Assembly: GCA_017307375.1 (NCBI GenBank)
Contig: JAFKFH010000006.1
Span: 372,001-436,000, forward strand
DNA from: Alphaproteobacteria bacterium
Lineage (GTDB): Bacteria > Pseudomonadota > Alphaproteobacteria > Ferrovibrionales > Ferrovibrionaceae
Reading direction: 5' to 3'
Length of the DNA stretch: 64,000 nt
The notes beneath the pieces are model-generated. The model saw nothing but the letters and a program-made list of their open reading frames with translations, was not told where the DNA came from and searched no databases. The position numbers and the translations under genes were made by a program. Below, one piece after another: positions 1 through 64,000 of this stretch (positions are counted from its first letter, which is position 1; the number at the start of each line of letters is the position of its first letter).

Positions 1-403
1 CATCTGGGGCGCGCGGGTCGCTGACCGGCGTCCGCACCAGGCGATGCATCGCCAGCACGATCCCTTCCTCCCAGGCCGCGTCGCCATGGGCGATCGCCTC
101 GCGCAAGGCGATCTCGTTGATCCAGCAGCGGGTGCGGGTCAGTTCCTCCAGGTCGTCCAGGCTGACCGTCGGCATATAGAAGCCGCGCTGGTCGCGCTGT
201 TCGACCATGCCTTCGGCGGCAAGACGATTGAGCGCCTCGCGCATCGGGCTGGAACCAACGTCATAGCGCTGCCGCAGCGTCTCGATGCGCAGCTTTTCGC
301 CGGGCCGGAACCTGCCGGCGATGATGTCTAGCCGCAGCCGTTCATAGGCCGACGAGGCAAGCGTGTTGGGTGTCTCGCGCACCGGGCGGGCAAGGGTGGT
401 CAT
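1..403 (-). CDS. GntR-family (FCD type) transcriptional regulator, partial
   Basis: The first 134 codons of a one-component regulator; the C-terminal effector domain lies beyond the left edge. It starts at the ATG at 403. The N-terminal part carries a GntR winged helix: RPGEKLRIETLRQRYDVG followed by SSPMREALNRLAAEGMV, where the SPMREAL recognition helix is a hallmark of the family. The acidic stretch after it (VSLDDLEELTRTRCWINEIAL) opens an FCD-type all-helical ligand domain as in FadR or VanR. The gene diverges from the aromatic catabolic operon starting at 536, so it most likely represses that operon and responds to a pathway acid. The family call is firm; the target is inferred from position. 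Confidence 0.85.
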   Translation of the reverse strand, partial: MTTLARPVRETPNTLASSAYERLRLDIIAGRFRPGEKLRIETLRQRYDVGSSPMREALNRLAAEGMVEQRDQRGFYMPTVSLDDLEELTRTRCWINEIALREAIAHGDAAWEEGIVLAMHRLVRTPVSDPRAPD

Positions 404-470
404 GGTCCTCCGGCGACCGGGGCTTATGGTCGCGAGAAATATGTATATCCCAGCACGCGTATTTTAATTA

Positions 471-513
471 TCGATATTTCGTTGACTGAATGCAAAATCT
501 CGATATTTTTGAC
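471..513. repeat. Tandem direct repeats, candidate GntR operator
   Basis: TCGATATTTCGTTGAC at 471-486 is repeated as TCGATATTTTTGAC at 500-513, 29 bases apart and in the same orientation, in the divergent GntR/FAH-hydrolase intergenic region. The copies overlap the likely promoter of the plus-strand operon. Seen directly; the regulatory role is inferred. Confidence 0.4.
482..509 (+). promoter_or_regulatory. Candidate sigma-70 promoter of the meta-cleavage operon
   Basis: TTGACT at 482-487 and TATTTT at 504-509 are separated by 16 bases, about 25 bases ahead of the start at 536. The -10 box is weak (4 of 6 consensus bases). The promoter lies inside the direct repeats at 471-513. Confidence 0.45.
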
Positions 514-535
514 GCAAACATCGAGGGAGGAAGCG

Positions 536-1384
536 ATGCGCTTCGTAAGTTTCGCCGGGCCGGCCGGGCCCGCGCTCGGCCTGGTGCAGGATGAGGAGGT
601 CGCCGATCTCGGCCAGACCAGCATCGAGACGCTGATCGCGCAGGGGTTCGACGGGGCCGCCGCGGCGGCCGCCAAGTCGTCGGTGCGTCATAAGCTGGCC
701 GATCTCGACCTGCTGCCGCCGACGCGCGGCGCCGGGAAGATCATCTGTCTCGGGCTCAACTACATCGACCACGCCGCGGAATCCGGTCACAAGCGGCCGG
801 AATACCCGGTGCTGTTCATGCGCGGCGCGACGTCGCTGGTCGCGCATGGCCAGCCGATCCTGCGCCCCGCCTGTTCGGACAAGCTCGACTACGAAGGCGA
901 GCTGGTCGCCGTGGTGGGCAAGCGTGCCCGCCATGTGGCACGGGCCGACGCACTGTCCTTTATCGCCGGCTATTCGATCTTCAACGATGCCTCGATCCGC
1001 GACTACCAGCTGCGCACGCCGCAATGGACGATCGGCAAGAATTTCGACGCCACCGGTGGCTATGGCCCGGTGTTCGTCACGGCCGACGAACTGCCGCCCG
1101 GGGCGGCCGGCCTGAAGATCCAGACCCGGCTGAACGGCCAGGTGCTGCAGGAAGCCAACACCACGGACATGATCTTCGGCGTGGCCGAGACCGTCGCGCT
1201 ACTGACCGAATGCCTGACGCTCGAACCCGGCGACCTGCTGGTCATGGGCACGCCGTCCGGTGTCGGCGGCGCGCGCAACCCGCAGGTCTGGATGAAGCCC
1301 GGCGACGTCTGCGAGGTCGAAATCGAGGGCATCGGCATCCTGAGCAACCCGATCGCGCAGGAAGCGGCGGCCCGCGCCGCCTGA
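536..1384 (+). CDS. Fumarylacetoacetate hydrolase (FAH) family protein
   Basis: A 282-residue FAH-family enzyme, the usual length for 2-oxo-hydratase, isomerase-decarboxylase and acylpyruvate hydrolase members. The ATG at 536 has a good ribosome site (GGGAGG six bases upstream); an upstream in-frame start at 482 overlaps the promoter and is less likely. Family features are GLNYIDHAAE near residue 78, the acidic metal-binding DYEGELVAVVGK, YSIFNDASIRDYQ and a C-terminal GDLLVMGTPSGVG. It should act on a beta-diketo or 2-hydroxy-dienoate ring-fission product in the cytoplasm. It is first in an operon with an extradiol dioxygenase and a flavoprotein hydroxylase, which fits a lower meta-cleavage step. 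The exact reaction (C-C hydrolysis, hydration or decarboxylation) cannot be read from sequence. Confidence 0.88.
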   Translation: MRFVSFAGPAGPALGLVQDEEVADLGQTSIETLIAQGFDGAAAAAAKSSVRHKLADLDLLPPTRGAGKIICLGLNYIDHAAESGHKRPEYPVLFMRGATSLVAHGQPILRPACSDKLDYEGELVAVVGKRARHVARADALSFIAGYSIFNDASIRDYQLRTPQWTIGKNFDATGGYGPVFVTADELPPGAAGLKIQTRLNGQVLQEANTTDMIFGVAETVALLTECLTLEPGDLLVMGTPSGVGGARNPQVWMKPGDVCEVEIEGIGILSNPIAQEAAARAA

Positions 1385-1400
1385 AGGGGGGAGGACCCAG

Positions 1401-2345
1401 ATGATCAAGGTGGCGGATATCGCCTACGTGACCTATGCGGTCGCCGATCTCGACCGGACCGAGCAGTTCCTGACGGATTTCGGCCTGGTCCGCTCGGCCC
1501 GGACCGCAGATGCGCTCTACATGCGCGGAGCGAGCGGCGCCCATCACCAGCATGTCAGCCGCCAATACATCGGCGGCGACGGTGACGGGCCTGGCCTGGT
1601 CGGCATCGCGCTGGCCGTCAGCAGCCGCGACGAACTGGCCGCGGCGACGGCGATCCCCGGCGCCTCCGCGATCGCGGCAATCGACGAGCCCGGTGGCGGC
1701 GAGCGCGTGCGGCTCGCCGGGCCGGAAGGCTATGTCATCGACCTGGTGCACGGCATCGCCACATTGCCGGCGATGCCGGTGCGCGATGCGCTGACGCTCA
1801 ATTCGGGTATGGCCAAGCCGCGTCAGGGCGCGACCCAGCGCCCGGTGCGCGGGCCGGCCCAGGTGCTGCGCCTCGGCCATGTCGCGCTTCTGACCCGCGA
1901 CCCCGGGGCGGCGGCCGTCTGGTTTTCCCGCCATCTCGGCCTGATCGCCTCCGACTATCTCGACGATCCGGCGTCGGGCGGCACGGCTGGCGTCTTCATG
2001 CGTTGCGACCGCGGCGCGGACCCGAGCGATCATCATACCATCGCCGTTGCCGGTGCGCCGATCACGCGTATCCATCACTGCTCGTTCGAAGTGCAGGACT
2101 TCGATGCGGTGCAGATCGGCGGCGAATGGCTGGAGGCGCGCGGCCACCGGCGCGAATGGGGCATCGGCCGCCATATCCTCGGCAGCCAGATCTTCGATTA
2201 CTGGCGCGATCCCGACGGCAACATGATCGAGCATTACACCGATTCCGACGTGTTCGACGCCTCGGTACCCAGCGCGCGCCATCCCGCCGGCCCCGATACG
2301 CTGTTCCAATGGGGGCCGCCGCCACCGCCGAGCTTCTTTACCTGA
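1401..2345 (+). CDS. VOC-family extradiol ring-cleavage dioxygenase
   Basis: A 314-residue protein of two vicinal-oxygen-chelate domains, the layout of type I extradiol catechol dioxygenases. The metal triad is present in the C-terminal domain: His160 (LGHVAL), a His at 225/226 (RIHHCSFEV) and Glu277 (NMIEHYTD), so Fe(II)-dependent meta cleavage is plausible. It starts 16 bases after the FAH gene behind GGGGGAGGA. The hydroxylase that could supply its catecholic substrate is next in the operon. The conserved end, YWRDPDGNMIEHYTD, is typical of BphC/MhpB-like type I enzymes. Substrate is unknown; two-ring and single-ring catechols are both possible. Confidence 0.87.
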   Translation: MIKVADIAYVTYAVADLDRTEQFLTDFGLVRSARTADALYMRGASGAHHQHVSRQYIGGDGDGPGLVGIALAVSSRDELAAATAIPGASAIAAIDEPGGGERVRLAGPEGYVIDLVHGIATLPAMPVRDALTLNSGMAKPRQGATQRPVRGPAQVLRLGHVALLTRDPGAAAVWFSRHLGLIASDYLDDPASGGTAGVFMRCDRGADPSDHHTIAVAGAPITRIHHCSFEVQDFDAVQIGGEWLEARGHRREWGIGRHILGSQIFDYWRDPDGNMIEHYTDSDVFDASVPSARHPAGPDTLFQWGPPPPPSFFT

Positions 2346-2378
2346 AGGCTTGCCGTTACCGGGGGAGGAGACAAAAGA

Positions 2379-3968
2379 ATGGATGAATGCGATGTGTTGG
2401 TCGTCGGGGCCGGGCCGGTTGGCCTTGCCACCGCGATCGAACTGGGACAGCGCGACGTCAAGGTTCGGGTCGTCGACCTGACCGACGACGTCGGCTTCCG
2501 CCCGCGGGCCAAGCTGACCAACGTGCGATCGATGGGGCTGATGCGGCGGTGGGGCCTGGCCCAGGCGGTGCGCGAGGCCGCGCCGCTGCCGGCCGACTAT
2601 CCCTCCGACGTGATCTTTGCGACCGGCATGAGCGGGCATCTGCTGACCCGCTTCGAGAATGCCTTCCGCTGCCGGCGCCAGCGCGACGCGCAATTCCCCG
2701 AACCGGCGCAGTGGATCCCGCAATATGCGCTGACCCGGATCCTGCGCGACCATGTCCGCACATTGCGCTCGGTGCGGCTCGATTACGGCCAGCGGTTCCT
2801 GGACCTCGAGCAGGACGGGGACGATGTCGTCGCGCGGATCGAGCCGGCCGCAGGCGGCGCCTCCCAGGCGCAGCGCTGCCGCTACCTGGTCGGTGCCGAT
2901 GGCCCGTCCTCGACCGTGCGGAAAGCACTGGGCATCCGCATGCAGGGCGACCATGCCTATGCGCGCAATTTCGGCGTCGTCTTCCGCGCGCCCGAGTTGC
3001 CGGCACATAACCGGCTGGGACCGGGCATTCAGTACTGGCTGACCAACCCGGCCTGCCCTGGCATCGTCGGGCCGATGGAGCGTGACCTCTGGTTCTTCGG
3101 AACCCAGGTGGCGCCGCAGGTCGATATCGACGGCCTCGATCCCGTCGCGCTGGTACGGCGTTGCATCGGCCTCGACATCGCGGTCGAGGTGGTGGCAACC
3201 GACCCCTGGATGTGCCATCGCCTGGTTGCCGAGCGCTATCGCGAGGGCCGCGTGATGCTCGCCGGCGATGCCTGTCACCTGCATCCGCCGATGGGCGGCT
3301 ACGGCATGAACATGGGGATCGGCGACGGGTTGGCCGTCGGGTGGACGCTCGCCGCCGTGCTGCAGGGATGGGGCGGCCCGGCGCTGCTCGACGCCTATCA
3401 GATCGAACGTCGCCAGGTGCATGAACGCGTCATCGCCGAGGCAGTCGAGAATTACTCGACCCTCACGAACCAGCTGGTGCGCGACGCGATGATGGCCGAC
3501 GGACCGGAAGGCGATGCGGCGCGCGCGGCGGTGGGCGAGGAGGTCGCCCGCGTCAAGCAGCGTGAATTCCACACGCTCGGCGTCGTCCTGGGCTGCCGCT
3601 ACGCCACCTCGCCGGTGATCGTCGGCGACGGCAGCACGGCGCCGCCGGACGAATACCGCAACTACCACCCGTCGGCCCATCCCGGCTGCCTCGCGCCCCA
3701 TGCCTGGCTGACCGACGGCAGCTCGCTCTACGACCATTTCGGCCGCGGCTTCACCTTGCTGGCCGAGACGGACGACGTTGCCGCCTTCCGGGCGGCGGCG
3801 GCGGCGCGGGGCATGCCGCTCACCGTCTTCGTCCATGGCGATCCCGCCCTGACCGAACTCTATGCCGCGCCGCTGGCGCTGATCCGGCCCGACCAGTTCG
3901 TCGCATGGCGCGGATCCGCCGTGCCGGCCGATGCCGGCGCCTTGCTCGACCGGATCAGAGGTATCTGA
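2379..3968 (+). CDS. FAD-dependent aromatic hydroxylase (PheA/TfdB/MhpA-like monooxygenase)
   Basis: A 529-residue class A flavoprotein monooxygenase. The N-terminal Rossmann motif is VVGAGPVGLATAIELGQ, a YLVGADGPSSTVRKALG segment provides the DG FAD/NADPH motif, and AGDACHLHPPMGGYGMNMG (GD at residues 296-297) is the second FAD motif. The C-terminal 150 residues resemble the thioredoxin-like domain of phenol hydroxylases. It probably hydroxylates a phenolic acid using NAD(P)H and O2 to give the catechol cleaved by the upstream dioxygenase. It starts 33 bases after that gene behind GGGGGAGGA. Substrate is unresolved: 3-(3-hydroxyphenyl)propionate-like, resorcinol-like and chlorophenol-like substrates all fit. 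Confidence 0.9.
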   Translation: MDECDVLVVGAGPVGLATAIELGQRDVKVRVVDLTDDVGFRPRAKLTNVRSMGLMRRWGLAQAVREAAPLPADYPSDVIFATGMSGHLLTRFENAFRCRRQRDAQFPEPAQWIPQYALTRILRDHVRTLRSVRLDYGQRFLDLEQDGDDVVARIEPAAGGASQAQRCRYLVGADGPSSTVRKALGIRMQGDHAYARNFGVVFRAPELPAHNRLGPGIQYWLTNPACPGIVGPMERDLWFFGTQVAPQVDIDGLDPVALVRRCIGLDIAVEVVATDPWMCHRLVAERYREGRVMLAGDACHLHPPMGGYGMNMGIGDGLAVGWTLAAVLQGWGGPALLDAYQIERRQVHERVIAEAVENYSTLTNQLVRDAMMADGPEGDAARAAVGEEVARVKQREFHTLGVVLGCRYATSPVIVGDGSTAPPDEYRNYHPSAHPGCLAPHAWLTDGSSLYDHFGRGFTLLAETDDVAAFRAAAAARGMPLTVFVHGDPALTELYAAPLALIRPDQFVAWRGSAVPADAGALLDRIRGI

Positions 3969-4000
3969 CCGCGTACCGCAAACCCCTGGGGAGGAAAATC

Positions 4001-5032
4001 ATGAAAAAAATCATCGCCGGCGCCGCAGCCGCCCTGCTGTCCGCCTGGCTGGGCACGGCCCAGGCCCAGACCATCGAACTGAAGATCTCCCACTACCTGC
4101 CGCCCAGCCAGACCATCCACAAGGAATTGACGCGGTGGAGCGACGAACTGGCCCAGCGTTCCGGCGGCAAGCTGAAGGCGACCGTCTATCCCTCCGGCCA
4201 GATGGGCCCGTTGCCCCGCCAGTTCGACATGGCGCGCACCGGCGTCGTCGACATCGCCTTCTTTTTCCCCGGCATCCTGCCGGGGCGCTTCCCATTGAGC
4301 GAGGCGATCCAGCTGCCCTTCACCTTCAACAAGGATGACAAGACGGTCCAACCGGTCTCTACCGCCGAGGCGTCGGCCATCATCACCGGCATGATGCCCG
4401 ACCTGGGCAAGGAATATCGCGACGTCAAGGTGCTCTATTTCATCGTGACGCCGACCGGCAGCCTGTTCTTCTCCAAGGCGACGGTGCGCCAGCCCGCCGA
4501 CCTCAAAGGCCTGCGCATCCGGCATAACGGCCCGATCTCGGCGGCGACGGTGCAGGCCTGGGGCGGAACGCCGGTCTCGGTCCAGCCGGCCGAACTGGCC
4601 GATGCCTTGCAGAAGGGCACGATCGACGGGCTGTTCATGAATTACGAAGGCGGCCAGGCCTTCCAGCTGGCGGCCGATGCCCGCAAGGTGACCGAGCTCA
4701 ACGCCGGCGCCGGCGTCTTCGTCCTGGCGATGAACCAGGCGAAATACGACGGCCTGCCGGCCGATCTGCGCAAGATCATCGACGAGACGTCCGGCGTGGC
4801 CGCCGCCCGCCGCGTCGGCGCGCTCTATGATCAGGCCGAGGCCGCCGGCCGCGCCTACGCCCTGGCCCAGCAGGTCGAGATCATCAAGCCCGACCTGGCC
4901 CAGTACCAGGCCTTCCGCAATGCCTCGGCCGGCATGGTCAACCAGACGATCGACGAGCTGGAGAAGCGCAACCTGCCGGCCAAGCGCTTCTTTGCCGACG
5001 TGGCCAAGGCTGTCGCCGGGGCGGGGCAGTGA
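4001..5032 (+). CDS. dctP: TRAP transporter periplasmic solute-binding protein
   Basis: A 343-residue DctP-family binding protein. The ATG at 4001 follows GGGGAGGA; the signal peptide is MKKIIAGAAAALLSAWLGTA with likely cleavage after AQA at residue 22. Family segments include SGGKLKATVYPSGQMG, the DLKGLRIR element near residue 170 with an Arg that normally contacts a substrate carboxylate, and ADALQKGTIDGLF. It captures an organic acid in the periplasm for the DctQM permease that follows. Co-transcription with ring hydroxylase and ring-cleavage genes suggests the ligand is the aromatic acid degraded by this operon. Confidence 0.92.
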   Translation: MKKIIAGAAAALLSAWLGTAQAQTIELKISHYLPPSQTIHKELTRWSDELAQRSGGKLKATVYPSGQMGPLPRQFDMARTGVVDIAFFFPGILPGRFPLSEAIQLPFTFNKDDKTVQPVSTAEASAIITGMMPDLGKEYRDVKVLYFIVTPTGSLFFSKATVRQPADLKGLRIRHNGPISAATVQAWGGTPVSVQPAELADALQKGTIDGLFMNYEGGQAFQLAADARKVTELNAGAGVFVLAMNQAKYDGLPADLRKIIDETSGVAAARRVGALYDQAEAAGRAYALAQQVEIIKPDLAQYQAFRNASAGMVNQTIDELEKRNLPAKRFFADVAKAVAGAGQ

Positions 5033-5511
5033 TCGCGGCGCTCGACCGGCTTTGCCGGTTGATGACCTGGATCGGGGCGGCGGCGCTCGTGGTGATGATG
5101 CTGGGTACCGTCGCCGACGTGGTGCTGCGCGCGGTGGCGAACCTGCCGCTGCGCGGTACCGTCGATCTGGTCGAGGCGATGCTGGTGCTGGTCGTCTTCC
5201 TCGGCCTGCCGGAAAGCTTCCTGCGGCAGGAGCAGATCACCGTCGACATCTTCGACCATGTGGTCTCAGCCCCCGTGCTGCGCGCCTTCCGCGTCGCGGC
5301 CGCTGCGGCCTCGCTCGGCTTCCTCGTGCTGCTCGCCGTCTATGTCGTGCGGCCGATGCTCGATGCCCTCGAATTCGGCGACCGCAAGCCCGATCTGCCG
5401 ATCCCGATCTTTCCGCTGATGGTGGTGATCGAAGTCTCGATCGTCGTGTCGCTGATCGCGATGGCACTGATCACCGTGCGCGAAGTCGTCCGCCGCGAGG
5501 CCCGGGCATGA
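5029..5511 (+). CDS. dctQ: TRAP transporter small permease (DctQ)
   Basis: A 160-residue integral membrane protein with four predicted hydrophobic helices. It starts with GTG inside the stop of dctP (GTGA overlap), a translational-coupling arrangement. LRGTVDLVEAMLVLVVFLGLP followed by ITVDIFDHVV is characteristic of the DctQ family. It pairs with the DctM subunit downstream to couple Na+ influx to solute uptake. Confidence 0.9.
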   Translation: MIAALDRLCRLMTWIGAAALVVMMLGTVADVVLRAVANLPLRGTVDLVEAMLVLVVFLGLPESFLRQEQITVDIFDHVVSAPVLRAFRVAAAAASLGFLVLLAVYVVRPMLDALEFGDRKPDLPIPIFPLMVVIEVSIVVSLIAMALITVREVVRREARA

Positions 5512-6809
5512 GTGCCGAAGTCGTCGGCATGATCGGCATGGCGGGGCTGGTCGTCATGATCCTGTGTCGCATTCCCGTCGCCATCGCGCTGGGCCTGGTC
5601 GGCCTGGTCGGCTATGCGGTGCTGCAGGGCTGGGCCAAGGCGGCGCTGGTCTTCGGCGCGGTGCCGCTCGAGCTTGCCTCCGCCTATACCCTGTCGGTGG
5701 TGCCGTTGTTCGTGCTGATGGGGGCGCTGGCCACCACCGCCGGGCTGTCGGCCGACCTGTTCCGCGCCGCCAATGCGATGTTCATGGGGGTGCGCGGCTC
5801 GCTCGCCATGGCGGCGATCGGCGCCTCCGCCGCGTTCGGCGCGGTCTGCGGCTCGTCGGTCGCCACCGCGGCGACCATGGGCCGGGTCTCGATCCCGGAG
5901 ATGCTGAAGGCGGGGTACGACCACGGTCTCGCCGCCGGCGCCGTGGCCGCCGGCGGCACGCTCGGCATCCTGATCCCGCCGTCGCTGGTGCTGATGGTCT
6001 ACGGCCTGATCGCCCAGCTGTCGGTCGCCAAGCTGTTCGCCGCCGCGATGGTGCCGGGCCTGGTGTTGACGGTGCTCTACATCGTCGTCGTCCGCATCAT
6101 GGTGGCGTTGCGGCCTGAACGGGCACCGCGCCTGCCGACGCAGGGGCTGGCAACGATCCCGAAGACCCTGCTGCGCATCTGGCATGTCGTGCTGCTGTTC
6201 GGCGTCACGCTCGGCGGCATCTATCTCGGCTGGTTCAGCCCGACCGAGGCGGCCGCGGTCGGCGCCTTCGGCGCGCTGGTCCTGGGGGTGGCGCTGCGCC
6301 GCCTGGGTCGTGCCGAAGCGGTACGGACCTTCGGCGAGACGGTCCGGGTGGTCGCGACCTTCACCATCATCATCATGGGTGCGACGCTGTTCTCCTATTT
6401 CGTCGTGCAGACCGGCATCGCGCGCACCATCGTCGACTGGATCGCCGGGCTCGGCATTCCCCCGCTCGGCGTCATGCTGGCGCTGATCGTGTTCTACATC
6501 GTGCTGGGCTGTTTCCTCGAAGGCATCGGCATGGTGCTGGTGACGGTTCCGGTGCTGCTGCCGCTGGTGACGGCCAACGGCTACGACCCGATCTGGTTCG
6601 GCGTACTGCTGGTCATCGTCATCGAGATCGGGCTGATCCATCCGCCGGTCGGCATGAACCTGTTCGTGATCCGATCGCAGGCGCCGGAGATAGCGCTGAA
6701 GGACATGTACTGGGGTGTCCTGCCCTATCTCGCGGCGCCCTTCGTGCTGATCGCCTTGCTGCTGGCCTTCCCCGGCCTCGCCCTCTGGCTGCCGGGGCAG
6801 ATGCGCTAG
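5508..6809 (+). CDS. dctM: TRAP transporter large permease (DctM)
   Basis: A 433-residue multi-helix transport subunit (about 12 hydrophobic segments). The ATG at 5508 overlaps the dctQ stop (ATGA). DctM signatures are GSSVATAATMGRVSIPEMLKAGY, AAGGTLGILIPPSLVLMVYG and the C-terminal IGLIHPPVGMNLFVI. The gene completes a classical DctPQM tripartite importer encoded last in the aromatic operon. Its TAG stop overlaps the TAG stop of the opposing alcohol-dehydrogenase-like gene in a shared CTAG (6806-6809). Confidence 0.92.
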   Translation: MSAEVVGMIGMAGLVVMILCRIPVAIALGLVGLVGYAVLQGWAKAALVFGAVPLELASAYTLSVVPLFVLMGALATTAGLSADLFRAANAMFMGVRGSLAMAAIGASAAFGAVCGSSVATAATMGRVSIPEMLKAGYDHGLAAGAVAAGGTLGILIPPSLVLMVYGLIAQLSVAKLFAAAMVPGLVLTVLYIVVVRIMVALRPERAPRLPTQGLATIPKTLLRIWHVVLLFGVTLGGIYLGWFSPTEAAAVGAFGALVLGVALRRLGRAEAVRTFGETVRVVATFTIIIMGATLFSYFVVQTGIARTIVDWIAGLGIPPLGVMLALIVFYIVLGCFLEGIGMVLVTVPVLLPLVTANGYDPIWFGVLLVIVIEIGLIHPPVGMNLFVIRSQAPEIALKDMYWGVLPYLAAPFVLIALLLAFPGLALWLPGQMR

Positions 6810-7819
6810 AACCCCGCCAGCACGATCTTGCCGCGCGTCGCGCCGGATTCGATCCGGGCATGCGCGCGGCACAAGGTGCCCGCGTCGATCCGGCCCAACG
6901 TCTCGGTCGCCGTGGTGCGGATGACGCCGGCATCGACCAGCGCCGAGACTTCGTTCAGCAGGCGATGCTGGGCGATCATGTCGGGCGTCTCGAACAGCGG
7001 CCGGGTGAACATCAGTTCCCAATGGGCCGAGATGCTGGCCCGCTTCAGCGGCACGATGTCGAAGGTCTTGGGATCGTCGATCAGGGCAAACTTGCCCTGC
7101 GGCCGGATGGCCGGGATGATGCCGGGATAGTGGCGGTCGCTCGCGGTCAGGCTCGCCACCATGTCGACCTGGGGCTGGCCGATCGCCTTCAATTCGGCGA
7201 CCAGGTCCTTGGCGTGGTCGACGACATGATGGGCGCCGAGGCTCAGGCACCAGTCGCGCGTCTCCGGCCGCGAGGCGGTGGCGATCACGGTCAGCCCGGT
7301 CAGCCGGGCGGCCAACTGGATCAGCATCGACCCGACGCCGCCCGCCCCGCCGATGATCAGCAGGCTGCGGCCGTCCGGCGTCTTGCCGGGGGCGACCCCC
7401 AGCCGGTCGAACAGGATCTCCCAGGCGGTGATCGCGGTCAGCGGCAAGGCCGCGGCTTCAGGCCACGAAAGCGATTTCGGCTTTCGGCCGACGATGCGCT
7501 CGTCGACCAGATGATATTCCGCATTGGTGCCCGGCCGGGCGATCGAACCGGCGTAGAACACCGCGTCGCCCGGCTGGAACAGCGTTACCGCCGGGCCGAC
7601 GGCGGTGACCGTTCCGGCCGCGTCCCATCCCAGGATTTTCGCCGTGCCGTCCGGCGGCGCGACCCCTGCGCGGACCTTCGTGTCGACCGGATTGACCGAG
7701 ACCGCCTCGATCCGGACCTTCAGGTCGCGCGGACCCGGTTCGGGCTCGGGGATGTCGAGGTCGATCAGCGCTTGATCGGCGGTAATGGGTGACGGCGTAT
7801 AGTACCCGACGGCTTTCAT
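6806..7819 (-). CDS. Zinc-type alcohol dehydrogenase-like quinone oxidoreductase
   Basis: A 337-residue MDR-superfamily oxidoreductase resembling the zinc-binding alcohol dehydrogenase family / quinone reductase group. The ATG at 7819 is preceded by AGGAG at good spacing; an in-frame upstream start at 7903 would run through the divergent promoter. The GroES-like domain holds VSVNPVDTKVRAG and ILGWDAAGTVTAVG; the NADPH-binding motif is IIGGAGGVGSMLIQLA near residue 155. The structural-zinc cysteines of true alcohol dehydrogenases are absent, so a quinone or enone reductase role is more likely. It diverges from an HxlR regulator (7921) with a conserved N-terminal Cys, a pairing typical of quinone or electrophile sensing. 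Confidence 0.87.
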   Translation of the reverse strand: MKAVGYYTPSPITADQALIDLDIPEPEPGPRDLKVRIEAVSVNPVDTKVRAGVAPPDGTAKILGWDAAGTVTAVGPAVTLFQPGDAVFYAGSIARPGTNAEYHLVDERIVGRKPKSLSWPEAAALPLTAITAWEILFDRLGVAPGKTPDGRSLLIIGGAGGVGSMLIQLAARLTGLTVIATASRPETRDWCLSLGAHHVVDHAKDLVAELKAIGQPQVDMVASLTASDRHYPGIIPAIRPQGKFALIDDPKTFDIVPLKRASISAHWELMFTRPLFETPDMIAQHRLLNEVSALVDAGVIRTTATETLGRIDAGTLCRAHARIESGATRGKIVLAGF

Positions 7820-7878
7820 GACAATCTCCTGCTGGCTGTCGGCAACGGAGATAGTGGGTGGCTGCGCCTGCATCGATA

Positions 7879-7894
7879 CGGCATAATTCTGCCG
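7879..7894. promoter_or_regulatory. Inverted repeat, candidate HxlR operator
   Basis: CGGCA-TAATTC-TGCCG is a perfect 5-base inverted repeat around a 6-base centre, in the 101-base gap between the divergent oxidoreductase (start 7819) and HxlR gene (start 7921). CATAAT within it could serve as a -10 box. Function inferred from position. Confidence 0.35.
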
Positions 7895-7920
7895 GTAGTA
7901 CACATTTGGATACTGTGGCG

Positions 7921-8274
7921 ATGAAAAAGCTGCGGCACTACGACTGCGCCAGCGGTTGCCCGGTCGAGGCGACGCTCGACCTGATCGACGGCAAATGGAA
8001 GGGTGTGATCCTCTATCACCTGGAGGATGGACCGATCCGCTTCAACGAACTGCGCCGCCGCCTGAACCATATCACCCAGCGCATGCTGACCCGGCAGCTG
8101 CGCGAGCTGGAGGACAGCGGGCTGATCCTGCGCACCGTCTATCCGCAGGTGCCGCCCAAGGTCGAATACGCACTGTCCGACGACGGCCGCAGCCTGGCGC
8201 CGGTGATCGCCGCGCTGCACGACTGGGGGCGCGGCTGGCTGACCCGTCGGCCGCAGGCCCAGGCGGCCGAGTAG
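7921..8274 (+). CDS. HxlR-family transcriptional regulator
   Basis: A 117-residue single-domain winged-helix protein. The core is CPVEATLDLIDGKWKGVILYHL, then RFNELRRRLNHITQRMLTRQLREL and the wing VEYALSDDGRSL. The Cys in SGCPVEATL is at the position of the redox- or quinone-sensing cysteine in YodB/QorR-like members. I start at the ATG at 7921 because it gives the canonical MKKLRHYDC N-terminus. It diverges from a quinone-oxidoreductase-like gene, its likely target. Confidence 0.88.
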   Translation: MKKLRHYDCASGCPVEATLDLIDGKWKGVILYHLEDGPIRFNELRRRLNHITQRMLTRQLRELEDSGLILRTVYPQVPPKVEYALSDDGRSLAPVIAALHDWGRGWLTRRPQAQAAE

Positions 8275-8279
8275 GCACG

Positions 8280-9110
8280 GTGGCACGCAACGATCCGCAT
8301 AACCGGACGCGCTACTGGCGTGACCCGGCGTTGCCGGGGTTCAGCCTGCTCGCCGCCGATTTCACCACCCACGACTATGCGCCGCACAGCCACGATGCCT
8401 TCGTCGTCGCCGTGACCGAGGCCGGCGGCGCCGAATTCCGCAGCCGTGGCCGAACCGAGGAGGCGCAGGTCCAGCGCCTGCTGGTCTTCAACCCGGCCGA
8501 GCCGCATTCCGGCCGCATGGGGCGGTCGCGCCGCTGGCGCTATCGGTCCGTTTATGCCGACACGCAGGCCATCGCCGGGCTGCAGGCCGCGTTGGGCATC
8601 GAGGCGACGCCCTATTTCCTGTCGAATGTGGTCGAGGACCCGGCGCTGATCGGCACGTTCCTCGATCTACACCGCGCCCTCGACGGCGAGGCCGACGCGC
8701 TGCGCCGGCACGAGCTTGCGGTTGCCGGCTTCGGCGCGCTGTTTCGGCGCCACGGCACCGGCGGCGGCCGGATTGCCCGGGCCCCGCGCGATCGGGCCTT
8801 GCTCGACCGCGCCGTCGGGTTGCTGTGGGACCACCATGTCGAGGGCCTAACGCTCGGGGATCTCGGCGAGGCCGTCGGGCTGACGGCGTTCCAGCTGATC
8901 GGGTTGTTCAAGCGCGGCACCGGCATGACCCCGCATGCCTACCTGACCCAGATCCGCCTGCGCGTCGCGACCGACCTGCTGCGCGGGGGCACCGCCCTGG
9001 CCGAAGCCGCCGTGGCGGCCGGCTTCTACGATCAGAGCGCGCTGCAGAACCACTTCAAGCGCGCCCATGGCATCACCCCGCTGCAATATATGCGAGCGTA
9101 TCTGACCTAG
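8280..9110 (+). CDS. AraC-family transcriptional regulator
   Basis: A 276-residue regulator beginning at a GTG five bases after the HxlR stop; no in-frame ATG lies nearby. The N-terminal half is a cupin-type AraC arm (HSHDAFVVAVTEAGGAEF, then NPAEPHSGRMG). The C-terminal 100 residues hold two helix-turn-helix motifs: LTLGDLGEAVGLTAFQLIGLFKR, and LAEAAVAAGFYDQSALQNHFKR with ITPLQYMR. The HPHAY-type linker reads MTPHAYLTQIRLRVA. It may be co-transcribed with the HxlR gene. The target is not evident. Its TAG shares CTAG (9107-9110) with the converging TetR gene. Confidence 0.9.
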   Translation: MARNDPHNRTRYWRDPALPGFSLLAADFTTHDYAPHSHDAFVVAVTEAGGAEFRSRGRTEEAQVQRLLVFNPAEPHSGRMGRSRRWRYRSVYADTQAIAGLQAALGIEATPYFLSNVVEDPALIGTFLDLHRALDGEADALRRHELAVAGFGALFRRHGTGGGRIARAPRDRALLDRAVGLLWDHHVEGLTLGDLGEAVGLTAFQLIGLFKRGTGMTPHAYLTQIRLRVATDLLRGGTALAEAAVAAGFYDQSALQNHFKRAHGITPLQYMRAYLT

Positions 9111-9748
9111 CCGTCTCTGCCGTAGGCAGCCATGAACACCTTCGTCGCCGCTGCCACGCGCCGGTCGATGGCAGCGTTTGTCGGCGGCTCCTGAACCCCC
9201 AGCGACAAGGCCAGCGTGCCGCGATCGAGCAGCATGCCGAGAAACATCTCGGCCGCTTCGAGCGGATCTTCGACCCTGAGCTCGCCATGGGCCGCGGCGT
9301 CGGCAAGATAGGCAGCCAGTCCTGCCCGCGCCGAGGACGGACCTTTCTCCCAGAAGCTGCTGGCGAGATCCGGGTAGCGCTTCGCCTCGGCGACCGCGAG
9401 GCGGTACAGGCCCATCACCTCTTCCGACAGCACGATCCGCATCGCCGCGGTCCCGGCCGCGGCCAGGATCTCGGCCGGCGGACGCCGCGAGCCGTCGGCC
9501 GGGTTGTCGAGGGTGATCGCGGCGTCGAGCCTGGTGGTGACATCGGCCACGACCGCGGCGAACAGCCCCTGCTTGTTGCCGAAAGCGGAATAGAGCGTCG
9601 TCTTCGACCCGCCGACCGCCTGGATGATCTCATCCACGCTGGTCCCGTCGAAGCCGCGCTCGATGAACAGCCGGGTCGCGGCGGCCAGCATGCGCTGGCG
9701 CCGCTCGCGCCCCGGCCGTCGCGATCCGTCGTCGTTCATGCCGCCCAT
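9107..9748 (-). CDS. TetR/AcrR-family transcriptional regulator
   Basis: A ~213-residue TetR-type regulator. The helix-turn-helix is LFIERGFDGTSVDEII then GGSKTTLYSAFGNKQGLF, and the long helical C-terminal part resembles the AefR-like ligand domain. Candidate starts are the ATG at 9748 (GGACGG upstream), the ATG at 9739, or a TTG at 9802 overlapping the stop of the preceding methyltransferase gene (TTGA). I use 9748. It is transcribed directly behind the methyltransferase and probably autoregulates that two-gene unit through the palindrome at 10817-10834. Confidence 0.88.
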   Translation of the reverse strand: MGGMNDDGSRRPGRERRQRMLAAATRLFIERGFDGTSVDEIIQAVGGSKTTLYSAFGNKQGLFAAVVADVTTRLDAAITLDNPADGSRRPPAEILAAAGTAAMRIVLSEEVMGLYRLAVAEAKRYPDLASSFWEKGPSSARAGLAAYLADAAAHGELRVEDPLEAAEMFLGMLLDRGTLALSLGVQEPPTNAAIDRRVAAATKVFMAAYGRDG

Positions 9749-9798
9749 GTCCCGTCCGATGTCACGGGTGCCGTTGTCGCCGGTGCGGACATGCGCGG

Positions 9799-10800
9799 TC
9801 AAGCCGCCACGGCCTCGATCGCAGTCAGTTCGGGCAGGATTTCCCGCGACCCGACATGGCGGAAACCGGCTTCGGCCAACAGCGCGGCATATTGTGCTTC
9901 CGATCGTTCGCGGCCGCCGGTTATCGCCATCATGTGCAGGTCGAGCAGCTTGGCGGCATCGGGAAGGTTCGCCGGACCGATCACCGCTTCGAGAATGACC
10001 AGGCGGCCGTTATCGGCAATTGCCCGGCGGCAGTTGCCGAGGATGGTGATGCAGCGCGAATCATCCCAGTCGTGCAGGACGTGCTTGAGCAGATGCAGGT
10101 CGGCGCCTGCCGGCACGGCCTGGAAGAAGTCGCCTGCGACCAGCGCGCAGCGTGGCGGCGGGGCGGCGCGGGCGGCGGCGATCGCGTCGTCGAGGTCGAA
10201 CAGGATGCCGGACAGTTGGGGCTGGCCCGTCAGGATCGCCGCCAGCAGCGTTCCATTGCCGCCGCCGATATCGAGCACCCGGTCGAAACCCGCGAAAGGA
10301 TAGCTGGCCGCAACCGCTTCGGCCTCGCCGCGATAGGTATCCTCCATCGCCTGGTGGAAAATCGCGAAGGGGCCGGGATTGTGGCGATAGAAACCGAAGA
10401 TCGAATCGCCGAATACCGCGTCGAAGGCCGGGCGCCCACCGCGCACCGTCTGTTCCAGTGCCGCCCAGGCCCGAAACTGTTCGGCCCCTACCATGCGCAC
10501 GAAGCCGCGGACGCTGTCCGGCGCGTCGGTGCGCAGCGGACCACCTAGCGCGCCGAGCACGAAGCGGCGGCCGTCGGTTTCCCGAAAGATACCGAACGCC
10601 GCCAGCGCCCGCATCACGCGGTATAGGGCGTCCGGATCGGCCGCTGTGTCGAGGGCCAGGTCGGTGATCGGCTGCGGCTCGGCGCCGAGCAGGTCGGCGA
10701 CCCCCAGCGTCGCGGCGACGCTGAGCGATTGGGAAATCCAGTAGGCGGTGGCGAGCTGCTGCAGCGCCACGGCGGGCGGCAGGGCAGGGGTGGGGTTCAT
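9799..10800 (-). CDS. SAM-dependent O-methyltransferase (acetylserotonin OMT-like)
   Basis: A 333-residue class I methyltransferase of the plant-type O-methyltransferase family. It has an N-terminal dimerisation winged helix (YWISQSLSVAATLGVADLL, then DALYRVMRALAAFGIF) and a catalytic domain with the SAM motif VLDIGGGNGTLL. LHLLKHVLHDWDDSRCITIL carries the family's catalytic-base His, followed by NGRLVILEAVI. It should methylate a small hydroxylated aromatic, polyketide-like or quinone substrate. The ATG at 10800 has GGAG eight bases upstream; another ATG at 10812 is possible. A TetR regulator follows in the same unit. Confidence 0.88.
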   Translation of the reverse strand: MNPTPALPPAVALQQLATAYWISQSLSVAATLGVADLLGAEPQPITDLALDTAADPDALYRVMRALAAFGIFRETDGRRFVLGALGGPLRTDAPDSVRGFVRMVGAEQFRAWAALEQTVRGGRPAFDAVFGDSIFGFYRHNPGPFAIFHQAMEDTYRGEAEAVAASYPFAGFDRVLDIGGGNGTLLAAILTGQPQLSGILFDLDDAIAAARAAPPPRCALVAGDFFQAVPAGADLHLLKHVLHDWDDSRCITILGNCRRAIADNGRLVILEAVIGPANLPDAAKLLDLHMMAITGGRERSEAQYAALLAEAGFRHVGSREILPELTAIEAVAA

Positions 10801-10816
10801 TGCTGTCTCCATAATG

Positions 10817-10834
10817 TAACGTACAGTACTATTA
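10817..10834. promoter_or_regulatory. Imperfect palindrome, candidate TetR operator
   Basis: TAACGTAC-A-GTACTATTA sits 17 bases upstream of the methyltransferase start. The inner GTACaGTAC arms are perfect and the flanks TAA/TTA continue the symmetry with one extra base. Size and AT-flanked GTAC core are typical of TetR-family operators; the TetR gene is in the unit it would control. Confidence 0.42.
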
Positions 10835-10880
10835 AGGCCGCGTGTCGATAAGCGCAAGCGGTATCTGCTGCCGGGCGGCG

Positions 10881-12455
10881 TCACCAATAGGCCGGGTGAT
10901 AGCCGAACGAGGCGCCGAGCAGGGGGCCCCGGCGCATGAAGTCGTTGATCGGATAGAAGTAGGGCTCGATCTGGACGATCAGCCGGACGGCCGGCGCCGC
11001 GATGCGCCCGGCCGGCGAGTGCAACATCATCTGTCGTTCCAGCGTCGTGAAGGCCTGCGACCTGGAAACGGCGTTGGGTATCAGCAGGAAGCCGGCCGCG
11101 ACGCCGATGAATGCGGCCGCGACGGCAAAGGTCAGCCGTCGCGGCTGCAGTCCCGGCAACAGGATCAGGGCCGACATGCGCGACGCCTTGATCATGTGGA
11201 TCAGCGCGCCCAGGAAGGAAAAGAACAGTGCCAGCGGCGGCACGTAGAGGGCGGCGACGGCATCGCGGCCGATCTGGCCATAGGGGCCGCGGTCGGCAAA
11301 CTTGTCGTCCGCCTCGGTCAATGCCCGCATCTCGGCGTCGAGCCGCCGGTTGATCGCCGGCTCGTAGACGTCGGCCACATAGGCTGCGAGGCCCATGCGA
11401 TGCGCCAGCCTGACCGGCTCGGCCAGGCCGATCGCCCGGCGCCACTTCTCCTGGATCGCGGGTTCGGCCTCGAACCTGTCGATATCGAGGTTTTTCGGCA
11501 GGACCACCCCGAGCGCGCCGACCATCGCCTGTTCATAGGCATCGTCGGCCTCGTCGACGATCCTTCCGGCGATCGCGGCGTCGAACGCGGCGCGATCCGA
11601 CGGGTTCCAGCCTGCCGGCAGGTCGAGGTTTGCCCTGGCCGAGATCTCGTCGCGAACCTGGTCGCGGAATGCCGCCGGAACCCGCCCGGGCGTCCAGCCA
11701 TGTCGGCGCAGTTCGTTCTCGTAGTCGGCCCAGGCCGTGGCCTGGCGCGCGGGGATGGCCAGCAATGCCTGCCGGTAGCGGTTCACCCCGTCGGCATAGG
11801 CGTTGTAGCTGTCGACGATCGCTTCCGCACTGGGGACGAAGACGTTGGTGTAGGACGATTCCGCGGTGCCGATCGCGGCTTCGAGGCGCAGCCGGGCGAG
11901 CTGGCGCAGCATGCCCGTGACCGACCCGTCGGTGTCGCCATGCAGGAACGTCATGATCGGCAGCAGCGACAGGAACGACTTTCCCTCCGGACTCGCCATC
12001 ACCGCGGGCGTCAGCTCGATGCCTTCGATCGCCGCATCCTGCTCGATGATGGAAGTGGTCATCAGCCGGATCCGGATGGCGGTGCGCCGCTCGGTTCCGG
12101 TCGACCTGTCCACCAGATAGTCGATCAGGCCCTTCTGCACGGCGTACATCATGGCCATGCTGAGCAGCCCCGAGACCAGGAGCAGGCCGAGAAAGGCGAC
12201 AAGCCCGAGGCCGCGGCGCTCGGCCCGCCGGATGATCGCCTTCCAGAAGACCAGCGCCAGCGCGATCCCCGACAGGGCCCGGCCGATATGCTCGATCATC
12301 CCGATCTCGTCCGGCGCGGCCATGCCCCCGGTCACGTCGAGCAGCCGGCCGTTGAACGCGAATTCGACCACCAGATAGGCGAGGGTGAGCGGCAGCACGA
12401 TCCTGACGGTCCAGCCGGGCCTCAGCCGCACCGCAGGTGACCACCATGCGGGCAT
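10881..12455 (-). CDS. Unrecognised polytopic membrane protein
   Basis: A 524-residue protein I cannot assign. Hydrophobic helices lie in the N-terminal third (RIVLPLTLAYLVVEFAF; GRALSGIALALVFW; LGLVAFLGLLLVSGLLSMAMM) and near the C-terminus (YVPPLALFFSFLGALIHMI; FAVAAAFIGVAAGFLLI). Between them is a ~250-residue hydrophilic, mostly helical region that begins after YLVDRSTGTERRTAIRIR, probably facing the periplasm. This plan resembles a sensor-like or envelope scaffold protein. The start at 12455 is chosen because the preceding lipoprotein stops at 12467 on the same strand. The two genes are 11 bases apart and likely form one unit. Confidence 0.7.
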   Translation of the reverse strand: MPAWWSPAVRLRPGWTVRIVLPLTLAYLVVEFAFNGRLLDVTGGMAAPDEIGMIEHIGRALSGIALALVFWKAIIRRAERRGLGLVAFLGLLLVSGLLSMAMMYAVQKGLIDYLVDRSTGTERRTAIRIRLMTTSIIEQDAAIEGIELTPAVMASPEGKSFLSLLPIMTFLHGDTDGSVTGMLRQLARLRLEAAIGTAESSYTNVFVPSAEAIVDSYNAYADGVNRYRQALLAIPARQATAWADYENELRRHGWTPGRVPAAFRDQVRDEISARANLDLPAGWNPSDRAAFDAAIAGRIVDEADDAYEQAMVGALGVVLPKNLDIDRFEAEPAIQEKWRRAIGLAEPVRLAHRMGLAAYVADVYEPAINRRLDAEMRALTEADDKFADRGPYGQIGRDAVAALYVPPLALFFSFLGALIHMIKASRMSALILLPGLQPRRLTFAVAAAFIGVAAGFLLIPNAVSRSQAFTTLERQMMLHSPAGRIAAPAVRLIVQIEPYFYPINDFMRRGPLLGASFGYHPAYW

Positions 12456-12466
12456 CGGCCGGGCCG

Positions 12467-12742
12467 TCAGAAGCGGATGGTCGGCTTGGCCGGCCGCTTG
12501 TCGTCGGCCGTGGCAAGGCGTGGAATGTCGTCCTTGCCGGCGCGCTGGACCGGCGCGGGAATGGCGGCCGGCATGCGGGCAAGGCTGGCCTTGCGCAGGT
12601 CGGGCCGGCTGCCTTTGGCCGCCGGGACCGGCCGGGCCGGTTCCCCGCCGGCCTGGCCGGTCGGGCGCGGCGGCGCCGTGCAGCCGCTCAGGCCCAGCCC
12701 GACCAGCAAAACCGCGCCGATGATGATCCTGCCGTCCAGCAT
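12467..12742 (-). CDS. Small proline-rich lipoprotein
   Basis: A 91-residue predicted lipoprotein. MLDGRIIIGAVLLVGLGLSG-C gives a signal peptide and lipobox LSGC with Cys20. The mature part is short, rich in Pro, Ala, Arg and Lys, and without a recognisable domain. It probably sits in the envelope and may partner the membrane protein encoded 11 bases downstream. GC-rich low-complexity composition makes the homology unclear, but the lipobox and tight linkage support it as real. Confidence 0.65.
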   Translation of the reverse strand: MLDGRIIIGAVLLVGLGLSGCTAPPRPTGQAGGEPARPVPAAKGSRPDLRKASLARMPAAIPAPVQRAGKDDIPRLATADDKRPAKPTIRF

Positions 12743-12819
12743 GACCGGACCCTGCCCCCCCGGAAATTACACCCAGGATAGGCAGGATCCGGCCGGCTGG
12801 CAACGCGCGGGCCTCGCGG

Positions 12820-13716
12820 TCAGTGGCTGCCCAGCAGCGCAGCCCGGTTCTGCTTCAGGAACTCGGCAACCGGGGTCGGTGCCCGTCCGGTCAGTTCTTC
12901 GACCGCCGGGGTGACGATCGCCGAATAGCCGCGCGCGGTCTCGATGTCGAAATCGATCAGCACGTCGACCATGAACGGCGGGATGCCGGCGGCGGCAAGG
13001 CCCGGACGCAGCGCTTCCGGCGGCAGCGCGACATGCGCGACCGGCTTGCCGCTGATCTCGGCGGCGATCGCGGCAATCTCGTCCTGGCTGGGTGCGGCGG
13101 GACCGGTGATGTCATAGATCCGCCGTCCCTCGGCCGATCGCAGGGCCGCTGCCGCGGCCCGGGCGCAATCCTGCCGCGTCACGTAGGAGCGGCGCCCGCT
13201 GCCGGTGGCGGTGAACAACGTGCCGGTGGCCACGGCATGGGGCAGGGCATGCAGCAGCAGGTCGGCATAGAGGTTGTTGCGCAGGAACGTCCAGCCCATC
13301 GGCGAGGCGGCCAGCGCCTGCTCGGTCCAGAAATGATCGTCGCTCAGCGAGCTCTGCGGGGTCGGGTGTGCGGCGACGACCGAGGTATAGACGACGTGGG
13401 AGACGCCGGCCGCCGCCGCGGCCGCGACCGCGGCGCGGTGCTGGGCCAGCCGCTTTCCGGGCTGGGCCAGTTCGTCGGTCGAGATCAGCAACAGCCGGCC
13501 ACCCCCGGCAAAGGCCGCGGGCAGGGTCGCCGGATCGTCGAAATCGGCCTGGCGCACCGTGACGCCGCGGGCGGCAAGGTCGGCCAGCTTGTCGGGGTTG
13601 CGGGTCGTCGCCACGATCGGGCCGGCCTGTGCGGCCAGCAGGAAATCGACGACCTGGCGGCCGAGATGGCCGCCGGCGCCGGTGACGATCAGGGCGGGGC
13701 TTTGGGTGTCAGGCAT
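12820..13716 (-). CDS. NAD(P)-binding NmrA-like oxidoreductase (QorB-like)
   Basis: A 298-residue atypical SDR of the NmrA/QorB group. The N-terminal Rossmann motif is VTGAGGHLGRQVVDFLL (TGAxGxxG), followed by ARGVTVRQADFDDPATL and VVYTSVVAAHPTPQSSL. QorB-like proteins reduce quinones with NADPH. The ATG at 13716 has GGAAGA upstream; an earlier ATG at 13731 has no good ribosome site. It diverges from an HxlR regulator (13840) across a perfect inverted repeat, matching the E. coli ytfG/ytfH arrangement. Confidence 0.86.
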   Translation of the reverse strand: MPDTQSPALIVTGAGGHLGRQVVDFLLAAQAGPIVATTRNPDKLADLAARGVTVRQADFDDPATLPAAFAGGGRLLLISTDELAQPGKRLAQHRAAVAAAAAAGVSHVVYTSVVAAHPTPQSSLSDDHFWTEQALAASPMGWTFLRNNLYADLLLHALPHAVATGTLFTATGSGRRSYVTRQDCARAAAAALRSAEGRRIYDITGPAAPSQDEIAAIAAEISGKPVAHVALPPEALRPGLAAAGIPPFMVDVLIDFDIETARGYSAIVTPAVEELTGRAPTPVAEFLKQNRAALLGSH

Positions 13717-13742
13717 GAGGGGTTCTTCCATCCACGACAGGT

Positions 13743-13761
13743 TGGTCTCTTTTTGAGACCA
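13743..13761. promoter_or_regulatory. Perfect inverted repeat, candidate HxlR operator
   Basis: TGGTCTC-TTTTT-GAGACCA has 7-base arms and a 5-base spacer in the gap between the divergent QorB-like gene (start 13716) and HxlR gene (start 13840). A terminator is unlikely, since both genes read away from it. The spacing suits a dimeric winged-helix repressor acting on both promoters. Confidence 0.55.
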
Positions 13762-13839
13762 GGACTAAAATAGAGATGGACCTGATATCGGGAAGAAGGC
13801 AGCTTCGCGTCAGATGGTTACCTGGAAGGAACTACCCCG

Positions 13840-14292
13840 ATGACCGCGGCAACGGAACAGGACGACGCCCGGTTGGTCGAGCGCCTGCGCGACGCCCGGG
13901 CCGGGCATGACGAGTTTTCCGCCTGTCCGGTACGCGGCGTGCTCGACCAGATCGGCGACAAATGGTCGACGCTGATCGTCATCACCCTGGCCGAGCGGCC
14001 TTTCCGTTTCGGCGAACTGCGCCGGGCGCTGGCCGACATCTCGCAGCGCATGCTGACCCAGACGTTGCGCGATCTGCAGCGCGACGGCCTGGTCGAGCGT
14101 CGGGTCTATCCGACCGTGCCGCCCAGCGTCGATTATCGCCTGACGCCCCTCGGCCGCTCGCTGCTCGGCCCCCTCGGGGCCCTGATCCGCTGGGCCGACG
14201 AGAACCACGGCGCGATCCGCGCGGCCCGGCTGGACTTCGACGCGGCATCCGACCAGCCGCGCACCTGGACCGCGCGGGGCGAGATCGGCTAA
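13840..14292 (+). CDS. HxlR-family transcriptional regulator (QorR-like)
   Basis: A 150-residue HxlR protein. [22 protein letters not shown] opens the winged helix, with the conserved Cys of redox-sensing members at about residue 28. [24 protein letters not shown] is the recognition region and [12 protein letters not shown] the wing. The ATG at 13840 follows AGGAACT. It likely represses the divergent QorB-like reductase. A DadA-like flavoprotein starts nine bases downstream on the same strand and could be read through from this promoter. Confidence 0.9.
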
Positions 14293-14301
14293 CAATCGAC
14301 G

Positions 14302-15534
14302 ATGCATGTCGTCGTGATCGGGGCCGGTCTGGTCGGCCTCTCCTCCGCCTTGTGGCTGGCGCGGTCCGGCCATCGCGTCACCGTCGTCGATCGCCGGCCG
14401 CCGGCACCGGGCGTGGCCTATGACCATGCCTGCTCCTACGGCAATGCCTGTTCGATCGCCCTGCATGCCTGCATACCCGTCGCAACGCCGGGGATCGCGC
14501 GCAAGGTGCCGGGCATGTTGCTCGATCCGCTCGGCCCGCTCGCGCTTCGCTGGGGCTACCTGCCGCAGCTGGCGCGCTGGCTATGGCATTTCGTGAAGGC
14601 ATCCGACCCGGCCGAGGTCGAACGGATCGGCGGGGTGCTGGCCGGGCTGCTGGCCCAGGTCAAGGCAGGTTACGACCCGCTGGTCGAGGAAGCCGGGGCA
14701 GGCGATCTGTTCCGTCACCAAGGCTGCCTCTATCTCTACCGGTCGGCTGCGGAATTCGCCGCAGCGGAAGCGGAAATCGCCTTCCGCCGCCGACACGGCG
14801 TCCGGCTCACCGTGCTCGATGCTGCGGCGATCCGCGCGCTCGAGCCCAATCTGGCACCGCTCTATCATCGCGGCCTGATGTTCGACGACGCCTACAGCGT
14901 CGTGAGCCCGCATCGCCTCGCCCTGGCCTTCGCCGCGGCGATCGGTGCGCGCGGTGGGGACTTCGTCGCCGGCGAGGCGGTGCTGGGCCGCGACCTCGCG
15001 GTGACGATCGGCGGCACGGTGCTGCGCCCCGACCGGGTGGTGGTCGCCGGCGGGTCGTGGTCCAGGACGCTCGCCGCGCAGATCGGCGACGACATCCTGC
15101 TCGATACCGAACGCGGCTATCACGTGATGTTTCCCGGACAGGGCGACGTGCTGACCCGCCCGGTCTGCTATCCCGGCCATGGTTTTTACCTGACGCCGAT
15201 GGCCGACGGCCTGCGCGCGGTGGGCACGGTCGAACTGGGCGGGCTGCGGGCCGCGCCGGACTGGCGGCGCAGCGACGTGATCGCCGGGACGGCACGCCGG
15301 TTGCTGCCCGGCCTGGCCGAAGCCGACGGCCGCTGGATGGGATTCCGCCCGTCGATGCCGGATTCGCTGCCGGTGATCGGAGCCTCCCCCCGCGACGCCC
15401 GCGTCGTCTATGCCTTCGGCCACGGCCATATCGGGCTGACGCTGGCGGGCATCACCGGCCGGCTGGTCGGCCAGATCGTCGACGGCGCCACGCCGTCGCT
15501 CGATCTGGCGCCGTTCCGGCCCGACCGGTTCTAG
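14302..15534 (+). CDS. DadA-like FAD-dependent amino-acid/amine oxidoreductase
   Basis: A 410-residue DAO-fold flavoprotein. The dinucleotide motif VVVIGAGLVGLSSALWLARSG is at the N-terminus, and a C-terminal GFRPSMPDSLPVIGASP plus GHGHIGLTLA matches D-amino-acid dehydrogenase (DadA) small-subunit-like enzymes. It should deaminate a D-amino acid, glycine derivative or secondary amine at the inner membrane or in the cytoplasm. It converges with the RpiR gene (shared CTAG stop at 15531-15534) that governs the glutamine-synthetase-like cluster, and may supply part of that amine catabolism. Substrate unknown. Confidence 0.87.
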   Translation: MHVVVIGAGLVGLSSALWLARSGHRVTVVDRRPPAPGVAYDHACSYGNACSIALHACIPVATPGIARKVPGMLLDPLGPLALRWGYLPQLARWLWHFVKASDPAEVERIGGVLAGLLAQVKAGYDPLVEEAGAGDLFRHQGCLYLYRSAAEFAAAEAEIAFRRRHGVRLTVLDAAAIRALEPNLAPLYHRGLMFDDAYSVVSPHRLALAFAAAIGARGGDFVAGEAVLGRDLAVTIGGTVLRPDRVVVAGGSWSRTLAAQIGDDILLDTERGYHVMFPGQGDVLTRPVCYPGHGFYLTPMADGLRAVGTVELGGLRAAPDWRRSDVIAGTARRLLPGLAEADGRWMGFRPSMPDSLPVIGASPRDARVVYAFGHGHIGLTLAGITGRLVGQIVDGATPSLDLAPFRPDRF

Positions 15535-16379
15535 GCCAGGCCGCGCAGCCGCTCGATCTCCTCGATGCGGCCCTTGGCGCTGGGCCACAGGCGTTCGGTC
15601 ACGGCGGCGACCAGTGCCTCGGTCAGGGCCAGCATCGCGACGGTCGAATCCCAGTTCGACGGCGCTTCGATCCGCGCCGACAGGACATGGCCGGCAACGC
15701 GCGAGACCGGCGACAGCCACTGGTCGGTGACCAGTACGATCGTGGCCCCGCGGCCTGCCGCCTCGGTCGCCAGGGTGACGATGTTTTCCTGATAGCGCCT
15801 GATGTCGAACACCACCAGCACGTCGCGTCGGCCGAGGTCGAGCAGGTGGTCGCGCCAGTGTTCGACCTGGCCGGCCAGATGGGCCACGCCCGGCCGCAGG
15901 ATGCGCAGGTGGCTGGCCGCATAGCGCGCGATCGCATCGGTGAAACGGCCGCCGACCAGATGCAGCTTGCGCCGCGGATCGGCCAGCAGGGCGGCCACCG
16001 CATCGAATTCCTGCGGCGGCAGATGGGCGAAGGTGTCTGCGACATTGGCCACCATCGCCGCGGCGAAGCGACCCAGCCGGTCCTGCGGCGGCGCCGACGT
16101 CTCGTGGCTCGCCTTCATCAGCGGGGTCTTGAGCTGGGCTTCCAGTTCGTCGCGCAGTGCGCGCTGAAAGTCGGGATAGCTGGCGTGACCGAGGCGCGCG
16201 ACGAAGCGCAGCACCGACGGCGCCGAGACGCCGGCGCGGGCGGCGAACTCGGCCACGGTCTCCAGCCCGGCCATCGGATAGTGGCTGAGCAGGGCGAGGC
16301 CGGCGCGCCGCTCGCTGGCGGTGAAGTCGCGGATGCCTTCGCGGATACGCTCGGCGATGGTCTGGTCGGGATTTCCCAT
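15531..16379 (-). CDS. MurR/RpiR-family transcriptional regulator
   Basis: A 282-residue regulator with an N-terminal RpiR helix-turn-helix (VAEFAARAGVSAPSVLRFVARLG then YPDFQRALRDEL) and a C-terminal SIS sugar-isomerase-like domain (LHLVGGRFTDAIARY; DVLVVFDIRRYQENIV; IVLVTDQWLSPVSRVA). Despite the SIS fold, such regulators also control amine and amino-acid genes. It diverges from the N-formylglutamate amidohydrolase operon (16455), whose promoter overlaps a palindrome at 16415-16430. Confidence 0.9.
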   Translation of the reverse strand: MGNPDQTIAERIREGIRDFTASERRAGLALLSHYPMAGLETVAEFAARAGVSAPSVLRFVARLGHASYPDFQRALRDELEAQLKTPLMKASHETSAPPQDRLGRFAAAMVANVADTFAHLPPQEFDAVAALLADPRRKLHLVGGRFTDAIARYAASHLRILRPGVAHLAGQVEHWRDHLLDLGRRDVLVVFDIRRYQENIVTLATEAAGRGATIVLVTDQWLSPVSRVAGHVLSARIEAPSNWDSTVAMLALTEALVAAVTERLWPSAKGRIEEIERLRGLA

Positions 16380-16399
16380 CTGAAATCAGTATTCCAGAA

Positions 16400-16427
16400 T
16401 TGACAGCATCTAGGTGGATCGTATGAT
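16400..16427 (+). promoter_or_regulatory. Strong sigma-70-like promoter for the amidohydrolase operon
   Basis: TTGACA at 16400-16405 (perfect -35) and TATGAT at 16422-16427 (5 of 6 bases) are 16 bases apart, 27 bases ahead of the start at 16455. It is the best consensus promoter I see in the window. Confidence 0.62.
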
Positions 16428-16430
16428 CCA
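16415..16430. promoter_or_regulatory. Palindrome over the -10 box, candidate RpiR operator
   Basis: TGGATC-GTAT-GATCCA is a perfect inverted repeat covering the -10 element. A second short palindrome, ATTC-CA-GAAT, lies at 16391-16400 touching the -35 box. Both suit repression by the divergent RpiR protein. Confidence 0.42.
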
Positions 16431-16454
16431 TTACAAGAAACGGCAAGGCGGGTC

Positions 16455-17195
16455 ATGGGCATCAGCGCGACGGAAGATCTGGTCACGGTCGAACGGCCCG
16501 ACGGCGCCGGCCCGCTCGTGCTGGTCTGCGACCACGCCTCGAACGCGGTGCCCGCGGGCTTTGCCGCGCTGGATGTGCCGTCCGAGGTGATGGAGACCCA
16601 TGTCGCCTGGGACCCCGGCGCCCTGCAGGTCGCCCAGCTGCTGGCGGCCGCTACCGATTCCCCGCTGGTCTATCCGCGTGCCACCCGCCTGCTGCTCGAT
16701 TGCAACCGCACCCCGGACGCGCCGGGTTCGATCGTTGCGCGCAGCGAGGATACCGAGGTGCCGGGCAATCGCGATCTCGCCCTGGAGGAGCGGCTGGCAC
16801 GCGTCAGGCGGATCTACACGCCGTTCCATGCCGCGATCGACGCGGTGATCGACCGGCGGCTGGCGCGCCGGCAGCCGACCGCCGTCGTCGCTATCCATTC
16901 GTTCACGCCGGTCTATCACGGCAAGCCGCGACCCTGGGACGTCGGCGTCCTCCACGATCGCGACCGCGGGCTGGCCGACCTGCTGCTGCAACGCCTGCGG
17001 GCCGACGGCGATGTCGTCGTCGGCGACAACGAACCTTACGCGCCGCGCGACGGCGTCTATCATACGCTGGCCCGCCATGCCGAGGCCCGCGGCCTGCCGA
17101 GCGTCATGATCGAGATCCGGAACGACCGCCTGGCCGATCGGGCCGGGCAGGCTGGCTGGGGCGACCGCCTCGCCCGCCATCTGGTGCAAGCATAA
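16455..17195 (+). CDS. N-formylglutamate amidohydrolase family protein
   Basis: A 246-residue zinc amidohydrolase-like protein. Family landmarks are VLVCDHASNAVP near residue 25, HVAWDPGA, RLLLDCNR with the conserved Asp/Asn/Arg, and AIHSFTPVYHGKPRPWDVG. Classical members hydrolyse N-formyl-L-glutamate in histidine breakdown, but no hut gene is near. Here it leads an operon with a glutamine-synthetase-like ligase, so it may hydrolyse an N-substituted glutamate or gamma-glutamyl product. The ATG at 16455 fits the promoter at 16400-16427. Confidence 0.85.
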   Translation: MGISATEDLVTVERPDGAGPLVLVCDHASNAVPAGFAALDVPSEVMETHVAWDPGALQVAQLLAAATDSPLVYPRATRLLLDCNRTPDAPGSIVARSEDTEVPGNRDLALEERLARVRRIYTPFHAAIDAVIDRRLARRQPTAVVAIHSFTPVYHGKPRPWDVGVLHDRDRGLADLLLQRLRADGDVVVGDNEPYAPRDGVYHTLARHAEARGLPSVMIEIRNDRLADRAGQAGWGDRLARHLVQA

Positions 17196-17223
17196 GCCAA
17201 CGATCGAACAGACTGGGAGCGTC

Positions 17224-18594
17224 ATGTCTGGACTTCTGACCCTCGATACCCTGCGCAAGGCCGTGGCCGGCGGCGAGATCGACACCGTCGTCGTCGCGCT
17301 GGTCGATATGGCCGGCCAGCTGATCGGCAAGCGCTTCCACGCGCAGTTCTTCGTCGATTCCGCCCATGCCGAGACCCATGCCTGCAACTACCTGCTGGCC
17401 AACGACATCGACATGGAGCCGGTGCCGGGCTATGCGGCGGCGAGCTGGTCGCAGGGCTATGGCGACTTCGTGCTGAAGCCCGACATGGCGACGCTGCGCC
17501 TGCTGCCCTGGGCGCCGGGCACGGCGCTGGTGCTGGCCGACGTGCTCGACCATCACCATCACGAGGATGTGCCGCACAGCCCGCGCGCGATCCTCAAGCG
17601 CCAGATCAAGCGGCTGGCCGAGAAGAAGATGACCGCCTTCTTCGCCTCCGAGCTTGAATTCTACCTGTTCGACGAAAGTTTCGAGGCGATCCACAACAAG
17701 GGCTATCGCGACCCGAAGACGGCTGCCTACTACATCGAGGATTACCACATCTTCCAGACCGCCAAGGAAGAGCCGGTCATGCGGGCGATCCGCAACGGCC
17801 TGCAGGGGGCGGGCATCCCGGTCGAGAATTCCAAGGGCGAATGGGGGCCGGGCCAGGCCGAGATCAACGTGCGCTATGCCGAGGCGCTCGAGATGGCCGA
17901 CCGCCATGTCCTGATCAAGCAGGCGATCAAGGAGATCGCCTACGCCCAGGGCAAGGCCGTTACCTTCATGGCGAAGTGGCGCTACGACCTGGCCGGCTCG
18001 TCGAGCCACGTGCACGGCTCGCTGTGGGATGCGGCGGGCAAGAAGCCGCTGTTCTTCGATCCGAAGGCCGAGCACGGCATGTCGACCCTGATGCGCCAGT
18101 ACATGGCCGGACAGCTTGCCTATGCCCGCGACATCACCTATTTCCTGGCGCCGTTCATCAATTCCTACAAGCGCTTCCAGGTCGGCACCTTCGCGCCGAC
18201 CCGCGCCGTCTGGTCGAACGACAACCGCACCGCCGGCTTCCGCCTCTGCGGCGAGAATTCCAAGGCGATCCGGGTCGAATGCCGTATCGGTGGCGCCGAT
18301 CTCAATCCCTATCTCGCCTTTGCCGCGCTGATCGCCGCGGGCCTTGCCGGCATCGAGCAGAAGCTGGAGCTGGAGGCGCCGTTCGTCGGCGACGCCTATG
18401 CCGGCGCCAAGCTGCGCGAGATCCCCAAGACCCTGCGCGAGGCGACCGAGACCCTGCGCAAGTCGAAGATGCTGCGCGCCGCTTTCGGTGACCAGGTGGT
18501 CGAGCACTACCTGCATGCGGCCGAGTGGGAGCAGTTCGAATACGATCGTCGTATCACCGATTGGGAGCTGAAGCGCGGCTTCGAGCGCTCCTGA
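17224..18594 (+). CDS. Glutamine-synthetase-family gamma-glutamyl ligase (GlnA3/PuuA-like)
   Basis: A 456-residue GS-fold enzyme. ASELEFYLFDE carries the catalytic Glu ladder, QAEINVRYAEALEMAD the beta-grasp/catalytic segment, GSSSHVHGSLWD the ATP-site His motif, and RVECRIGGADLNPYLAFAA the C-terminal active-site strand. The NKPT-type and adenylylation-loop features of assimilatory GlnA are not evident, and it sits with dehydrogenases, so glutamylation of an amine rather than ammonia assimilation is more likely. It starts 28 bases after the amidohydrolase stop, behind GGGAG. Confidence 0.87.
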   Translation: MSGLLTLDTLRKAVAGGEIDTVVVALVDMAGQLIGKRFHAQFFVDSAHAETHACNYLLANDIDMEPVPGYAAASWSQGYGDFVLKPDMATLRLLPWAPGTALVLADVLDHHHHEDVPHSPRAILKRQIKRLAEKKMTAFFASELEFYLFDESFEAIHNKGYRDPKTAAYYIEDYHIFQTAKEEPVMRAIRNGLQGAGIPVENSKGEWGPGQAEINVRYAEALEMADRHVLIKQAIKEIAYAQGKAVTFMAKWRYDLAGSSSHVHGSLWDAAGKKPLFFDPKAEHGMSTLMRQYMAGQLAYARDITYFLAPFINSYKRFQVGTFAPTRAVWSNDNRTAGFRLCGENSKAIRVECRIGGADLNPYLAFAALIAAGLAGIEQKLELEAPFVGDAYAGAKLREIPKTLREATETLRKSKMLRAAFGDQVVEHYLHAAEWEQFEYDRRITDWELKRGFERS

Positions 18595-18620
18595 CCTGAC
18601 AGCCGGAGAGAGTATGGACC

Positions 18621-20012
18621 ATGAGTGACGTGATCCGCTGCGTATCGCCCGTCGACGGGCGCGTCTATGCCGAGCGCCCGGCCGCCACCGACCAGGCCAT
18701 TGCCGATGCCCTGGCACGCGCCCGCATCGCCCAGAAGGCCTGGGCCCGGGTGCCGGTGTCCGAGCGGGCGAAGATCTGTTCGGCCGCGGTCGACGCGATG
18801 CTCGCCATGAAGGACGAGATCGTGCCCGAACTGGCCTGGCAGATGGGCCGTCCGATCCGCTATGGCGCCGGCGAACTGCGCGGCTTCGAGGAGCGCGCCC
18901 GCTACATGATCGCCATCGCCGAAAAGGCGCTGGCCCCGATCGAGCCCGATCCGAAGGACAAGTTCCGCCGCTGGATCGCGCGCGCCCCGCTCGGCCTGCT
19001 GCTCGTCGTCGCGCCGTGGAACTATCCCTATCTGACCGCGGTCAATTCGGTGATTCCGGCGCTGATGGCCGGCAATGCGGTGATCCTGAAGCATGCCGCC
19101 CAGACGCTGCTGGTGGGCGAGCGCTTCCAGATGGCGCTGGATCGCGCCGGTCTGCCCGCCGGCCTGTTCCAGACCCTTATGCTGACCCACGCCCAGACCG
19201 CGAAGATCATCTCGACCCGCCAGGTCGACCAGGTGAACTTCACCGGCTCGGTCGCCGGCGGCAAGGCGATGGAGGCGGCGGCGGGCGGCACCTTCATCGG
19301 CCTCGGCCTCGAACTCGGCGGCAAGGACCCTGCCTATGTCCGTGCCGATGCGGATCTTGCCCAGGCGGTCGAGAATCTGGTCGACGGCGCCTTCTTCAAC
19401 TCCGGTCAGTCCTGCTGCGGCATCGAGCGGATCTATGTGCATGAGTCGCTCTACGAGCGGTTCGTCGAGGGCGCGGTCGAGCTGACCAGGACCTACGTGC
19501 TCGGCGATCCGCTGCAGGAGGCGACGACCTTGGGGCCGATGGTCAAGGCCGATGCCGCAGCCTTCGTGCGCGGCCAGGTGGCCGATGCCGTCAAGGCCGG
19601 CGCCCGCGCGCTGATCGACCCGCAGGCCTTTGCCGCCGATCGCGACGGCAGCCCGTACATGGCGCCGCAGATCGTCGTCGGCGTCGACCATACGATGTCG
19701 CTGATGACCGAGGAATCGTTCGGCCCGGTGGTCGGTGTCATGAAGGTCGCGTCCGACGAGGAGGCGATCGGCCTGATGAACGACAGCGCCTACGGCCTGA
19801 CCGCCTCGATCTGGACGGCCGATGCCGACGCCGCCGCGGCGATCGGGGCCGAAATCGAGACCGGCACGGTGTTCATGAACCGCTGCGACTATCTCGACCC
19901 GGCCCTGGCCTGGACCGGCGTCAAGGATACCGGCCGCGGCGCCACGCTGAGCCCGATCGGCTACGAGACGCTGACCCGGCCGAAGTCCTATCATTTCCGT
20001 ACGAGCTTCTGA
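18621..20012 (+). CDS. NAD(P)+-dependent aldehyde dehydrogenase
   Basis: A 463-residue ALDH-superfamily enzyme. Motifs are VVAPWNYPYLTAVNSVIPAL, NFTGSVAGGKAMEAAA, GLELGGKDPAYVRADADL with the catalytic Glu, and FFNSGQSCCGIERIYVHE with the nucleophilic Cys. Near the C-terminus EESFGPVVGVMKV completes the fold. It lies between the glutamine-synthetase-like ligase and an iron alcohol dehydrogenase, so it probably oxidises an aldehyde, possibly gamma-glutamylated, to the acid. The ATG at 18621 follows GGAGAG. Confidence 0.9.
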   Translation: MSDVIRCVSPVDGRVYAERPAATDQAIADALARARIAQKAWARVPVSERAKICSAAVDAMLAMKDEIVPELAWQMGRPIRYGAGELRGFEERARYMIAIAEKALAPIEPDPKDKFRRWIARAPLGLLLVVAPWNYPYLTAVNSVIPALMAGNAVILKHAAQTLLVGERFQMALDRAGLPAGLFQTLMLTHAQTAKIISTRQVDQVNFTGSVAGGKAMEAAAGGTFIGLGLELGGKDPAYVRADADLAQAVENLVDGAFFNSGQSCCGIERIYVHESLYERFVEGAVELTRTYVLGDPLQEATTLGPMVKADAAAFVRGQVADAVKAGARALIDPQAFAADRDGSPYMAPQIVVGVDHTMSLMTEESFGPVVGVMKVASDEEAIGLMNDSAYGLTASIWTADADAAAAIGAEIETGTVFMNRCDYLDPALAWTGVKDTGRGATLSPIGYETLTRPKSYHFRTSF

Positions 20013-20023
20013 GAGAAACCGTG

Positions 20024-21181
20024 ATGACGCTGACCGCCAACTGGAACTACCCGACCTCGGTGCGCTTCGGGCAGGGCCGGATCGCCGAACTGCCGCAGGC
20101 TTGCCAGGCCGTGGGCATGCAGCGCCCCCTCATCGTCACCGATCCCGGCCTGTCGGCCCTGCCGATGATTGCCGAGGCGGTCGCCGCCTGCAAGGCGGCG
20201 GGCCTCGGGGTCGGGCTGTTCGACCAGGTCAAGCCGAACCCGGTGGCCAGGAATGTCGAGGACGGCGTCGCCGCCTTCCGCGCCGGCAAGCATGACGGCG
20301 TCATCGCCTTCGGCGGCGGCTCGGCGCTCGATTGCGGCAAGGTCATCGCCTTCATGTCCGGCCAGACCCGGCCGATGTGGGATTTCGAGGATATCGGGGA
20401 CTGGTGGACCCGCGCCGACGAAGCCGGGATCGCCCCGATCATCGCGGTGCCGACGACCTCGGGCACCGGCTCGGAAGTCGGCCGCGCCGGCGTCATCACC
20501 AATGAAGAGACGCACACCAAGAAGGTGATCTTCCACCCGAAGATCCTGCCGCGGATCGTGATCTGCGATCCGGTGCTGACCGTCGGCCTGCCGCCGAAGA
20601 TCACCGCCGCGACCGGCATCGACGCGCTGTCCCATTGCCTGGAAGCCTATTGCGCACCGGGCTTCCACCCGCTGGCCGACGGCATCGGGGCCGAGGGCGT
20701 TCGGCTGGTCAAGGAATATCTGCCGCGCGCGGTGGCCGACGGCCGGGACATCGAGGCCCGTGCCCAGATGATGGCCGCCGCGGCGATGGGCGCGACCGCG
20801 TTCCAGAAGGGGCTGGGCGCGATGCACTCGCTGGCCCATCCGATCGGCGCGCTGTACGACACCCATCACGGCATGACCAACGGCGTCGTGATGCCCTACG
20901 TGCTGGTCTTCAACCGGTCGGCGATCGAGGAGCGGATCGCGCGGCTGGCTGCCTATATCGGCCTGGCGCCGTCGTTCGACGCGTTCCTGGCCTGGATCCT
21001 CGACCTGCGCAAGACTGTCGGCGTGCCGCATACGCTCGATGGCATCAACGTCGGCGGCGAGAAGGCCGAGCTGATCGCCGAGATGGCCGAGGTCGACCCG
21101 ACCGCCGGCGGCAATCCGATCAAGCTGACCCGGGAAGGCGCCCGCCAGATCTTCGACGCGGCCCTCGCCGGCCGCGTCTGA
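20024..21181 (+). CDS. Iron-containing alcohol dehydrogenase
   Basis: A 385-residue group III Fe-ADH. FGGGSALDCGKVIAFM is the nucleotide motif and PTTSGTGSEVGRAG the second glycine-rich loop. The metal ligands lie in TGIDALSHCLEAY and in GAMHSLAHPIGALYDTHHG. I choose the ATG at 20024 over the GTG at 20021 for better spacing from GAGAG. It is last in the RpiR-linked operon, ahead of a strong hairpin at 21209, and pairs naturally with the ALDH to take an alcohol to an acid. Confidence 0.9.
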   Translation: MTLTANWNYPTSVRFGQGRIAELPQACQAVGMQRPLIVTDPGLSALPMIAEAVAACKAAGLGVGLFDQVKPNPVARNVEDGVAAFRAGKHDGVIAFGGGSALDCGKVIAFMSGQTRPMWDFEDIGDWWTRADEAGIAPIIAVPTTSGTGSEVGRAGVITNEETHTKKVIFHPKILPRIVICDPVLTVGLPPKITAATGIDALSHCLEAYCAPGFHPLADGIGAEGVRLVKEYLPRAVADGRDIEARAQMMAAAAMGATAFQKGLGAMHSLAHPIGALYDTHHGMTNGVVMPYVLVFNRSAIEERIARLAAYIGLAPSFDAFLAWILDLRKTVGVPHTLDGINVGGEKAELIAEMAEVDPTAGGNPIKLTREGARQIFDAALAGRV

Positions 21182-21208
21182 TCCTTCAGCCCTGGCGATT
21201 TTGTGAAC

Positions 21209-21238
21209 GGGGCCGGGCAGCGTATGCTGCCCGGCCCC
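21209..21238 (+). terminator. GC-rich hairpin terminator
   Basis: GGGGCCGGGCAGC and GCTGCCCGGCCCC are perfect 13-base arms around a GTAT loop, 28 bases after the alcohol dehydrogenase stop. Only a short T-rich patch (GTTTCT) follows a few bases later, so termination may be partial. It ends 22 bases ahead of the CDF exporter start. Confidence 0.58.
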
Positions 21239-21260
21239 GACGTTTCTGGAGTGTTTACCG

Positions 21261-22193
21261 ATGCATGAAGCCTCGCTCGATCGCTGGACGCACGATCACC
21301 ATTTCGGCCAGGACCATGCCCGCCCGGCCGAGCGCGGCGTCCTGATCGTCACCCTGGTCACCGCGGGAACGATGGTCGCCGAACTGGTCGCGGGCCACCT
21401 GTTCGGTTCGCTGGCGCTGTTTGCCGACGGCCTGCACATGGCCTCGCATGCCGCTGCACTCGGCATCGCGCTGTTCGCCTATCGCTTCGCCCGGCGGCAC
21501 GCCCGGAACCGCCGGTTCTCCTTCGGCACCGGCAAGGTCAATGCGCTGGCCGGCTTCGGCAGCGCGATCCTGCTGGCCTGTACCGCGGCGGCGATGGCCT
21601 GGGAAGCCGTCGGGCGGCTGAACCAACCCGTCAGCATCGCCTATGGCGAGGCGATCGTGGTCGCCGCGATCGGCCTGATCGTCAATCTGGTCAGCGCCGT
21701 GCTGCTGCATCACGACCATGATCACGATCATGGCCACGACGCTCATCACCACCACCATCATCACGATCACAATCTGCGCGCCGCCTACATGCACGTGATC
21801 GCCGATGCGGCGACCTCGGTGCTGGCCATCGCGGCTCTGGCCGGCGCCTGGGCGACGGGCGCCACCTGGCTCGACCCGGCGATGGCGCTGGTCGGGGCGG
21901 TGCTGGTTGCGCGCTGGGCCTGGGGCCTGGTCAGCAGTTCGGCCGAGACGCTGCTGGACCACGAAGCGCCGAACGGTATGCGCGAGGCAGTGCGGCGGGC
22001 GATCGAGGCCGATGGCGACACGCGCATCACCGACCTGCATCTGTGGTCGGTCGGTCCGGGCGTCTATACCCTGGTGCTGTCGGTCGTCGCCCACCATCCG
22101 CTGGAACCCGACGGCTACAAGGCGCTGCTGCCGCGCGACCTGCCCATCGACCATCCGATCATTGAGGTCCGCCGCTGCGCCGGGAGCCACTGA
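21261..22193 (+). CDS. dmeF: Cation diffusion facilitator with His-rich loop (DmeF-like)
   Basis: A 310-residue CDF exporter. Six helices are visible; the transport-site motifs are HMASHAAALG (helix 2, after LFADGL) and HVIADAATSVLAI (helix 5). Between helices 4 and 5 lies a very His-rich cytoplasmic loop (HDHDHDHGHDAHHHHHHHD), typical of Co2+/Ni2+/Zn2+ exporters such as DmeF. The extended N-terminus HDHHFGQDHA also recalls DmeF. It should drive divalent-metal efflux by proton antiport. No DmeR-type regulator is adjacent. The subfamily is moderately sure, the family firm. Confidence 0.9.
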   Translation: MHEASLDRWTHDHHFGQDHARPAERGVLIVTLVTAGTMVAELVAGHLFGSLALFADGLHMASHAAALGIALFAYRFARRHARNRRFSFGTGKVNALAGFGSAILLACTAAAMAWEAVGRLNQPVSIAYGEAIVVAAIGLIVNLVSAVLLHHDHDHDHGHDAHHHHHHHDHNLRAAYMHVIADAATSVLAIAALAGAWATGATWLDPAMALVGAVLVARWAWGLVSSSAETLLDHEAPNGMREAVRRAIEADGDTRITDLHLWSVGPGVYTLVLSVVAHHPLEPDGYKALLPRDLPIDHPIIEVRRCAGSH

Positions 22194-22333
22194 TGTCGTA
22201 TCAGTCTAATTGTCGCGGATAATGGCGGTCAGGATTCCAGCAAAATTGCTGCCCACGAGATAAGGGGCTGGCGAACGGTCCAGTTATACAATAAATTACC
22301 CCTCGGTTCGTGGAGGAACGTACAGGGGTGAAG

Positions 22334-23311
22334 ATGTCCGCTTTGCATGATCTTCGTGGGCGGCTGGCGCGGCTGCGCCTGCCGGTTTTCGCCGCGCCGA
22401 TGTTCCTGGTTTCCGGTCCCGATCTGCTGATCGCCTCCTGCAAGGCCGGGGTCGTGGGTTCATTCCCCGCCCCGAACGTGCGGACGGCCGAGGAACTGGA
22501 AGTCTGGCTGCAGGCGGTGACGGCGGCTCTCGATCCCGACTATGCCGCCGGCGGCAATGCGCTTACCGCACCCTGGGCGCTCAACCTCGTCACGCATCGC
22601 ACCAATGCGCGGCTGCCGAAGGATCTCGACCTCGTCGCCCGCTACAAGCCGCCGGTCGTCATCACCGCGCTGGGCAGCCCGGCCCCGGTGGTCGAGGTCG
22701 TGCATGGCTATGGCGGCCTGGTCTTCGCCGACGTCAATTCGATCGGCTATGCCCGCAAGGCGGCCGCGACCGGTGTCGACGGGCTGGTGCTGGTGGCAGC
22801 CGGTGCCGGTGGCCATACCGGCCATCTCTGCAACTATGTCTTCGTCGAGGAGGTGCGCGGCTTCTTCGACGGCATGATCGCGCTGGCCGGTGGCATCTCG
22901 ACCGGGCGCTCGATCCTGGCCGCCCAGGTGATGGGGGCCGATTTCGCCTATATCGGCACCAAGTTCATCGCGACCGAGGAAAGCCTGGCCGAACCGGGCT
23001 ACCGCGACATGCTGATCCGCTGCTCGGCCGACGACCTCGTCGTCACCAAGGCCTTCACCGGCGCCAATGCGAGCATGATGAAGCCGTCGATCGAGGCCCA
23101 GGGGCTCGATATCGCCGATATCGTGTCGCGCCAGGCCAAGATGAACTTCACCGGGCTCGAAGGGGCCGAGGTCAAGCCCTGGAAGGGCATCTGGTCGGCC
23201 GGGCAGGGCGTCGGCTCGATCGATGCGGTCGTCCCGACCGCCGTGCTGGTCGACCGGCTGGCCGCCGAATACGCCGCGGCACGGCGGCAGGCGCGCGAGC
23301 TGCTCGGCTGA
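22334..23311 (+). CDS. Nitronate monooxygenase (2-nitropropane dioxygenase family)
   Basis: A 325-residue FMN-dependent TIM-barrel enzyme. LPVFAAPMFLVSGPDLLIASCKAGVVGS covers the FMN-contact N-terminus, then VVEVVHGYGGLVFADVN, AAGAGGHTGHLCNY with the active-site His region, and GGISTGRSILAAQVMGADFAYIGT for phosphate binding. Members oxidise alkyl nitronates, but many act as NAD(P)H:quinone or enone reductases. The ATG at 22334 has AGGGG upstream; a GTG at 22310 is less likely. Its TGA overlaps the next gene's ATG by one base. Confidence 0.87.
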   Translation: MSALHDLRGRLARLRLPVFAAPMFLVSGPDLLIASCKAGVVGSFPAPNVRTAEELEVWLQAVTAALDPDYAAGGNALTAPWALNLVTHRTNARLPKDLDLVARYKPPVVITALGSPAPVVEVVHGYGGLVFADVNSIGYARKAAATGVDGLVLVAAGAGGHTGHLCNYVFVEEVRGFFDGMIALAGGISTGRSILAAQVMGADFAYIGTKFIATEESLAEPGYRDMLIRCSADDLVVTKAFTGANASMMKPSIEAQGLDIADIVSRQAKMNFTGLEGAEVKPWKGIWSAGQGVGSIDAVVPTAVLVDRLAAEYAAARRQARELLG

Positions 23312-24945
23312 TGGTGCCCTTCGACGCCGCCACGGTCGCGGCCTATCGCGCCCAGGGGCTGTGGCGCGACCAGACGCTGCATGACGTCTTTGCCGCCAAT
23401 GCCGCGGCCAATCCCGGCCGGCTGGCGCTGGTCGATGCGCCCAACCGCGCGGCCTTCGCCCATGGCGAACCGCGGCGCTTCGACTATGCGGGGCTCGCCG
23501 CGCTGGTCGACCGGCTGGCCGCCGTGCTGCTGGGGCAGGGCCTGGCGCGCGACGACGTGATGCTGGTGCAGATGCCCAACATCCATGAGCTGATTGTCCT
23601 CTATCTCGCCGCGGCACGGCTTGGCGTGGTGGTCAGCCCGGTGCCGGTGCAGTACCGGCATGGCGAGCTCGGCCAGATCGTCGAGACGCTGCGGCCGAAG
23701 GCATTCTGCACCACGGCCCGGTTCGCCGGGCTGTTCCTCGATCATGTGCCGTTTTCCGGGCGGGTGCTGGTCTTCGGCCCTGGCGCGCCGACCGGTGCCG
23801 TTTGCCTCGACGAGGCGACCGGCGATCCCGTCCTGCTCGACGCCGCCCCGCGGCCGGGCGCCGACGATATCGTCACCATCTGCTGGACTTCGGGTACCGA
23901 GGGCCGGCCCAAGGGCGTGCCCAAGACGCACAACAACTGGATGTCGTCGGGCCGCGGCCTGCCGCGGGCCGCGCGGCTGCAGCCGGGCGACGTCATCCTG
24001 GTGCCATTTCCGGTGATCAATGCCGCCTCGATCGGCGGGCTGTTCACCCCCTGGCTCGGCACCGGCGGCACGCTGGTGCTGCATCATCCGTTCGACATCG
24101 ACGTCTATCTCGGCCAGATCCGCGACGAGGGCGTGCACTACACGATCGCGGCGCCGGCGCTGCTGACCGCGATCCTGCAGAAGGGCGGCGACGGCGGCCG
24201 GCTCGGCCGGCTGCGCGTGCTCGGCACCGGCTCGGCCCCGCCCGATCCCTGGATGATGCGCCGCTTCGAGGAACGCTTTGGCATCCCCGTGATCAATTTT
24301 TTCGGCTCGAACGAGGGCATCCTGCTTTGTGCCGATGCCGACATGATCCCTGACCCGGAAACCCGCGCCCGCCTGTTCCCGCGGGTCGGCGACGACAGCT
24401 GGCCGGGCCATGGCGAGACGGTGAACGGCGGGGCGATCCGCCTGGTCGATGCCGAGACCGGCGAGCGTGTGACCACCCCCGGGCGGGTGGCCGAAATGCG
24501 GATCAACGGTCCGTCGCTGCTGCCCGGCTATTACCGCCCCGACGGCTTCGAGCGCTCCGGCTTCGACGACGATGGCTTCTTCCGCACCGGCGACCTGTTC
24601 GAGATCACCGCCGATGGCGGCCATATCCGGTTCGTCGGTCGTTCGAAGGACCTGATCGTGCGCGGCGGCATGAAGATTGCGCCGGCCGAGCTCGACGCGC
24701 TGCTGTCGTCGCATCCGAAAATGCGCGAGGCGGCGGTGGCTTCCTTCGCCGACGAGCGGCTGGGCGAGCGCGTCTGCGCCTTCGTGGTGCCGAAGGCGGG
24801 CGAGCAGGTCACGCTCGACGACCTCTGCGCCTTCCTCGAGGAGAAAGGCCTGGCCCGCTTCAAGTGGCCGGAAAAACTGGTGGTGATGGAAGCGCTGCCG
24901 CGCAACGCGCTGGCCAAGCTGGTGCGCAGCCAGCTGCGGGCCTAG
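23311..24945 (+). CDS. AMP-forming acyl/aryl-CoA ligase
   Basis: A 544-residue ANL-superfamily enzyme. The P-loop is TICWTSGTEGRPKGVPKTH near residue 190; FGSNEGILL is the A5 motif, FFRTGDLFEI the A7 motif and FVGRSKDLIVRGGMKIAPAELD the A8 hinge. The A10 Lys is in PRNALAKLVRSQL. It resembles cyclohexanecarboxylate- or 2,3-dihydroxybenzoate-type ligases. It is translationally coupled to the nitronate monooxygenase (TGATG) and converges on the double-HxlR gene (shared CTAG). It likely activates the acid made by the neighbouring catabolic genes. Confidence 0.9.
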   Translation: MVPFDAATVAAYRAQGLWRDQTLHDVFAANAAANPGRLALVDAPNRAAFAHGEPRRFDYAGLAALVDRLAAVLLGQGLARDDVMLVQMPNIHELIVLYLAAARLGVVVSPVPVQYRHGELGQIVETLRPKAFCTTARFAGLFLDHVPFSGRVLVFGPGAPTGAVCLDEATGDPVLLDAAPRPGADDIVTICWTSGTEGRPKGVPKTHNNWMSSGRGLPRAARLQPGDVILVPFPVINAASIGGLFTPWLGTGGTLVLHHPFDIDVYLGQIRDEGVHYTIAAPALLTAILQKGGDGGRLGRLRVLGTGSAPPDPWMMRRFEERFGIPVINFFGSNEGILLCADADMIPDPETRARLFPRVGDDSWPGHGETVNGGAIRLVDAETGERVTTPGRVAEMRINGPSLLPGYYRPDGFERSGFDDDGFFRTGDLFEITADGGHIRFVGRSKDLIVRGGMKIAPAELDALLSSHPKMREAAVASFADERLGERVCAFVVPKAGEQVTLDDLCAFLEEKGLARFKWPEKLVVMEALPRNALAKLVRSQLRA

Positions 24946-25886
24946 TCGGCCGCGACCTCCCAGGCGCGGATCACGCCACCGCAGGCCGAACAGACATAGC
25001 GGGCGTCGAGCAGACTGCCGCAGCGGCTGTGGCGGACCAGCTGCGGCGGACCGTCGGGGCCAGCCAGCCAGCGGTCGCCCCAGGTGATCAGGGTCTGGAT
25101 CATCGGGTAGACGTCGCGCCCTCGTTCGGTCAGCCGGTATTCGAGCTTGCGCCGGCCGGAACCGGCGTCGAGGTCGACCAGGCCCAGCGCCGTCAGCTTC
25201 TTCAGCCGCGACGACAGGATGTTCGACGAGATCTTCAGCTCCTTCTGCAGCGCGAAGAAATTCCTGACGCCGAGATAGATCGCGAACAGGACCAAGTTCG
25301 ACCAGCGGTCGCCGATCAGCGAGGTGGCGACCGGCAGCGGGTCGCTTTCCGCCACGGCTTTCTGGAGGGCCGCGTCGTTCTGGCGCGACAGCCGCGCCGG
25401 CGGGCGCGGATCGAAGCCGCCGCCATCCTCGACGGTGACATCGTCGAGCGTCACCGTCTCGCCGCAGGCCCGGCAGGACAGCCGCGGATCGAGCTGGTGC
25501 CCGCAAGGGCGGTGGCGCAGCCGGGTCGGCAGGAACGACTGTTCCGGGTTCCACTTCCGGTGCCAGCACCAGACGGCCAGGATGAACGGGTAGAGGTCGA
25601 GGCCTTTCGGCGTCAGATGGTATTCGAACACCAGGGTCCGGTGCTGGGCCGGCTTCTTGTAGAGGATCTGCTGGGTGGTCAGCTCGGCCAGGCGCAGCAT
25701 CAGCGTCTGGCGCGGAATCCCTAAGCGTTCCTGGAATTCCTGGAACCGGTGGCTGCCGAGGAAGGCTTCCTTGAGCAGCAGGACGGTCCAGACGTCGCCG
25801 ATCAGGTTCAGCGCGCGGGTGACCGACGAGGCGCGGATGACGTCGTCAACGGGGGCGTCGTCGCCCTCAGCCACTGCCCCGTCCAT
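24942..25886 (-). CDS. Tandem double-HxlR regulator with duplicated Cys motif
   Basis: A 314-residue regulator of two HxlR winged-helix units in one chain (about residues 18-112 and 180-275). Unit 1 has NLIGDVWTVLLLKEAFLG, unit 2 SLIGDRWSNLVLFAIYLG. Each is followed by the same metal-site-like pattern: C128-x9-C138-x2-C141 (plus His130) and C289-x9-C299-x2-C302. This looks like an internal duplication of an HxlR-plus-zinc-ribbon unit that would act as a covalent dimer. It is last in the minus-strand operon, 14 bases behind the CoA transferase, and probably controls this catabolic region. Confidence 0.87.
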   Translation of the reverse strand: MDGAVAEGDDAPVDDVIRASSVTRALNLIGDVWTVLLLKEAFLGSHRFQEFQERLGIPRQTLMLRLAELTTQQILYKKPAQHRTLVFEYHLTPKGLDLYPFILAVWCWHRKWNPEQSFLPTRLRHRPCGHQLDPRLSCRACGETVTLDDVTVEDGGGFDPRPPARLSRQNDAALQKAVAESDPLPVATSLIGDRWSNLVLFAIYLGVRNFFALQKELKISSNILSSRLKKLTALGLVDLDAGSGRRKLEYRLTERGRDVYPMIQTLITWGDRWLAGPDGPPQLVRHSRCGSLLDARYVCSACGGVIRAWEVAAD

Positions 25887-25900
25887 GCCGTTCCCCGCGT

Positions 25901-27094
25901 TCAGATAGCGCTGGCCTGCTTTAGGGCCGCAAGGTCGGCATCGTCAAGCCCGAGGCCGCGCAGGATCGCCTCGGTATCGGCGCCGAGCGCCGGTGCCAGC
26001 CGCGCGAACCGGCCGGGCGTGGCCGACAGCCGCACCGGCGGGGTCATGATCGGCACCGGGCGCTCGACGCCCGGGACAGCGTGGTTCTGCCAGTATCCCT
26101 GGGCGGCGATATCCGGATCATCCAGCGCCTGCCGGAACGACAGGACCGGCGCGGCCGGCAGCCCGGCCCGGGCAAAGGCGTCGAGGCAGTCGGCGGTCGA
26201 CAGGCCGGCGCACCAGGCACCGACGCCGGCCGACAGCTCGGCCCCATGCTCGCCCCGCGACAGGTCGTCGCGAAAGCGCGGATCCTCGATCCATTCGGGA
26301 TGGCCGACCAGTCGGGCGCAGCGGCGGAACATGCTGGCGCCGACGACCTGAAGCAGCACCCAGCCATCCGTTGTCCGGTAGATATCGGCGGGCCCTGCCG
26401 TCTGGCCGAGATTGCCGCTTCCCTTGCGGTCCGGTGCCAGGGCGGCTTCCTCGGCCAGCCCGCTCATCGTCATCGACAGGGCGGTGCCGAGCAGGGCGGC
26501 TTCGACCTGCTGGCCGCGCCCCGTCGCCTCGCGGGCGCGCAGCGCGGCCATGACGCCGAAGGCCGACAGCGCAGCGGTCGCATGGTCGACATACATCGCA
26601 AAGGCCCGGCGTGGCCGGCCGTCGTCGCCGGTCATGTGCATCGCCCCCGACATCGCCTGGCCGATGCCGTCAAAGCCGGGCCGGCCGCGAAAGCCCCCCT
26701 CATGGCCGAAGGCCGCACAGGTGCAGAGCACGATCCGCGGGTTGATCGCCGCAATCCGCGCATAGTCGAGGCCCATGTCGGCCAGGGTCTTCGGCGGGAA
26801 ATTGGCGATGACCACGTCGGCCCCGGCCAGCAGCCGGTCGATGACCGGCCGGGCCGCCGGGTTGAACGGATCGAGCGCCAGCGAGCGCTTGTTGCGATTG
26901 ACCTGGAGATACAGCGTGCCGCCCGGGGTCGCCGGGTCGGACGAGATCGGCCCGACCTCGCGGTCGTTGCCGCCTTCGGGCCGCTCGATGCGGATCACGT
27001 CGGCGCCGAAATCGGCGAGCAGCGCCCCGCATTGCGGCCCGGCGATGAAATGGCCGAAGTCGAGAACCGTGATTCCGTCCAGCGCCCCGGCCAT
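25901..27094 (-). CDS. CaiB/BaiF (family III) CoA transferase
   Basis: A 397-residue family III CoA transferase. The start LDGITVLDFGHFIAGPQCGALLADFGADVIRIE is diagnostic, with RNKRSLALD next and a conserved Asp in the AMSGAMHMTGDDGRP region as the likely acyl-carrier residue. It moves CoA between carboxylic acids. It lies 11 bases behind the thiolase gene in an operon with a carotenoid-oxygenase-type enzyme, so it may activate or recycle a cleavage-product acid. Confidence 0.92.
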   Translation of the reverse strand: MAGALDGITVLDFGHFIAGPQCGALLADFGADVIRIERPEGGNDREVGPISSDPATPGGTLYLQVNRNKRSLALDPFNPAARPVIDRLLAGADVVIANFPPKTLADMGLDYARIAAINPRIVLCTCAAFGHEGGFRGRPGFDGIGQAMSGAMHMTGDDGRPRRAFAMYVDHATAALSAFGVMAALRAREATGRGQQVEAALLGTALSMTMSGLAEEAALAPDRKGSGNLGQTAGPADIYRTTDGWVLLQVVGASMFRRCARLVGHPEWIEDPRFRDDLSRGEHGAELSAGVGAWCAGLSTADCLDAFARAGLPAAPVLSFRQALDDPDIAAQGYWQNHAVPGVERPVPIMTPPVRLSATPGRFARLAPALGADTEAILRGLGLDDADLAALKQASAI

Positions 27095-27105
27095 GGTCGA
27101 ACCGC

Positions 27106-28329
27106 CTATCCGTTGCCGACGACGAACGATACCACGGTGGTCGCGCTGCCACCGACATTCAGCGTCTGGAAGCGGCGGGCGCTGGGAACCTGCATCGCAC
27201 CGGCCTGGCCCGTCACCTGCCTATGGCAGTCGAGCACCATGCGCACCCCGGTGGCGCCGACCGGATGGCCCAGCCCGATCAGCCCACCCGACGGATTGAT
27301 CGGGCAGCGGCCGCCCATCGCAATGGTCCCGTCCTCGATCGCCTGCCAGCTCTGCCCAGGCGCGGTCAGGCCGAAATGGTCGATCGCCATGTACTCGGTG
27401 GTGGTGAAGCAGTCATGGGTCTCGATGCCGTCGATCGCGTCGGTGCCGGCGCGGCGTTGCGCGTCGAGGATCGCCTTGCGCAGATGCGGCATGACATAGG
27501 GGCTGTTGCCGGCGGCGGCGAGTTTTTCCTGGTAGCCGATCGGTGCCGTTGTATGGCCCCAGCCCTGCAGCCGGGGAATGTCGGCCAGCTTCAGGCCATG
27601 GCGGGCGGCATGGTCGCGGGCCTTCGCTTCGGACGCCAGGAAGATCACCGCGGCGCCGTCGGTCACCTGGCCGCAATCCTGCTTGCGCAGCCGGCCGTCG
27701 ATCACCGGGTTGGCCTCGTCGTCGGCGGTGAAGCTGGCCTCGGTGAAGCGCCAGTTGCGGGTCTGGGCATTGGGATTGCGCTTGGCATTGCCGAAGTTGA
27801 TCTCGGCAATACCCATCAGGTGTTCGTATTTCAGCCCGTAGCGGCGGTCGTATTCCTCGCCGAGACGGTTGAACAGATGCGGCCAGGGATAGCGCACGCC
27901 GTCGCATTCGTGGCCGATCCAGGCCGCCGCGCCGAGATGGGCGGCGGCGGTGTCGCCGGGCACGTTGCGCATCTGCTCGATGCCGGCGACGCAGGCGAGA
28001 TCGTAGCGCCCCGCCTCGATTTCCGCGGCGGCCGCCAGGATCGCGATCGAGCCCGACGCGCAGGCCGCCTCGTGCCGGCCTGCCGGCAGGCCGACCCAGG
28101 CCGGGTCGATCATGGCGAAGAATCCGCCCAGCTGGCCCTGGCCGTTGAACAGGTCGCCGACGAAGTTGCCGACATGGCCGGTATCGACCTCGGCAGGCTC
28201 GAGGCCGGTGGCCTCCAGCCCGCCGATGACGGCATCGCGGAACGCGGCGTAGACGTCCTTGCCCTGGCGGGCCCAGTTGTCGCTGAAATCGGTCTGGTGG
28301 CCGCCGAGGATGTAGACCGGTGCCGGCAT
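27106..28329 (-). CDS. Thiolase-family acetyl-CoA acetyltransferase (SCP-x type)
   Basis: A 407-residue thiolase of the SCP-x/lipid-transfer type. YILGGHQTDFSDNW starts the fold; GRHEAACASGSIAIL contains the nucleophilic Cys, GIETHDCFTTTEYMA the HDCF variant of the NEAF motif, and GLGHPVGATGVRM the second catalytic His region. It catalyses thiolytic cleavage (or condensation) of a beta-ketoacyl-CoA. Related enzymes often pair with an OB-fold DUF35 protein, which is absent here. It is 12 bases behind the carotenoid-oxygenase gene. Confidence 0.9.
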   Translation of the reverse strand: MPAPVYILGGHQTDFSDNWARQGKDVYAAFRDAVIGGLEATGLEPAEVDTGHVGNFVGDLFNGQGQLGGFFAMIDPAWVGLPAGRHEAACASGSIAILAAAAEIEAGRYDLACVAGIEQMRNVPGDTAAAHLGAAAWIGHECDGVRYPWPHLFNRLGEEYDRRYGLKYEHLMGIAEINFGNAKRNPNAQTRNWRFTEASFTADDEANPVIDGRLRKQDCGQVTDGAAVIFLASEAKARDHAARHGLKLADIPRLQGWGHTTAPIGYQEKLAAAGNSPYVMPHLRKAILDAQRRAGTDAIDGIETHDCFTTTEYMAIDHFGLTAPGQSWQAIEDGTIAMGGRCPINPSGGLIGLGHPVGATGVRMVLDCHRQVTGQAGAMQVPSARRFQTLNVGGSATTVVSFVVGNG

Positions 28330-28341
28330 GGGCGGTTCCCC

Positions 28342-29892
28342 TTATTCGAAGATCGTCTCGCCCGGCGCCCAGATCGAATGGAAACCGGCGGAAATGCGAT
28401 GCGGAATGCGGACGCGCGCGATCGGCCCGCGCGAGATGTCGGCTGCCTCGAAGACCAGGCAATGCGACGACCAGTCGCGGGTGTCGGTCGTGAAGGTCAC
28501 GACATAGGCCGCATCCTCGGGGTCGTCAGGCGTCTTGCCGCGCCGCGGCGCCACCGGCGCCTCGTTGCCGTAGACGCCGGGGCCGTAGTCCCAGCGCTGG
28601 CGGGCACCGGTCTCGGTATCGTAGCGGACCAGGGCGTCGAAGGTCTGGCATTGCCCGACCGTCGACCCGGGCTGCGCCAGCGGGATCAGCTGGTTGAACG
28701 ACAGTTTCGACTTCAGCCCGAGATAGAGCGGGTTGACCGTCGGGAACTCGGTGTTGAGGTCGTCGATCATCCGCTCGCGCACCTCGCCGGTCTTCAGGTT
28801 GAACGACCACTGGTGCAACTGGTGCAGGCGGCGGCGCTGGGCCAGCATCGAGGCCAGCTCGCCGTCCTTGGTGTCGCGCACGTAGTCCGGATCGGGCTGG
28901 CGGCAGCCGACCTGGTGGACCCAGTCGCCTTCCTCCCAGCAATTGACGATATGCAGGATGTAGCAGGGTTCGGCTTCGAACCACTTGATCTCGTCGGGCT
29001 GGCCATAGCGCGGCAGCACGCCGAAGCGGGCGGGGATGTCGCGATGGAAGCGCACGACCCGGCGCCGGTGCTTGGCCAGCAGGTCGACGTCGTGGAAGAA
29101 CGGCAGGTCGTGCAGGATGACGTAGTTCGGCGTCAGTCCCATGTCGTGGGGCGAGCGCGGGCCGGGCAGCGGCACCGGCACGTCGTGGATCAGCTCGCCC
29201 TGCGGATTGGCGACGCCGTAGCGCATATAGGGCGGTTCGTTGCCGTAGGTGAAGAAGAACAGCTCGCCGGTGCGCGGATCGATCTTGGAATGGGCCGACA
29301 GATCGTAGCGCAGCTTGCCGCCGAACTGCTCCTTGCCGCGGGTCTCGAGCGTCAGCGGGTCGATGTCGTAGGGCTTGCCGGTCATGTAGAACAGCGACAG
29401 CAGCTTGCCGGCATACTGGATGACGTCGGTGTTCGAGTTGTCCTTGATCGGCGAGCCGGGCAGCTGGAAATTGTAGGGACCGGCAAGGCCCGGCCAGATG
29501 TTCTTGCCGGCGATGTCCTCGACCACGAAGGCTTCGTTGCGGATCCAGCGCTGGCGGAACGAGGCGCGGCCGTCGCGGAAGTAGATCGCCCGCAGCATCG
29601 CGTCGCCATCGTAGTAGTGATAGCGGTTGACCGGCGTGAAGCGCTGCGACGGGCCGTTCAGCACATAGGCGCCGTAGAGATCGGCGGGCAGTTCGCCCTC
29701 GACCTCGAGGTCCTCGGCGCCGTATTCGCGCGATGTCGGCGCGAACAGGCCGTGCAGATAAGGATGGTCGACCTGCCAGATCCAGTCCGGCGCGTCGGGC
29801 GGCGGCGTGCCGTCGGGCGCGAACAGCGGGATGTTGGCCGAGGCAATCGGCAGATCCGGCTGCGTGCCGGCGCGCTGGGCGGTCGCGGTCAT
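28342..29892 (-). CDS. Carotenoid-cleavage oxygenase family protein
   Basis: A 516-residue beta-propeller non-haem Fe(II) oxygenase of the carotenoid/lignostilbene dioxygenase family. The iron-binding His are visible in LSAHSKIDPRTGEL, PRSPHDMGLT, YILHIVNCWEE and the C-terminal GFHSIWAP (His505). NGPSQRFTPVNRYHYYDGDAML is also typical. It cleaves a C=C bond in an apocarotenoid, stilbene or phenylpropenoid. The second of two adjacent ATGs (29892) is preferred for its distance from GGGAGG. It heads an operon with a thiolase, a CoA transferase and the double-HxlR gene, suggesting catabolic use of the products. Confidence 0.9.
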   Translation of the reverse strand: MTATAQRAGTQPDLPIASANIPLFAPDGTPPPDAPDWIWQVDHPYLHGLFAPTSREYGAEDLEVEGELPADLYGAYVLNGPSQRFTPVNRYHYYDGDAMLRAIYFRDGRASFRQRWIRNEAFVVEDIAGKNIWPGLAGPYNFQLPGSPIKDNSNTDVIQYAGKLLSLFYMTGKPYDIDPLTLETRGKEQFGGKLRYDLSAHSKIDPRTGELFFFTYGNEPPYMRYGVANPQGELIHDVPVPLPGPRSPHDMGLTPNYVILHDLPFFHDVDLLAKHRRRVVRFHRDIPARFGVLPRYGQPDEIKWFEAEPCYILHIVNCWEEGDWVHQVGCRQPDPDYVRDTKDGELASMLAQRRRLHQLHQWSFNLKTGEVRERMIDDLNTEFPTVNPLYLGLKSKLSFNQLIPLAQPGSTVGQCQTFDALVRYDTETGARQRWDYGPGVYGNEAPVAPRRGKTPDDPEDAAYVVTFTTDTRDWSSHCLVFEAADISRGPIARVRIPHRISAGFHSIWAPGETIFE

Positions 29893-29914
29893 CATTCCCT
29901 CCCGCAATTGGTTT

Positions 29915-29926
29915 CTTAACTAGACC
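29915..29926 (-). promoter_or_regulatory. Motif copy 1 of a mirrored pair in a divergent promoter region
   Basis: Read on the minus strand this is GGTCTAGTTAAG, 23 bases upstream of the carotenoid-oxygenase start. A near-identical copy on the plus strand precedes the ABC binding-protein gene at 30085-30096. Confidence 0.35.
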
Positions 29927-29955
29927 GATGAGGAGTGTGGCGTCACCAGTTCAGT

Positions 29956-29979
29956 TTGGCAAGCGTGATTCGTTGCCAA
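29956..29979. promoter_or_regulatory. Inverted repeat in the divergent promoter region
   Basis: TTGGCAA at 29956-29962 and TTGCCAA at 29973-29979 form perfect 7-base arms with a 10-base spacer, inside the 243-base gap 29893-30135 between the carotenoid-oxygenase operon and the ABC importer operon. The gap holds no gene. A regulator site is inferred. Confidence 0.38.
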
Positions 29980-30084
29980 TGATCTGGCCAATAACAATCG
30001 AGGCGAAGAAACCTCAGGGAATCTGCCATTCCTGGCGCAGAAACGATATCGCTGGGTTTCCAACCTTGCGTAGCTGGCGTCAAT

Positions 30085-30096
30085 GGTCTAGTTTAG
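30085..30096 (+). promoter_or_regulatory. Motif copy 2 of a mirrored pair in a divergent promoter region
   Basis: GGTCTAGTTTAG, matching 11 of 12 bases of the minus-strand copy at 29915-29926, lies 39 bases before the binding-protein start at 30136. Shared elements facing each divergent operon suggest common regulation. Confidence 0.35.
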
Positions 30097-30135
30097 CAAC
30101 AGAACGAAGAACGCGTTGCCCTTGGGGAGGACATC

Positions 30136-31125
30136 ATGACGCTTCACACCAATCGCCGCCGATTCCTGGCCGGCAGTTCGGTCGCCATGGGCGCGGCCGC
30201 CGTCGGCGCGCCGGCCGTGCTGCGCGGCCAGGACGTGCCGCGTGTCCGCTACGTCACCTTCGCCACCGGCTATAACGTCGTGCTGAACGAATGGATGGCG
30301 GCCAAGCGCTACGACCTGAAGCGCGGCGTGAACATCGACGTGGTCAATTCCTACTCGTCGGTCTCGAACTACTACAACGACCTGACCGCCGGCACCTTCG
30401 ACCTCGGCATCGGCTCGTGGGACACCTTCGCCCAGCGCTATCTGGCCGGCGTGCCGCTGAAGCTCGTCTGCACCATCAACAACTACGACATCCTGCGCGT
30501 CGTGGCACTGGAAGGCGGGCCGGCTTCGCTGAAGGACCTGACCGGCAAGACGCTCGGCGCCACCCTGTCGTCGGGCGCCTACCGGATCATGAAGCTCGCC
30601 GCGCGCGACTTCCATCAGATCGAGCTGGAAAAGCAGGTCAAGGTCCAGAACGTCGAAAGCCCGGCGGCGGCCGTCACCATGGTGATGGGTGGGGCGATCG
30701 ATGCGGGGCAGAGCTGGGAACCCAACATCAGCGTCGGCGAATCGAAGGAACCGAAGCTGCGCTCGATCTACAATCTCGGCGAGGATTTCCTGAAGAACGC
30801 CGGCTTTGCGATGCCCTATTTCGGCTTCGCCCTGCGCAAGGAGATCGCCGAGAAATACCCCGGCGTCGGGCAGAAGATCGCCGCCTCGATGACCGACTGC
30901 ATCAACGGCGTAATGGCCAATCTGGACGAGGCGGTGAACCTTGCCGCCCCGAAGATGAAGGTCGACCCGGCGGTGCTGAAGAAGGCGTTCACCTCGGGCC
31001 GCCTGGTCTTCCGCCCCGGTGCGATGACCGATTCGACCTCGCGCAAGACGGTGAAGTCGGCGGCCGACTACCTGACCAAGAACCAGGTGTTGAGCAAGCC
31101 GCTCGACGACGGCTTCTTCATCTGA
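30136..31125 (+). CDS. ABC transporter substrate-binding protein (NMT1/SsuA-like, Tat signal)
   Basis: A 329-residue NMT1/THI5-like binding protein. The N-terminus TNRRRFLAGSSVAMGAAAVG is a twin-arginine (Tat) signal. LTGKTLGATLSSGAYRI and VTMVMGGAIDAGQSWEP are family landmarks for nitrate, sulfonate, taurine or aromatic-sulfonate type ABC systems. It delivers a ligand to the permease and ATPase encoded next. Position beside the carotenoid-oxygenase operon suggests the pathway's substrate. Confidence 0.9.
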   Translation: MTLHTNRRRFLAGSSVAMGAAAVGAPAVLRGQDVPRVRYVTFATGYNVVLNEWMAAKRYDLKRGVNIDVVNSYSSVSNYYNDLTAGTFDLGIGSWDTFAQRYLAGVPLKLVCTINNYDILRVVALEGGPASLKDLTGKTLGATLSSGAYRIMKLAARDFHQIELEKQVKVQNVESPAAAVTMVMGGAIDAGQSWEPNISVGESKEPKLRSIYNLGEDFLKNAGFAMPYFGFALRKEIAEKYPGVGQKIAASMTDCINGVMANLDEAVNLAAPKMKVDPAVLKKAFTSGRLVFRPGAMTDSTSRKTVKSAADYLTKNQVLSKPLDDGFFI

Positions 31126-31144
31126 GACGGGAAGGGAGCGGGTG

Positions 31145-31960
31145 ATGAGCCAGGTAGCCGCGAGCGACAGCCTGTCGGGTCTGCCCAAGACGCGGGTGAC
31201 GATGTCGCCGGCGCGGCGCGACATGATCGCCCTGGCGATCGTCGTCGCCGCGCTGGTCGGGGTGATCCAGGTGGCCAGCTGGTATGTACCCGCCTATATC
31301 ATGCCGGCCCCGGCCGCGATCCTCGGCGCACTTTGGGTGCTGCTGACCGAGGAATGGACCCAGATCCTCGTGACCGTCGCCCGCCTGCTGGTGGCAGCCG
31401 GCTTCTCGATCGTCGTCGGCACCGCGATCGGCTGCGCGATGGGCATGTTCATGCCGATCCGGCCTTATCTGCGCTCGCTCGTCGTCATCGATTCGGGCAT
31501 CCCGGCACTGTCCTGGATGCTGATCGCGGTCTTCTGGTTCAAGGACCCGGAAGCCCGCATCTTCTTCATCCTGACCGTGATCCTGCTGCCGTTCTACGCG
31601 CTGAACGTGCATGACGGCATCCGCGCGCTGCCCAGGGAATGGTCCGAGGCGCTCGGCACCTTCCGTCCGTCGCGCTGGCAGATCTTCCGGCTGCTGATCC
31701 TGCCGCATGTCGTGCCCTATGTGCTGATGACCACCAAGTCGATCATCGGTTATGCCACCCGCATGGTGATCTTCGCCGAACTGATCGGTTCGGCCGTCGG
31801 CATCGGTGCCAAGATGGGCCTGGCGCAAGGGTCGTTCGAAATGGCGACGGTCCTGGCCTGGACCGTGTTCCTCGTCATCTTCAACATCGTCATGCAGGCC
31901 CTGGTCGCCGCGGTGGAGGCGCATCTGCTGCGCTACCGCGTCGAAGCGCAGGCACGCTGA
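31145..31960 (+). CDS. ABC transporter permease (SsuC/TauC-like)
   Basis: A 271-residue inner-membrane permease with about six hydrophobic helices. The EAA loop near the ATPase contact is EWSEALGTFRPSRWQIFRLLILPHVVPYV. The preferred start is the ATG at 31145 after GGGAG, rather than the adjoining GTG at 31142. It follows the binding protein by 19 bases and precedes the ATPase by 12. Confidence 0.9.
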   Translation: MSQVAASDSLSGLPKTRVTMSPARRDMIALAIVVAALVGVIQVASWYVPAYIMPAPAAILGALWVLLTEEWTQILVTVARLLVAAGFSIVVGTAIGCAMGMFMPIRPYLRSLVVIDSGIPALSWMLIAVFWFKDPEARIFFILTVILLPFYALNVHDGIRALPREWSEALGTFRPSRWQIFRLLILPHVVPYVLMTTKSIIGYATRMVIFAELIGSAVGIGAKMGLAQGSFEMATVLAWTVFLVIFNIVMQALVAAVEAHLLRYRVEAQAR

Positions 31961-31972
31961 AAGGGGCGCGTC

Positions 31973-32734
31973 ATGGACGAAATCGTTCTCGACCGGGTCA
32001 GCCATCGCTTCGGCGACCATCAGGCGGTGCAGGATCTGTCGCTTGCCGTGCGGCGCGGCGAGATCGTCGCGATGGTCGGCAAGACCGGCGCGGGCAAGAG
32101 CACCGCGTTCAGCATGATCATGGGCAATCTGAAGCCCGACGAAGGCGAGGTCCGCGTCGCCGGCCTCGATCCCTATGCCCAGTTCCAGGCGCTGCGGGGC
32201 CGGATCGGCGTCTCGTTCCAGACCGATCGGCTGCTGCCGTGGCGGCGGGCACGCGAGAATGTCGAGATCGGCATGCAGATCCTGGGCGTGTCGGCGGCCG
32301 AACGGCGCCGGCGGGCCGAGGAATGGCTTGCCCGCGTCAAGCTTGCCGACGCCGGCAACAAATATCCGCACGAGCTGTCGGGCGGCATGCGCCAGCGCGT
32401 GTCGCTGGCCCGTGCGCTGGCCATCGACCCGGCGATCCTGCTGCTCGACGAGAGCTTCTCGCAGCTCGACGAGGTCACCTCGCGCGCGCTGCGCCGCGAT
32501 TTCAGCCAGTTGATCCGCCAGCTCGGCAAGACCTGCCTGTTCATCACCCACCGCATCGACGACGCGGTCGAGATGGCCGACCGGATCGTCGTGCTGGCGG
32601 CGCCGGCGCGGGTCGCGCTCGATATCGAGCCGCGCCGGCACGATGCGTCGACCGGAACGCTGCACGCGCTGGTCGAGCGCGCGATGGCCGGCGAGGCCGC
32701 GCCCCCCAGGGCCGCCGCGGCGGGCGGGCGCTGA
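31973..32734 (+). CDS. ABC transporter ATP-binding protein (SsuB/TauB-like)
   Basis: A 253-residue ABC ATPase. Walker A is VGKTGAGKST at about residue 35, the signature is ELSGGMRQRVSLARAL, Walker B is AILLLDES, and the switch His is in FITHRIDDAVEMADRI. It energises the adjacent permease. The gene ends in TGA sharing one base with the ATG of the hydrolase gene (32734). Confidence 0.93.
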   Translation: MDEIVLDRVSHRFGDHQAVQDLSLAVRRGEIVAMVGKTGAGKSTAFSMIMGNLKPDEGEVRVAGLDPYAQFQALRGRIGVSFQTDRLLPWRRARENVEIGMQILGVSAAERRRRAEEWLARVKLADAGNKYPHELSGGMRQRVSLARALAIDPAILLLDESFSQLDEVTSRALRRDFSQLIRQLGKTCLFITHRIDDAVEMADRIVVLAAPARVALDIEPRRHDASTGTLHALVERAMAGEAAPPRAAAAGGR

Positions 32735-33420
32735 TGGTACCGCTGGTCCTGCTGCCCGGGCTGCTCTGCACGCCGGCGGTGTGGTCCGACGTGACCGACC
32801 TGCTGGACGGCAATACGCTGGTGCCGGAAATCCCGGCACTGGACGACATCGGCGACATCGCCGCCCGGCTGCTGGCTGACCTGCCCGAGCGTTTCGCGCT
32901 GGGCGGGCTGTCAATGGGCGGATATATCGCCCTGGCGATGATGGCCCGTGCGCCCGAGCGGATCTCGGCCCTGGCCCTGGTCGACACCTCGGCCCGCGCC
33001 GATACCGAGGCGCAGGCCGAGCAGCGCCGGGACGGCGTCGCCAGGGCGCAGGCCGGCGGGTTCAGCGCGATGCTGCCCAAGCTTGCCTCGTTCCTGTTGC
33101 ATCCCCGGGCCGATCCGGCTGTCCAGGCCCGCGTCGTCGCGATGGGCGCGGCGATCGGCGTCGATACCTTCGCCAGGCACCAGGCGGCAATCGCCGGTCG
33201 GCCGGACCGCCGGGCGATGCTGGCCGGTATCGGCTGTCCCGCGACGGTCCTGGTCGGCGATGCCGACCGGCTGACCACGCCGGACCTGGCCCGCGAGATG
33301 GTCGAGGCCATTCCGGGGGCCGTGCTGGAAATCATCGCCGATGCCGGGCACGTCACGCCGCTGGAACGCCCGGGTCCGGTGGCCGCAGCGCTGCGGCGCT
33401 GGCGTCAGCCGCATCGATAG
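32734..33420 (+). CDS. Alpha/beta-fold hydrolase
   Basis: A 228-residue compact alpha/beta hydrolase. The nucleophile elbow is ALGGLSMGGYIALAM (Ser in GLSMGG), the acid is in VLVGDADRLTTP, and the His in IADAGHVTPLERP. It starts at the ATG overlapping the ATPase stop (TGATG), so it belongs to the ABC operon. It may release an acid from the imported ester or a ring-fission product. Substrate unknown. Confidence 0.87.
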   Translation: MVPLVLLPGLLCTPAVWSDVTDLLDGNTLVPEIPALDDIGDIAARLLADLPERFALGGLSMGGYIALAMMARAPERISALALVDTSARADTEAQAEQRRDGVARAQAGGFSAMLPKLASFLLHPRADPAVQARVVAMGAAIGVDTFARHQAAIAGRPDRRAMLAGIGCPATVLVGDADRLTTPDLAREMVEAIPGAVLEIIADAGHVTPLERPGPVAAALRRWRQPHR

Positions 33421-33458
33421 GCTTATGGTCCCCGCAGCACGATCGTGGGAGAGACATC

Positions 33459-34241
33459 ATGGATCTGGGATTGCGGGGTAAGGTCGCGCTGGTCACCGGG
33501 GCCAGCCGCGGCATCGGGCGTGCCATCGCCGAAAGCCTGGCCGCCGAGGGCGCGAAGCTCGCCCTGGCCGCGCGCGATCTGGCGGCGCTGGAGGAGGTGG
33601 CGGAAGCGGTCGCGGCGCGCGGTAGCGAAGCCTTCCTGCATCGGGCCGATCTGCGCGAGGCCGAGGCGCCGCAGGCCTTCCGCGATGCCGCCATCGCCCA
33701 TTACGGCCGCATCGATATCGTGGTCGGCAATGCCGGTGCCACCAAGCGCGGTGATTTCCTGCAGCTCAGCGAAGCCGACTGGGCCGACGGTTTCGCGCTC
33801 AAGTTCCACGGCCATGTGCGGCTGACGCGGGCGGCCTGGCCCGATCTCGTCGCGTCGAAGGGCACGCTGCTGTTCGTCATCGGCGTCGGCGGCCGCACGC
33901 CCGGGGCCGAGTTCACCATCGGCGGCTCGGTCAATGCCGCCTTGATGAACTTCACCAAGTCGATGGCCGACCGTGGCGTCGCCGACGGCGTGCGGGTCTG
34001 CGCGGTCAACCCGGGCGCCATCGCCACCGCCCGGCTGCAGACGCGCATCCGCAGCTACGCGGCCGAGCATCGGCTGGACGAGACCGCGGCGGCCGAGGGC
34101 CTGGCGCGTGCGATGGGCGTCGCCCGCTTCGGCCGGCCCGACGAGATCGCCGACATGATCACCTTCCTGGCCTCCGACCGTGCCGCCTACGCCCAGGGCG
34201 CGCTGATCGACGTCGATGGCGGTGTGACGCGTACCTTGTGA
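33459..34241 (+). CDS. SDR-family protein lacking the catalytic triad
   Basis: A 260-residue classical SDR fold: VTGASRGIGRAIAESLA near residue 13 binds NAD(P), NAGATKRGD (about 91) and VNPGAIATARLQ follow, and VDGG ends it. The active-site segment is abnormal: aligned to the family, the Tyr position is Gly155, the Lys position Asn159 and the Ser position about Gly142 (GVGGRTPGAEFTIGGSVNAAL). It may therefore be a non-canonical reductase or a binding protein. It is co-directional with the ABC operon and 38 bases after the hydrolase. The fold is sure; activity is doubtful. Confidence 0.86.
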   Translation: MDLGLRGKVALVTGASRGIGRAIAESLAAEGAKLALAARDLAALEEVAEAVAARGSEAFLHRADLREAEAPQAFRDAAIAHYGRIDIVVGNAGATKRGDFLQLSEADWADGFALKFHGHVRLTRAAWPDLVASKGTLLFVIGVGGRTPGAEFTIGGSVNAALMNFTKSMADRGVADGVRVCAVNPGAIATARLQTRIRSYAAEHRLDETAAAEGLARAMGVARFGRPDEIADMITFLASDRAAYAQGALIDVDGGVTRTL

Positions 34242-34258
34242 TGTAATCTTTCGTAAGT

Positions 34259-34298
34259 GGCCGTGCAAAGGAAGACCTTCCGTTCCGCTGCCACGGCC
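34259..34298 (+). terminator. Two-part hairpin after the SDR gene
   Basis: GGCCGTG at 34259-34265 pairs with CACGGCC at 34292-34298, and an inner GGAA/TTCC stem lies at 34270-34281. It begins 17 bases after the SDR stop. No U-run follows, so it is only a possible terminator or mRNA end-structure. Confidence 0.32.
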
Positions 34299-34367
34299 GG
34301 GCCTTGACTATCTCCCCTGCGGCGGGCAACCAGAATGGTGCTCTGCATGTCGTTGGGGGAGACGATC

Positions 34368-37298
34368 ATGACGCGCTTGCTGACCTGGGCCTCGCTGGCC
34401 CTGACCCTGCTGTTCGCGCTGCCTGCGCAGGCGATCCAGATTACCGGCACCTTCGTCGCCGGCCCGGCCCTGGTCGTCGAATCGGTCGTCGGCGCCTATC
34501 TGATCAGCAACGGCCAGGTGACGACCCAGCCCATTTCCGTCTACGTTACCAAGGGCGCCGGACAATTCGTCCTGACCGTGCCGCCCAGCACCCCGGTCCT
34601 GGTCGTCGGCAATTTCGTGCCGAACGGCCGCTACGACGATCCCGTGCTCGGCCGCACCGAGCAGCTCTCCACGATCATGCGCGCGGTGCTGGTGACCGGC
34701 ACGTCCGACATGGCGCTGACACTCTCTCCGATCAGCGAGGCGGCCGCGCAGGTCGCGCTGGGCGAGACGTCGGCACAGGCGCCCGCGCCGCTGACCGAGG
34801 CGCTGATCCGCGCCACCCAGGCCAAGGCGCAATCCTACCTGCTGTCCGTCGATCCGCTGGCCACCACGCCGCTCGATGCAACCAGCGCCGCGGCGATGGC
34901 CGGGGCCTCGCCGGCGCAGCGCCTGCTGGCGGTGGCGCTTGCCGGGATCTCCTATCAGCGTTCCGCGACCGGCCAGACCCTGTCGGCGGTCATCCAGAAC
35001 GTCGCCCAGCTGATCCAGGCCGGCTGGACACTGCTTGATGCCGGGGGCGGCTTCTCCGCCGATCCGGAGAGCGAGCCGGTGGCCGCCATGGCGCCGGTCC
35101 AGAATGCCATCGGCAGTTTCGTCAACAGCACCCAGAACCGGTCGGGCGTCGCCAGCCTCTATGACCTTGCCGCCATCCTGCTGGGCGGCGGGCCGCGCGG
35201 CGGCACGCCGGGCGCGCCGTGGACACAGGCCTGCATCGAGTCCGTCACCGCCGACTTCGCCATCCGCGATGCGATCGCGCAAAGCCCGCTGGCCCAGGCG
35301 CAATGGCGGACCATCTCGGCCTACGGCAATCTCGCCTGGGGGCCGTCACCGACGATCTATCCGGCAGTGACCATCCCGGCCGGCTGCGATCCGGTCACCT
35401 GGCAGCAGCAGCGCCTGCTGGCCGCCGCCAATCACTTCATCCAGCAACAGCACAACTACTGCCACCACTACATTCCCGGCTGGAATTCGGCCGGGCTGAC
35501 CTTCCCCCAGTCCAACGGGCCGAACGCCGGGCCCGGTCCCTCCTATTGCTATACCGGCTCCGGCGCCGGCATCGCGGCGAACGCCGCGACGCAGACCGGC
35601 CTCGACTGCTCGAACTATACCTCCTGGCTCTACAACTACGCGCTGGGCGGGGTGCGGATGACCGGCGGGATCACGGCCCAGGGCGGCTCGCTGCCGACCG
35701 CCGACCGCGCCTACAACTACGGCAATGCCTGGGCACCCGGCACGCTCTACGAGCGGCCGGCGCAGTGGCAGGGTTACATCACCAAGGGCCAGGCGCAGTA
35801 CCAGCAATATCCGTTCCAGCCCGGCGACCTGCTCTATGTCGGGCCGACCGCGGCCGACGCGGCGAAGGGCAAGATCTCGCATGTGGTGATGTGGACCGGG
35901 ATCCAGGCCGCCGACGGGTCGGGCCGCTATCTCGTGACCGAAAGCTTCGGGGCGATCGACAACGACGGGGTCAAGCCGCAGGCGGCGATTCCCAACCGCT
36001 TCCCGTTCAGCGGCCCGGCCGGCTTCACCGGCGCGGCCTATACCGGCTATCTGAACAACGCCGGCCCGAACCTGCGCTATTTCGAAGGCACGTTCCGCGC
36101 GACCAATCTGGTGCACTACCGCCGGATCATCAACGCGCCGTCCGGCTACTACACCATTCCCTACTCGGCCGGCACCGGGGTCGAGCAGGGCCGGCTGGCG
36201 ATCGACGTGACGATCGCCGGGGCGCCGGCCGGCACGGTCACCGCCTCGCTCGACACCGGCTCGCGCGGCTTCTGGGTGACGCCGGGTCTGGCACCGGCCG
36301 GCAGCGCCGCGTCGGCGCAATCGGTGCCGGGCTACATCTTCTATTGGAGCAGCGGCCATGTCCGCGTCGGTTACTGGACGCCGATGGCGGTGACGTTCCC
36401 GGCGGCGACGGCGCAGGGTGGCGCCACCGGCCCGGCGACCGCGACGATCCCGGTCCTGGTCGCGACGCTGCAGGGCTGCGTCGTCGGCACCTGGCCGAAC
36501 GCCAGCTGCACCGACGGCACGCTGAGCCCGCCGACCGTGCAAGGCGCGATGATGGGCATCGGCTTCGACCGCACGGGCCACGGCACCGGCTATGGCAGCG
36601 CCACGCCCGATCCGACGGGGCCGGGCACCACGGCGAACCTGCAGATCCTCAATCCCTTCCTCAATCTCGACCAGATGAAGGGCGGCACGATGCGCAGCGG
36701 CTACATCCTCGGCACCGGCGGCATCACCCTGGGGCTGACCGCCGCCAATACCGCCCAGACCTACAACGGCGCGCGCAGCGCCTATGCCTACACCCAGCTC
36801 AAGCCGACCGGCCGCCCGGCGGTGGCGGGCGCGCCGACCGACTGGCTGCCGATGACCGGCGCGGTGACGCTACAAGGCAAGACCTATGCCGCGGCCCAGG
36901 CCGTGCTCGACATCGGCATTCCGAACATGTTGATCACGCTGGGCAACGCCACGCCGTTCGCCGGCCAGGTGACCGCGGGCAACACGACCTACCTGTCCGC
37001 TGCTTCCGGTACCCTGGACATCGACCTGCAGAACGGCAACGGCCGGGTCGGCTACAGCATCGCCGTTCCCGATCCCGGGGCGGTGGTGCCGCCGAACGCG
37101 ACGCTCAGGCCGGCCAATGTCGCGCTGTCACCGGCCCAGCCGGTCTGGTGGACCAATGAAAGCCGCGACACCCTGGTCAATACCGGCATCTATGCGCTGA
37201 ACGCCTTCAACTATCTCTACGATGCCCAGGACGGGCTGATCGGGCTGCAGCTCAATGCGACGTCGGACGGCAAGGGCGCGCATGTCCGGACCAACTGA
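34368..37298 (+). CDS. Large exported protein: NlpC/P60-like plus pepsin-like modules
   Basis: A 976-residue secreted protein. The ATG at 34368 follows GGGGGAG; MTRLLTWASLALTLLFALPA-QA is a Sec signal. Residues ~25-300 are Ala-rich with no assignable domain. Residues ~340-560 resemble NlpC/P60 peptidases: Cys414 in LDCSNYTSWLYN, PGDLLYVG, and His505 in SHVVMWTG. Residues ~610-970 resemble an A1 (pepsin-like) bilobed protease: Asp629 in LDTGSRGFWV, with the pepsin-type Trp seven residues later, and Asp848 in AVLDIGIPN as second-lobe Asp. A final YDAQDGLIGLQLN matches the pepsin end. The second motif is DIG rather than DTG/DSG, so proteolysis is uncertain. It probably acts in the envelope or outside the cell. 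It is monocistronic. Confidence 0.72.
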   Translation: MTRLLTWASLALTLLFALPAQAIQITGTFVAGPALVVESVVGAYLISNGQVTTQPISVYVTKGAGQFVLTVPPSTPVLVVGNFVPNGRYDDPVLGRTEQLSTIMRAVLVTGTSDMALTLSPISEAAAQVALGETSAQAPAPLTEALIRATQAKAQSYLLSVDPLATTPLDATSAAAMAGASPAQRLLAVALAGISYQRSATGQTLSAVIQNVAQLIQAGWTLLDAGGGFSADPESEPVAAMAPVQNAIGSFVNSTQNRSGVASLYDLAAILLGGGPRGGTPGAPWTQACIESVTADFAIRDAIAQSPLAQAQWRTISAYGNLAWGPSPTIYPAVTIPAGCDPVTWQQQRLLAAANHFIQQQHNYCHHYIPGWNSAGLTFPQSNGPNAGPGPSYCYTGSGAGIAANAATQTGLDCSNYTSWLYNYALGGVRMTGGITAQGGSLPTADRAYNYGNAWAPGTLYERPAQWQGYITKGQAQYQQYPFQPGDLLYVGPTAADAAKGKISHVVMWTGIQAADGSGRYLVTESFGAIDNDGVKPQAAIPNRFPFSGPAGFTGAAYTGYLNNAGPNLRYFEGTFRATNLVHYRRIINAPSGYYTIPYSAGTGVEQGRLAIDVTIAGAPAGTVTASLDTGSRGFWVTPGLAPAGSAASAQSVPGYIFYWSSGHVRVGYWTPMAVTFPAATAQGGATGPATATIPVLVATLQGCVVGTWPNASCTDGTLSPPTVQGAMMGIGFDRTGHGTGYGSATPDPTGPGTTANLQILNPFLNLDQMKGGTMRSGYILGTGGITLGLTAANTAQTYNGARSAYAYTQLKPTGRPAVAGAPTDWLPMTGAVTLQGKTYAAAQAVLDIGIPNMLITLGNATPFAGQVTAGNTTYLSAASGTLDIDLQNGNGRVGYSIAVPDPGAVVPPNATLRPANVALSPAQPVWWTNESRDTLVNTGIYALNAFNYLYDAQDGLIGLQLNATSDGKGAHVRTN

Positions 37299-38747
37299 TC
37301 ACGGCGCGATAGCGACCCAGGGGCAGGCCTCCTCGTAGGCGCGCGCCAGCTGGAGCACGGCGAGGTCGGCGCGCGGCCGGCCGATCAGCTGCATGCCCAT
37401 CGGCTGGCCCTCGGGGCCGAAGCCGACCGGCACGCTGATCGCCGGGCAGCCTGCCATCGTCGCGCCGGCGACCACTTCCATCCAGCGGTGGTAGCTGTCC
37501 ATCCGGCGGTCGCCGATTGCCTTGGGCCAGTGCTGGTCGACCGAAAAGGGGAAGACCTGGGCGGTCGGCAGGGCCAGGAAATCATGATCCTCGAACAGCG
37601 CCAGCAGGGCGTGGTACCAGGCCATGCGGGCATCGCCGGCGCGCTGCACGTCGATCGCCGACAGTTTCAGCGCCCGCTCGACTTCCCACTGCGCTTCCGG
37701 CTTCAGCTTGGCGCGGCGGGCGGGATCCTCGAAGATCGGCCCCAGCTTGCCGATCAGCCCGAACTGGCGCAGCACGGAGAAGGCTTGCCACAGGCGCTCG
37801 AAGTCGAAGCGGGGCAGGGCTTGCGCAACCTCGCAGCCCAGCCCGGCGAGAATGTCGAGCGCCGACCGGCAGAGGTCGAGAATGCCGGGCTCGATCGCGA
37901 GATGGCCGCCGAGATCACCGCCCCAGGCGATGCGCAGGCCCTTCGGGTCGCGCTGCAACCGCTCCTCGAACCGATAGCCGGGATCGTCGAGCGACAGCGG
38001 CGCCCGCGCGTCGTAGCCTGCCTGCACGCTCAGCAGCAGGGCGAGGTCGTCGACCGAACGGGCCATCGGCCCCTCGGTGCCGAGCTGTCCGAAGAAGCCG
38101 TCGAGGGTCGGCGCATAGGGCACCCGGCCCTGGGACGGGCGGAAGCCGAAGACGTTGTTGAAGGCTGCGGGGTTGCGCAGCGAGCCGCCCATGTCGCTGC
38201 CGTCGGCGACGGGCAGCAGACGGAGGGCCAGCGCCACGGCCGAGCCGCCGGACGAGCCGCCGGCGATCCGGCCGGGGTCGTAGGCGTTCCGGGTGATCCC
38301 GTGGACCGGATTGTAGGTATTGGAGCCGAGGCCGAATTCGGGTGTGTTGGTCTTGCCGATGATGATCGCGCCGGCCCGCCGCGCCCGCTCGACGATCACG
38401 GTGTCGACCTCGGGCACGAAATCGGCGAAGAGCGGGGAGCCGTAGGTGGTGCGCAGCCCCTTGGTATTGGCCAAATCCTTGATCGCCTGCGGAATGCCGA
38501 ACAATGCGCCGCGGCCTTCGCCACGGGCCAGCGCCGTATCGGCCTCGCGCGCCTCGGCGATCAGCACGTCGCGCGGGCGCAGCGAGATGATCGCGTTGTA
38601 GGTCGGATTGACCCGGTCGATATGGTCGAGATAGGCGCCCATCACCTCGGCCACCGAGACATGGCGGTGGCGGATCGCCTTGGCCAGCGCGCCCGCGCCG
38701 AGGCGGCAGATGTCGGGGGCGGAGGCGGTGATCGATCCGGGTGTCAT
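37299..38747 (-). CDS. Amidase (amidase-signature family)
   Basis: A 482-residue amidase-signature hydrolase. The Ser-cisSer-Lys triad is visible: Lys in FGIPQAIKDLANTKG and the Ser pair in GRIAGGSSGGSAVALAL, with KTNTPEFGLGSNTYNPVHG between them. It hydrolyses a carboxamide, such as an aryl- or alkyl-amide, to acid and ammonia. It starts at the ATG at 38747 and shares a TGATCA with the opposing exported-protein gene (stops abut at 37298/37299). Its likely cotranscribed neighbour is the MFS exporter upstream. Confidence 0.92.
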   Translation of the reverse strand: MTPGSITASAPDICRLGAGALAKAIRHRHVSVAEVMGAYLDHIDRVNPTYNAIISLRPRDVLIAEAREADTALARGEGRGALFGIPQAIKDLANTKGLRTTYGSPLFADFVPEVDTVIVERARRAGAIIIGKTNTPEFGLGSNTYNPVHGITRNAYDPGRIAGGSSGGSAVALALRLLPVADGSDMGGSLRNPAAFNNVFGFRPSQGRVPYAPTLDGFFGQLGTEGPMARSVDDLALLLSVQAGYDARAPLSLDDPGYRFEERLQRDPKGLRIAWGGDLGGHLAIEPGILDLCRSALDILAGLGCEVAQALPRFDFERLWQAFSVLRQFGLIGKLGPIFEDPARRAKLKPEAQWEVERALKLSAIDVQRAGDARMAWYHALLALFEDHDFLALPTAQVFPFSVDQHWPKAIGDRRMDSYHRWMEVVAGATMAGCPAISVPVGFGPEGQPMGMQLIGRPRADLAVLQLARAYEEACPWVAIAP

Positions 38748-38772
38748 GCGGGGGGCTCGCGACTGGGTATCA

Positions 38773-38803
38773 GGGGGCGCAACGATAGGATAGTCGCGCC
38801 CCC
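38773..38803 (-). terminator. GC-rich hairpin between MFS and amidase genes
   Basis: GGGGGCGC and GCGCCCCC are perfect 8-base arms separated by 15 bases. On the minus strand the hairpin starts 8 bases after the MFS stop and ends 25 bases before the amidase start. There is no U-run, so it may attenuate rather than fully terminate. Confidence 0.42.
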
Positions 38804-38811
38804 GATGCCAG

Positions 38812-40041
38812 TCAGGCGGTGTGTTGCGACCGTTGGCTGCCGAACAGGCCGATCAGCAGCGCGGTGGCCAGGGCGAAGCCGCCGCCCAGCAGCATCGCCG
38901 CAGGCACCCCGGCATGGTCGACCGCAAGGCCGCCGAGCAGCGCGCCGGAGGCCAGCGCCACCTGGGCGATGGCGACGAACAGGGCCGCGCCGCTTTCCAA
39001 CGCGTCCGGCGCGGCACGGAACATCCAGCTCTGGATGCTGATCGGCAGGGCGCCGAACGCCAGGCCCCAGAGGCCGACGATGATCGTCGCGGCCAGCTGG
39101 CCGGCGCCCCAGACGGGCAGGGCAAGGGTCGTGGCGGCGATCAGCCCGGCGGCCAGGGTGACGGCCAAGCCGACATCGCGGTTGGCGATCCAGGCGCCGG
39201 CCGAATTGCCGACGAAGCCGGCGATGCCATAGGCAAGCAACAGCCCGGTGACCATCCCGGCGGTCATGCCGCTGACCTGGACCAGGAACGGCGTGACGTA
39301 GGTGTAGGCGGCGAACTGGCCGAGAAAGATCAGCAGCGTCGCGATCAGGCCGACCCGCGCCTTGGGCACGGCGAACAGCGCGGGCAGGTGGCGCAGGCGG
39401 ATCGCCCGGTCCGGCACCAGCCGCGGCAACAGGGCGATCTGGGCGGCCAGCACCACGATGGCGATGCCCCCGGCCGCGGCAAAGGCGGCGCGCCAGCCGA
39501 ACAGCTCGCCGATCAGCGCGCCGGCCGGCACGCCGGCCACCGTGCCGAGCGATACGCCGGCAAAGATCAGCGAGGTCGCCTTGATCGCATGGGCGGGCGG
39601 CACCAGCCGCGGCCCGATGGCGACGCCGATCGCCCAGAATCCGCCGACCCCGAAGCCGAGCAGCAACCGGCCGAGCAAGAGCGGCACGAAGCTCGGGGCT
39701 GCCGCGACCAGCAGGTTGGAGATCACCAGCAGGGCCATCAATACCCAGAGGACGATGCGGCGATCGAGCCGGCCGCTGGCGACGGTCAGTGCCGGGGCGG
39801 CGATCGCGGCGAGGATCCCGGGCATGGTCACGGTCAGGCCGGCCTGGCCCTCGGTGACGCCGAGGTCGCGGGCCACCGCCGGCAGCAGGCCGACGGGCAG
39901 GAATTCGCTGGTGACCAGCGCGAAGGCGCCGGTACCGACCGAAAGGACGGCCAGCCAGGTGGCCAGCGCGGGCCGGGGCGGGCAGGGATCGTGCCCGGCG
40001 GCGAGCGCTGGGGCGTCGATCGGCAGGGAAGGGGCGGACAT
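38812..40041 (-). CDS. MFS transporter (DHA1 family)
   Basis: A 409-residue major-facilitator protein with about 12 hydrophobic helices. It carries TSEFLPVGLLPAVARDLGV in helix 1-2, typical of the DHA1/AraJ-SotB sugar-efflux and drug-efflux clade, and ASGRLDRRIVLW as the loop 2-3 motif. The ATG at 40041 has GGAG nine bases upstream; a TTG at 40080 has no support. It is likely an exporter of a small hydrophobic or sugar-like compound. The gap 40042-40221 to the IclR gene holds no other gene. Confidence 0.9.
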   Translation of the reverse strand: MSAPSLPIDAPALAAGHDPCPPRPALATWLAVLSVGTGAFALVTSEFLPVGLLPAVARDLGVTEGQAGLTVTMPGILAAIAAPALTVASGRLDRRIVLWVLMALLVISNLLVAAAPSFVPLLLGRLLLGFGVGGFWAIGVAIGPRLVPPAHAIKATSLIFAGVSLGTVAGVPAGALIGELFGWRAAFAAAGGIAIVVLAAQIALLPRLVPDRAIRLRHLPALFAVPKARVGLIATLLIFLGQFAAYTYVTPFLVQVSGMTAGMVTGLLLAYGIAGFVGNSAGAWIANRDVGLAVTLAAGLIAATTLALPVWGAGQLAATIIVGLWGLAFGALPISIQSWMFRAAPDALESGAALFVAIAQVALASGALLGGLAVDHAGVPAAMLLGGGFALATALLIGLFGSQRSQHTA

Positions 40042-40221
40042 GCCGGTATGCTCCGAGGAATTGCGGGGAGGTGCAGGCAAGGCGAGGGCGTTCGCAGCGA
40101 TTTGCCGCGTCGGGAATGTATTTTTGTAGTGATCGATCCAGATATCGCGACGACAGGTAGGGCCAAGCGGCCGCTACGTCAATCGCTTTCTGGAATAGTC
40201 GCTATGGAAATCGGCGACGGC

Positions 40222-41013
40222 TCAGTCTAGCTGTTCGGCGATGGTGCGGGCCGCCGTCTGCAGAGGCTCGAGATGCAGCGGCTTGCCGCGCTGATGCATC
40301 TGCGGGGTGAGGCCGGCGATCGACAGGGCGGCGACAACCGCCCCGTCGCGGTTGAAGATCGGCACCGCCAGGGCGGTCAGGCCGAGCGCCACGTCGTCGA
40401 TGGCGAGTTCCCAGCCGCGCTTGCGGATCTGGGCGAAGTGGGTTCGCAGCTCGGTCCTGTCGGTGACGCTTTTCGGGGTGAGCTGGACGAGGTCGCCGGC
40501 CAATGCCGATTCTATTTCGGCTTCGTCCTGATAGGCCAGCAGCAATTTCGGCGCGCCGCCGCAATTGAGCGGCAGCTGGCCGCCGATGCTCCACCAGCGC
40601 ACCTCCATGCCCTTCACGTCGTGCATGCGTTCCAGGCAGACGGCACCGTGGTTCTGGTAGATCGACAGGAACGACGTGACCGACAGCAGATTGGCCAGCC
40701 GCGTCAGCTCCGGATTGGCGATGCGGCGGATGTCGATGTCCTCGGCCGCCGCGGCGATGCGGCGGATGGCGCTGCCCAGGCCGTATTGCCGGGTCGCTTC
40801 GTCCTGGACGATGAAACCTTCACCCATCAGCGTCAGCAGCAGGCGCCGGGTCGTCCCCTTGTCGAGTCGGGCGGCTTCGGCGACTTCGGCCAGGCTCTGC
40901 CGGGGACGGTCGGGAAAGGTCTTGAGGATCGCAATGGCCCGGTTCACCGCCCGGACCCCACCGGATTCCTCGGTCGCGGCCCCGTCGACGGCCGCCATTT
41001 TCGCTTTCGCCAT
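40222..41013 (-). CDS. IclR-family transcriptional regulator
   Basis: A 263-residue IclR-type regulator. The N-terminal winged helix is VNRAIAILKTF then SLAEVAEAARLDKGTTRRLLLTL; the GAF-like effector domain holds YQNHGAVCLERMHD, LPLNCGGAPKLLLAY and AVPIFNRDGAVVAALSIAG. The ATG at 41013 lies behind GGGG. It diverges from the hydrolase-hydratase-lyase-Liv-Rieske operon starting at 41169 and is its likely controller, via the inverted repeat at 41073-41091. Confidence 0.9.
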   Translation of the reverse strand: MAKAKMAAVDGAATEESGGVRAVNRAIAILKTFPDRPRQSLAEVAEAARLDKGTTRRLLLTLMGEGFIVQDEATRQYGLGSAIRRIAAAAEDIDIRRIANPELTRLANLLSVTSFLSIYQNHGAVCLERMHDVKGMEVRWWSIGGQLPLNCGGAPKLLLAYQDEAEIESALAGDLVQLTPKSVTDRTELRTHFAQIRKRGWELAIDDVALGLTALAVPIFNRDGAVVAALSIAGLTPQMHQRGKPLHLEPLQTAARTIAEQLD

Positions 41014-41072
41014 TACCCATCCCCTGCCTTCGCCGGCGCACGCTTTGCCATGCCCGGCCAGCATAGTTCAAA

Positions 41073-41091
41073 CGTTTCATGAGGCGAAACG
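41073..41091. promoter_or_regulatory. Inverted repeat, candidate IclR operator
   Basis: CGTTTC-ATGAGGC-GAAACG has 6-base perfect arms and a 7-base spacer in the 155-base divergent gap between the IclR gene and the MBL-hydrolase gene. A TTGACG -35-like box follows at 41103-41108. Length and GTTTC/GAAAC arms are IclR-like. Confidence 0.42.
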
Positions 41092-41168
41092 AATTTTGTC
41101 AGTTGACGTGACATGGCAAAACCTGTTCCGATGCGGCCGGGTCATCAAGAGCCCGGGAGGAAGCCGCC

Positions 41169-42062
41169 ATGGCGACGCATCGCGTCGGCCAGTTCGCCAT
41201 AACCCGCATCGAGGAAATGCTGACGCCCGGATTCGTTCCGGAGTTCCTGTTTCCCGATTTCACCGCCGATATCTTCGCCCAGGCGCCCCAGCTGAAGGAG
41301 GCGCGTTTCTGGGACGAGGCGTCGGCCAAGGTGATGTCGTCGATGCATTCGTGGGTGATCCGCGACGGCAAGCGTACGATCCTGGTCGATACCGGTTGCG
41401 GCAACGCCAAGCGCCGCGCACTGCCGATGTTCCAGCGTTTTCACATGCTTGACCTGCCTTATCTCGACCAGCTCGCGGCCGCCGGCATCCGGCGCGAGGA
41501 TGTCGATCTCGTGATCTGCACCCATCTCCATGTCGATCATGTCGGCTGGAACACGATGCTGGTCGATGGCCGCTGGGTGCCGACGTTCCCCAATGCCCGC
41601 TACATCTTCGGCCGCGCCGAGTTCGCGCATTGGCGCTCGCCCACCGGGGGCATCACCAAGCTGCCGGAGAACGAGGAGGTCATCACCGACAGCGTGATGC
41701 CGATCGTCGAGGCGGGGCTGGCCGATTTCGTCGATGCGGGCGACCGGCTGTTCGACGGCTTGGAGATTGCTGCCGCGCCGGGCCATACCGCCGGCCAGTT
41801 CCAGGTGCGGCTGACCGACGGGCATGATGCGGCCGTCTTTTCCGGCGATTGCATCCATCAGCCGATGCAGGTCTATCGTCCCGATTGGAACAGCCGGTTC
41901 TGCGAGGAGCCCGAGGTGGCGCGCGCCACCCGGCGCGACCTGCTCGACTGGTGCGCCGACCGCGGCGCCCTGCTGCTTCCCGCCCATTTCGGCGCGCCCC
42001 ATGCCGGCCGCGTTCGCCGCCATGCCGACAGTTTCACCTTCCTGCCCGCGGACGATCTATGA
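41169..42062 (+). CDS. MBL-fold metallohydrolase (lactonase-like)
   Basis: A 297-residue metallo-beta-lactamase-fold hydrolase. The dinuclear zinc motif is VICTHLHVDHVGWN (HxHxDH); the further ligands lie in AAPGHTAGQFQV and in VFSGDCIHQP and LPAHFGAP. Its N-terminal FAITRIEEMLTPGFVPEF resembles AHL-lactonase-like and lactone or ester hydrolases. It leads the operon and may open a lactone or ester in the pathway. Its TGA overlaps the ATG of the FAD oxidase gene (ATGA). Confidence 0.9.
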   Translation: MATHRVGQFAITRIEEMLTPGFVPEFLFPDFTADIFAQAPQLKEARFWDEASAKVMSSMHSWVIRDGKRTILVDTGCGNAKRRALPMFQRFHMLDLPYLDQLAAAGIRREDVDLVICTHLHVDHVGWNTMLVDGRWVPTFPNARYIFGRAEFAHWRSPTGGITKLPENEEVITDSVMPIVEAGLADFVDAGDRLFDGLEIAAAPGHTAGQFQVRLTDGHDAAVFSGDCIHQPMQVYRPDWNSRFCEEPEVARATRRDLLDWCADRGALLLPAHFGAPHAGRVRRHADSFTFLPADDL

Positions 42063-43618
42063 CCGATCTCGCCCACCAGCTCGAACAGGCGCTGGGTCCC
42101 GACCAGGTACTGGCCGACGAGGCCAGCCGCACCTTCTATGCCAACGATGTGTTCTGGCAGCCGGGCATCCTGCCGGCCGCCATCGTCCGCCCGCGCAACG
42201 TCGAGGAGGTGCAGCGTGCCGTCCGGCTTGCCACCGCGTCCGGCCATGCGGTCGTGCCGCGTGGCGGCGGCATGTCCTACACCAAGGGCTATCTGCCCCC
42301 GCATGAGCGTTGCGTCGTCGTCGATACCCGGCGGCTCGACCGGGTCACCGAGGTGCGGACCGACGATCTCTACGTCACCGCCGAGGCCGGCTGCACCTGG
42401 GCCTCGGTCAATGCGAGTATCGAGGGCTCGGGCCTGCGCACCGGATACTGGGGGCCGCTGTCGGGCCTCAATGCCACGGTCGGCGGCGCGCTGTCGCAGA
42501 ATTCGGCCTTCTTCGGCTCAGGGTTGAACGGCACCGTGGCCGACAGCGTGCTGGGCGTCTCGGTCGTGCTGGCCGATGGGCAGCTGGTGACCACCGGTTC
42601 CGGCGGCCGGCGCGAGGCGCAGCCCTTCACCCGCTATGGCGGCCCCGACCTGACCGGCATGTTCCTGGGGGACAACGGCGCGTTCGGCATCAAGGTCGGC
42701 GCCACCTTGCGGCTGCATCGGCGCCCGGCCGAGAGCGGCCATCTGTCCTTCGGCTTCGACAGCCTCGACAAGATGGCGGCGGCACAGGTCGAGATGGCGC
42801 GGCTCGAAGTCATCGCCGAAAGCTTCGGCATCGATCGTGCCAAAGCCGATCACTCCGCCTCGGTCAACAAGCTGATGGACGGCGCCAAGGCGCTGATGGA
42901 CGTCGCCAAGGCGGGCAAGTCGACGCTTGCCGGCATCAAGGACGCGCTGGGCGTGGCCGCGGCCGGCACCGCCTTCCTGAAGGCCCATGCCTATACGCTG
43001 CACCTCGTCACCGAGGGGCGGACCGCGGCCGAGCGCGACTGGAACCTGGCGGCCCTGCGCCGGATCGGCACGGCCTACGGCGTCGAGATCGAGAATACCG
43101 TGCCCAAGGTGATGCGCTCCAAGCCGTTCGGACCGGTGCGCGGCATGCTGGGCGCGGACGGCGAGCGCTGGGTGCCGATCCATGCCGTCTTCCCGTTGAG
43201 CCGCGCGGCCGCGGCCATCGCCGCCCACCAGGCCTATTTCGCCGGCCAGGCCGAGATGATGCGCCGGCACGGCATCGTCCTCTCCCAGATGACGATGACG
43301 GTGGGCAACGAGTTTTTCCTCGAGCCCGCCTTCTACTGGCGCGACGAGATCACGGCGCTGCACGCCGCCGCGCTGGGCGACGACGTGGTTCGCCCCTGGC
43401 GCGACCGCCCGGCCGATCCTGCCGCCCGCCAGGCCGTGATCGACCTGCGCCGCGGCACCCAGGAACTCTATGCAAGCCTTGGCGGCGCCTCGTGGCAGGT
43501 GGCGCGCGATTATCCCTATGCGGATGTCTTGAAGCCCGAGACCTGGGCCTTGGCCCGGGCGCTGAAGCAGGCGGTCGATCCGCGCGGGCTGATGAATCCG
43601 GGTTCGCTCGGTCTCTAG
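42059..43618 (+). CDS. FAD-binding oxidase (FAD_binding_4 / GlcD-VAO type)
   Basis: A 519-residue PCMH-type flavoprotein. The FAD domain includes VVPRGGGMSYTKGYLP, VTAEAGCTWASVNASIEGSG and GPLSGLNATVGGALSQNSAF; the C-terminus MNPGSLGL is typical of the vanillyl-alcohol-oxidase/glycolate-oxidase fold. It oxidises a 2-hydroxy acid, alcohol or phenolic side chain. It is translationally coupled to the MBL gene and 6 bases ahead of the hydratase genes. Substrate not readable. Confidence 0.88.
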   Translation: MTDLAHQLEQALGPDQVLADEASRTFYANDVFWQPGILPAAIVRPRNVEEVQRAVRLATASGHAVVPRGGGMSYTKGYLPPHERCVVVDTRRLDRVTEVRTDDLYVTAEAGCTWASVNASIEGSGLRTGYWGPLSGLNATVGGALSQNSAFFGSGLNGTVADSVLGVSVVLADGQLVTTGSGGRREAQPFTRYGGPDLTGMFLGDNGAFGIKVGATLRLHRRPAESGHLSFGFDSLDKMAAAQVEMARLEVIAESFGIDRAKADHSASVNKLMDGAKALMDVAKAGKSTLAGIKDALGVAAAGTAFLKAHAYTLHLVTEGRTAAERDWNLAALRRIGTAYGVEIENTVPKVMRSKPFGPVRGMLGADGERWVPIHAVFPLSRAAAAIAAHQAYFAGQAEMMRRHGIVLSQMTMTVGNEFFLEPAFYWRDEITALHAAALGDDVVRPWRDRPADPAARQAVIDLRRGTQELYASLGGASWQVARDYPYADVLKPETWALARALKQAVDPRGLMNPGSLGL

Positions 43619-43624
43619 AGGACG

Positions 43625-44887
43625 ATGTCAATGGGTTACACGATTACCGAGAAGATCCTCGCCCGTGCCGCCGGGCTGCCGGCGGTGAGGGCGGGCGACG
43701 AGGTCATGGCCAAACCGGATTTCGTCATCGCCTACGACTTCCCCGGCTATACCGACGTCTACTTCAAGCAGATGAAGGAAGATTTCGGCATCGACAAGGT
43801 TGCCGAACCGGACCGCTTCGCGATCTTCATCGACCACATGGTGCCCACCGCGACCCCGGCCGAGGAAGAACTGCACATCATCACCCGCAAGTGGTGCGCC
43901 GAGCAGGGCGTGCCGCTGTTCGAGCGCAAGGGCATCGGCCACCAGGTTGCCTCCGAGGTCGGCTATGCCGTGCCCGGCGCCTTCGTCGTGCATTTCGATG
44001 GCCATATCAGCCAGCTCGGCACCTTCGGCACGCTGGCCATGGGCATCCGCCGCAACCTGCTCGAAGCCTTCGTGCGCGACCATGTCTCGTTGCGCGTGCC
44101 GCAGACGACGCGGGTCAACCTGACCGGCACGCTGAAGAAGGGGGTGATGGCGCGCGACGTGTTTCATCACATCGTCCGCGTGCTGGGGCCGGCGTCCTGC
44201 CGCTTCCAGGTGCTCGAGGTCGGCGGCCCGGCGCTGGACGAGATCTCGACCGAGGGGCTGCAGACGATCACCGGCCTTGCCATGTTCACCGGCGCGGTCA
44301 CCGCGATCGTCAACCCCAGCAAGAAGCGCCTCGACTACGCGCTGCCGCGCGCGCGCAAGCAGATCGAGCCGGTCTACAGCGACGACGACGCCGAGTTCGC
44401 CGCCGTGCACGAGATCGACCTTTGCAACCTCGACCCGATCGTGGTCATTCCCCCCAGCCCGGCCAACACGCGCGATCTGGCCGACTACCTCGGCATCGAG
44501 GTCCAGGCGGGCTATCTCGGCTCCTGCGCTTCCGGCCGGCTGGAGGACCTGCGGGCGGCGGTGCAGGTGCTGAAGGGGCGGAAGGTGGCGCCCGGCTTCG
44601 CGCTGCATATCGTGCCGACCAGCCAGCAGATCATGGCCGATGCGGCGCGCGAAGGCCTGATCGCCGAGCTGGTCGAGGCCGGCGCCTTCGTCTCCTCGCC
44701 ATCCTGCGACTATTGCTTCGGCCGCATCGCCACGATGACGGCGGGGCAGAAGGCGGTCTCGACCGGTACGCTGAACGTGCGCGGCCGGATGGGCAGCCCG
44801 GATTCCGAAATCTACCTCGTCAACGCCGCGGCGGTCGCCGCCTCGGCGATCGAGGGGCGGATCGCCGATCCGCGCAACTACCTCTGA
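43625..44887 (+). CDS. Aconitase-family hydratase, large subunit (LeuC/DmdA-like)
   Basis: A 420-residue large subunit of a [4Fe-4S] hydro-lyase. The cluster cysteines are Cys301 (YLGSCASGR), Cys361 and Cys364 (SPSCDYCFG), as in isopropylmalate isomerase and dimethylmaleate hydratase. IFIDHMVPTATP and GHQVASEVGYAVPG cover further active-site loops. No leuB, leuA or other leucine gene is near, and an ICL/PEPM lyase follows, so it likely hydrates or isomerises a catabolic alkene-dicarboxylate. The small subunit starts 14 bases on. Confidence 0.87.
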   Translation: MSMGYTITEKILARAAGLPAVRAGDEVMAKPDFVIAYDFPGYTDVYFKQMKEDFGIDKVAEPDRFAIFIDHMVPTATPAEEELHIITRKWCAEQGVPLFERKGIGHQVASEVGYAVPGAFVVHFDGHISQLGTFGTLAMGIRRNLLEAFVRDHVSLRVPQTTRVNLTGTLKKGVMARDVFHHIVRVLGPASCRFQVLEVGGPALDEISTEGLQTITGLAMFTGAVTAIVNPSKKRLDYALPRARKQIEPVYSDDDAEFAAVHEIDLCNLDPIVVIPPSPANTRDLADYLGIEVQAGYLGSCASGRLEDLRAAVQVLKGRKVAPGFALHIVPTSQQIMADAAREGLIAELVEAGAFVSSPSCDYCFGRIATMTAGQKAVSTGTLNVRGRMGSPDSEIYLVNAAAVAASAIEGRIADPRNYL

Positions 44888-44901
44888 GAGGGGCCAGGAC
44901 C

Positions 44902-45411
44902 ATGGCGCTGAAGAACCTGCGCGGGCGCGTCGCCTTCATCTTCGAGGAGATCGACTTCGACGTCGACCAGATCGTCGGCGTCAAGAACATCAAGATCCAG
45001 GACGTGGCCGAATTGGCCAAGGTCGCGATGCAGGCCTACGACCCCGACTTCGCCAAGGTGGTGCAGCCCGGCGATCTGCTGGTGGGCAATCACAATTTCG
45101 GCTACGGCCATCCCCATTACCCGCCGATGCGCGCGATGCGGCATCTGGGCATTACCGGCGTCGTCGCCGAATCCTTCTCGCCCGGCTACTGGCGCGGCGA
45201 GATCAGCATGGGTTTCCCGCAGGTTTCCTGCCCGGGCATCCTCGGCCTGGTCGAACGCTGGGACGAGATCGAGGTCGACTGGGCGGCAGGCGTGGTCCGT
45301 AACCTGACGCGCGGCCGCGAGATCGCGTTCGAACCGCTCGCCCGCGCCGACTACGAGATGCTCGATGCCGGCGGCCTGCTCCAATATCTCAAGGCCGGTA
45401 CGGCCGCCTGA
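44902..45411 (+). CDS. Aconitase-family hydratase, small subunit (LeuD/DmdB-like)
   Basis: A 169-residue swivel-domain subunit, close to the length of LeuD-type proteins of the archaeal and HACN type. It has DVDQIVGVKNIKIQD, LLVGNHNFGYGHPHYPP in place of the usual GxNFGxGSSRE substrate loop, and VVAESFSPGYWRGEISMGFP. The changed GYGHPHYPP loop predicts a substrate different from isopropylmalate. It partners the large subunit upstream. Confidence 0.86.
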   Translation: MALKNLRGRVAFIFEEIDFDVDQIVGVKNIKIQDVAELAKVAMQAYDPDFAKVVQPGDLLVGNHNFGYGHPHYPPMRAMRHLGITGVVAESFSPGYWRGEISMGFPQVSCPGILGLVERWDEIEVDWAAGVVRNLTRGREIAFEPLARADYEMLDAGGLLQYLKAGTAA

Positions 45412-45434
45412 TCCAAACGAAAGGACACCTGACC

Positions 45435-46310
45435 ATGGCACCCAACCTCAAGGCGATGATGCGCGAGAAGGGCACCATCTGGGCCGCCGGCGCCTTCGAC
45501 GCCCTGTCCGCCCGGCTGATCGAGGAAGCGGGCTTCGACGCCCTGCTGACCTCGGGCTTCGGCATCTCGTCGTCGTTCCTGGGCGAGCCCGATGCCGAGC
45601 TCTACACGATGACCGAGAACCTGACGGTCGTGCGCAATGTCGTCAACGCGGTCAAGATCCCGGTGATCGCCGATATCGACACCGCCTACGGCAATCCGAT
45701 CAACGTGATGCGCACGATCAAGGAGTTCGAGAACGCCGGCGTCTCGGCCGTGATCATGGAAGACCAGGTCGCGCCCAAGCGCTGCCCGGCCGCCTCGAAC
45801 ATGATCGAGATCATTTCCGAGGGCGAGGCGATCGCCAAGATCGAGGCCGCGGTCAGTGCCCGCCGCAACCCGGAAATGCTGATCGTCGGCCGGACCGACG
45901 CGATCAGCGAGGACGAGGCGATCAAGCGGGCCAAGGCCTATGTCAAGGCCGGCGCCGACATCATCCAGCCGATCTCGAAGTGCTTCAAGAATTTCGACGG
46001 ATTGCGCCGCCTGCGCGAGGAATGCGGCGTGCCGCTGTCGCTGCAGATCCTGGGCTGGCTTGAACGCGACCTGACCCGCGAGCAGATCGAGCAGGTCGCC
46101 GCCTTCGCCACCTATCCGCTGGTGCCGCTGATGTCGGCCGCCCAGGTGATGACCGACAATCTCAAGGTCCTGGCGCGCGAGAAGTCGTCGAAGAATCTGC
46201 CGCATCCGGTGATGGACCACAACGTCTTCGGCGCCTTCATCGGCTTCCCGCGTATCGAGGAACTGCAGAAGAAGTACCTGCGCTACGGCGAAGCGAGCGC
46301 CGCGGAATAA
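45435..46310 (+). CDS. Isocitrate lyase/PEP mutase family C-C lyase
   Basis: A 291-residue ICL/PEPM-superfamily TIM-barrel protein. LLTSGFGISSSFLG near the N-terminus, VIADIDTAYGNPINVM for Mg2+, and the catalytic-loop APKRCPAASN with Cys117. In methylisocitrate and dimethylmalate lyases that loop reads KRCGH; here it is KRCPA, so the Cys is kept but the following Gly-His is changed. It likely splits the hydrated dicarboxylate from the upstream hydratase into pyruvate or another keto acid plus an acid. Mutase activity is unlikely given the Cys. Confidence 0.87.
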   Translation: MAPNLKAMMREKGTIWAAGAFDALSARLIEEAGFDALLTSGFGISSSFLGEPDAELYTMTENLTVVRNVVNAVKIPVIADIDTAYGNPINVMRTIKEFENAGVSAVIMEDQVAPKRCPAASNMIEIISEGEAIAKIEAAVSARRNPEMLIVGRTDAISEDEAIKRAKAYVKAGADIIQPISKCFKNFDGLRRLREECGVPLSLQILGWLERDLTREQIEQVAAFATYPLVPLMSAAQVMTDNLKVLAREKSSKNLPHPVMDHNVFGAFIGFPRIEELQKKYLRYGEASAAE

Positions 46311-46349
46311 CCGACAACCCGAAAAGCCAACCTGAGGGAGGAGAGACCA

Positions 46350-47492
46350 ATGTTGAACCGCAGGATCACGGTCGCGGCGCTTGCCGCCGCGACCGCCATC
46401 GGCCTGGCCCTGTCGCCGGCCGCGGCCCAGCAGAAGCCGCCGGTCAAGATCGCGGCCATCGCGCCGTTGTCGGGCGCCGGCGCCTTCGACGGCCAATTGG
46501 CAGTCGAGGGCATGAAGGCGATGGCCGAGGTCATCAACCAGCGCGGCGGCATCCTGGGCGGCCGCAAGATCGAGCTGGTGACCTATGACGACAAGGGTAC
46601 GCCCGAGGAAGGCGTCTCGGCGGCCAAGCGCGCGATGGAGCAGGACAACGTCGACATGATCGTCGGCGGCTGGTTCTCGGCGGTCGCGCTGGCCCAGAAG
46701 GAAGTGACCCGCGACAAGATCATCAACGTGATGACCTCGTCGCAGCATCCGAACGTGACCGAGCAGGGCCACAAGTACCTGTTCCGGCTCAACGCCACGT
46801 CGACGATGATGTCGGATACCTACTCGAAGTTCATCTGCGACAAGATGAAGGTCAAGTCAGTCGCTTTCATCACCATCAACGACGATTACGGCCGCCTCGA
46901 GGTCGAGAACTACAAGAAGTTGCTGGCCAGCTGCAACATCGAGGTCAAGGGCAACGAGTTCTACAACCGCGACGATACCGATTTCACCACGGCGCTGACC
47001 AAGCTGAAGGCGCTGAACCCGGACGCGATCTACGTCTCGGCGATCAACACCAGCCAGGGTGCGACGATCTACCGCCAGATCCGCCAGACTGCGTTCAAGG
47101 GTACGATCATCGCCTCGGCCGGCAACATGAACCCGAAGCTGATCGAGCTGTCGGGGCCGGCGCTGGAAGGCGTCTACTGCGTCTCGCTGTTCGCGCCCGA
47201 CAGCCAGAATTCGAGCCTCAAGCAGTGGATGACCCAGTACAAGAAGGACTTCAAGAACGAGCCGTCGTTCATCGGCTCGCTCGGCGCCCAGGCCGTGCAG
47301 GTGCTGGCCGAGGCCGCGGACAAGGCCGGGTCGTCGCGCGACTACGACAAGATCGCGCAGACGCTGAAGTCGCGTAAGTGGGATACGCTGCTCGGCCAGA
47401 TCTCGTTCACCGACAAGGGCCAGGCGATGCAGAACATCTATCTGGTCCAGGTCAAGAACAAGCAGATCGTCTCGGTCGCGTCCGGATCGTGA
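46350..47492 (+). CDS. Branched-chain-type ABC transporter substrate-binding protein
   Basis: A 380-residue periplasmic type I binding protein (LivJ class). The signal peptide NRRITVAALAAATAIGLAL is cleaved near AAAQ. KIAAIAPLSGAGAFDGQLAVEG and IELVTYDDKGTPEEGVSAAKRA are family landmarks. Liv-type systems in catabolic operons often import aromatic or dicarboxylic acids rather than amino acids. Ribosome site GGGAGGAGA lies before the ATG. A hairpin follows at 47499-47526, before the permease gene. Confidence 0.92.
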   Translation: MLNRRITVAALAAATAIGLALSPAAAQQKPPVKIAAIAPLSGAGAFDGQLAVEGMKAMAEVINQRGGILGGRKIELVTYDDKGTPEEGVSAAKRAMEQDNVDMIVGGWFSAVALAQKEVTRDKIINVMTSSQHPNVTEQGHKYLFRLNATSTMMSDTYSKFICDKMKVKSVAFITINDDYGRLEVENYKKLLASCNIEVKGNEFYNRDDTDFTTALTKLKALNPDAIYVSAINTSQGATIYRQIRQTAFKGTIIASAGNMNPKLIELSGPALEGVYCVSLFAPDSQNSSLKQWMTQYKKDFKNEPSFIGSLGAQAVQVLAEAADKAGSSRDYDKIAQTLKSRKWDTLLGQISFTDKGQAMQNIYLVQVKNKQIVSVASGS

Positions 47493-47498
47493 AGCTAT

Positions 47499-47526
47499 GG
47501 ACGGCGGGCCCACGGGTCCGCCGTCC
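47499..47526 (+). other. Intercistronic hairpin between binding-protein and permease genes
   Basis: GGACGGCGG at 47499-47507 pairs with CCGCCGTCC at 47518-47526 around a GC-rich 10-base loop, 6 bases after the binding-protein stop. Such stems commonly protect binding-protein mRNA and lower downstream expression; that role is inferred. Confidence 0.5.
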
Positions 47527-47548
47527 GACCCATCGCAGGATCGGCTAA

Positions 47549-48427
47549 ATGGATTTCATCGTCTTAGGCCAGCAGATCATCAACGGGCTGGTCAACGGCA
47601 TGGGCTACGTGCTCATCGCCACCGGGCTGACCCTGGTGTTCGGTGTGCTGCGCATCGTCAATTTCGCCCATGGCGAATTCTACATGCTCGGCGCCTTCCT
47701 CACCTACTATGCGCTGACCCTGTTCGGCGTCGATTACGTCGCGGCGGCGCTGCTGGCGACGATCGCGGTCGCGGGGCTCGGCATCGGCGCCAACCGGTTC
47801 TTCTTCCGGCCGCTGCGCAAGGAGCATGAGTTCACCATCCTCCTTTCCAGCCTCGGCCTCTCGCTCCTGATCGCCAACGGGGCGGAGGAGTTGTTCGGGG
47901 CCGATCCGAAATACGTCATGTCGCCCTATGCCGACGAGGCCAGCGAGATCGGGCCGTTCGTCGTGACCGAGCAGCGGCTGATCGTCTTTGCGGCCGCCGC
48001 CGTGGTGATGGCCGGGGTCTACTGGTTCATCCGCTATACCCGCATGGGCAAGATGATGCAGGCGACCGCCCAGAATCCCGAGGGCGCGGCGCTGACCGGC
48101 ATCAATACCGACTTCGTCCACGGCTATACCTTTGCACTGGCCTGCGGCCTCGCGGCGCTGGCCGGCGCCCTGGTCGCACCGACCGCGATGCTGTTTCCGA
48201 CGGTCGGGTCGTGGGCCGTGCTTAAAGGCTTCATCGTCGTCGTCATGGGCGGCCTGGGCTCGGTCACCGGCGCGCTGCTCGGCGGCCTTTTGCTCGGCGT
48301 CGTCGAATCGCTCGGCGGCGGCTATATCTCGCTCGGTTTCAAGGATGCGATCGGCTATGCCATCATCATCGCGGTACTGCTGTGGCGGCCGCAGGGCCTG
48401 TTCAGCGTGAGCCGGAGCACGCGATGA
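47549..48427 (+). CDS. livH: Branched-chain-type ABC permease (LivH)
   Basis: A 292-residue LivH-type permease with about eight hydrophobic helices. GYVLIATGLTLVFGVLRIVNFAHGEFYMLGAF is the diagnostic N-terminal segment and GGLGSVTGALLGGLLLGVVESL the C-terminal one. It pairs with LivM. Its TGA overlaps the livM ATG (ATGA). Confidence 0.93.
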   Translation: MDFIVLGQQIINGLVNGMGYVLIATGLTLVFGVLRIVNFAHGEFYMLGAFLTYYALTLFGVDYVAAALLATIAVAGLGIGANRFFFRPLRKEHEFTILLSSLGLSLLIANGAEELFGADPKYVMSPYADEASEIGPFVVTEQRLIVFAAAAVVMAGVYWFIRYTRMGKMMQATAQNPEGAALTGINTDFVHGYTFALACGLAALAGALVAPTAMLFPTVGSWAVLKGFIVVVMGGLGSVTGALLGGLLLGVVESLGGGYISLGFKDAIGYAIIIAVLLWRPQGLFSVSRSTR

Positions 48428-49371
48428 TCAAGGGTCGCCTGCCTCTCGTCGTCGCCGTCCTCGGCATCCTGCCATTCGTCGTCGGCAACGCCTATCTGCA
48501 GCACATGCTCGTCCTCTGGGCGATCTATGCGCTGCTCGCCCTCAGCCTGAACATGATCGTCGGCTATCTCGGCGAACTGACTTTCGGCCATGCCGCGTTC
48601 TTCGGCATCGGCGCCTATACCTCGGCGATCCTGTCGATGAACTATGGCCTGCCGGTCTGGCTCGGCCCGTTCGCGGCGGCCATCGTCGCGGCCTTCTTCG
48701 GCGCCGTGATCGGCTATGTCGCGCTGCGCATCGTCGGTCCGCAGTTCGCCATCCTGACGCTCGGCTTCGGCTCGATCCTCTATACCATCACCAACTACTG
48801 GGTCGACCTGACGCGCGGGCCGATGGGGATCTCCAACATCCCGCCGTTCAGCCTGCCTGGCCTCGACATCGACTTCACCCGCGCCGATCGCATGTACTAC
48901 GTGGCGCTGGTCGTCCTGCTGCTGGTCGCCTATGGCTGTCGCGCGCTGATGACCAGCCGGACCGGGCGGGCCTTTATCGCGGTGCGCGAGAATGCGCCGC
49001 TCGCCGCCTCGACCGGCATCGACGTGTTTCACACCAAGCTGCTCGGCTTCACCATCGCCACCGCGCTGGCCGGCGTCGGCGGCGCGCTGTACGGCCATTA
49101 CCTGCGCGTGATCACGCCCGACCTGATGAGCCTGCAATATGTCGCGGCGCTGATCATCATGGTCATCGTCGGCGGCAAGGGCACGATCATCGGTCCGATC
49201 ATCGGCGCCGGCATCTATGTCGCGCTGCTCGAGGCGCTGCGGGTCGTCGGCTCGCTGCGGCTGGTGGTCTTCGCCGCCTTGCTCACCCTTTGCGTCATCT
49301 TCCTGCCGGGCGGGCTGGTCAGCCTGTGGCGGCGCTATGCCGGCCGCCAGGCCGCGGGGGGGGCGTCGTGA
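48424..49371 (+). CDS. livM: Branched-chain-type ABC permease (LivM)
   Basis: A 315-residue LivM-type permease. LALSLNMIVGYLGELTFGHAAFFGIGAYTS is the diagnostic motif, with GKGTIIGPIIGAGIYVALLE near the end. It starts at the ATG overlapping the livH stop and ends TGA sharing one base with livG (TGATG), so livHMG are translationally coupled. Confidence 0.93.
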   Translation: MIKGRLPLVVAVLGILPFVVGNAYLQHMLVLWAIYALLALSLNMIVGYLGELTFGHAAFFGIGAYTSAILSMNYGLPVWLGPFAAAIVAAFFGAVIGYVALRIVGPQFAILTLGFGSILYTITNYWVDLTRGPMGISNIPPFSLPGLDIDFTRADRMYYVALVVLLLVAYGCRALMTSRTGRAFIAVRENAPLAASTGIDVFHTKLLGFTIATALAGVGGALYGHYLRVITPDLMSLQYVAALIIMVIVGGKGTIIGPIIGAGIYVALLEALRVVGSLRLVVFAALLTLCVIFLPGGLVSLWRRYAGRQAAGGAS

Positions 49372-50153
49372 TGGCCAAGAACGATATCCTGCTGTCGGTC
49401 GAGGGCCTGACCCGGCGCTTCGGCGGTCTCGTCGCCGTCTCCGACGTCGAGCTGTCGGTCGCCCGCGGCGAGATCCTGGGGCTGATCGGGCCGAACGGCG
49501 CGGGCAAGACAACCGTATTCAACATGCTCGGCGGCACCTTTCCGCCGTCGTCGGGCCGGATCCGCTTCGATGGCACCGACGTGACCGGCTGGCCGTCGCA
49601 TCGGATGGCCCAACTCGGCCTCACCCGCACCTTCCAGATCACCAGCCTGTTTCCGACGCTGTCGGTGCTGGAGAATGTCCGGGCGGCGAGTTTCCGCCGG
49701 GCGAAGACCGGTTGGGCCGGGGCGTTCTTCCGGACCCGGGCATGGCGCGAGGACGAGGCGGCATTGGCCAGGCGGGCCGAGGAGATTCTCGATTTCGTCG
49801 CGCTTGGCCATCGCCGCGACATGCCGGCGCAGGCGCTGCCCTATGGCGAGCAGCGCAAGCTCGAGATCGCGGTGGCGCTGGGCGCCGATCCGACGCTGCT
49901 GCTGCTCGACGAACCGGCCGCCGGCATGAACCCGGACGAAGGCGCCAAGCTCGTGCAGATGATCCGGGCGATCCGCGACCGCGGCGTCTCGGTATTGCTG
50001 GTCGAGCATCACATGAAGGTGGTCATGGGCGTCTGCGATCGCCTGGTCGTACTCGACCATGGCGTCAAGATTGCCGAGGGGCAGCCGCAGGCGGTCGCCA
50101 GCCATCCTGAGGTGATCCGGGTCTATCTCGGGCGGGAGAAGGTCGGTGCTTAA
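49371..50153 (+). CDS. livG: Branched-chain-type ABC ATPase (LivG)
   Basis: A 260-residue LivG ATPase. Walker A is GPNGAGKTTVFNML, the signature region is ALPYGEQRKLEIAVAL (the divergent LivG signature), Walker B is TLLLLDEPAAGMNPDE, and VEHHMKVVMGVCDRLVVLDHG carries the switch His. The C-terminus lies within the livF start region (8-base overlap). Confidence 0.93.
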   Translation: MAKNDILLSVEGLTRRFGGLVAVSDVELSVARGEILGLIGPNGAGKTTVFNMLGGTFPPSSGRIRFDGTDVTGWPSHRMAQLGLTRTFQITSLFPTLSVLENVRAASFRRAKTGWAGAFFRTRAWREDEAALARRAEEILDFVALGHRRDMPAQALPYGEQRKLEIAVALGADPTLLLLDEPAAGMNPDEGAKLVQMIRAIRDRGVSVLLVEHHMKVVMGVCDRLVVLDHGVKIAEGQPQAVASHPEVIRVYLGREKVGA

Positions 50154-50853
50154 GGTTTCCGGGCTGAAAGTCCGCTATGGCAATCGCGAGGCGCTGCACG
50201 GCATCGACCTCGAGGTCGGAACCGGCGAGATCGTTACCCTGGTCGGTTCGAACGGCGCGGGCAAGACGACGACGCTGAAGGCGATTTCCGGCATCCTGCG
50301 CGCGACCGGCGGCCAGGTCGAGTTCGGGGGCGAGCGCATCGACCGGCTGTCGCCGCATGCCATCATCGCCCGCGGGGTGGTGCATGTGCCGGAGGGCCGC
50401 CTGCTCTTCGCCGACATGACGGTGATGGAGCATCTGGAGCTCGGTGCCTTGCGCGCCCCCTCGGGCAAGGCGGGCTATGCCCGTCGCCTCGACTGGGTGT
50501 TCGAACTGTTCCCGGTCCTCAAGGAGCGGGTGGCCCAGCGCGCAGGTACCATGTCGGGCGGCCAGCAACAGATGGTTGCCATTGCCCGCGGGCTGATGGC
50601 CGAGCCCAAATGCCTGATGCTCGACGAGCCGTCCCTCGGCCTTGCCCCGATCGTCGTCGACACGCTCGCCGACACGATCCTGACGCTGCATCGCGCGGGC
50701 ATTGCCATCCTGCTGGTCGAGCAGCGTGTCGACCTGGCGCTGCGCCTGGCCGACCGCGCCTACGTCCTCGAAACCGGCCGGGTCGTGCTGAGCGGCGCGG
50801 CCGATGCGCTGGCCGAGGACGACCGCGTCCGTGAAGCCTATCTGGGAGCATAG
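50146..50853 (+). CDS. livF: Branched-chain-type ABC ATPase (LivF)
   Basis: A 235-residue LivF ATPase starting at a GTG eight bases inside livG. Walker A is VGSNGAGKTTTLKAI, the signature is MSGGQQQMVAIARGLM, Walker B is CLMLDEPSLGLAP and the switch region is VEQRVDLALRLADRAYVLE, with Gln-Arg in place of His. Completes the five-part Liv importer. The Rieske oxygenase gene follows by 2 bases. Confidence 0.93.
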   Translation: MLKVSGLKVRYGNREALHGIDLEVGTGEIVTLVGSNGAGKTTTLKAISGILRATGGQVEFGGERIDRLSPHAIIARGVVHVPEGRLLFADMTVMEHLELGALRAPSGKAGYARRLDWVFELFPVLKERVAQRAGTMSGGQQQMVAIARGLMAEPKCLMLDEPSLGLAPIVVDTLADTILTLHRAGIAILLVEQRVDLALRLADRAYVLETGRVVLSGAADALAEDDRVREAYLGA

Positions 50854-50855
50854 CC

Positions 50856-52196
50856 ATGAACAGCCAGGCCCCTCGCCGTACCGCCGGTGCCTTCCAGGGT
50901 TATTATCGCCGCGACGTGCCGCCTGAAGACACCCGCCTGACCCATGTCGGCCCGAACACGCCGATGGGCGAACTGATGCGGCGCTACTGGCAGCCGGTCT
51001 GCCTGTCGTCCGAGCTGCGCGACCTGCCGCTGGCGCTGCGCATCCTCGGCGAGGATCTGGTGGCGTTCCGCGATGGCCAGAACCGCATCGGGCTGATGCA
51101 TCGCCATTGTGCCCATCGCGGGGCGTCGCTCGAATTCGGCCGCATCGCCGACCAGGGCATCCGCTGCTGTTATCACGGCTGGCATTTCGACATCGACGGG
51201 ACGCTGCTGTCCTGCCCCGGCGAGCCGCCGGCCTCGGAGGCTACGCTGAAGCGCAACGTCGCCCAGGGTGCCTATCCCGCGCGCGAAGCCAATGGGCTGG
51301 TCTTCGCCTATATGGGACCGCCCGAGGATGTGCCGGAATTCCCCGTCTACGACAGCTTCGGTCTGCCGGGGGTCGACCTTGTTCCCTACTCGATCCATCA
51401 CGACTGCAACTGGCTGCAGGTGCATGAGAACCTGATGGACCCGCTGCACGCGGTGTTCCTGCACAGCCGGATGGGCGAGGTCCAGCTGACCGCCGCCTGG
51501 GGCGAGATGCCGGTGACCGAATGGTCCGAGCATAACGACCGGATGTACTATGTCACCACCCGCCGCCTGGGCGACAAGGTCTGGGTGCGCTTCAACGAGG
51601 TGGCGGTGCCGAATTTCGGCCAGGTCGCGGGCTTCTGGGAAGAGGGGCGCGAGGAAACCTGGTTCCAGCGTGTCGGGGCCACCCGCTGGACCGTGCCGAT
51701 CGACGATACCCATTGCTGGATCTTCGGCCTGCGCCATTTCTCGGACGAACTCGAGAAGCAGGGTATCGGCAACAAGGCGCTGGTCGGGCGCAACTCGCTC
51801 GACATCTACGGCCAGACCGGCGAGCGGCCGTACGAGGAGATGCAGCGCAATACCGGCGACTGGGAGGCCGAGGTCTCGCAGCGGCCGATCGCCATCCACG
51901 GCGCCGAGAATCGCGGTTCGACCGATCGCGGGGTCATCCAGCTGCGCCGCAGCCTGTTGCGCGCGCTGGACGAGGCGCCGTCGCCTACTCCCGCCGTCGA
52001 CGGCGTTGTGCCGACCTGGACGTCGAATACGGTGATGACGATTCCCGAACGCGCTGGCGAGGACGACCGCGATATGCTGGGGCGCATCGGTCGCGCGGTC
52101 GTCGATGCCGTCATTGCGGCCGATGGCTTCGCCCCGACCGACCGAGCGGCCCGGATTGCCGCCGCGCTGAAGGAGATCCCTGCCCGGATCGGTTGA
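50856..52196 (+). CDS. Rieske aromatic ring-hydroxylating oxygenase, alpha subunit (LigXa/Pht3-like)
   Basis: A 446-residue Rieske non-haem iron oxygenase. The [2Fe-2S] ligands are Cys85 and His87 (HRHCAHRG) with Cys104 and His107 (CCYHGWHF). The catalytic domain holds NWLQVHENLMDPLHAVFLH with the bridging Asp and two iron His. NTPMGELMRRYWQPV at the N-terminus is characteristic of phthalate-4,5-dioxygenase/LigXa-type single-subunit oxygenases. Its ferredoxin or reductase partner is not in the window. It is last in the Liv operon and likely performs O-demethylation or ring hydroxylation of the imported aromatic. Confidence 0.92.
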   Translation: MNSQAPRRTAGAFQGYYRRDVPPEDTRLTHVGPNTPMGELMRRYWQPVCLSSELRDLPLALRILGEDLVAFRDGQNRIGLMHRHCAHRGASLEFGRIADQGIRCCYHGWHFDIDGTLLSCPGEPPASEATLKRNVAQGAYPAREANGLVFAYMGPPEDVPEFPVYDSFGLPGVDLVPYSIHHDCNWLQVHENLMDPLHAVFLHSRMGEVQLTAAWGEMPVTEWSEHNDRMYYVTTRRLGDKVWVRFNEVAVPNFGQVAGFWEEGREETWFQRVGATRWTVPIDDTHCWIFGLRHFSDELEKQGIGNKALVGRNSLDIYGQTGERPYEEMQRNTGDWEAEVSQRPIAIHGAENRGSTDRGVIQLRRSLLRALDEAPSPTPAVDGVVPTWTSNTVMTIPERAGEDDRDMLGRIGRAVVDAVIAADGFAPTDRAARIAAALKEIPARIG

Positions 52197-52232
52197 TTCC
52201 GCGCTTTACCGCCGCCAGCCGATCCGTAGACT

Positions 52233-52254
52233 GCCCCCGATCGCGATTGGGGGC
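52233..52254 (+). terminator. Hairpin terminating the IclR-linked operon
   Basis: GCCCCCGAT-CGCG-ATTGGGGGC pairs over nine bases (one G-T wobble), 36 bases after the Rieske stop and 5 bases before the next ATG. No U-run follows; it could also mask the ribosome site of the downstream gene. Confidence 0.45.
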
Positions 52255-52259
52255 GGCGG

Positions 52260-53357
52260 ATGGTCCGGTTGTGGCGGGCGTTGGGGTGGCGTTTCCTGAT
52301 TGGCGCCTTGCTGTGCTGCCTGGCCTCGGCGGCCGGGGCGGGCGAGCGGCCGCGCGTGATCTTCGTCAACCCCGGCAAACCCGACGAACCGTTCTGGCCG
52401 ATGCTGGCCGCGGTGATGAAGGCCGCCGCCAGCCAGCTCGACATGTCGCTCGACATCGAATGGGCTTTGCGCGACCGCATCGCGATGGTCGACCTCGGCG
52501 TCCAGGCGGCCCGCGCCAGGCCCGACTATCTCGTGCTGGTCAACGAACAGCGTTCGGCCTGGGCCGGATTCGAGGAGGCGGCAAAGCTCGGCGTCAAGGT
52601 CCTGTTGCTGAACAACCCCTTCAGCGGCACCGATCTGGCGCGTTTCGGCGGCCCGCGCGAGCGGTTCGCCAACTATATCGGCGCCCTGCTGCCCGACAAC
52701 GTCGCTGCCGGCCGGACGATGGCGCTGGCCCTGGCGAGGGCGGCGATCGCGCGCGGCGATTCCGATCCGTTGGACCTGCTGGCCATCAATGGCCTTTCCG
52801 CCACGCCGGCGGCGGCTGATCGCTTTGCCGGGCTGCAGCAGGCCCTGGCCGAGGAACCGCGCCTGCGGCTTGTAGCCCATACCGAGGTCGAGTGGAGCCG
52901 CGCCGCCGCGGCGGACGCTGTCGAAGGGCTGCTGCTGCGTCATAAGGGGTTGCAGCTCGTCTGGGCCGCCAGCGACGTGATGGGCCTTGGCGCCATCGAT
53001 GCCGCGGTCCGCGCGGGGATTGCCGGTGACCGCCGCTGGCTCGTCACCGGCTTGAACTGGTCGCCGGATGGCCTTGCCGCCATTCGCGACGGGCGCATGC
53101 TGATGGCGGTCGGCGGCCATTTCATGGCGGGTGGCTTCGCGCTGGTGATGCTGCGCGACTATCACGACGGCCGCGACTTCGCCGAGGTCGGCGCCACCCA
53201 GCACATGCCGTTCGCGGTCCTCGACCGCAGTAATGTCGACGCCTATGTCGCCCGCTACGGCGGCGGCAACTGGGGGCAGATCGATTTCACCGCGTTGCGG
53301 CGCCGGACCGGCGACCCCGGTTACCGTTTCGATCCGGCGGTGCTGACCCGTCGCTGA
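52260..53357 (+). CDS. Orphan periplasmic sugar-type binding protein
   Basis: A 365-residue LacI/RbsB-type periplasmic binding protein. The signal peptide GWRFLIGALLCCLASAAGAG precedes VIFVNPGKPDEPFWPMLAAVM and QLVWAASDVMGLGAIDAAV, as in Peripla_BP_4 proteins. No permease or ATPase gene is adjacent, so it may serve an unlinked transporter or act as a chemoreceptor or sensor ligand protein. It converges on the MarR gene, with abutting stops in TGATCA. Confidence 0.86.
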   Translation: MVRLWRALGWRFLIGALLCCLASAAGAGERPRVIFVNPGKPDEPFWPMLAAVMKAAASQLDMSLDIEWALRDRIAMVDLGVQAARARPDYLVLVNEQRSAWAGFEEAAKLGVKVLLLNNPFSGTDLARFGGPRERFANYIGALLPDNVAAGRTMALALARAAIARGDSDPLDLLAINGLSATPAAADRFAGLQQALAEEPRLRLVAHTEVEWSRAAAADAVEGLLLRHKGLQLVWAASDVMGLGAIDAAVRAGIAGDRRWLVTGLNWSPDGLAAIRDGRMLMAVGGHFMAGGFALVMLRDYHDGRDFAEVGATQHMPFAVLDRSNVDAYVARYGGGNWGQIDFTALRRRTGDPGYRFDPAVLTRR

Positions 53358-53840
53358 TCAGCCCAGTTCGGCAAGCTTCGACAGCAGGCCGAGCAACTGG
53401 CGCTTGCCCTCGACCCCGATCAGCCCGATCAGCCGCTGCTCATGCTCGGTCACGGTCTTTTCGGCGCGGGCAAGCAGCGCCTTGCCGGCCTTGGTCAGGT
53501 AAAGAGCGTTCGAGCGCCGGTCGGTCGGCGAGGGCGCCCGTTCCGCAAGGCCGCGCTGCTCGAGTTCGTCGACCAGCGCGACGAAGTTCGTCCGCTTGAT
53601 CCCCAGCAAGGCGGCGATTTCGGTCTGCTTCAGGCCGGGATGGGTGTCCATGACCAGCAGCACCGAGTACTGGGCCGGCCGCAACGCCACCTTCTCCATG
53701 GTCTGGATGAAGTCCTGGAACACGGCCAACTGGGCGCGGCGCAGCGCATAGCCAACATGTTCCTGCAGCCGGCCGACATCGAGGGCGCCGGCGTCGCCGT
53801 CGACATCGTCCGAAGGTGTCTTGGCGGCAATGCGGGTCAC
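53358..53840 (-). CDS. MarR-family transcriptional regulator
   Basis: A ~160-residue MarR regulator. The winged helix is LRPAQYSVLLVMDTHPGLKQTEIAALLGI, then NFVALVDELEQRGLAER and the wing PTDRRSNALYLTKAGKALL. I start at the GTG at 53840 behind AGGAG; an upstream TTG at 53864 is less likely. It lies 39 bases downstream of the FtsX-type permease gene and may be co-transcribed. GTTATAAC (53871-53878), a perfect 8-base palindrome between the two, is a candidate binding site. Confidence 0.88.
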   Translation of the reverse strand: MTRIAAKTPSDDVDGDAGALDVGRLQEHVGYALRRAQLAVFQDFIQTMEKVALRPAQYSVLLVMDTHPGLKQTEIAALLGIKRTNFVALVDELEQRGLAERAPSPTDRRSNALYLTKAGKALLARAEKTVTEHEQRLIGLIGVEGKRQLLGLLSKLAELG

Positions 53841-53879
53841 GGCTGGTTCGCTCCTTCGGGTCAAGGCCTTGTTATAACG

Positions 53880-55100
53880 TCAGCGCCCCAGCGCTGCCAG
53901 CGGGTCGAGGCGCGCGGCGGTCCAGGCCGGCCAGACGCCGGCGGCAATACCGATGATCACCGGGGCGGCGAGGGCAAGCGCCAGTGCCGGCCAGGGCAGC
54001 AGCACGGTCCAGCCGGCCACCAGGCCCAGCACATGCGCGCCGGCAAGGCCCAGCGCCAGCCCGGCCAGCGCTCCGCCGGCCGCCAGGACCAGCGCCTCGC
54101 CGAGGAACTGGGCGGCGATGTCGCGGCGGCGGGCGCCGACGGCAAGCCGCAGGCCGATTTCCGGAGCGCGGGCTGCTACCGCCAGCAGCATGACGTTGAG
54201 GATCCCGATGCCCCCGACCGCAAGCGCGATGGCGCCAAGGGCGACCATCAGCCGCGCCAGCGTCCGTTCGGCCTCGGCCCCGGCCCAGGCCAGGCCGGCA
54301 AGGTCGGACAGGGCGAACCGCTCGCTTGCCGCCGCGCCGCCGGGCTGACGCCGGCGCAGCGTCTCGCGGACGGTCGCGATCGTGGCGGCGGGATCGGCCG
54401 CGGCGGTCAGCTTGAAATAGATGTAGTGGACCGCATCGGCCCAGCCCGGCCCGGTTCCGGCGATGCGGCGCTTCAAGGTTGCCATCGGCACCAGGGCCAC
54501 GTCGTCCTGGTCGCGGCCGAAAGGGGAGGCCCCCTTGTCGGCCAGGATGCCCACCACCGTCAGCGGCACGGTGCCGGCCCGGACCTGGCGCCCCAGCGGA
54601 TTGGCATCGCCGAACAGTTCGCGCGCGGCCTTGGCGCCGAGCAGGACGACCTTGGCGGCGGTCGTGGCTTCGACGTCGCCGAAGGCAGCGCCGGCGGCCA
54701 CCGGCCAGTCGCGGGCGGCGAGGAACTCCGGTTCGATGCCGGCCAGAAGCGTGGTCCAGTTCCGGTTGCCGGCGACCAGCGTCACCATTGCCTGGTAGAC
54801 CGGCGTCGCCACGGCGATGTCCGGGATGGCGGCCAGTCTGGCCGCGTCGTCCTCGGTCACGCTGGGCCGGTTCCCGCCGCGGGCGCCATTCTCGCGGGCC
54901 GGTCCGGGCCATACCACCCAGAGCCGGGCGCCGAGCGAGTCGATGCGGGCGCCCACGGCCGCCACCGCCCCGCCGGCGAGGCCGCTGACGACCAGCAGCG
55001 CGGCCACCCCCAGCGCGATGCCGAGGCCTGCAGCCACCGCGCGAATGCCCTGGCGCCGAAGTCCCGCCGCGATCGTGACGATCAGGCCGAGGGGCTGCAT
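53880..55100 (-). CDS. FtsX/MacB-type ABC permease without ATPase partner
   Basis: A 406-residue permease of the MacB/LolC fold. The N-terminal helix AVAAGLGIALGVAALLVVSGLAGG is followed by a ~230-residue periplasmic MacB_PCD domain, then three C-terminal helices with GGIGILNVMLLAVAARAPEIGLRLAVGARRRDI, the FtsX signature. The ATG at 55100 is chosen; an earlier ATG at 55172 lies inside the terminator of the upstream gene. No MacB- or LolD-type ATPase gene is adjacent, which is unusual. Confidence 0.86.
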   Translation of the reverse strand: MQPLGLIVTIAAGLRRQGIRAVAAGLGIALGVAALLVVSGLAGGAVAAVGARIDSLGARLWVVWPGPARENGARGGNRPSVTEDDAARLAAIPDIAVATPVYQAMVTLVAGNRNWTTLLAGIEPEFLAARDWPVAAGAAFGDVEATTAAKVVLLGAKAARELFGDANPLGRQVRAGTVPLTVVGILADKGASPFGRDQDDVALVPMATLKRRIAGTGPGWADAVHYIYFKLTAAADPAATIATVRETLRRRQPGGAAASERFALSDLAGLAWAGAEAERTLARLMVALGAIALAVGGIGILNVMLLAVAARAPEIGLRLAVGARRRDIAAQFLGEALVLAAGGALAGLALGLAGAHVLGLVAGWTVLLPWPALALALAAPVIIGIAAGVWPAWTAARLDPLAALGR

Positions 55101-55163
55101 CGGTTTGCGCCGCGACGGATCGTCGTATCGCGGCGGCTTGCCGCCGCTGCCGCAAAAGCAAAC

Positions 55164-55183
55164 GGCCGGCATTGCTGCCGGCC
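55164..55183 (-). terminator. Rho-independent terminator of the 55210-55512 gene
   Basis: On the minus strand GGCCGGCA-GCAA-TGCCGGCC folds with eight perfect base pairs, 27 bases after the small-protein stop at 55210, and is followed by GTTTGCTTTT. This is the clearest intrinsic terminator in the window. Confidence 0.68.
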
Positions 55184-55209
55184 GCGGTATTCGGCGATGG
55201 GGCTCCGGA

Positions 55210-55512
55210 TCACTCCGGCCCGGCCATCAGCGCGATATTGATCTCTCCGTGGCGGAAGGGGATCCAGTCCTTGTGGTCGGCGCGCCACTGCAGCCCGTAA
55301 GGATTGTTGAAGAAGATGCGCTGCAGCGGGTTGCCGCCCTCGGCGCGCGTCCGATTGACGTCGATCAGCGGCGAGGCGGCAAACACCGGTTCCCAGTAAT
55401 CGTTGGGGCCGAGCTCGCGGCCGGCGGTCTTGGCATAGTCCCTGGCCTTGTCCGACAAGTCCCAGGCTTCCTCGACCATCGCGAAATAATCGATCTTCTG
55501 CGGTTCGCTCAT
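55210..55512 (-). CDS. Conserved-looking small protein of unknown function
   Basis: A 100-residue soluble protein I do not recognise. It begins MSEPQKIDYFAMVEEAWDLS, continues with PNDYWEPVFAASPLIDVN and IFFNNPYGLQWRADH, and ends acidic. Rich in Trp, Tyr and Phe, with no signal peptide. Start at the ATG at 55512 behind GGAG. It is monocistronic with its own terminator (55164-55183). The non-random aromatic-rich composition argues for a real protein. Confidence 0.72.
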   Translation of the reverse strand: MSEPQKIDYFAMVEEAWDLSDKARDYAKTAGRELGPNDYWEPVFAASPLIDVNRTRAEGGNPLQRIFFNNPYGLQWRADHKDWIPFRHGEINIALMAGPE

Positions 55513-55611
55513 CGCGACGACACTCCTCAAGCGTCAGCTTTCGCCTCGTCTTAGCGCAGCCCGGCGCGGGACGGTAGCCAATTTTGCATCGCGCTGCTAC
55601 AACCCCGGATC

Positions 55612-56130
55612 ATGATAGACCAACATCAGGATCCCGGCTCCCGCAGCCTGTCGGCGGAGGACGAGGAAGCGCTAGCCCGGCTTACCCGCGCCCCGCGTCG
55701 GGCGGCCGCAGAACCCGACGCGGCCCTGCGCGACACCTTGCTCGACGCGGTTGAATCGGGTCGGCTGCGCCTCGATATCGAGCGGCGCGTCATCGCCCAT
55801 CCCCATTCCCCGGTGAGCGTATCGGCCCTGGAGACCCAGTTTGCCCTGGGCGGCGCGGTCGTGGCGATCGTGACGTTCATCTTTCTGGGCTGGCAGATCG
55901 GCACCGGGCTGATCGTCGCGATGGTTGCGTTCTACTGGTTGTTCCTGCGCGGTTGGCTCAACCGCAGGATGAACAGGCTGGCGATTCGCGCTTTCCGCGA
56001 CAATGTCGAGACCTGGCGCAAGACCTGGGCCTTCGGCGGGGTCAGGCTGACGCCCACCGCCGGCGGCGAGGCCTGCATCGCGCCCGACGGCAGCTGGCGC
56101 AGCCTGGCCGAGACGATCGGCAGCAAATAG
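55612..56130 (+). CDS. Small two-helix membrane protein, unknown function
   Basis: A 172-residue protein. The N-terminal 75 residues are charged ([20 protein letters not shown]). Two adjacent hydrophobic segments, [15 protein letters not shown] and [14 protein letters not shown], form a hairpin near residues 80-115. The C-terminal part, after [14 protein letters not shown], is soluble. No family assigned. It starts at an ATG on the plus strand, divergent from the small-protein gene, and lies 34 bases ahead of upp. Confidence 0.7.
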
Positions 56131-56164
56131 TTTCATGACCGAACAAGGCAAGCAGGAGAGGCAG

Positions 56165-56806
56165 ATGAGCCAGCCAACCGGCAACGTCGTCGTCATCGAT
56201 CATCCGCTGGTCCAGCACAAGCTGACCTTGATGCGCAAACGCGAGACGTCGACGGCGAGCTTCCGCCGGCTGCTGCGCGAGATCAGCCTGCTGATGGCCT
56301 ATGAGGTCACCCGCGACCTGCCGCTGACGACCGAGGAGATCGAAACGCCGATCGCGCCGATGCAGGCGCCGGTCCTGGCGGGCAAGAAGCTCTGCCTCGT
56401 TTCGATCCTGCGGGCGGGTAACGGCATTCTCGACGGCATGCTCGATCTGCTGCCGTCGGCGCGCGTCGGCCATATCGGCCTCTATCGCGACCCGCAGACC
56501 CTGGAGCCGGTCGAATACTACTGCAAGGTGCCCGAAGATGTCGGCGACCGCCTCGCCATCGCGGTCGACCCGATGCTGGCGACCGGCCATTCGGCGGCGG
56601 CCGCCGTTACCCGGCTGAAGGCGCGCGGCGCCAGCAACCTGCGTTTCGTCTGCCTGCTGGCGGTGCCCGAAGGTATCCGCGCCTTCCACGCCGTCCATCC
56701 GGAGATCACCATCTACACGGCGGCGATCGACAGCCATCTCAACGACCACGCCTATATCATCCCCGGCCTGGGCGACGCCGGCGACCGGCTGTTCGGCACC
56801 AAGTAG
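56165..56806 (+). CDS. upp: Uracil phosphoribosyltransferase
   Basis: A 213-residue UPRTase that makes UMP from uracil and PRPP in pyrimidine salvage. The PRPP-binding loop is [46 protein letters not shown] is the typical N-terminus and [17 protein letters not shown] the uracil-side region. The C-terminal [14 protein letters not shown] is the uracil-binding end. The ATG at 56165 follows AGGAGAGG; an earlier in-frame start at 56135 has no such site. Confidence 0.95.
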
Positions 56807-56809
56807 CGT

Positions 56810-57691
56810 TCAGCCGGCCGGCTTGCGGCGACCGTAGGTCTCGCGATACCAGACGTAGAGACCTGCGGCGCCGATCACGCCGATACCGCCAAGCGAGACG
56901 GCATCGGGTACCGTGCCGAAGAACACCCAGCCGGCGCCGGTCGACAGGATCAGCTGCGAGAACAGGAACGGCTGCAGCAGCGATGGCGGGGCCAGGCCGA
57001 AGGCCAGGGTCAGCAGCAGGTGGCCGGCGCCGCCGAGAAACCCGGTCAGCAGCATCAGCGCGATGATGAACGGGTCAGTCGGCGTCACCCACACGAAGGG
57101 CAGGAAGACGCTGGCCCCGACCATGCCGGTCAGCCCCGTATAGAACAGCGTCATCGACGCGTTCTCGGTGGTCGCGAGAATGCGGGCCACGATCTGGTAC
57201 AGCGCGTAGCTGAACGCCATGGCCAGCGGGAAGACGACCGGCCAGCTCGCGACTCCCCCGCCCGGGCGCACCACGATCAGCACGCCGACGAAACCGACGA
57301 TCACCGCCCCCCAGCGCCGGGGCCCGATCTTCTCGCGCAGGATCAGCGCCGACAGCACGACGACGAGCAGCGGCGCGACGAAGCCCATGGCAGTCACCTC
57401 GGCCAGCGGCAGGTAGTGAAGCCCCGCGATCGAGAGCACCGTGGTGATCAGCAGCAACAGGCCGCGACCGATCTGGAACCGCAGCCGCCGGGTGCGGAAC
57501 AGCCGCGAGCCGAGGCGTGGCCAGATGAAGACCAGCATCCACAGGACGTGGCTGGCATAGCGGGCCCAGACGACCTGGGGGACCGGCAGGTAGCCGGACA
57601 GATACTTGGCCGTCACGTCCAGCGAGACGAAGAACAGGGTTGCGCAGACCACCAGCAGGATGGCCTTGGCCGTCGACGACAGGCCGGTCAC
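56810..57691 (-). CDS. DMT-family (EamA) transporter
   Basis: A 293-residue drug/metabolite transporter with ten hydrophobic helices in two EamA repeats (first helix AILLVVCATLFFVSLDVTAKYL; YLPLAEVTAMGFVAPLLVVVLSAL ends repeat one). It starts at a GTG directly abutting the TGA of the aminotransferase gene upstream, so the two genes are likely one unit. Possible exporter of an amino acid or metabolite. Confidence 0.9.
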   Translation of the reverse strand: MTGLSSTAKAILLVVCATLFFVSLDVTAKYLSGYLPVPQVVWARYASHVLWMLVFIWPRLGSRLFRTRRLRFQIGRGLLLLITTVLSIAGLHYLPLAEVTAMGFVAPLLVVVLSALILREKIGPRRWGAVIVGFVGVLIVVRPGGGVASWPVVFPLAMAFSYALYQIVARILATTENASMTLFYTGLTGMVGASVFLPFVWVTPTDPFIIALMLLTGFLGGAGHLLLTLAFGLAPPSLLQPFLFSQLILSTGAGWVFFGTVPDAVSLGGIGVIGAAGLYVWYRETYGRRKPAG

Positions 57692-58882
57692 TCAGATCCC
57701 CCCTTTTGCGACGATGGCGAGCACGGCTTCGCCCAGCGCGTCGTATTCGTCGTCGCGGTTGTAGGCCTGGGCCGAAACGCGCAGCCACAGCCGGCCGCCT
57801 TCGGCCCACAGCGGCACTTCGATACGATGGATCGCCGAGAGATGGCGGCGCAGCGCCTCGGCGGTTTCCGGTCCGCCCTGCAACGCCGGGGGCAGCCGGA
57901 TCGTTGCCATCGCGGCCGACATCGATGCCGGGGCGGCGGCGACTTCTCGCCAGGCGGCGGTCAGGCGGGCGGCGGCGCCCGCGGCCTTCGCCTGGTTGCG
58001 CGCGATCAGCTTGCTGCCGCCCAGGCGGTCATGGAAGGCGATCGCGGCATCGAGGGCGGCCCAGGCCGAGAAATCGCGGGTCCCGGTCCAGGCGAACTCG
58101 GCACCATAGCCCTGGCCAAGGCCGTGTGATATCGCGGTCGGATGCAACCCTTCCTGGCGGTCGGGCGCCGCCCACAAGAGGGCGGTGCCGCGGGCGGCGA
58201 ACAGCCATTTATGGGCGTTCCCGACATACCAGTCGGCCCCGATCCGCGGTACGTCCAGCGTGACCTGGCCGGGGCCGTGCGCGCCGTCGACCAGCACCAG
58301 GGCGCCGGCAGCGCGTGCCGCCGGGATCATCTGCCCGAGCGGCAGGATCAGCGCGGTCTGCGATACGATCTGGTCGAGCACTGCCAGCCGTACCGGCCGT
58401 GTCATCGCCCTGGCCCAGGCCGCCGCGATCGCCTCCGGCCCCTCGGCCGGCATCGGCAGCGGGACGACGACCAGCGTCGCGCCCGTGCGGGCCGTGTGAT
58501 GGCGGAGGCATTTGAGCACCGCGCCATAGGCCTGGCTGGTGGTCGCGACGACGTCGCCGGGCTGCAGGTCGAGCGAGGCGACGACGGCATTTATTCCTTG
58601 TGTCGCATTCTCGACGAATGCCCAGTCGTCGGTTCGGCCCCCCAGCCGGGCGGCCGCCAGCGTGCGGGCGGAGGCGAGCGCCGGTCCGATGTCGTCGCGG
58701 AAGAACCGGTTCGGATTGGCATCGGCGCGGGCACGCCAGGCCGCGGCGGCCCGTTCGACGGCGTGCGGCACGGCACCGAACGAGCCGTGGTTCAGATGGC
58801 TGATCGCGGGATCGAGCGCAAACAGCGCACGTATCGCATCGATGTCGGTGGGATCGATGTCAGCGGATTCAGAAGGCGTCAT
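57692..58882 (-). CDS. Class V aminotransferase / isopenicillin-N-epimerase-like PLP enzyme
   Basis: A 396-residue fold-I PLP enzyme of the class V type. HLNHGSFGAVPHAVERA at the N-terminus is typical of the CefD-like group, NATQGINAVVAS binds phosphate, VDGAHGPGQVTLD holds the PLP Asp/His, and the Schiff-base Lys is in VGNAHKWLFA. It could be an epimerase, lyase or aminotransferase. The ATG at 58882 gives a normal family length. It diverges from the ornithine decarboxylase gene. Confidence 0.9.
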   Translation of the reverse strand: MTPSESADIDPTDIDAIRALFALDPAISHLNHGSFGAVPHAVERAAAAWRARADANPNRFFRDDIGPALASARTLAAARLGGRTDDWAFVENATQGINAVVASLDLQPGDVVATTSQAYGAVLKCLRHHTARTGATLVVVPLPMPAEGPEAIAAAWARAMTRPVRLAVLDQIVSQTALILPLGQMIPAARAAGALVLVDGAHGPGQVTLDVPRIGADWYVGNAHKWLFAARGTALLWAAPDRQEGLHPTAISHGLGQGYGAEFAWTGTRDFSAWAALDAAIAFHDRLGGSKLIARNQAKAAGAAARLTAAWREVAAAPASMSAAMATIRLPPALQGGPETAEALRRHLSAIHRIEVPLWAEGGRLWLRVSAQAYNRDDEYDALGEAVLAIVAKGGI

Positions 58883-58888
58883 GTCGGG

Positions 58889-59167
58889 CCCGGGCGGTGA
58901 CGTCGGCCCGCAGTTTCGCCCGGGCGATGCCAATTGCCGACAGCCAATCGAACAGCCCTGCCATGCAGCACCGTCGCCCCTGGCCGAGAAAATTTTGAGG
59001 CGGAACAATTAGGTATTGCATCGAGGTCGGTTTGCGTTAAAACGCGAAACAGACGCTCACGCACGTGCCTATGGCCCTCGTGGTTATGCAACGACGGTAC
59101 GCGTCCTTTTTGGTCCAACCGGCCTCCGCAGAAAATGACGGTGGTCGGGTCCGAGAGGGAGGTGACT
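58889..59167 (+). ncRNA. Candidate speF-type leader of the ornithine decarboxylase gene
   Basis: The 285-base gap 58883-59167 precedes a fold-III ornithine decarboxylase. Alphaproteobacterial genes of this kind are known to carry a conserved structured leader, the speF motif. The gap holds a palindrome (59030-59050) and an overlapping small reading frame (59071-59208). I cannot align it to the motif consensus, so the assignment rests on position and structure; boundaries are approximate. Confidence 0.42.
59030..59050. promoter_or_regulatory. Palindrome in the ornithine decarboxylase leader
   Basis: GCGTT-AA-AACGC (59034-59045) is a perfect palindrome, extended by GTTT and GAAAC flanks with one extra base. 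It may be an operator or an RNA stem in the leader. Confidence 0.35.
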
Positions 59168-59208
59168 ATGCTTGCACCACGCCGCGTCGGCGCCCGCAAT
59201 TCTGTTAA
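59071..59208 (+). CDS. Candidate upstream reading frame overlapping the decarboxylase start
   Basis: A 45-codon frame beginning ATGGCCCTCGTGGTTATG, giving MALVVMQRRYASFLVQP and running past the decarboxylase ATG (59168) by 41 bases in a different frame. It has no clear ribosome site. An overlapping leader peptide would allow translational control of the decarboxylase; this is a hypothesis. Confidence 0.3.
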   Translation: MALVVMQRRYASFLVQPASAENDGGRVREGGDYACTTPRRRPQFC

Positions 59209-60508
59209 CCGAGAAGTCATCGTTTCCGAGGCTCCCAGCACGTCTGCGGGCACAGTGCGGGGCGAGTACCAGTCGGGTCGCGGTGCGTCGGCAAAGCCCG
59301 ATACCAAGGTCGACAGCTTCAGGCCCCGCCGCATGCGGCAGGTGGCGCCGGTCATGCCGGCGCTGCCGCAGGGCGAGGTCTCGGCGAAGATCCAGCGCTT
59401 TCTGGCCGAACGCCGGCCCAAGACGCCCTGTGTCATCGTCGACGTCGACATCGTCGAAGGCAATTACCGTGCGCTGACTGCGGCCATGCCCCAGGGCCGC
59501 GCCTACTACGCGGTAAAGGCGAATCCGGCGCGCGAGATCCTGGCCCGGCTGCGCGATCTCGGTTCCTGCTTCGACGTCGCCTCGCCCGGCGAGATCGAGC
59601 TGTGCCTGTCGGTCGGCATCGGCGGCGATCGCATCTCGTACGGCAACACGATCAAGAAGGAACGCGACATCGCCTTCGCGCGCTCGCGCGGCGTGCGGCT
59701 GTTCGCGGCCGATTCGCTGTCCGAGTTGCAGAAGATCGCCCGCGCCGCGCCCGGCTCGGATGTCTTCGTCCGGTTGCTGTGGCAATGCGGCGGGGCCGAA
59801 TGGCCGCTCTCGCGCAAGTTCGGTTGCAGCCCGAAGATGGCGGCCGATCTGCTGGTCCAGGCCCGCGATCTCGGTCTCAATCCGCGCGGCATCTCGTTCC
59901 ATGTCGGTTCCCAGCAGACCGACCTGACCCAGTATGACCAGGCGATCGCCGAGGCTGCGCGCGTGTTCGCCATCGTCGAAGCCCAGGGCATCACCCTCGA
60001 TCTCGTCAATGTCGGCGGCGGTTTCCCGGCGCGTTATCGGACCGACGTCGCGCCGATCATCGCCTACGGTCAGGTCGTGGAGACGGCGCTCGCCCGCCAT
60101 TTTCCCGGCCGTGCGATGACCCTGATCATGGAGCCCGGCCGCTCGATGGTCGGTGATGCCGGCGTCATCGCGGCCGAGGTCGTGCTGATCTCGCGCAAGG
60201 ACGACGACGATCCGGTGCGCTGGGTCTATCTCGACGTCGGCAAGTTCTCTGGCTTGGCCGAGACGATGGACGAGGCGATCAAGTACCGGCTGCGGACGCC
60301 GCGCGACGGTGGTGCCGTCGGCCCGGTCGTCCTGGCCGGCCCGACCTGCGATTCGGCCGATATCCTCTATGAGACGTTCAATTACGAACTGCCGCTGGAC
60401 CTGGCCGAAGGCGACCAGATCCTGATCCTCTCGACCGGCGCCTATACGACGACCTATTCGTCGGTCGCCTTCAACGGCTTTCGCCCGCTGAAGGACTATT
60501 GCATCTGA
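59168..60508 (+). CDS. Ornithine/lysine decarboxylase, alanine-racemase-fold
   Basis: A 446-residue fold-III PLP decarboxylase. PLP-Lys117 is in AYYAVKANP; SCFDVASPGEIELCL, SFHVGSQQTDLTQY and NVGGGFPARY bind PLP phosphate; Cys394 in GPTCDSADILYE is the active-site Cys. It makes putrescine (or cadaverine) for polyamine synthesis. The ATG at 59168 has an excellent GGGAGGTG site and gives an extra ~65-residue basic N-terminus (PRRVGARNSVNR...) not usual in the family; later starts near residue 57 or 64 would give a standard enzyme. Confidence 0.92.
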   Translation: MLAPRRVGARNSVNREVIVSEAPSTSAGTVRGEYQSGRGASAKPDTKVDSFRPRRMRQVAPVMPALPQGEVSAKIQRFLAERRPKTPCVIVDVDIVEGNYRALTAAMPQGRAYYAVKANPAREILARLRDLGSCFDVASPGEIELCLSVGIGGDRISYGNTIKKERDIAFARSRGVRLFAADSLSELQKIARAAPGSDVFVRLLWQCGGAEWPLSRKFGCSPKMAADLLVQARDLGLNPRGISFHVGSQQTDLTQYDQAIAEAARVFAIVEAQGITLDLVNVGGGFPARYRTDVAPIIAYGQVVETALARHFPGRAMTLIMEPGRSMVGDAGVIAAEVVLISRKDDDDPVRWVYLDVGKFSGLAETMDEAIKYRLRTPRDGGAVGPVVLAGPTCDSADILYETFNYELPLDLAEGDQILILSTGAYTTTYSSVAFNGFRPLKDYCI

Positions 60509-60516
60509 ACCGCGCA

Positions 60517-60540
60517 CCGGGGCGGCTCGCGCCGCCCCGG
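60517..60540 (+). terminator. GC-rich hairpin after the decarboxylase gene
   Basis: CCGGGGCGG-CTCGCG-CCGCCCCGG has nine perfect base pairs, 8 bases after the stop codon. No strong U-run follows. Confidence 0.52.
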
Positions 60541-60627
60541 CGCGCCGGATGCCGCTTTGCCTCTCATCATCCGCCGGCCCTTGCGCTATAACGGCTCGCA
60601 GGATCATCGCGAGGGGAGAGTTCGGCC

Positions 60628-61542
60628 ATGACCGACGCCTATGTTCGTGACTTCGTCGGCTACGGCGGCAATCCCCCGGATCCGCAATGGCCGGGTGACG
60701 CCCGTATCGCGATCAGCTTCGTGCTCAACTACGAGGAGGGTGGCGAGAACACCGTCCTCAACGGTGATGCCGGCTCGGAAACTTATCTGCATGAAACGCC
60801 GGGCGGCGCGGCCCGAATTGGCCAGCGCGACCTTAACGTCGAAACGGTCTACGAATACGGCGCCCGTGCCGGGTTTTGGCGGATCATGGAGATGTTCCGC
60901 GAGCGGAACATGAACTTCACCTGCTACGGCGTCGGCCTCGCGCTGGAAAAGAATCCGGCGGCGGCCCGCGCCATGGTCGCGGCCGGTCACGAGATCGCCA
61001 GCCACGGATATCGCTGGATCGACTATTCGACGGTGCGGGAGGAGGTCGAGCGAGCCCATATCCGCCAGGCGATCCAGGCGATAGAACAGACCTGCGGCAT
61101 GCGACCGGTCGGCTGGTACACTGGCCGCATCTCGGCCAATACGCGGCGGCTGATCGTCGAGGAGGGCGGGTTCCTCTACGAGTCCGATGCCTATAACGAC
61201 GACCTGCCCTATTGGGTCGAGGTCGCGGGCAAGCCGCAGCTGATCATTCCCTATACCCTCGACAACAACGACATGAAGTTCTGCGTGCCGCCGGGGTTCT
61301 CGGCGCCTTCGGGGTTCTACGAGTACCTCAAGGATGCCTTCGACGTGCTCTACCACGAGGGACGCCGCGCGCCGAAGATGATGTCGGTCGGGCTGCATTG
61401 CCGGCTGGCCGGCCGGCCCGGCCGCGCCGCGGCACTGGCGCGTTTCCTCGACTATGTGCAGGGTCACGACCGGGTGTGGGTTGCGCGCCGGGCCGATATT
61501 GCCCGCCACTGGCACAAGGTGCACCCGTTCAAGCAGCCGTGA
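60628..61542 (+). CDS. puuE: Allantoinase PuuE (polysaccharide-deacetylase fold)
   Basis: A 304-residue metal-independent-type allantoinase of the polysaccharide-deacetylase fold, which opens allantoin to allantoate in purine breakdown. NYEEGGENTVLNGDAGSE and YEYGARAGFWRIMEMF are characteristic of PuuE, with HEIASHGYRWIDYS next and the C-terminal MSVGLHCRLAGRPGR. The ATG at 60628 follows GGGGAGAG. No uricase or allantoate gene is near in this window. The TGA overlaps the GTG of the prepilin peptidase gene. Confidence 0.93.
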   Translation: MTDAYVRDFVGYGGNPPDPQWPGDARIAISFVLNYEEGGENTVLNGDAGSETYLHETPGGAARIGQRDLNVETVYEYGARAGFWRIMEMFRERNMNFTCYGVGLALEKNPAAARAMVAAGHEIASHGYRWIDYSTVREEVERAHIRQAIQAIEQTCGMRPVGWYTGRISANTRRLIVEEGGFLYESDAYNDDLPYWVEVAGKPQLIIPYTLDNNDMKFCVPPGFSAPSGFYEYLKDAFDVLYHEGRRAPKMMSVGLHCRLAGRPGRAAALARFLDYVQGHDRVWVARRADIARHWHKVHPFKQP

Positions 61543-62321
61543 CGCTTCCCGCGCTTTCGTTCGCGCTGACCCCGCTGACGCTCGCGGCGCTGGTGCTTTC
61601 GCCGTTCGCCGGCAGCCTCGCGGCCCTGGTCGGGCAGCGCCTGCCACAGGGCCGGCCGGTCGTGATCGCGCGGTCGGCCTGCGATCACTGCGGGGCGACC
61701 CTCGGACCTTTCGAACTCATCCCGCTGGTCTCGTTCGCCGTTCAGCGCGGCCGCTGCCGTCATTGCGGCGGGCGGATCCCGATCATGCTGCCGCTGGCCG
61801 AACTGGCGGCCATCGTCGTGGCGGCATCCGCCGCCTTTGCCTTTTACGGCTGGTCGGTCTGGATCGCCTGTGCCCTGGGCTGGACCCTGATCGCCCTGAC
61901 CGTTTCGGACGTGACCGCCCTGCGGTTGCCGGACGTGCTGACCCTGCCGCTGGCGGCTGCCGGGCTGCTCGCCTCCTACCGCACCGGCATGGTGACGTTC
62001 ATCGACGGGGCGGTCGGGGCGGTGATCGCCTTCGGGCTGTTCGCGGCGCTGGGCTTCATCTATCGCCGGTGGCGAGGCCGCATCGGCCTCGGTTTCGGCG
62101 ATGCCAAGCTGATGGGCGCGGCCGGTGCCTGGGTCGGCGTTTCCGGGGTGCCGAGCGTGATGCTGATCGGGGCAGGGGGGGCGTTGCTGGCGGTGCTGGC
62201 GACCGTCGCGATCACCCGCCAGCCCTGGCCGCGCCACCGCCGCATCGCCTTTGCGCCATGGCTGTGTCTGGCGATCTGGTGGGTCTATGTCGTCGGGCCG
62301 CTGAAACTCGTCCTGTTCTGA
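61539..62321 (+). CDS. Prepilin peptidase (type IV leader peptidase, A24)
   Basis: A 260-residue aspartic membrane protease that cleaves and N-methylates prepilins. The N-terminal zinc site is CDHCGATLGPFELIPL plus CRHCGGRIP (two CxxC). The catalytic Asps are in VSDVTALRLPD and the GxGD motif GLGFGDAKLMGA. About seven helices. It starts with GTG overlapping the puuE stop (GTGA) and ends TGATG into the next gene. No pilin or secretion genes are adjacent. Confidence 0.92.
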   Translation: MTLPALSFALTPLTLAALVLSPFAGSLAALVGQRLPQGRPVVIARSACDHCGATLGPFELIPLVSFAVQRGRCRHCGGRIPIMLPLAELAAIVVAASAAFAFYGWSVWIACALGWTLIALTVSDVTALRLPDVLTLPLAAAGLLASYRTGMVTFIDGAVGAVIAFGLFAALGFIYRRWRGRIGLGFGDAKLMGAAGAWVGVSGVPSVMLIGAGGALLAVLATVAITRQPWPRHRRIAFAPWLCLAIWWVYVVGPLKLVLF

Positions 62322-62902
62322 TGCTCGACCGGCTGCTTGCCGAAATTGGGGCATGCCGGCTTTGCGAGGCGCACTTGCCGCTGGGGCCGCGACCATTGCT
62401 GCGGATTTCGACCAGTGCGCGGCTGGCGATCTGCGCCCAGGCGCCGGGTACGCGCGCCCATGTCGCCGGCCTGACCTTCGACGATGCCTCTGGCGACCGT
62501 CTGCGCGACTGGCTCGGCCTCGACAGGGCGACATTCTACGACACGGCCAGGGTCGCCGTCGTGCCGATGGGGTTCTGCTTTCCCGGCACGATGCCGCGCG
62601 GCGGGGACTATCCGCCGCGGCTGGAATGCGCCCCGACCTGGCGCCGGCGCGTGTTCGACCTGATGCCGCAGATCGAGCTGAAACTGCTCGTCGGCAGCTA
62701 CGCGCAGGCCTGGCATCTCGGCGCGCGACGCCAGCCGACGCTGACCGCGACCGTCGCGGCCTGGCGCGACTATCTGCCCGAATACCTCCCGCTGCCGCAT
62801 CCTTCCTGGCGCAATACCGGATGGATCAAGGCCAATCCCTGGTTTGCCGCCGATTTGCTGCCCTTTCTGAAGAAGCGGGTGCAGGAGCTGGTCGCCGGCT
62901 GA
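62321..62902 (+). CDS. Uracil-DNA glycosylase-superfamily protein
   Basis: A 193-residue protein resembling compact UDG-superfamily members. AICAQAPGTRAHVAGLTFDD near residue 33 matches the glycosylase motif 1 region (APG loop), and LPHPSWRNTGW near the C-terminus the motif 2 HPS segment. A CRLC pair near the start recalls iron-sulfur UDGs, but a full four-Cys site is not evident. Function as a DNA-repair glycosylase is likely but not certain. Coupled to the prepilin peptidase gene (TGATG). Confidence 0.82.
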   Translation: MLDRLLAEIGACRLCEAHLPLGPRPLLRISTSARLAICAQAPGTRAHVAGLTFDDASGDRLRDWLGLDRATFYDTARVAVVPMGFCFPGTMPRGGDYPPRLECAPTWRRRVFDLMPQIELKLLVGSYAQAWHLGARRQPTLTATVAAWRDYLPEYLPLPHPSWRNTGWIKANPWFAADLLPFLKKRVQELVAG

Positions 62903-62923
62903 TGGCTGCGGCATAGTGGGGAC

Positions 62924-63925
62924 ATGAAGCTGCGCCTGTTCGCCCTGGCCTTTCTGCTGGTCATCGCCGCCTGCGCGCCGACGGTGCAGATGCGCGGCAC
63001 CGAGGTCACGACGCCGATCCTGTCGGAAGGAGTGGCCGTCATGGACGACGGTTACCGGTTGCCGCTGCGGATCTGGCGCGCCCCGCCGGAGATCGAGGAG
63101 CGGGCGGTCGTCATCGCGCTGCACGGCATGAACGACTATTCCAACGCCTTCGCCGAGCCCGGTCCCTGGTTCGCTCATCGCGGCGTCACCGTCTATGCCT
63201 ACGATCAACGGGGGTTCGGCCAGACCACGCAGCGCGGCATCTGGCCCGGTGCCGACCTGCTGACCTCCGACCTCAGGACGATGGTGCCGCTTGTTGCCGC
63301 CGTCCATCCCGGCAAGCCGATCTTCCTGCTGGGCGAGAGCATGGGGGGCGCCGTAGTGCTTGCCACCATGGGAGCGGAAAGGCCGCCGACGGTTGCCGGC
63401 ATCGTCCTGTCCGCCCCGGCTGTCTGGGGGCGGGCGACGATGAATCCGTTGTATCGCATCGCCCTGTGGCTGGTCCCGCGAATCGCGCCGGGCGAGCGTC
63501 TGACCGGGCAGGGGTTGAAGATACAGGCGTCCGACAACATCCCGATGCTGGTGGCGCTGGGCCGCGATCCCCTGGTGATCAAGGGTACCCGCGCCGACAG
63601 CGTCTTGGGTCTCGCCGACCTCATGGACGATGGCTTGGCGTCGGCGCCACGGCTGTCGGTGCCGTCGCTGGTGCTTTACGGCGAGAAGGACGAGGTGGTG
63701 CCCAAGGCGCCCGTTGAGCGCATGGTCGAAACCCTCGGCGGGCCGCATCGCGTCGCCGTCTACCCGAATGGCTGGCATCTGCTGCTGCGCGATCTCGATC
63801 GCGAAGTGGTCTGGCGCGACATCCTGGTCTGGATGATGGATCGCCATGCCCCGCTGCCATCGGAATCGGAAAAGCAGCCGGGAAGTCTGTTCGCCTCAAA
63901 TAAAAACAAATCAAATTTTAATTGA
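62924..63925 (+). CDS. Lipoprotein alpha/beta hydrolase (lysophospholipase-like)
   Basis: A 333-residue alpha/beta hydrolase. The signal peptide MKLRLFALAFLLVIAA-C ends in a lipobox with Cys17. The nucleophile elbow is FLLGESMGGAVVL, with ALHGMNDYSNAF as the oxyanion region, YGEKDEVVPKAPVE for the acid and PNGWHLLLRDLDREVVW for the His. It resembles monoacylglycerol lipase/lysophospholipase enzymes anchored in the envelope. Its last codons are AT-rich, unlike the rest of the gene. Confidence 0.88.
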   Translation: MKLRLFALAFLLVIAACAPTVQMRGTEVTTPILSEGVAVMDDGYRLPLRIWRAPPEIEERAVVIALHGMNDYSNAFAEPGPWFAHRGVTVYAYDQRGFGQTTQRGIWPGADLLTSDLRTMVPLVAAVHPGKPIFLLGESMGGAVVLATMGAERPPTVAGIVLSAPAVWGRATMNPLYRIALWLVPRIAPGERLTGQGLKIQASDNIPMLVALGRDPLVIKGTRADSVLGLADLMDDGLASAPRLSVPSLVLYGEKDEVVPKAPVERMVETLGGPHRVAVYPNGWHLLLRDLDREVVWRDILVWMMDRHAPLPSESEKQPGSLFASNKNKSNFN

Positions 63926-63929
63926 TTTG
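63907..63929 (+). repeat. AT-rich inverted repeat at the end of the hydrolase gene
   Basis: CAAATCAA-ATTTTAA-TTGATTTG has 8-base perfect arms and contains the hydrolase TGA (63923-63925). It could be a protein-binding site or weak hairpin; it opens the AT-rich tail 63890-64000, which has no gene I can see. Confidence 0.35.
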
Positions 63930-64000
63930 CTTTAAAATGGAGATTACCGGTCTGACATTTATTAATTGTTTGTTAAGCTGATAGTATCTAACTTGTTCTA

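Follow-up and report, generated by a model that had tools for sequence, protein, structure and literature searches.

The locus raises the question of whether two unrelated peptidases are joined in one exported chain, and whether both could still act. The first-pass annotation of the window (the whole 64,000-nucleotide stretch analysed) had proposed an NlpC/P60-like peptidase followed by a pepsin-like (A1) protease, naming the shewasin type as the rare bacterial precedent; the sequence supports both modules and the export signal, whereas the NlpC/P60 score lies below the Pfam cut-off, lobe 2 departs from the pepsin hallmark and the shewasin type does not fit.

The fusion gene and its N-terminal half

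The open reading frame at positions 34368-37298 (+) encodes 976 residues with no internal stop, and GGGGGAGA lies directly upstream of the ATG at 34368. Because GC3 is even across the junction (0.89-0.96 in seven stretches measured along the gene, the junction among them), the sequence reads as one gene. The N-terminus, MTRLLTWASLALTLLFALPAQA, has by eye the appearance of a typical Sec signal, as had been claimed.

34355..34362, + strand: purine-rich stretch GGGGGAGA, candidate ribosome-binding site, read from the sequence
34368..37298, + strand: fusion gene, 976 codons plus stop, a single open frame
34368..34433, + strand: Sec-type signal sequence, residues 1-22, ending in AQA, assigned by eye
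34434..35237, + strand: N-terminal module, residues 23-290, common to other proteins; looks by eye like a beta-sandwich followed by helices

The description of the N-terminal ~300 residues as unassigned holds for Pfam, where nothing matches the module up to E 1, but the N-termini of other proteins share it. It is common to a paralogue and two Burkholderiaceae proteins, and its profile matches six other places, in their N-terminal parts (E 1.8e-11 to 2.4e-4). The paralogue (P0009, L002:1501-3303, 600 aa), encoded in the same genome, is 58% identical to the fusion over residues 9-591, sharing both the N-terminal module and the NlpC module; unlike the fusion, it ends exactly where the pepsin-like module starts. 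Since this protein stops at the fusion point, the fusion is read as a C-terminal addition to one duplicate: judged by the alignment, its layout is that of P0009 extended at the natural C-terminus, and the pepsin-like module was probably gained by one duplicate rather than lost by the other. In the shared part (577 codons), dN is 0.36 and dS 0.57; the ratio of ~0.63, with dS damped by the high GC3, offers weak evidence of constraint.

An artefact of assembly or annotation, or resemblance by chance alone, is a highly improbable explanation of the fusion. The fusion was found in one genome only among the samples searched, but the single open frame with even GC3 lies inside a 529,746-base contig, and the junction coincides with the natural end of the paralogue.

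The NlpC/P60-like module

By its sequence, the middle module is NlpC/P60-like. The DCS, GDLL and HV motifs, which it has in common with NlpC/P60 cysteine peptidases (PF00877, C40), are invariant in 6/6 aligned NlpC-module proteins, and a script confirmed the reported positions of Cys414 in LDCSNY (412-417) and His505 in SHVVMW (504-509).

35238..36131, + strand: NlpC/P60-like cysteine-peptidase module, residues 291-588, from PF00877 scores of the query fragment and relatives
35457..35477, + strand: Y-x-H-x-x-I-P box (YCHHYIP, residues 364-370) before the catalytic Cys; Tyr364, His366, Ile369 and Pro370 invariant in 6/6
35607..35609, + strand: Cys414, presumed nucleophile; D-C-S invariant in 6/6 aligned proteins
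35880..35882, + strand: His505, presumed general base; H-V invariant in 6/6 aligned proteins
35940..35942, + strand: Glu525, possible third catalytic residue; Glu/Asp in 5/6 aligned proteins, Ser in P0008, the alignment being loose here for two Burkholderiaceae rows

NLPC_P60 is the only Pfam match of the whole fusion protein up to E 10; PHROGs and NCBIfam gave no match for it. The PF00877 score (17.1 bits for the whole protein, 19.7 bits for the fragment) lies below the curated cut-off of 23, which is exceeded by the relatives L003 (24.9 bits, 2.1e-5) and L035 (49.5 bits, 4.5e-13, model positions 1-92 of 105). L035 also matches phage tail families, one of them named 'tail protein with lysin activity'; the viral contigs searched contain one relative of the NlpC module and none of the pepsin-like module. 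A three-sequence structure model of the NlpC core is of low confidence (pLDDT 44.8, pTM 0.50), and its best Foldseek match is an unrelated protein at E 4.8.

The module could instead be another papain-fold enzyme acting on amide bonds (e.g., transglutaminase-like or an acyl transferase) or a wall-binding domain only. The third catalytic residue of NlpC/P60 enzymes is usually His, Asn or Gln. The mostly acidic residue found here, the unusual box ahead of the Cys and the low score of the fusion itself would suit such an identity, but the PF00877 and phage tail matches of L035 and the invariant Cys, His and GDLL make it unlikely.

The pepsin-like module and its relatives

Sequence comparison shows genuine homology between the C-terminal module and a bacterial family (alignment A3). 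A query-free profile of 15 relatives, taken from an alignment built with the query included, scores it at ~153 bits (E 4.3e-46 to 5.8e-46 in a search of a small set); because of this score the pepsin-like motifs are not fortuitous, and a chance motif match is refuted. Used as the sole query, the module retrieved a protein from genome G118 (E 1.6e-19).

36132..37295, + strand: bilobed pepsin-like module, residues 589-976; 153 bits against the 15-relative profile, and family profile matches to 1AM5 and 4EHC
36252..36263, + strand: active-site motif of lobe 1, D629-T-G-S; 16/16 have the Asp, the Gly and the Ser
36342..36344, + strand: Tyr659 in YxSSG, candidate flap tyrosine; Tyr in 14/15 aligned relatives
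36549..36557, + strand: M728-M-G730, lobe 1 hydrophobic-hydrophobic-Gly (psi-loop); Gly invariant in 16/16; motif as defined in the available text of PMC2761423
36909..36917, + strand: active-site motif of lobe 2, D848-I-G in place of D[TS]G; D[TS]G in 18/18 distinct relatives with lobe 2 aligned, L045-L047 (lobe 2 not aligned) being left out
37179..37187, + strand: N938-T-G940, in place of the lobe 2 hydrophobic-hydrophobic-Gly; Asn invariant in 16/16; placed by register with pepsin

The script also located Asp629 in LDTGSRGFWV (628-637), exactly seven residues before Trp636, then Asp848 in AVLDIGIPN (845-853), 219 residues past Asp629, and the closing LYDAQDGLIGL (950-960), all where they had been placed. 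Trp636 had been taken as a pepsin-like sign. Its spacing is exact, but it is not inherited evidence of kinship with pepsin, since Trp occurs there in 0/15 aligned relatives (Val in 12/15), and the likeness is coincidental.

Both catalytic Asp residues are kept in 16/16 aligned proteins. The fusion module retains 26 of 28 near-invariant columns and 13 peers retain 21-27 of 27-32; residue 849 lies outside these columns, its peers varying between Thr and Ser. Decay of the fusion gene is thus not favoured, to which the dN/dS ratio adds weakly. The DIG of lobe 2 (V-L-D848-I-G-I), noticed at the outset, is present and, among the sequences aligned, peculiar to the fusion. The D-x-G is followed by Ile; most relatives likewise have Val or Ile at this position, while the N-T-G940 recurs in relatives as such or as N-[ST]-[GS]/N-L-G. 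Cys704 and Cys714 are common to 11/15 and 12/15 relatives, respectively, which would be fitting for an exported protein. A signal-like N-terminus is visible by eye in 17/18 distinct relatives, and three relatives contain the autotransporter barrel PF03797 (1.5e-50 or better). A Methylobacterium relative that stands alone has DTG in each lobe. A single-sequence structure model of the module is of low confidence (mean pLDDT 33.6).

The family profile matches pepsin (1AM5) at 1.3e-4 and the mycobacterial PE_PGRS16 domain (4EHC) at 1.4e-4, with weak single-domain values (0.44 and 1.8 for the 1AM5 lobes, 0.0011 for lobe 1 of 4EHC). The register with 1AM5 spans both lobes: it takes in the DTG motif, the D-x-G of lobe 2 and the Asp/Gly of the closing segment. 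PF20729 is matched by 6/16 family members (best 5.7e-9), with P0002-P0004 at 25.8-30 bits, below the 33-bit cut-off; the fusion protein has no match to the PE-PGRS_C/PecA profiles (PF20729, NF038019) up to E 10, and the Pfam pepsin family is absent among the matches listed for the fusion and its relatives. The A1 motif Xaa-Xaa-Asp-[ST]-Gly-[ST], as given in the available text of PMC2761423, is present in lobe 1 (S-L-D629-T-G-S, the first Xaa being Ser and not hydrophobic) and absent from lobe 2; of the hydrophobic-hydrophobic-Gly motifs described there for both lobes, M-M-G730 fits and N-T-G940 does not.

Shewasins and other bacterial A1 pepsin homologues resemble the C-terminal module in being bilobed with two Asp residues. 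Rawlings and Bateman (PMC2761423) describe them as lacking signal peptides and predicted to be cytoplasmic, whereas the fusion has an export signal; this and the motifs rule out a shewasin-type identity. As far as sequence can tell, the closest kin of the module is PecA/PE-PGRS_C. PecA is a mycobacterial surface aspartic protease that cleaves itself, and the accessible text of PMC6819658 contrasts it with the generally cytoplasmic bacterial aspartic proteases. Like the fusion, PecA/PE_PGRS16 (PF20729, PDB 4EHC) joins an exported aspartic-protease fold to another module, and the lobe 1 motif DTGSTG is shared; the fusion differs in having no PE domain match (Pfam up to E 10), a Sec-type instead of a type VII signal, and a lobe 2 DIG where PecA has DSG. 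Exported enzymes of Pseudomonas aeruginosa, titled as secreted bacterial aspartic proteases (PMC12239564, available in part), offer a further likeness, but they are described as retropepsin-like and are set beside the fusion by description only.

Possible action and distribution of the fusion

The favoured reading, with a probability of roughly one in two, is that of an exported cysteine peptidase or amidase carrying an appended, cis-acting and perhaps weakened aspartic protease. The Sec signal would direct export of a chain that begins with the N-terminal module, which several other proteins also have, and continues with a putative cysteine peptidase or amidase (Cys414, His505 and probably Glu525), to which a bilobed module of the PecA/PE_PGRS16-related bacterial family is directly appended. 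Asp629 and Asp848 may still form an aspartic-protease site, possibly weakened because Ile849 stands where a Thr/Ser would bond the loops to each other. The pepsin-like half might then, in the manner of PecA, cut in cis or nearby, processing its own chain or proteins of the envelope at the cell surface, and the cysteine module might act on a cell-wall peptide or another amide substrate.

Several features count against this reading. The Thr/Ser after the catalytic Asp is part of the hallmark motif (PMC11313796 and PMC7072860, in their available parts), and Ile849 speaks against an active site because the hydroxyl of the fireman's grip is lost. The N-T-G of lobe 2 counts against pepsin-type activity because pepsins have hydrophobic-hydrophobic-Gly, and so do the lack of a PE-PGRS_C or pepsin match in Pfam and the subthreshold NLPC_P60 score against the reading as a whole. 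A serious rival, with substantial but minority weight, regards the pepsin-like module as a non-catalytic pseudo-protease that would serve the NlpC module by binding substrate, by targeting or by regulation; pepsin-fold inhibitors of plants likewise bind without cutting. The departure of lobe 2 from all 18 relatives with lobe 2 aligned, a divergence too great for any Pfam aspartic-protease match and the NlpC paralogue without such a module are in keeping with this role, but the module has both Asp residues and does no worse than its peers in the near-invariant columns, and in several inactive pepsin-folds it is an Asp itself that is missing.

The appended aspartic protease could also belong to a wider picture, which we regard as doubtful: Proteobacteria would harbor a family, so far undescribed, of bilobed pepsin-like proteases that are exported, attached to a signal peptide alone, to an autotransporter barrel (type V) or, as here, to an NlpC/P60-like enzyme; in the fusion, the pepsin-like half would work with its D-I-G loop and would process or activate its own cysteine-peptidase partner. 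To our knowledge, no activity is known for members of the family outside mycobacteria. If they are active, exported pepsin-type proteolysis would be wider among Proteobacteria and combined with several export routes. The fusion would also offer a natural setting in which to ask whether an aspartic protease can work with Ile in its catalytic loop and whether unrelated peptidases regulate one another when two of them share a chain.

The arrangement had been said to match no known fusion, and a second NlpC and pepsin-like fusion was indeed not met in the samples searched. A literature search found no work combining autotransporter, passenger, aspartyl protease and pepsin, and none was found to mention DUF3443, a candidate for a stand-alone counterpart of the pepsin-like module. 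A DUF3443 gene lies near the NlpC-module gene in 2/4 Burkholderia/Caballeronia records, where it is the sole DUF3443 match; the other two records have none. This candidate was rejected, as profile comparison did not show kinship with the pepsin-like family (probability 1.8%, E 0.027, from two near-identical DUF3443 sequences); DUF3443 was not found in the genome of the window, in a search whose control likewise matched nowhere. PMC3355149 was dismissed as a precedent for an NlpC/aspartic protease fusion, since its available text concerns a caspase-like protein with YARHG domains. Another literature match for NlpC, aspartic protease, fusion and bacterial concerns, in its accessible part, fungal rodlets.

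The fusion gene, its paralogue and its rarity

The gene at 34368-37298 (+) is a single uninterrupted frame encoding 976 aa, and all residue positions that the first-pass annotation had assigned in the protein (among them Cys414 and His505 of the NlpC-like module, and Asp629 and Asp848 of the pepsin-like one) were borne out by a position check. GC3 ranges from 0.89 to 0.96 in the seven stretches of the gene that were measured, and no promoter- or terminator-like site around it passed the scan. As judged by eye, a short-chain dehydrogenase gene (33459-34241) lies upstream, and a convergent amidase gene (37299-38747) directly abuts the fusion gene. An ABC transporter set further upstream (binding protein, permease and ATPase by eye, 30136-32734 (+)) shows no sign of a link to the fusion.

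The source genome (7,539,962 bases, 41 contigs) also encodes a paralogue without the pepsin-like module, P0009 (600 aa), which is 58% identical to the fusion protein over residues 9-591. P0009 ends in ...LVHYRRVIGS, where the fusion protein continues ...LVHYRRIINAPSGYYT into the pepsin-like module with hardly any linker after the NlpC-like one, which places the pepsin-like module just where the other duplicate naturally ends. We infer that the fusion gene gained this module.

The whole fusion protein found a match in a single genome of the 96 searched, the one that the window comes from (up to eight candidates scored per genome), while five records of a plasmid collection matched it with both modules covered in none. 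When the genomes of 84,980 species were scanned by pattern, a method that reaches close relatives only, one relative was returned, of the NlpC part. No description of an NlpC/pepsin-like fusion or of pepsin-like autotransporter passengers was recognised in the open-access literature searched; of the two papers there that combine autotransporters with pepsin-like aspartic proteases in their text, one deals with the rickettsial retropepsin-like APRc and the other with a fungus. Bacterial pepsin homologues are described as lacking signal peptides in an excerpt from Rawlings and Bateman (PMC2761423). Exported retropepsin-like enzymes are reported from Pseudomonas aeruginosa (extract of PMC12239564), which means that the export of an aspartic protease by a bacterium is not in itself novel. 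Given this and the lack of a recognised description, the fusion is rated as a novel pairing of two folds already known, a surprise that is real but modest.

Carriers of the pepsin-like module

The pepsin-like module alone found matches in 4 of 299 genomes, and with alignments A1 and A3 in 10 of 385 and 9 of 397, respectively (counts that take in the source genome in every case, from overlapping samples with few candidates scored in each genome). Apart from the query itself, the matches lie in open frames of 333-522 aa and in autotransporters of 1113-1148 aa. Three weak matches in the A3 search cover lobe 1 only: L045 (218-aa frame), L046 (306-aa frame) and L047, the last being a DTGS match inside an open frame of 3894 aa in genome G120. 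The stand-alone form occurs in Methylobacterium bullatum, on a Xanthomonas sacchari plasmid and in further genomes, mostly of the window's class, taken to be Alphaproteobacteria because the protein from genome G118 is 89% identical to that of Methylobacterium. A signal-like N-terminal stretch is visible by eye in 17 of the 18 distinct relatives and not in L028, and the N-terminus of L043 appears lipoprotein-like.

In genomes G732 (two tandem genes) and G662, the module stands in front of an autotransporter beta-domain in the same protein (PF03797, E = 1.5e-50, 3.4e-51 and 5.9e-56).

Autotransporters with a pepsin-like front (1113-1148 aa)
L049:543-3896 (+), first of two tandem genes
L049:4152-7490 (+), second of two tandem genes
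L050:834-4277 (-), single gene

In these proteins lobe 1 reads DTG and lobe 2 D[TS]G; they possibly constitute an undescribed class of putative aspartic-protease autotransporters. At L051:179-1744 (+) (the same locus as L025), the module is followed by sequence resembling an autotransporter passenger by eye, with a stop at 522 aa.

Lobe 2 and the question of activity

Asp629, Gly631, Ser632, Asp848 and Gly850 are invariant in A3 (16 sequences of the pepsin-like module), and the query scores about 153 bits against a profile built from its 15 relatives alone. Searched against the PDB, the A3 profile retrieves pepsin 1AM5 (1.3e-4), aligned over both lobes, and the PE_PGRS16 domain 4EHC (1.4e-4); the single lobes are weak (0.44 and 1.8). 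A short match to the pilus assembly protein 6JBV (3.6e-4) was taken as chance. In Pfam, at E up to 1, Asp_protease_2 matches 12 of the 16 members (best 1.1e-4) and PE-PGRS_C six (best 5.7e-9); the query fragment matches neither.

Lobe 2 reads D[TS]G in all 18 distinct relatives in which it can be aligned, a count that omits the lobe-1-only L045-L047 and includes two close pairs (89% and 85%). The query keeps 26 of 28 near-invariant columns, and its peers 21-27 of 27-32 (14 rows, after removal of two near-duplicates); residue 849 lies outside this count, as the peers vary between Thr and Ser. The query is thus an ordinary member of the family apart from DIG, which stands as an isolated change.

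An export signal can be read by eye in the fusion protein; both modules have relatives of their own and, at the sequence level, both catalytic sets are conserved except residue 849. We propose that each module is active and that the aspartic one acts on itself or on nearby proteins, as does PecA, an aspartic protease of the cell surface with both itself and other proteins as substrates (extract of PMC6819658). In aspartic proteases, the Thr or Ser hydroxyl after each catalytic Asp takes part in the fireman's grip between the two loops (passages of PMC11313796 and PMC7072860). Ile849 is unable to form this grip, which lowers confidence in activity and makes a pseudo-protease a serious possibility, if less than an even one.

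The NlpC-like and N-terminal modules

Relatives of the middle module comprise four plasmid-borne proteins from Burkholderia/Caballeronia, a 317-aa protein of a Singulisphaera MAG (L003:5728-6681 (+)) with a similar Y-x-H-H-H-I-P box and without the pepsin-like module, and L035, a viral-contig gene. NLPC_P60 matches all six members of A4, the alignment of this module, at E up to 1, exceeding the 23-bit cut-off in L035 (49.5 bits) and L003 (24.9 bits), with the other four at 13.4-19.7 bits. Cys414, His505, GDLL, Tyr364 and His366 are invariant in 6/6. Glu525 is probably the third catalytic position: five of six members have Glu or Asp there and P0008 has Ser, with a loose alignment in this region. 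The predicted structure of the module gave no help on its fold. L035:2098-3528 (+) joins a BPL_N/ThuA-like (amidotransferase-like) front to the NlpC-like module. On one Caballeronia and one Burkholderia plasmid (L008:4756-9947 and L009:7623-12742), the NlpC-module gene is accompanied by a gene for a TAXI/NMT1-like binding protein and by the only DUF3443 match of the record, in differing gene order; two other Caballeronia records contain no DUF3443.

No Pfam family covers the N-terminal module at E up to 1. The profile of its alignment, A2, matched 7 of 398 genomes (up to two candidates scored per genome), namely both genes of the window's genome and six others. None of these six matches extends past position 257 of the 676 in the model, so that only its N-terminal part is covered, and the later parts differ among the five that were read (L013 left out); hence the region looks like a module common to diverse exported proteins. 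The later part of one match, L014, appears glycoside hydrolase-like by eye.
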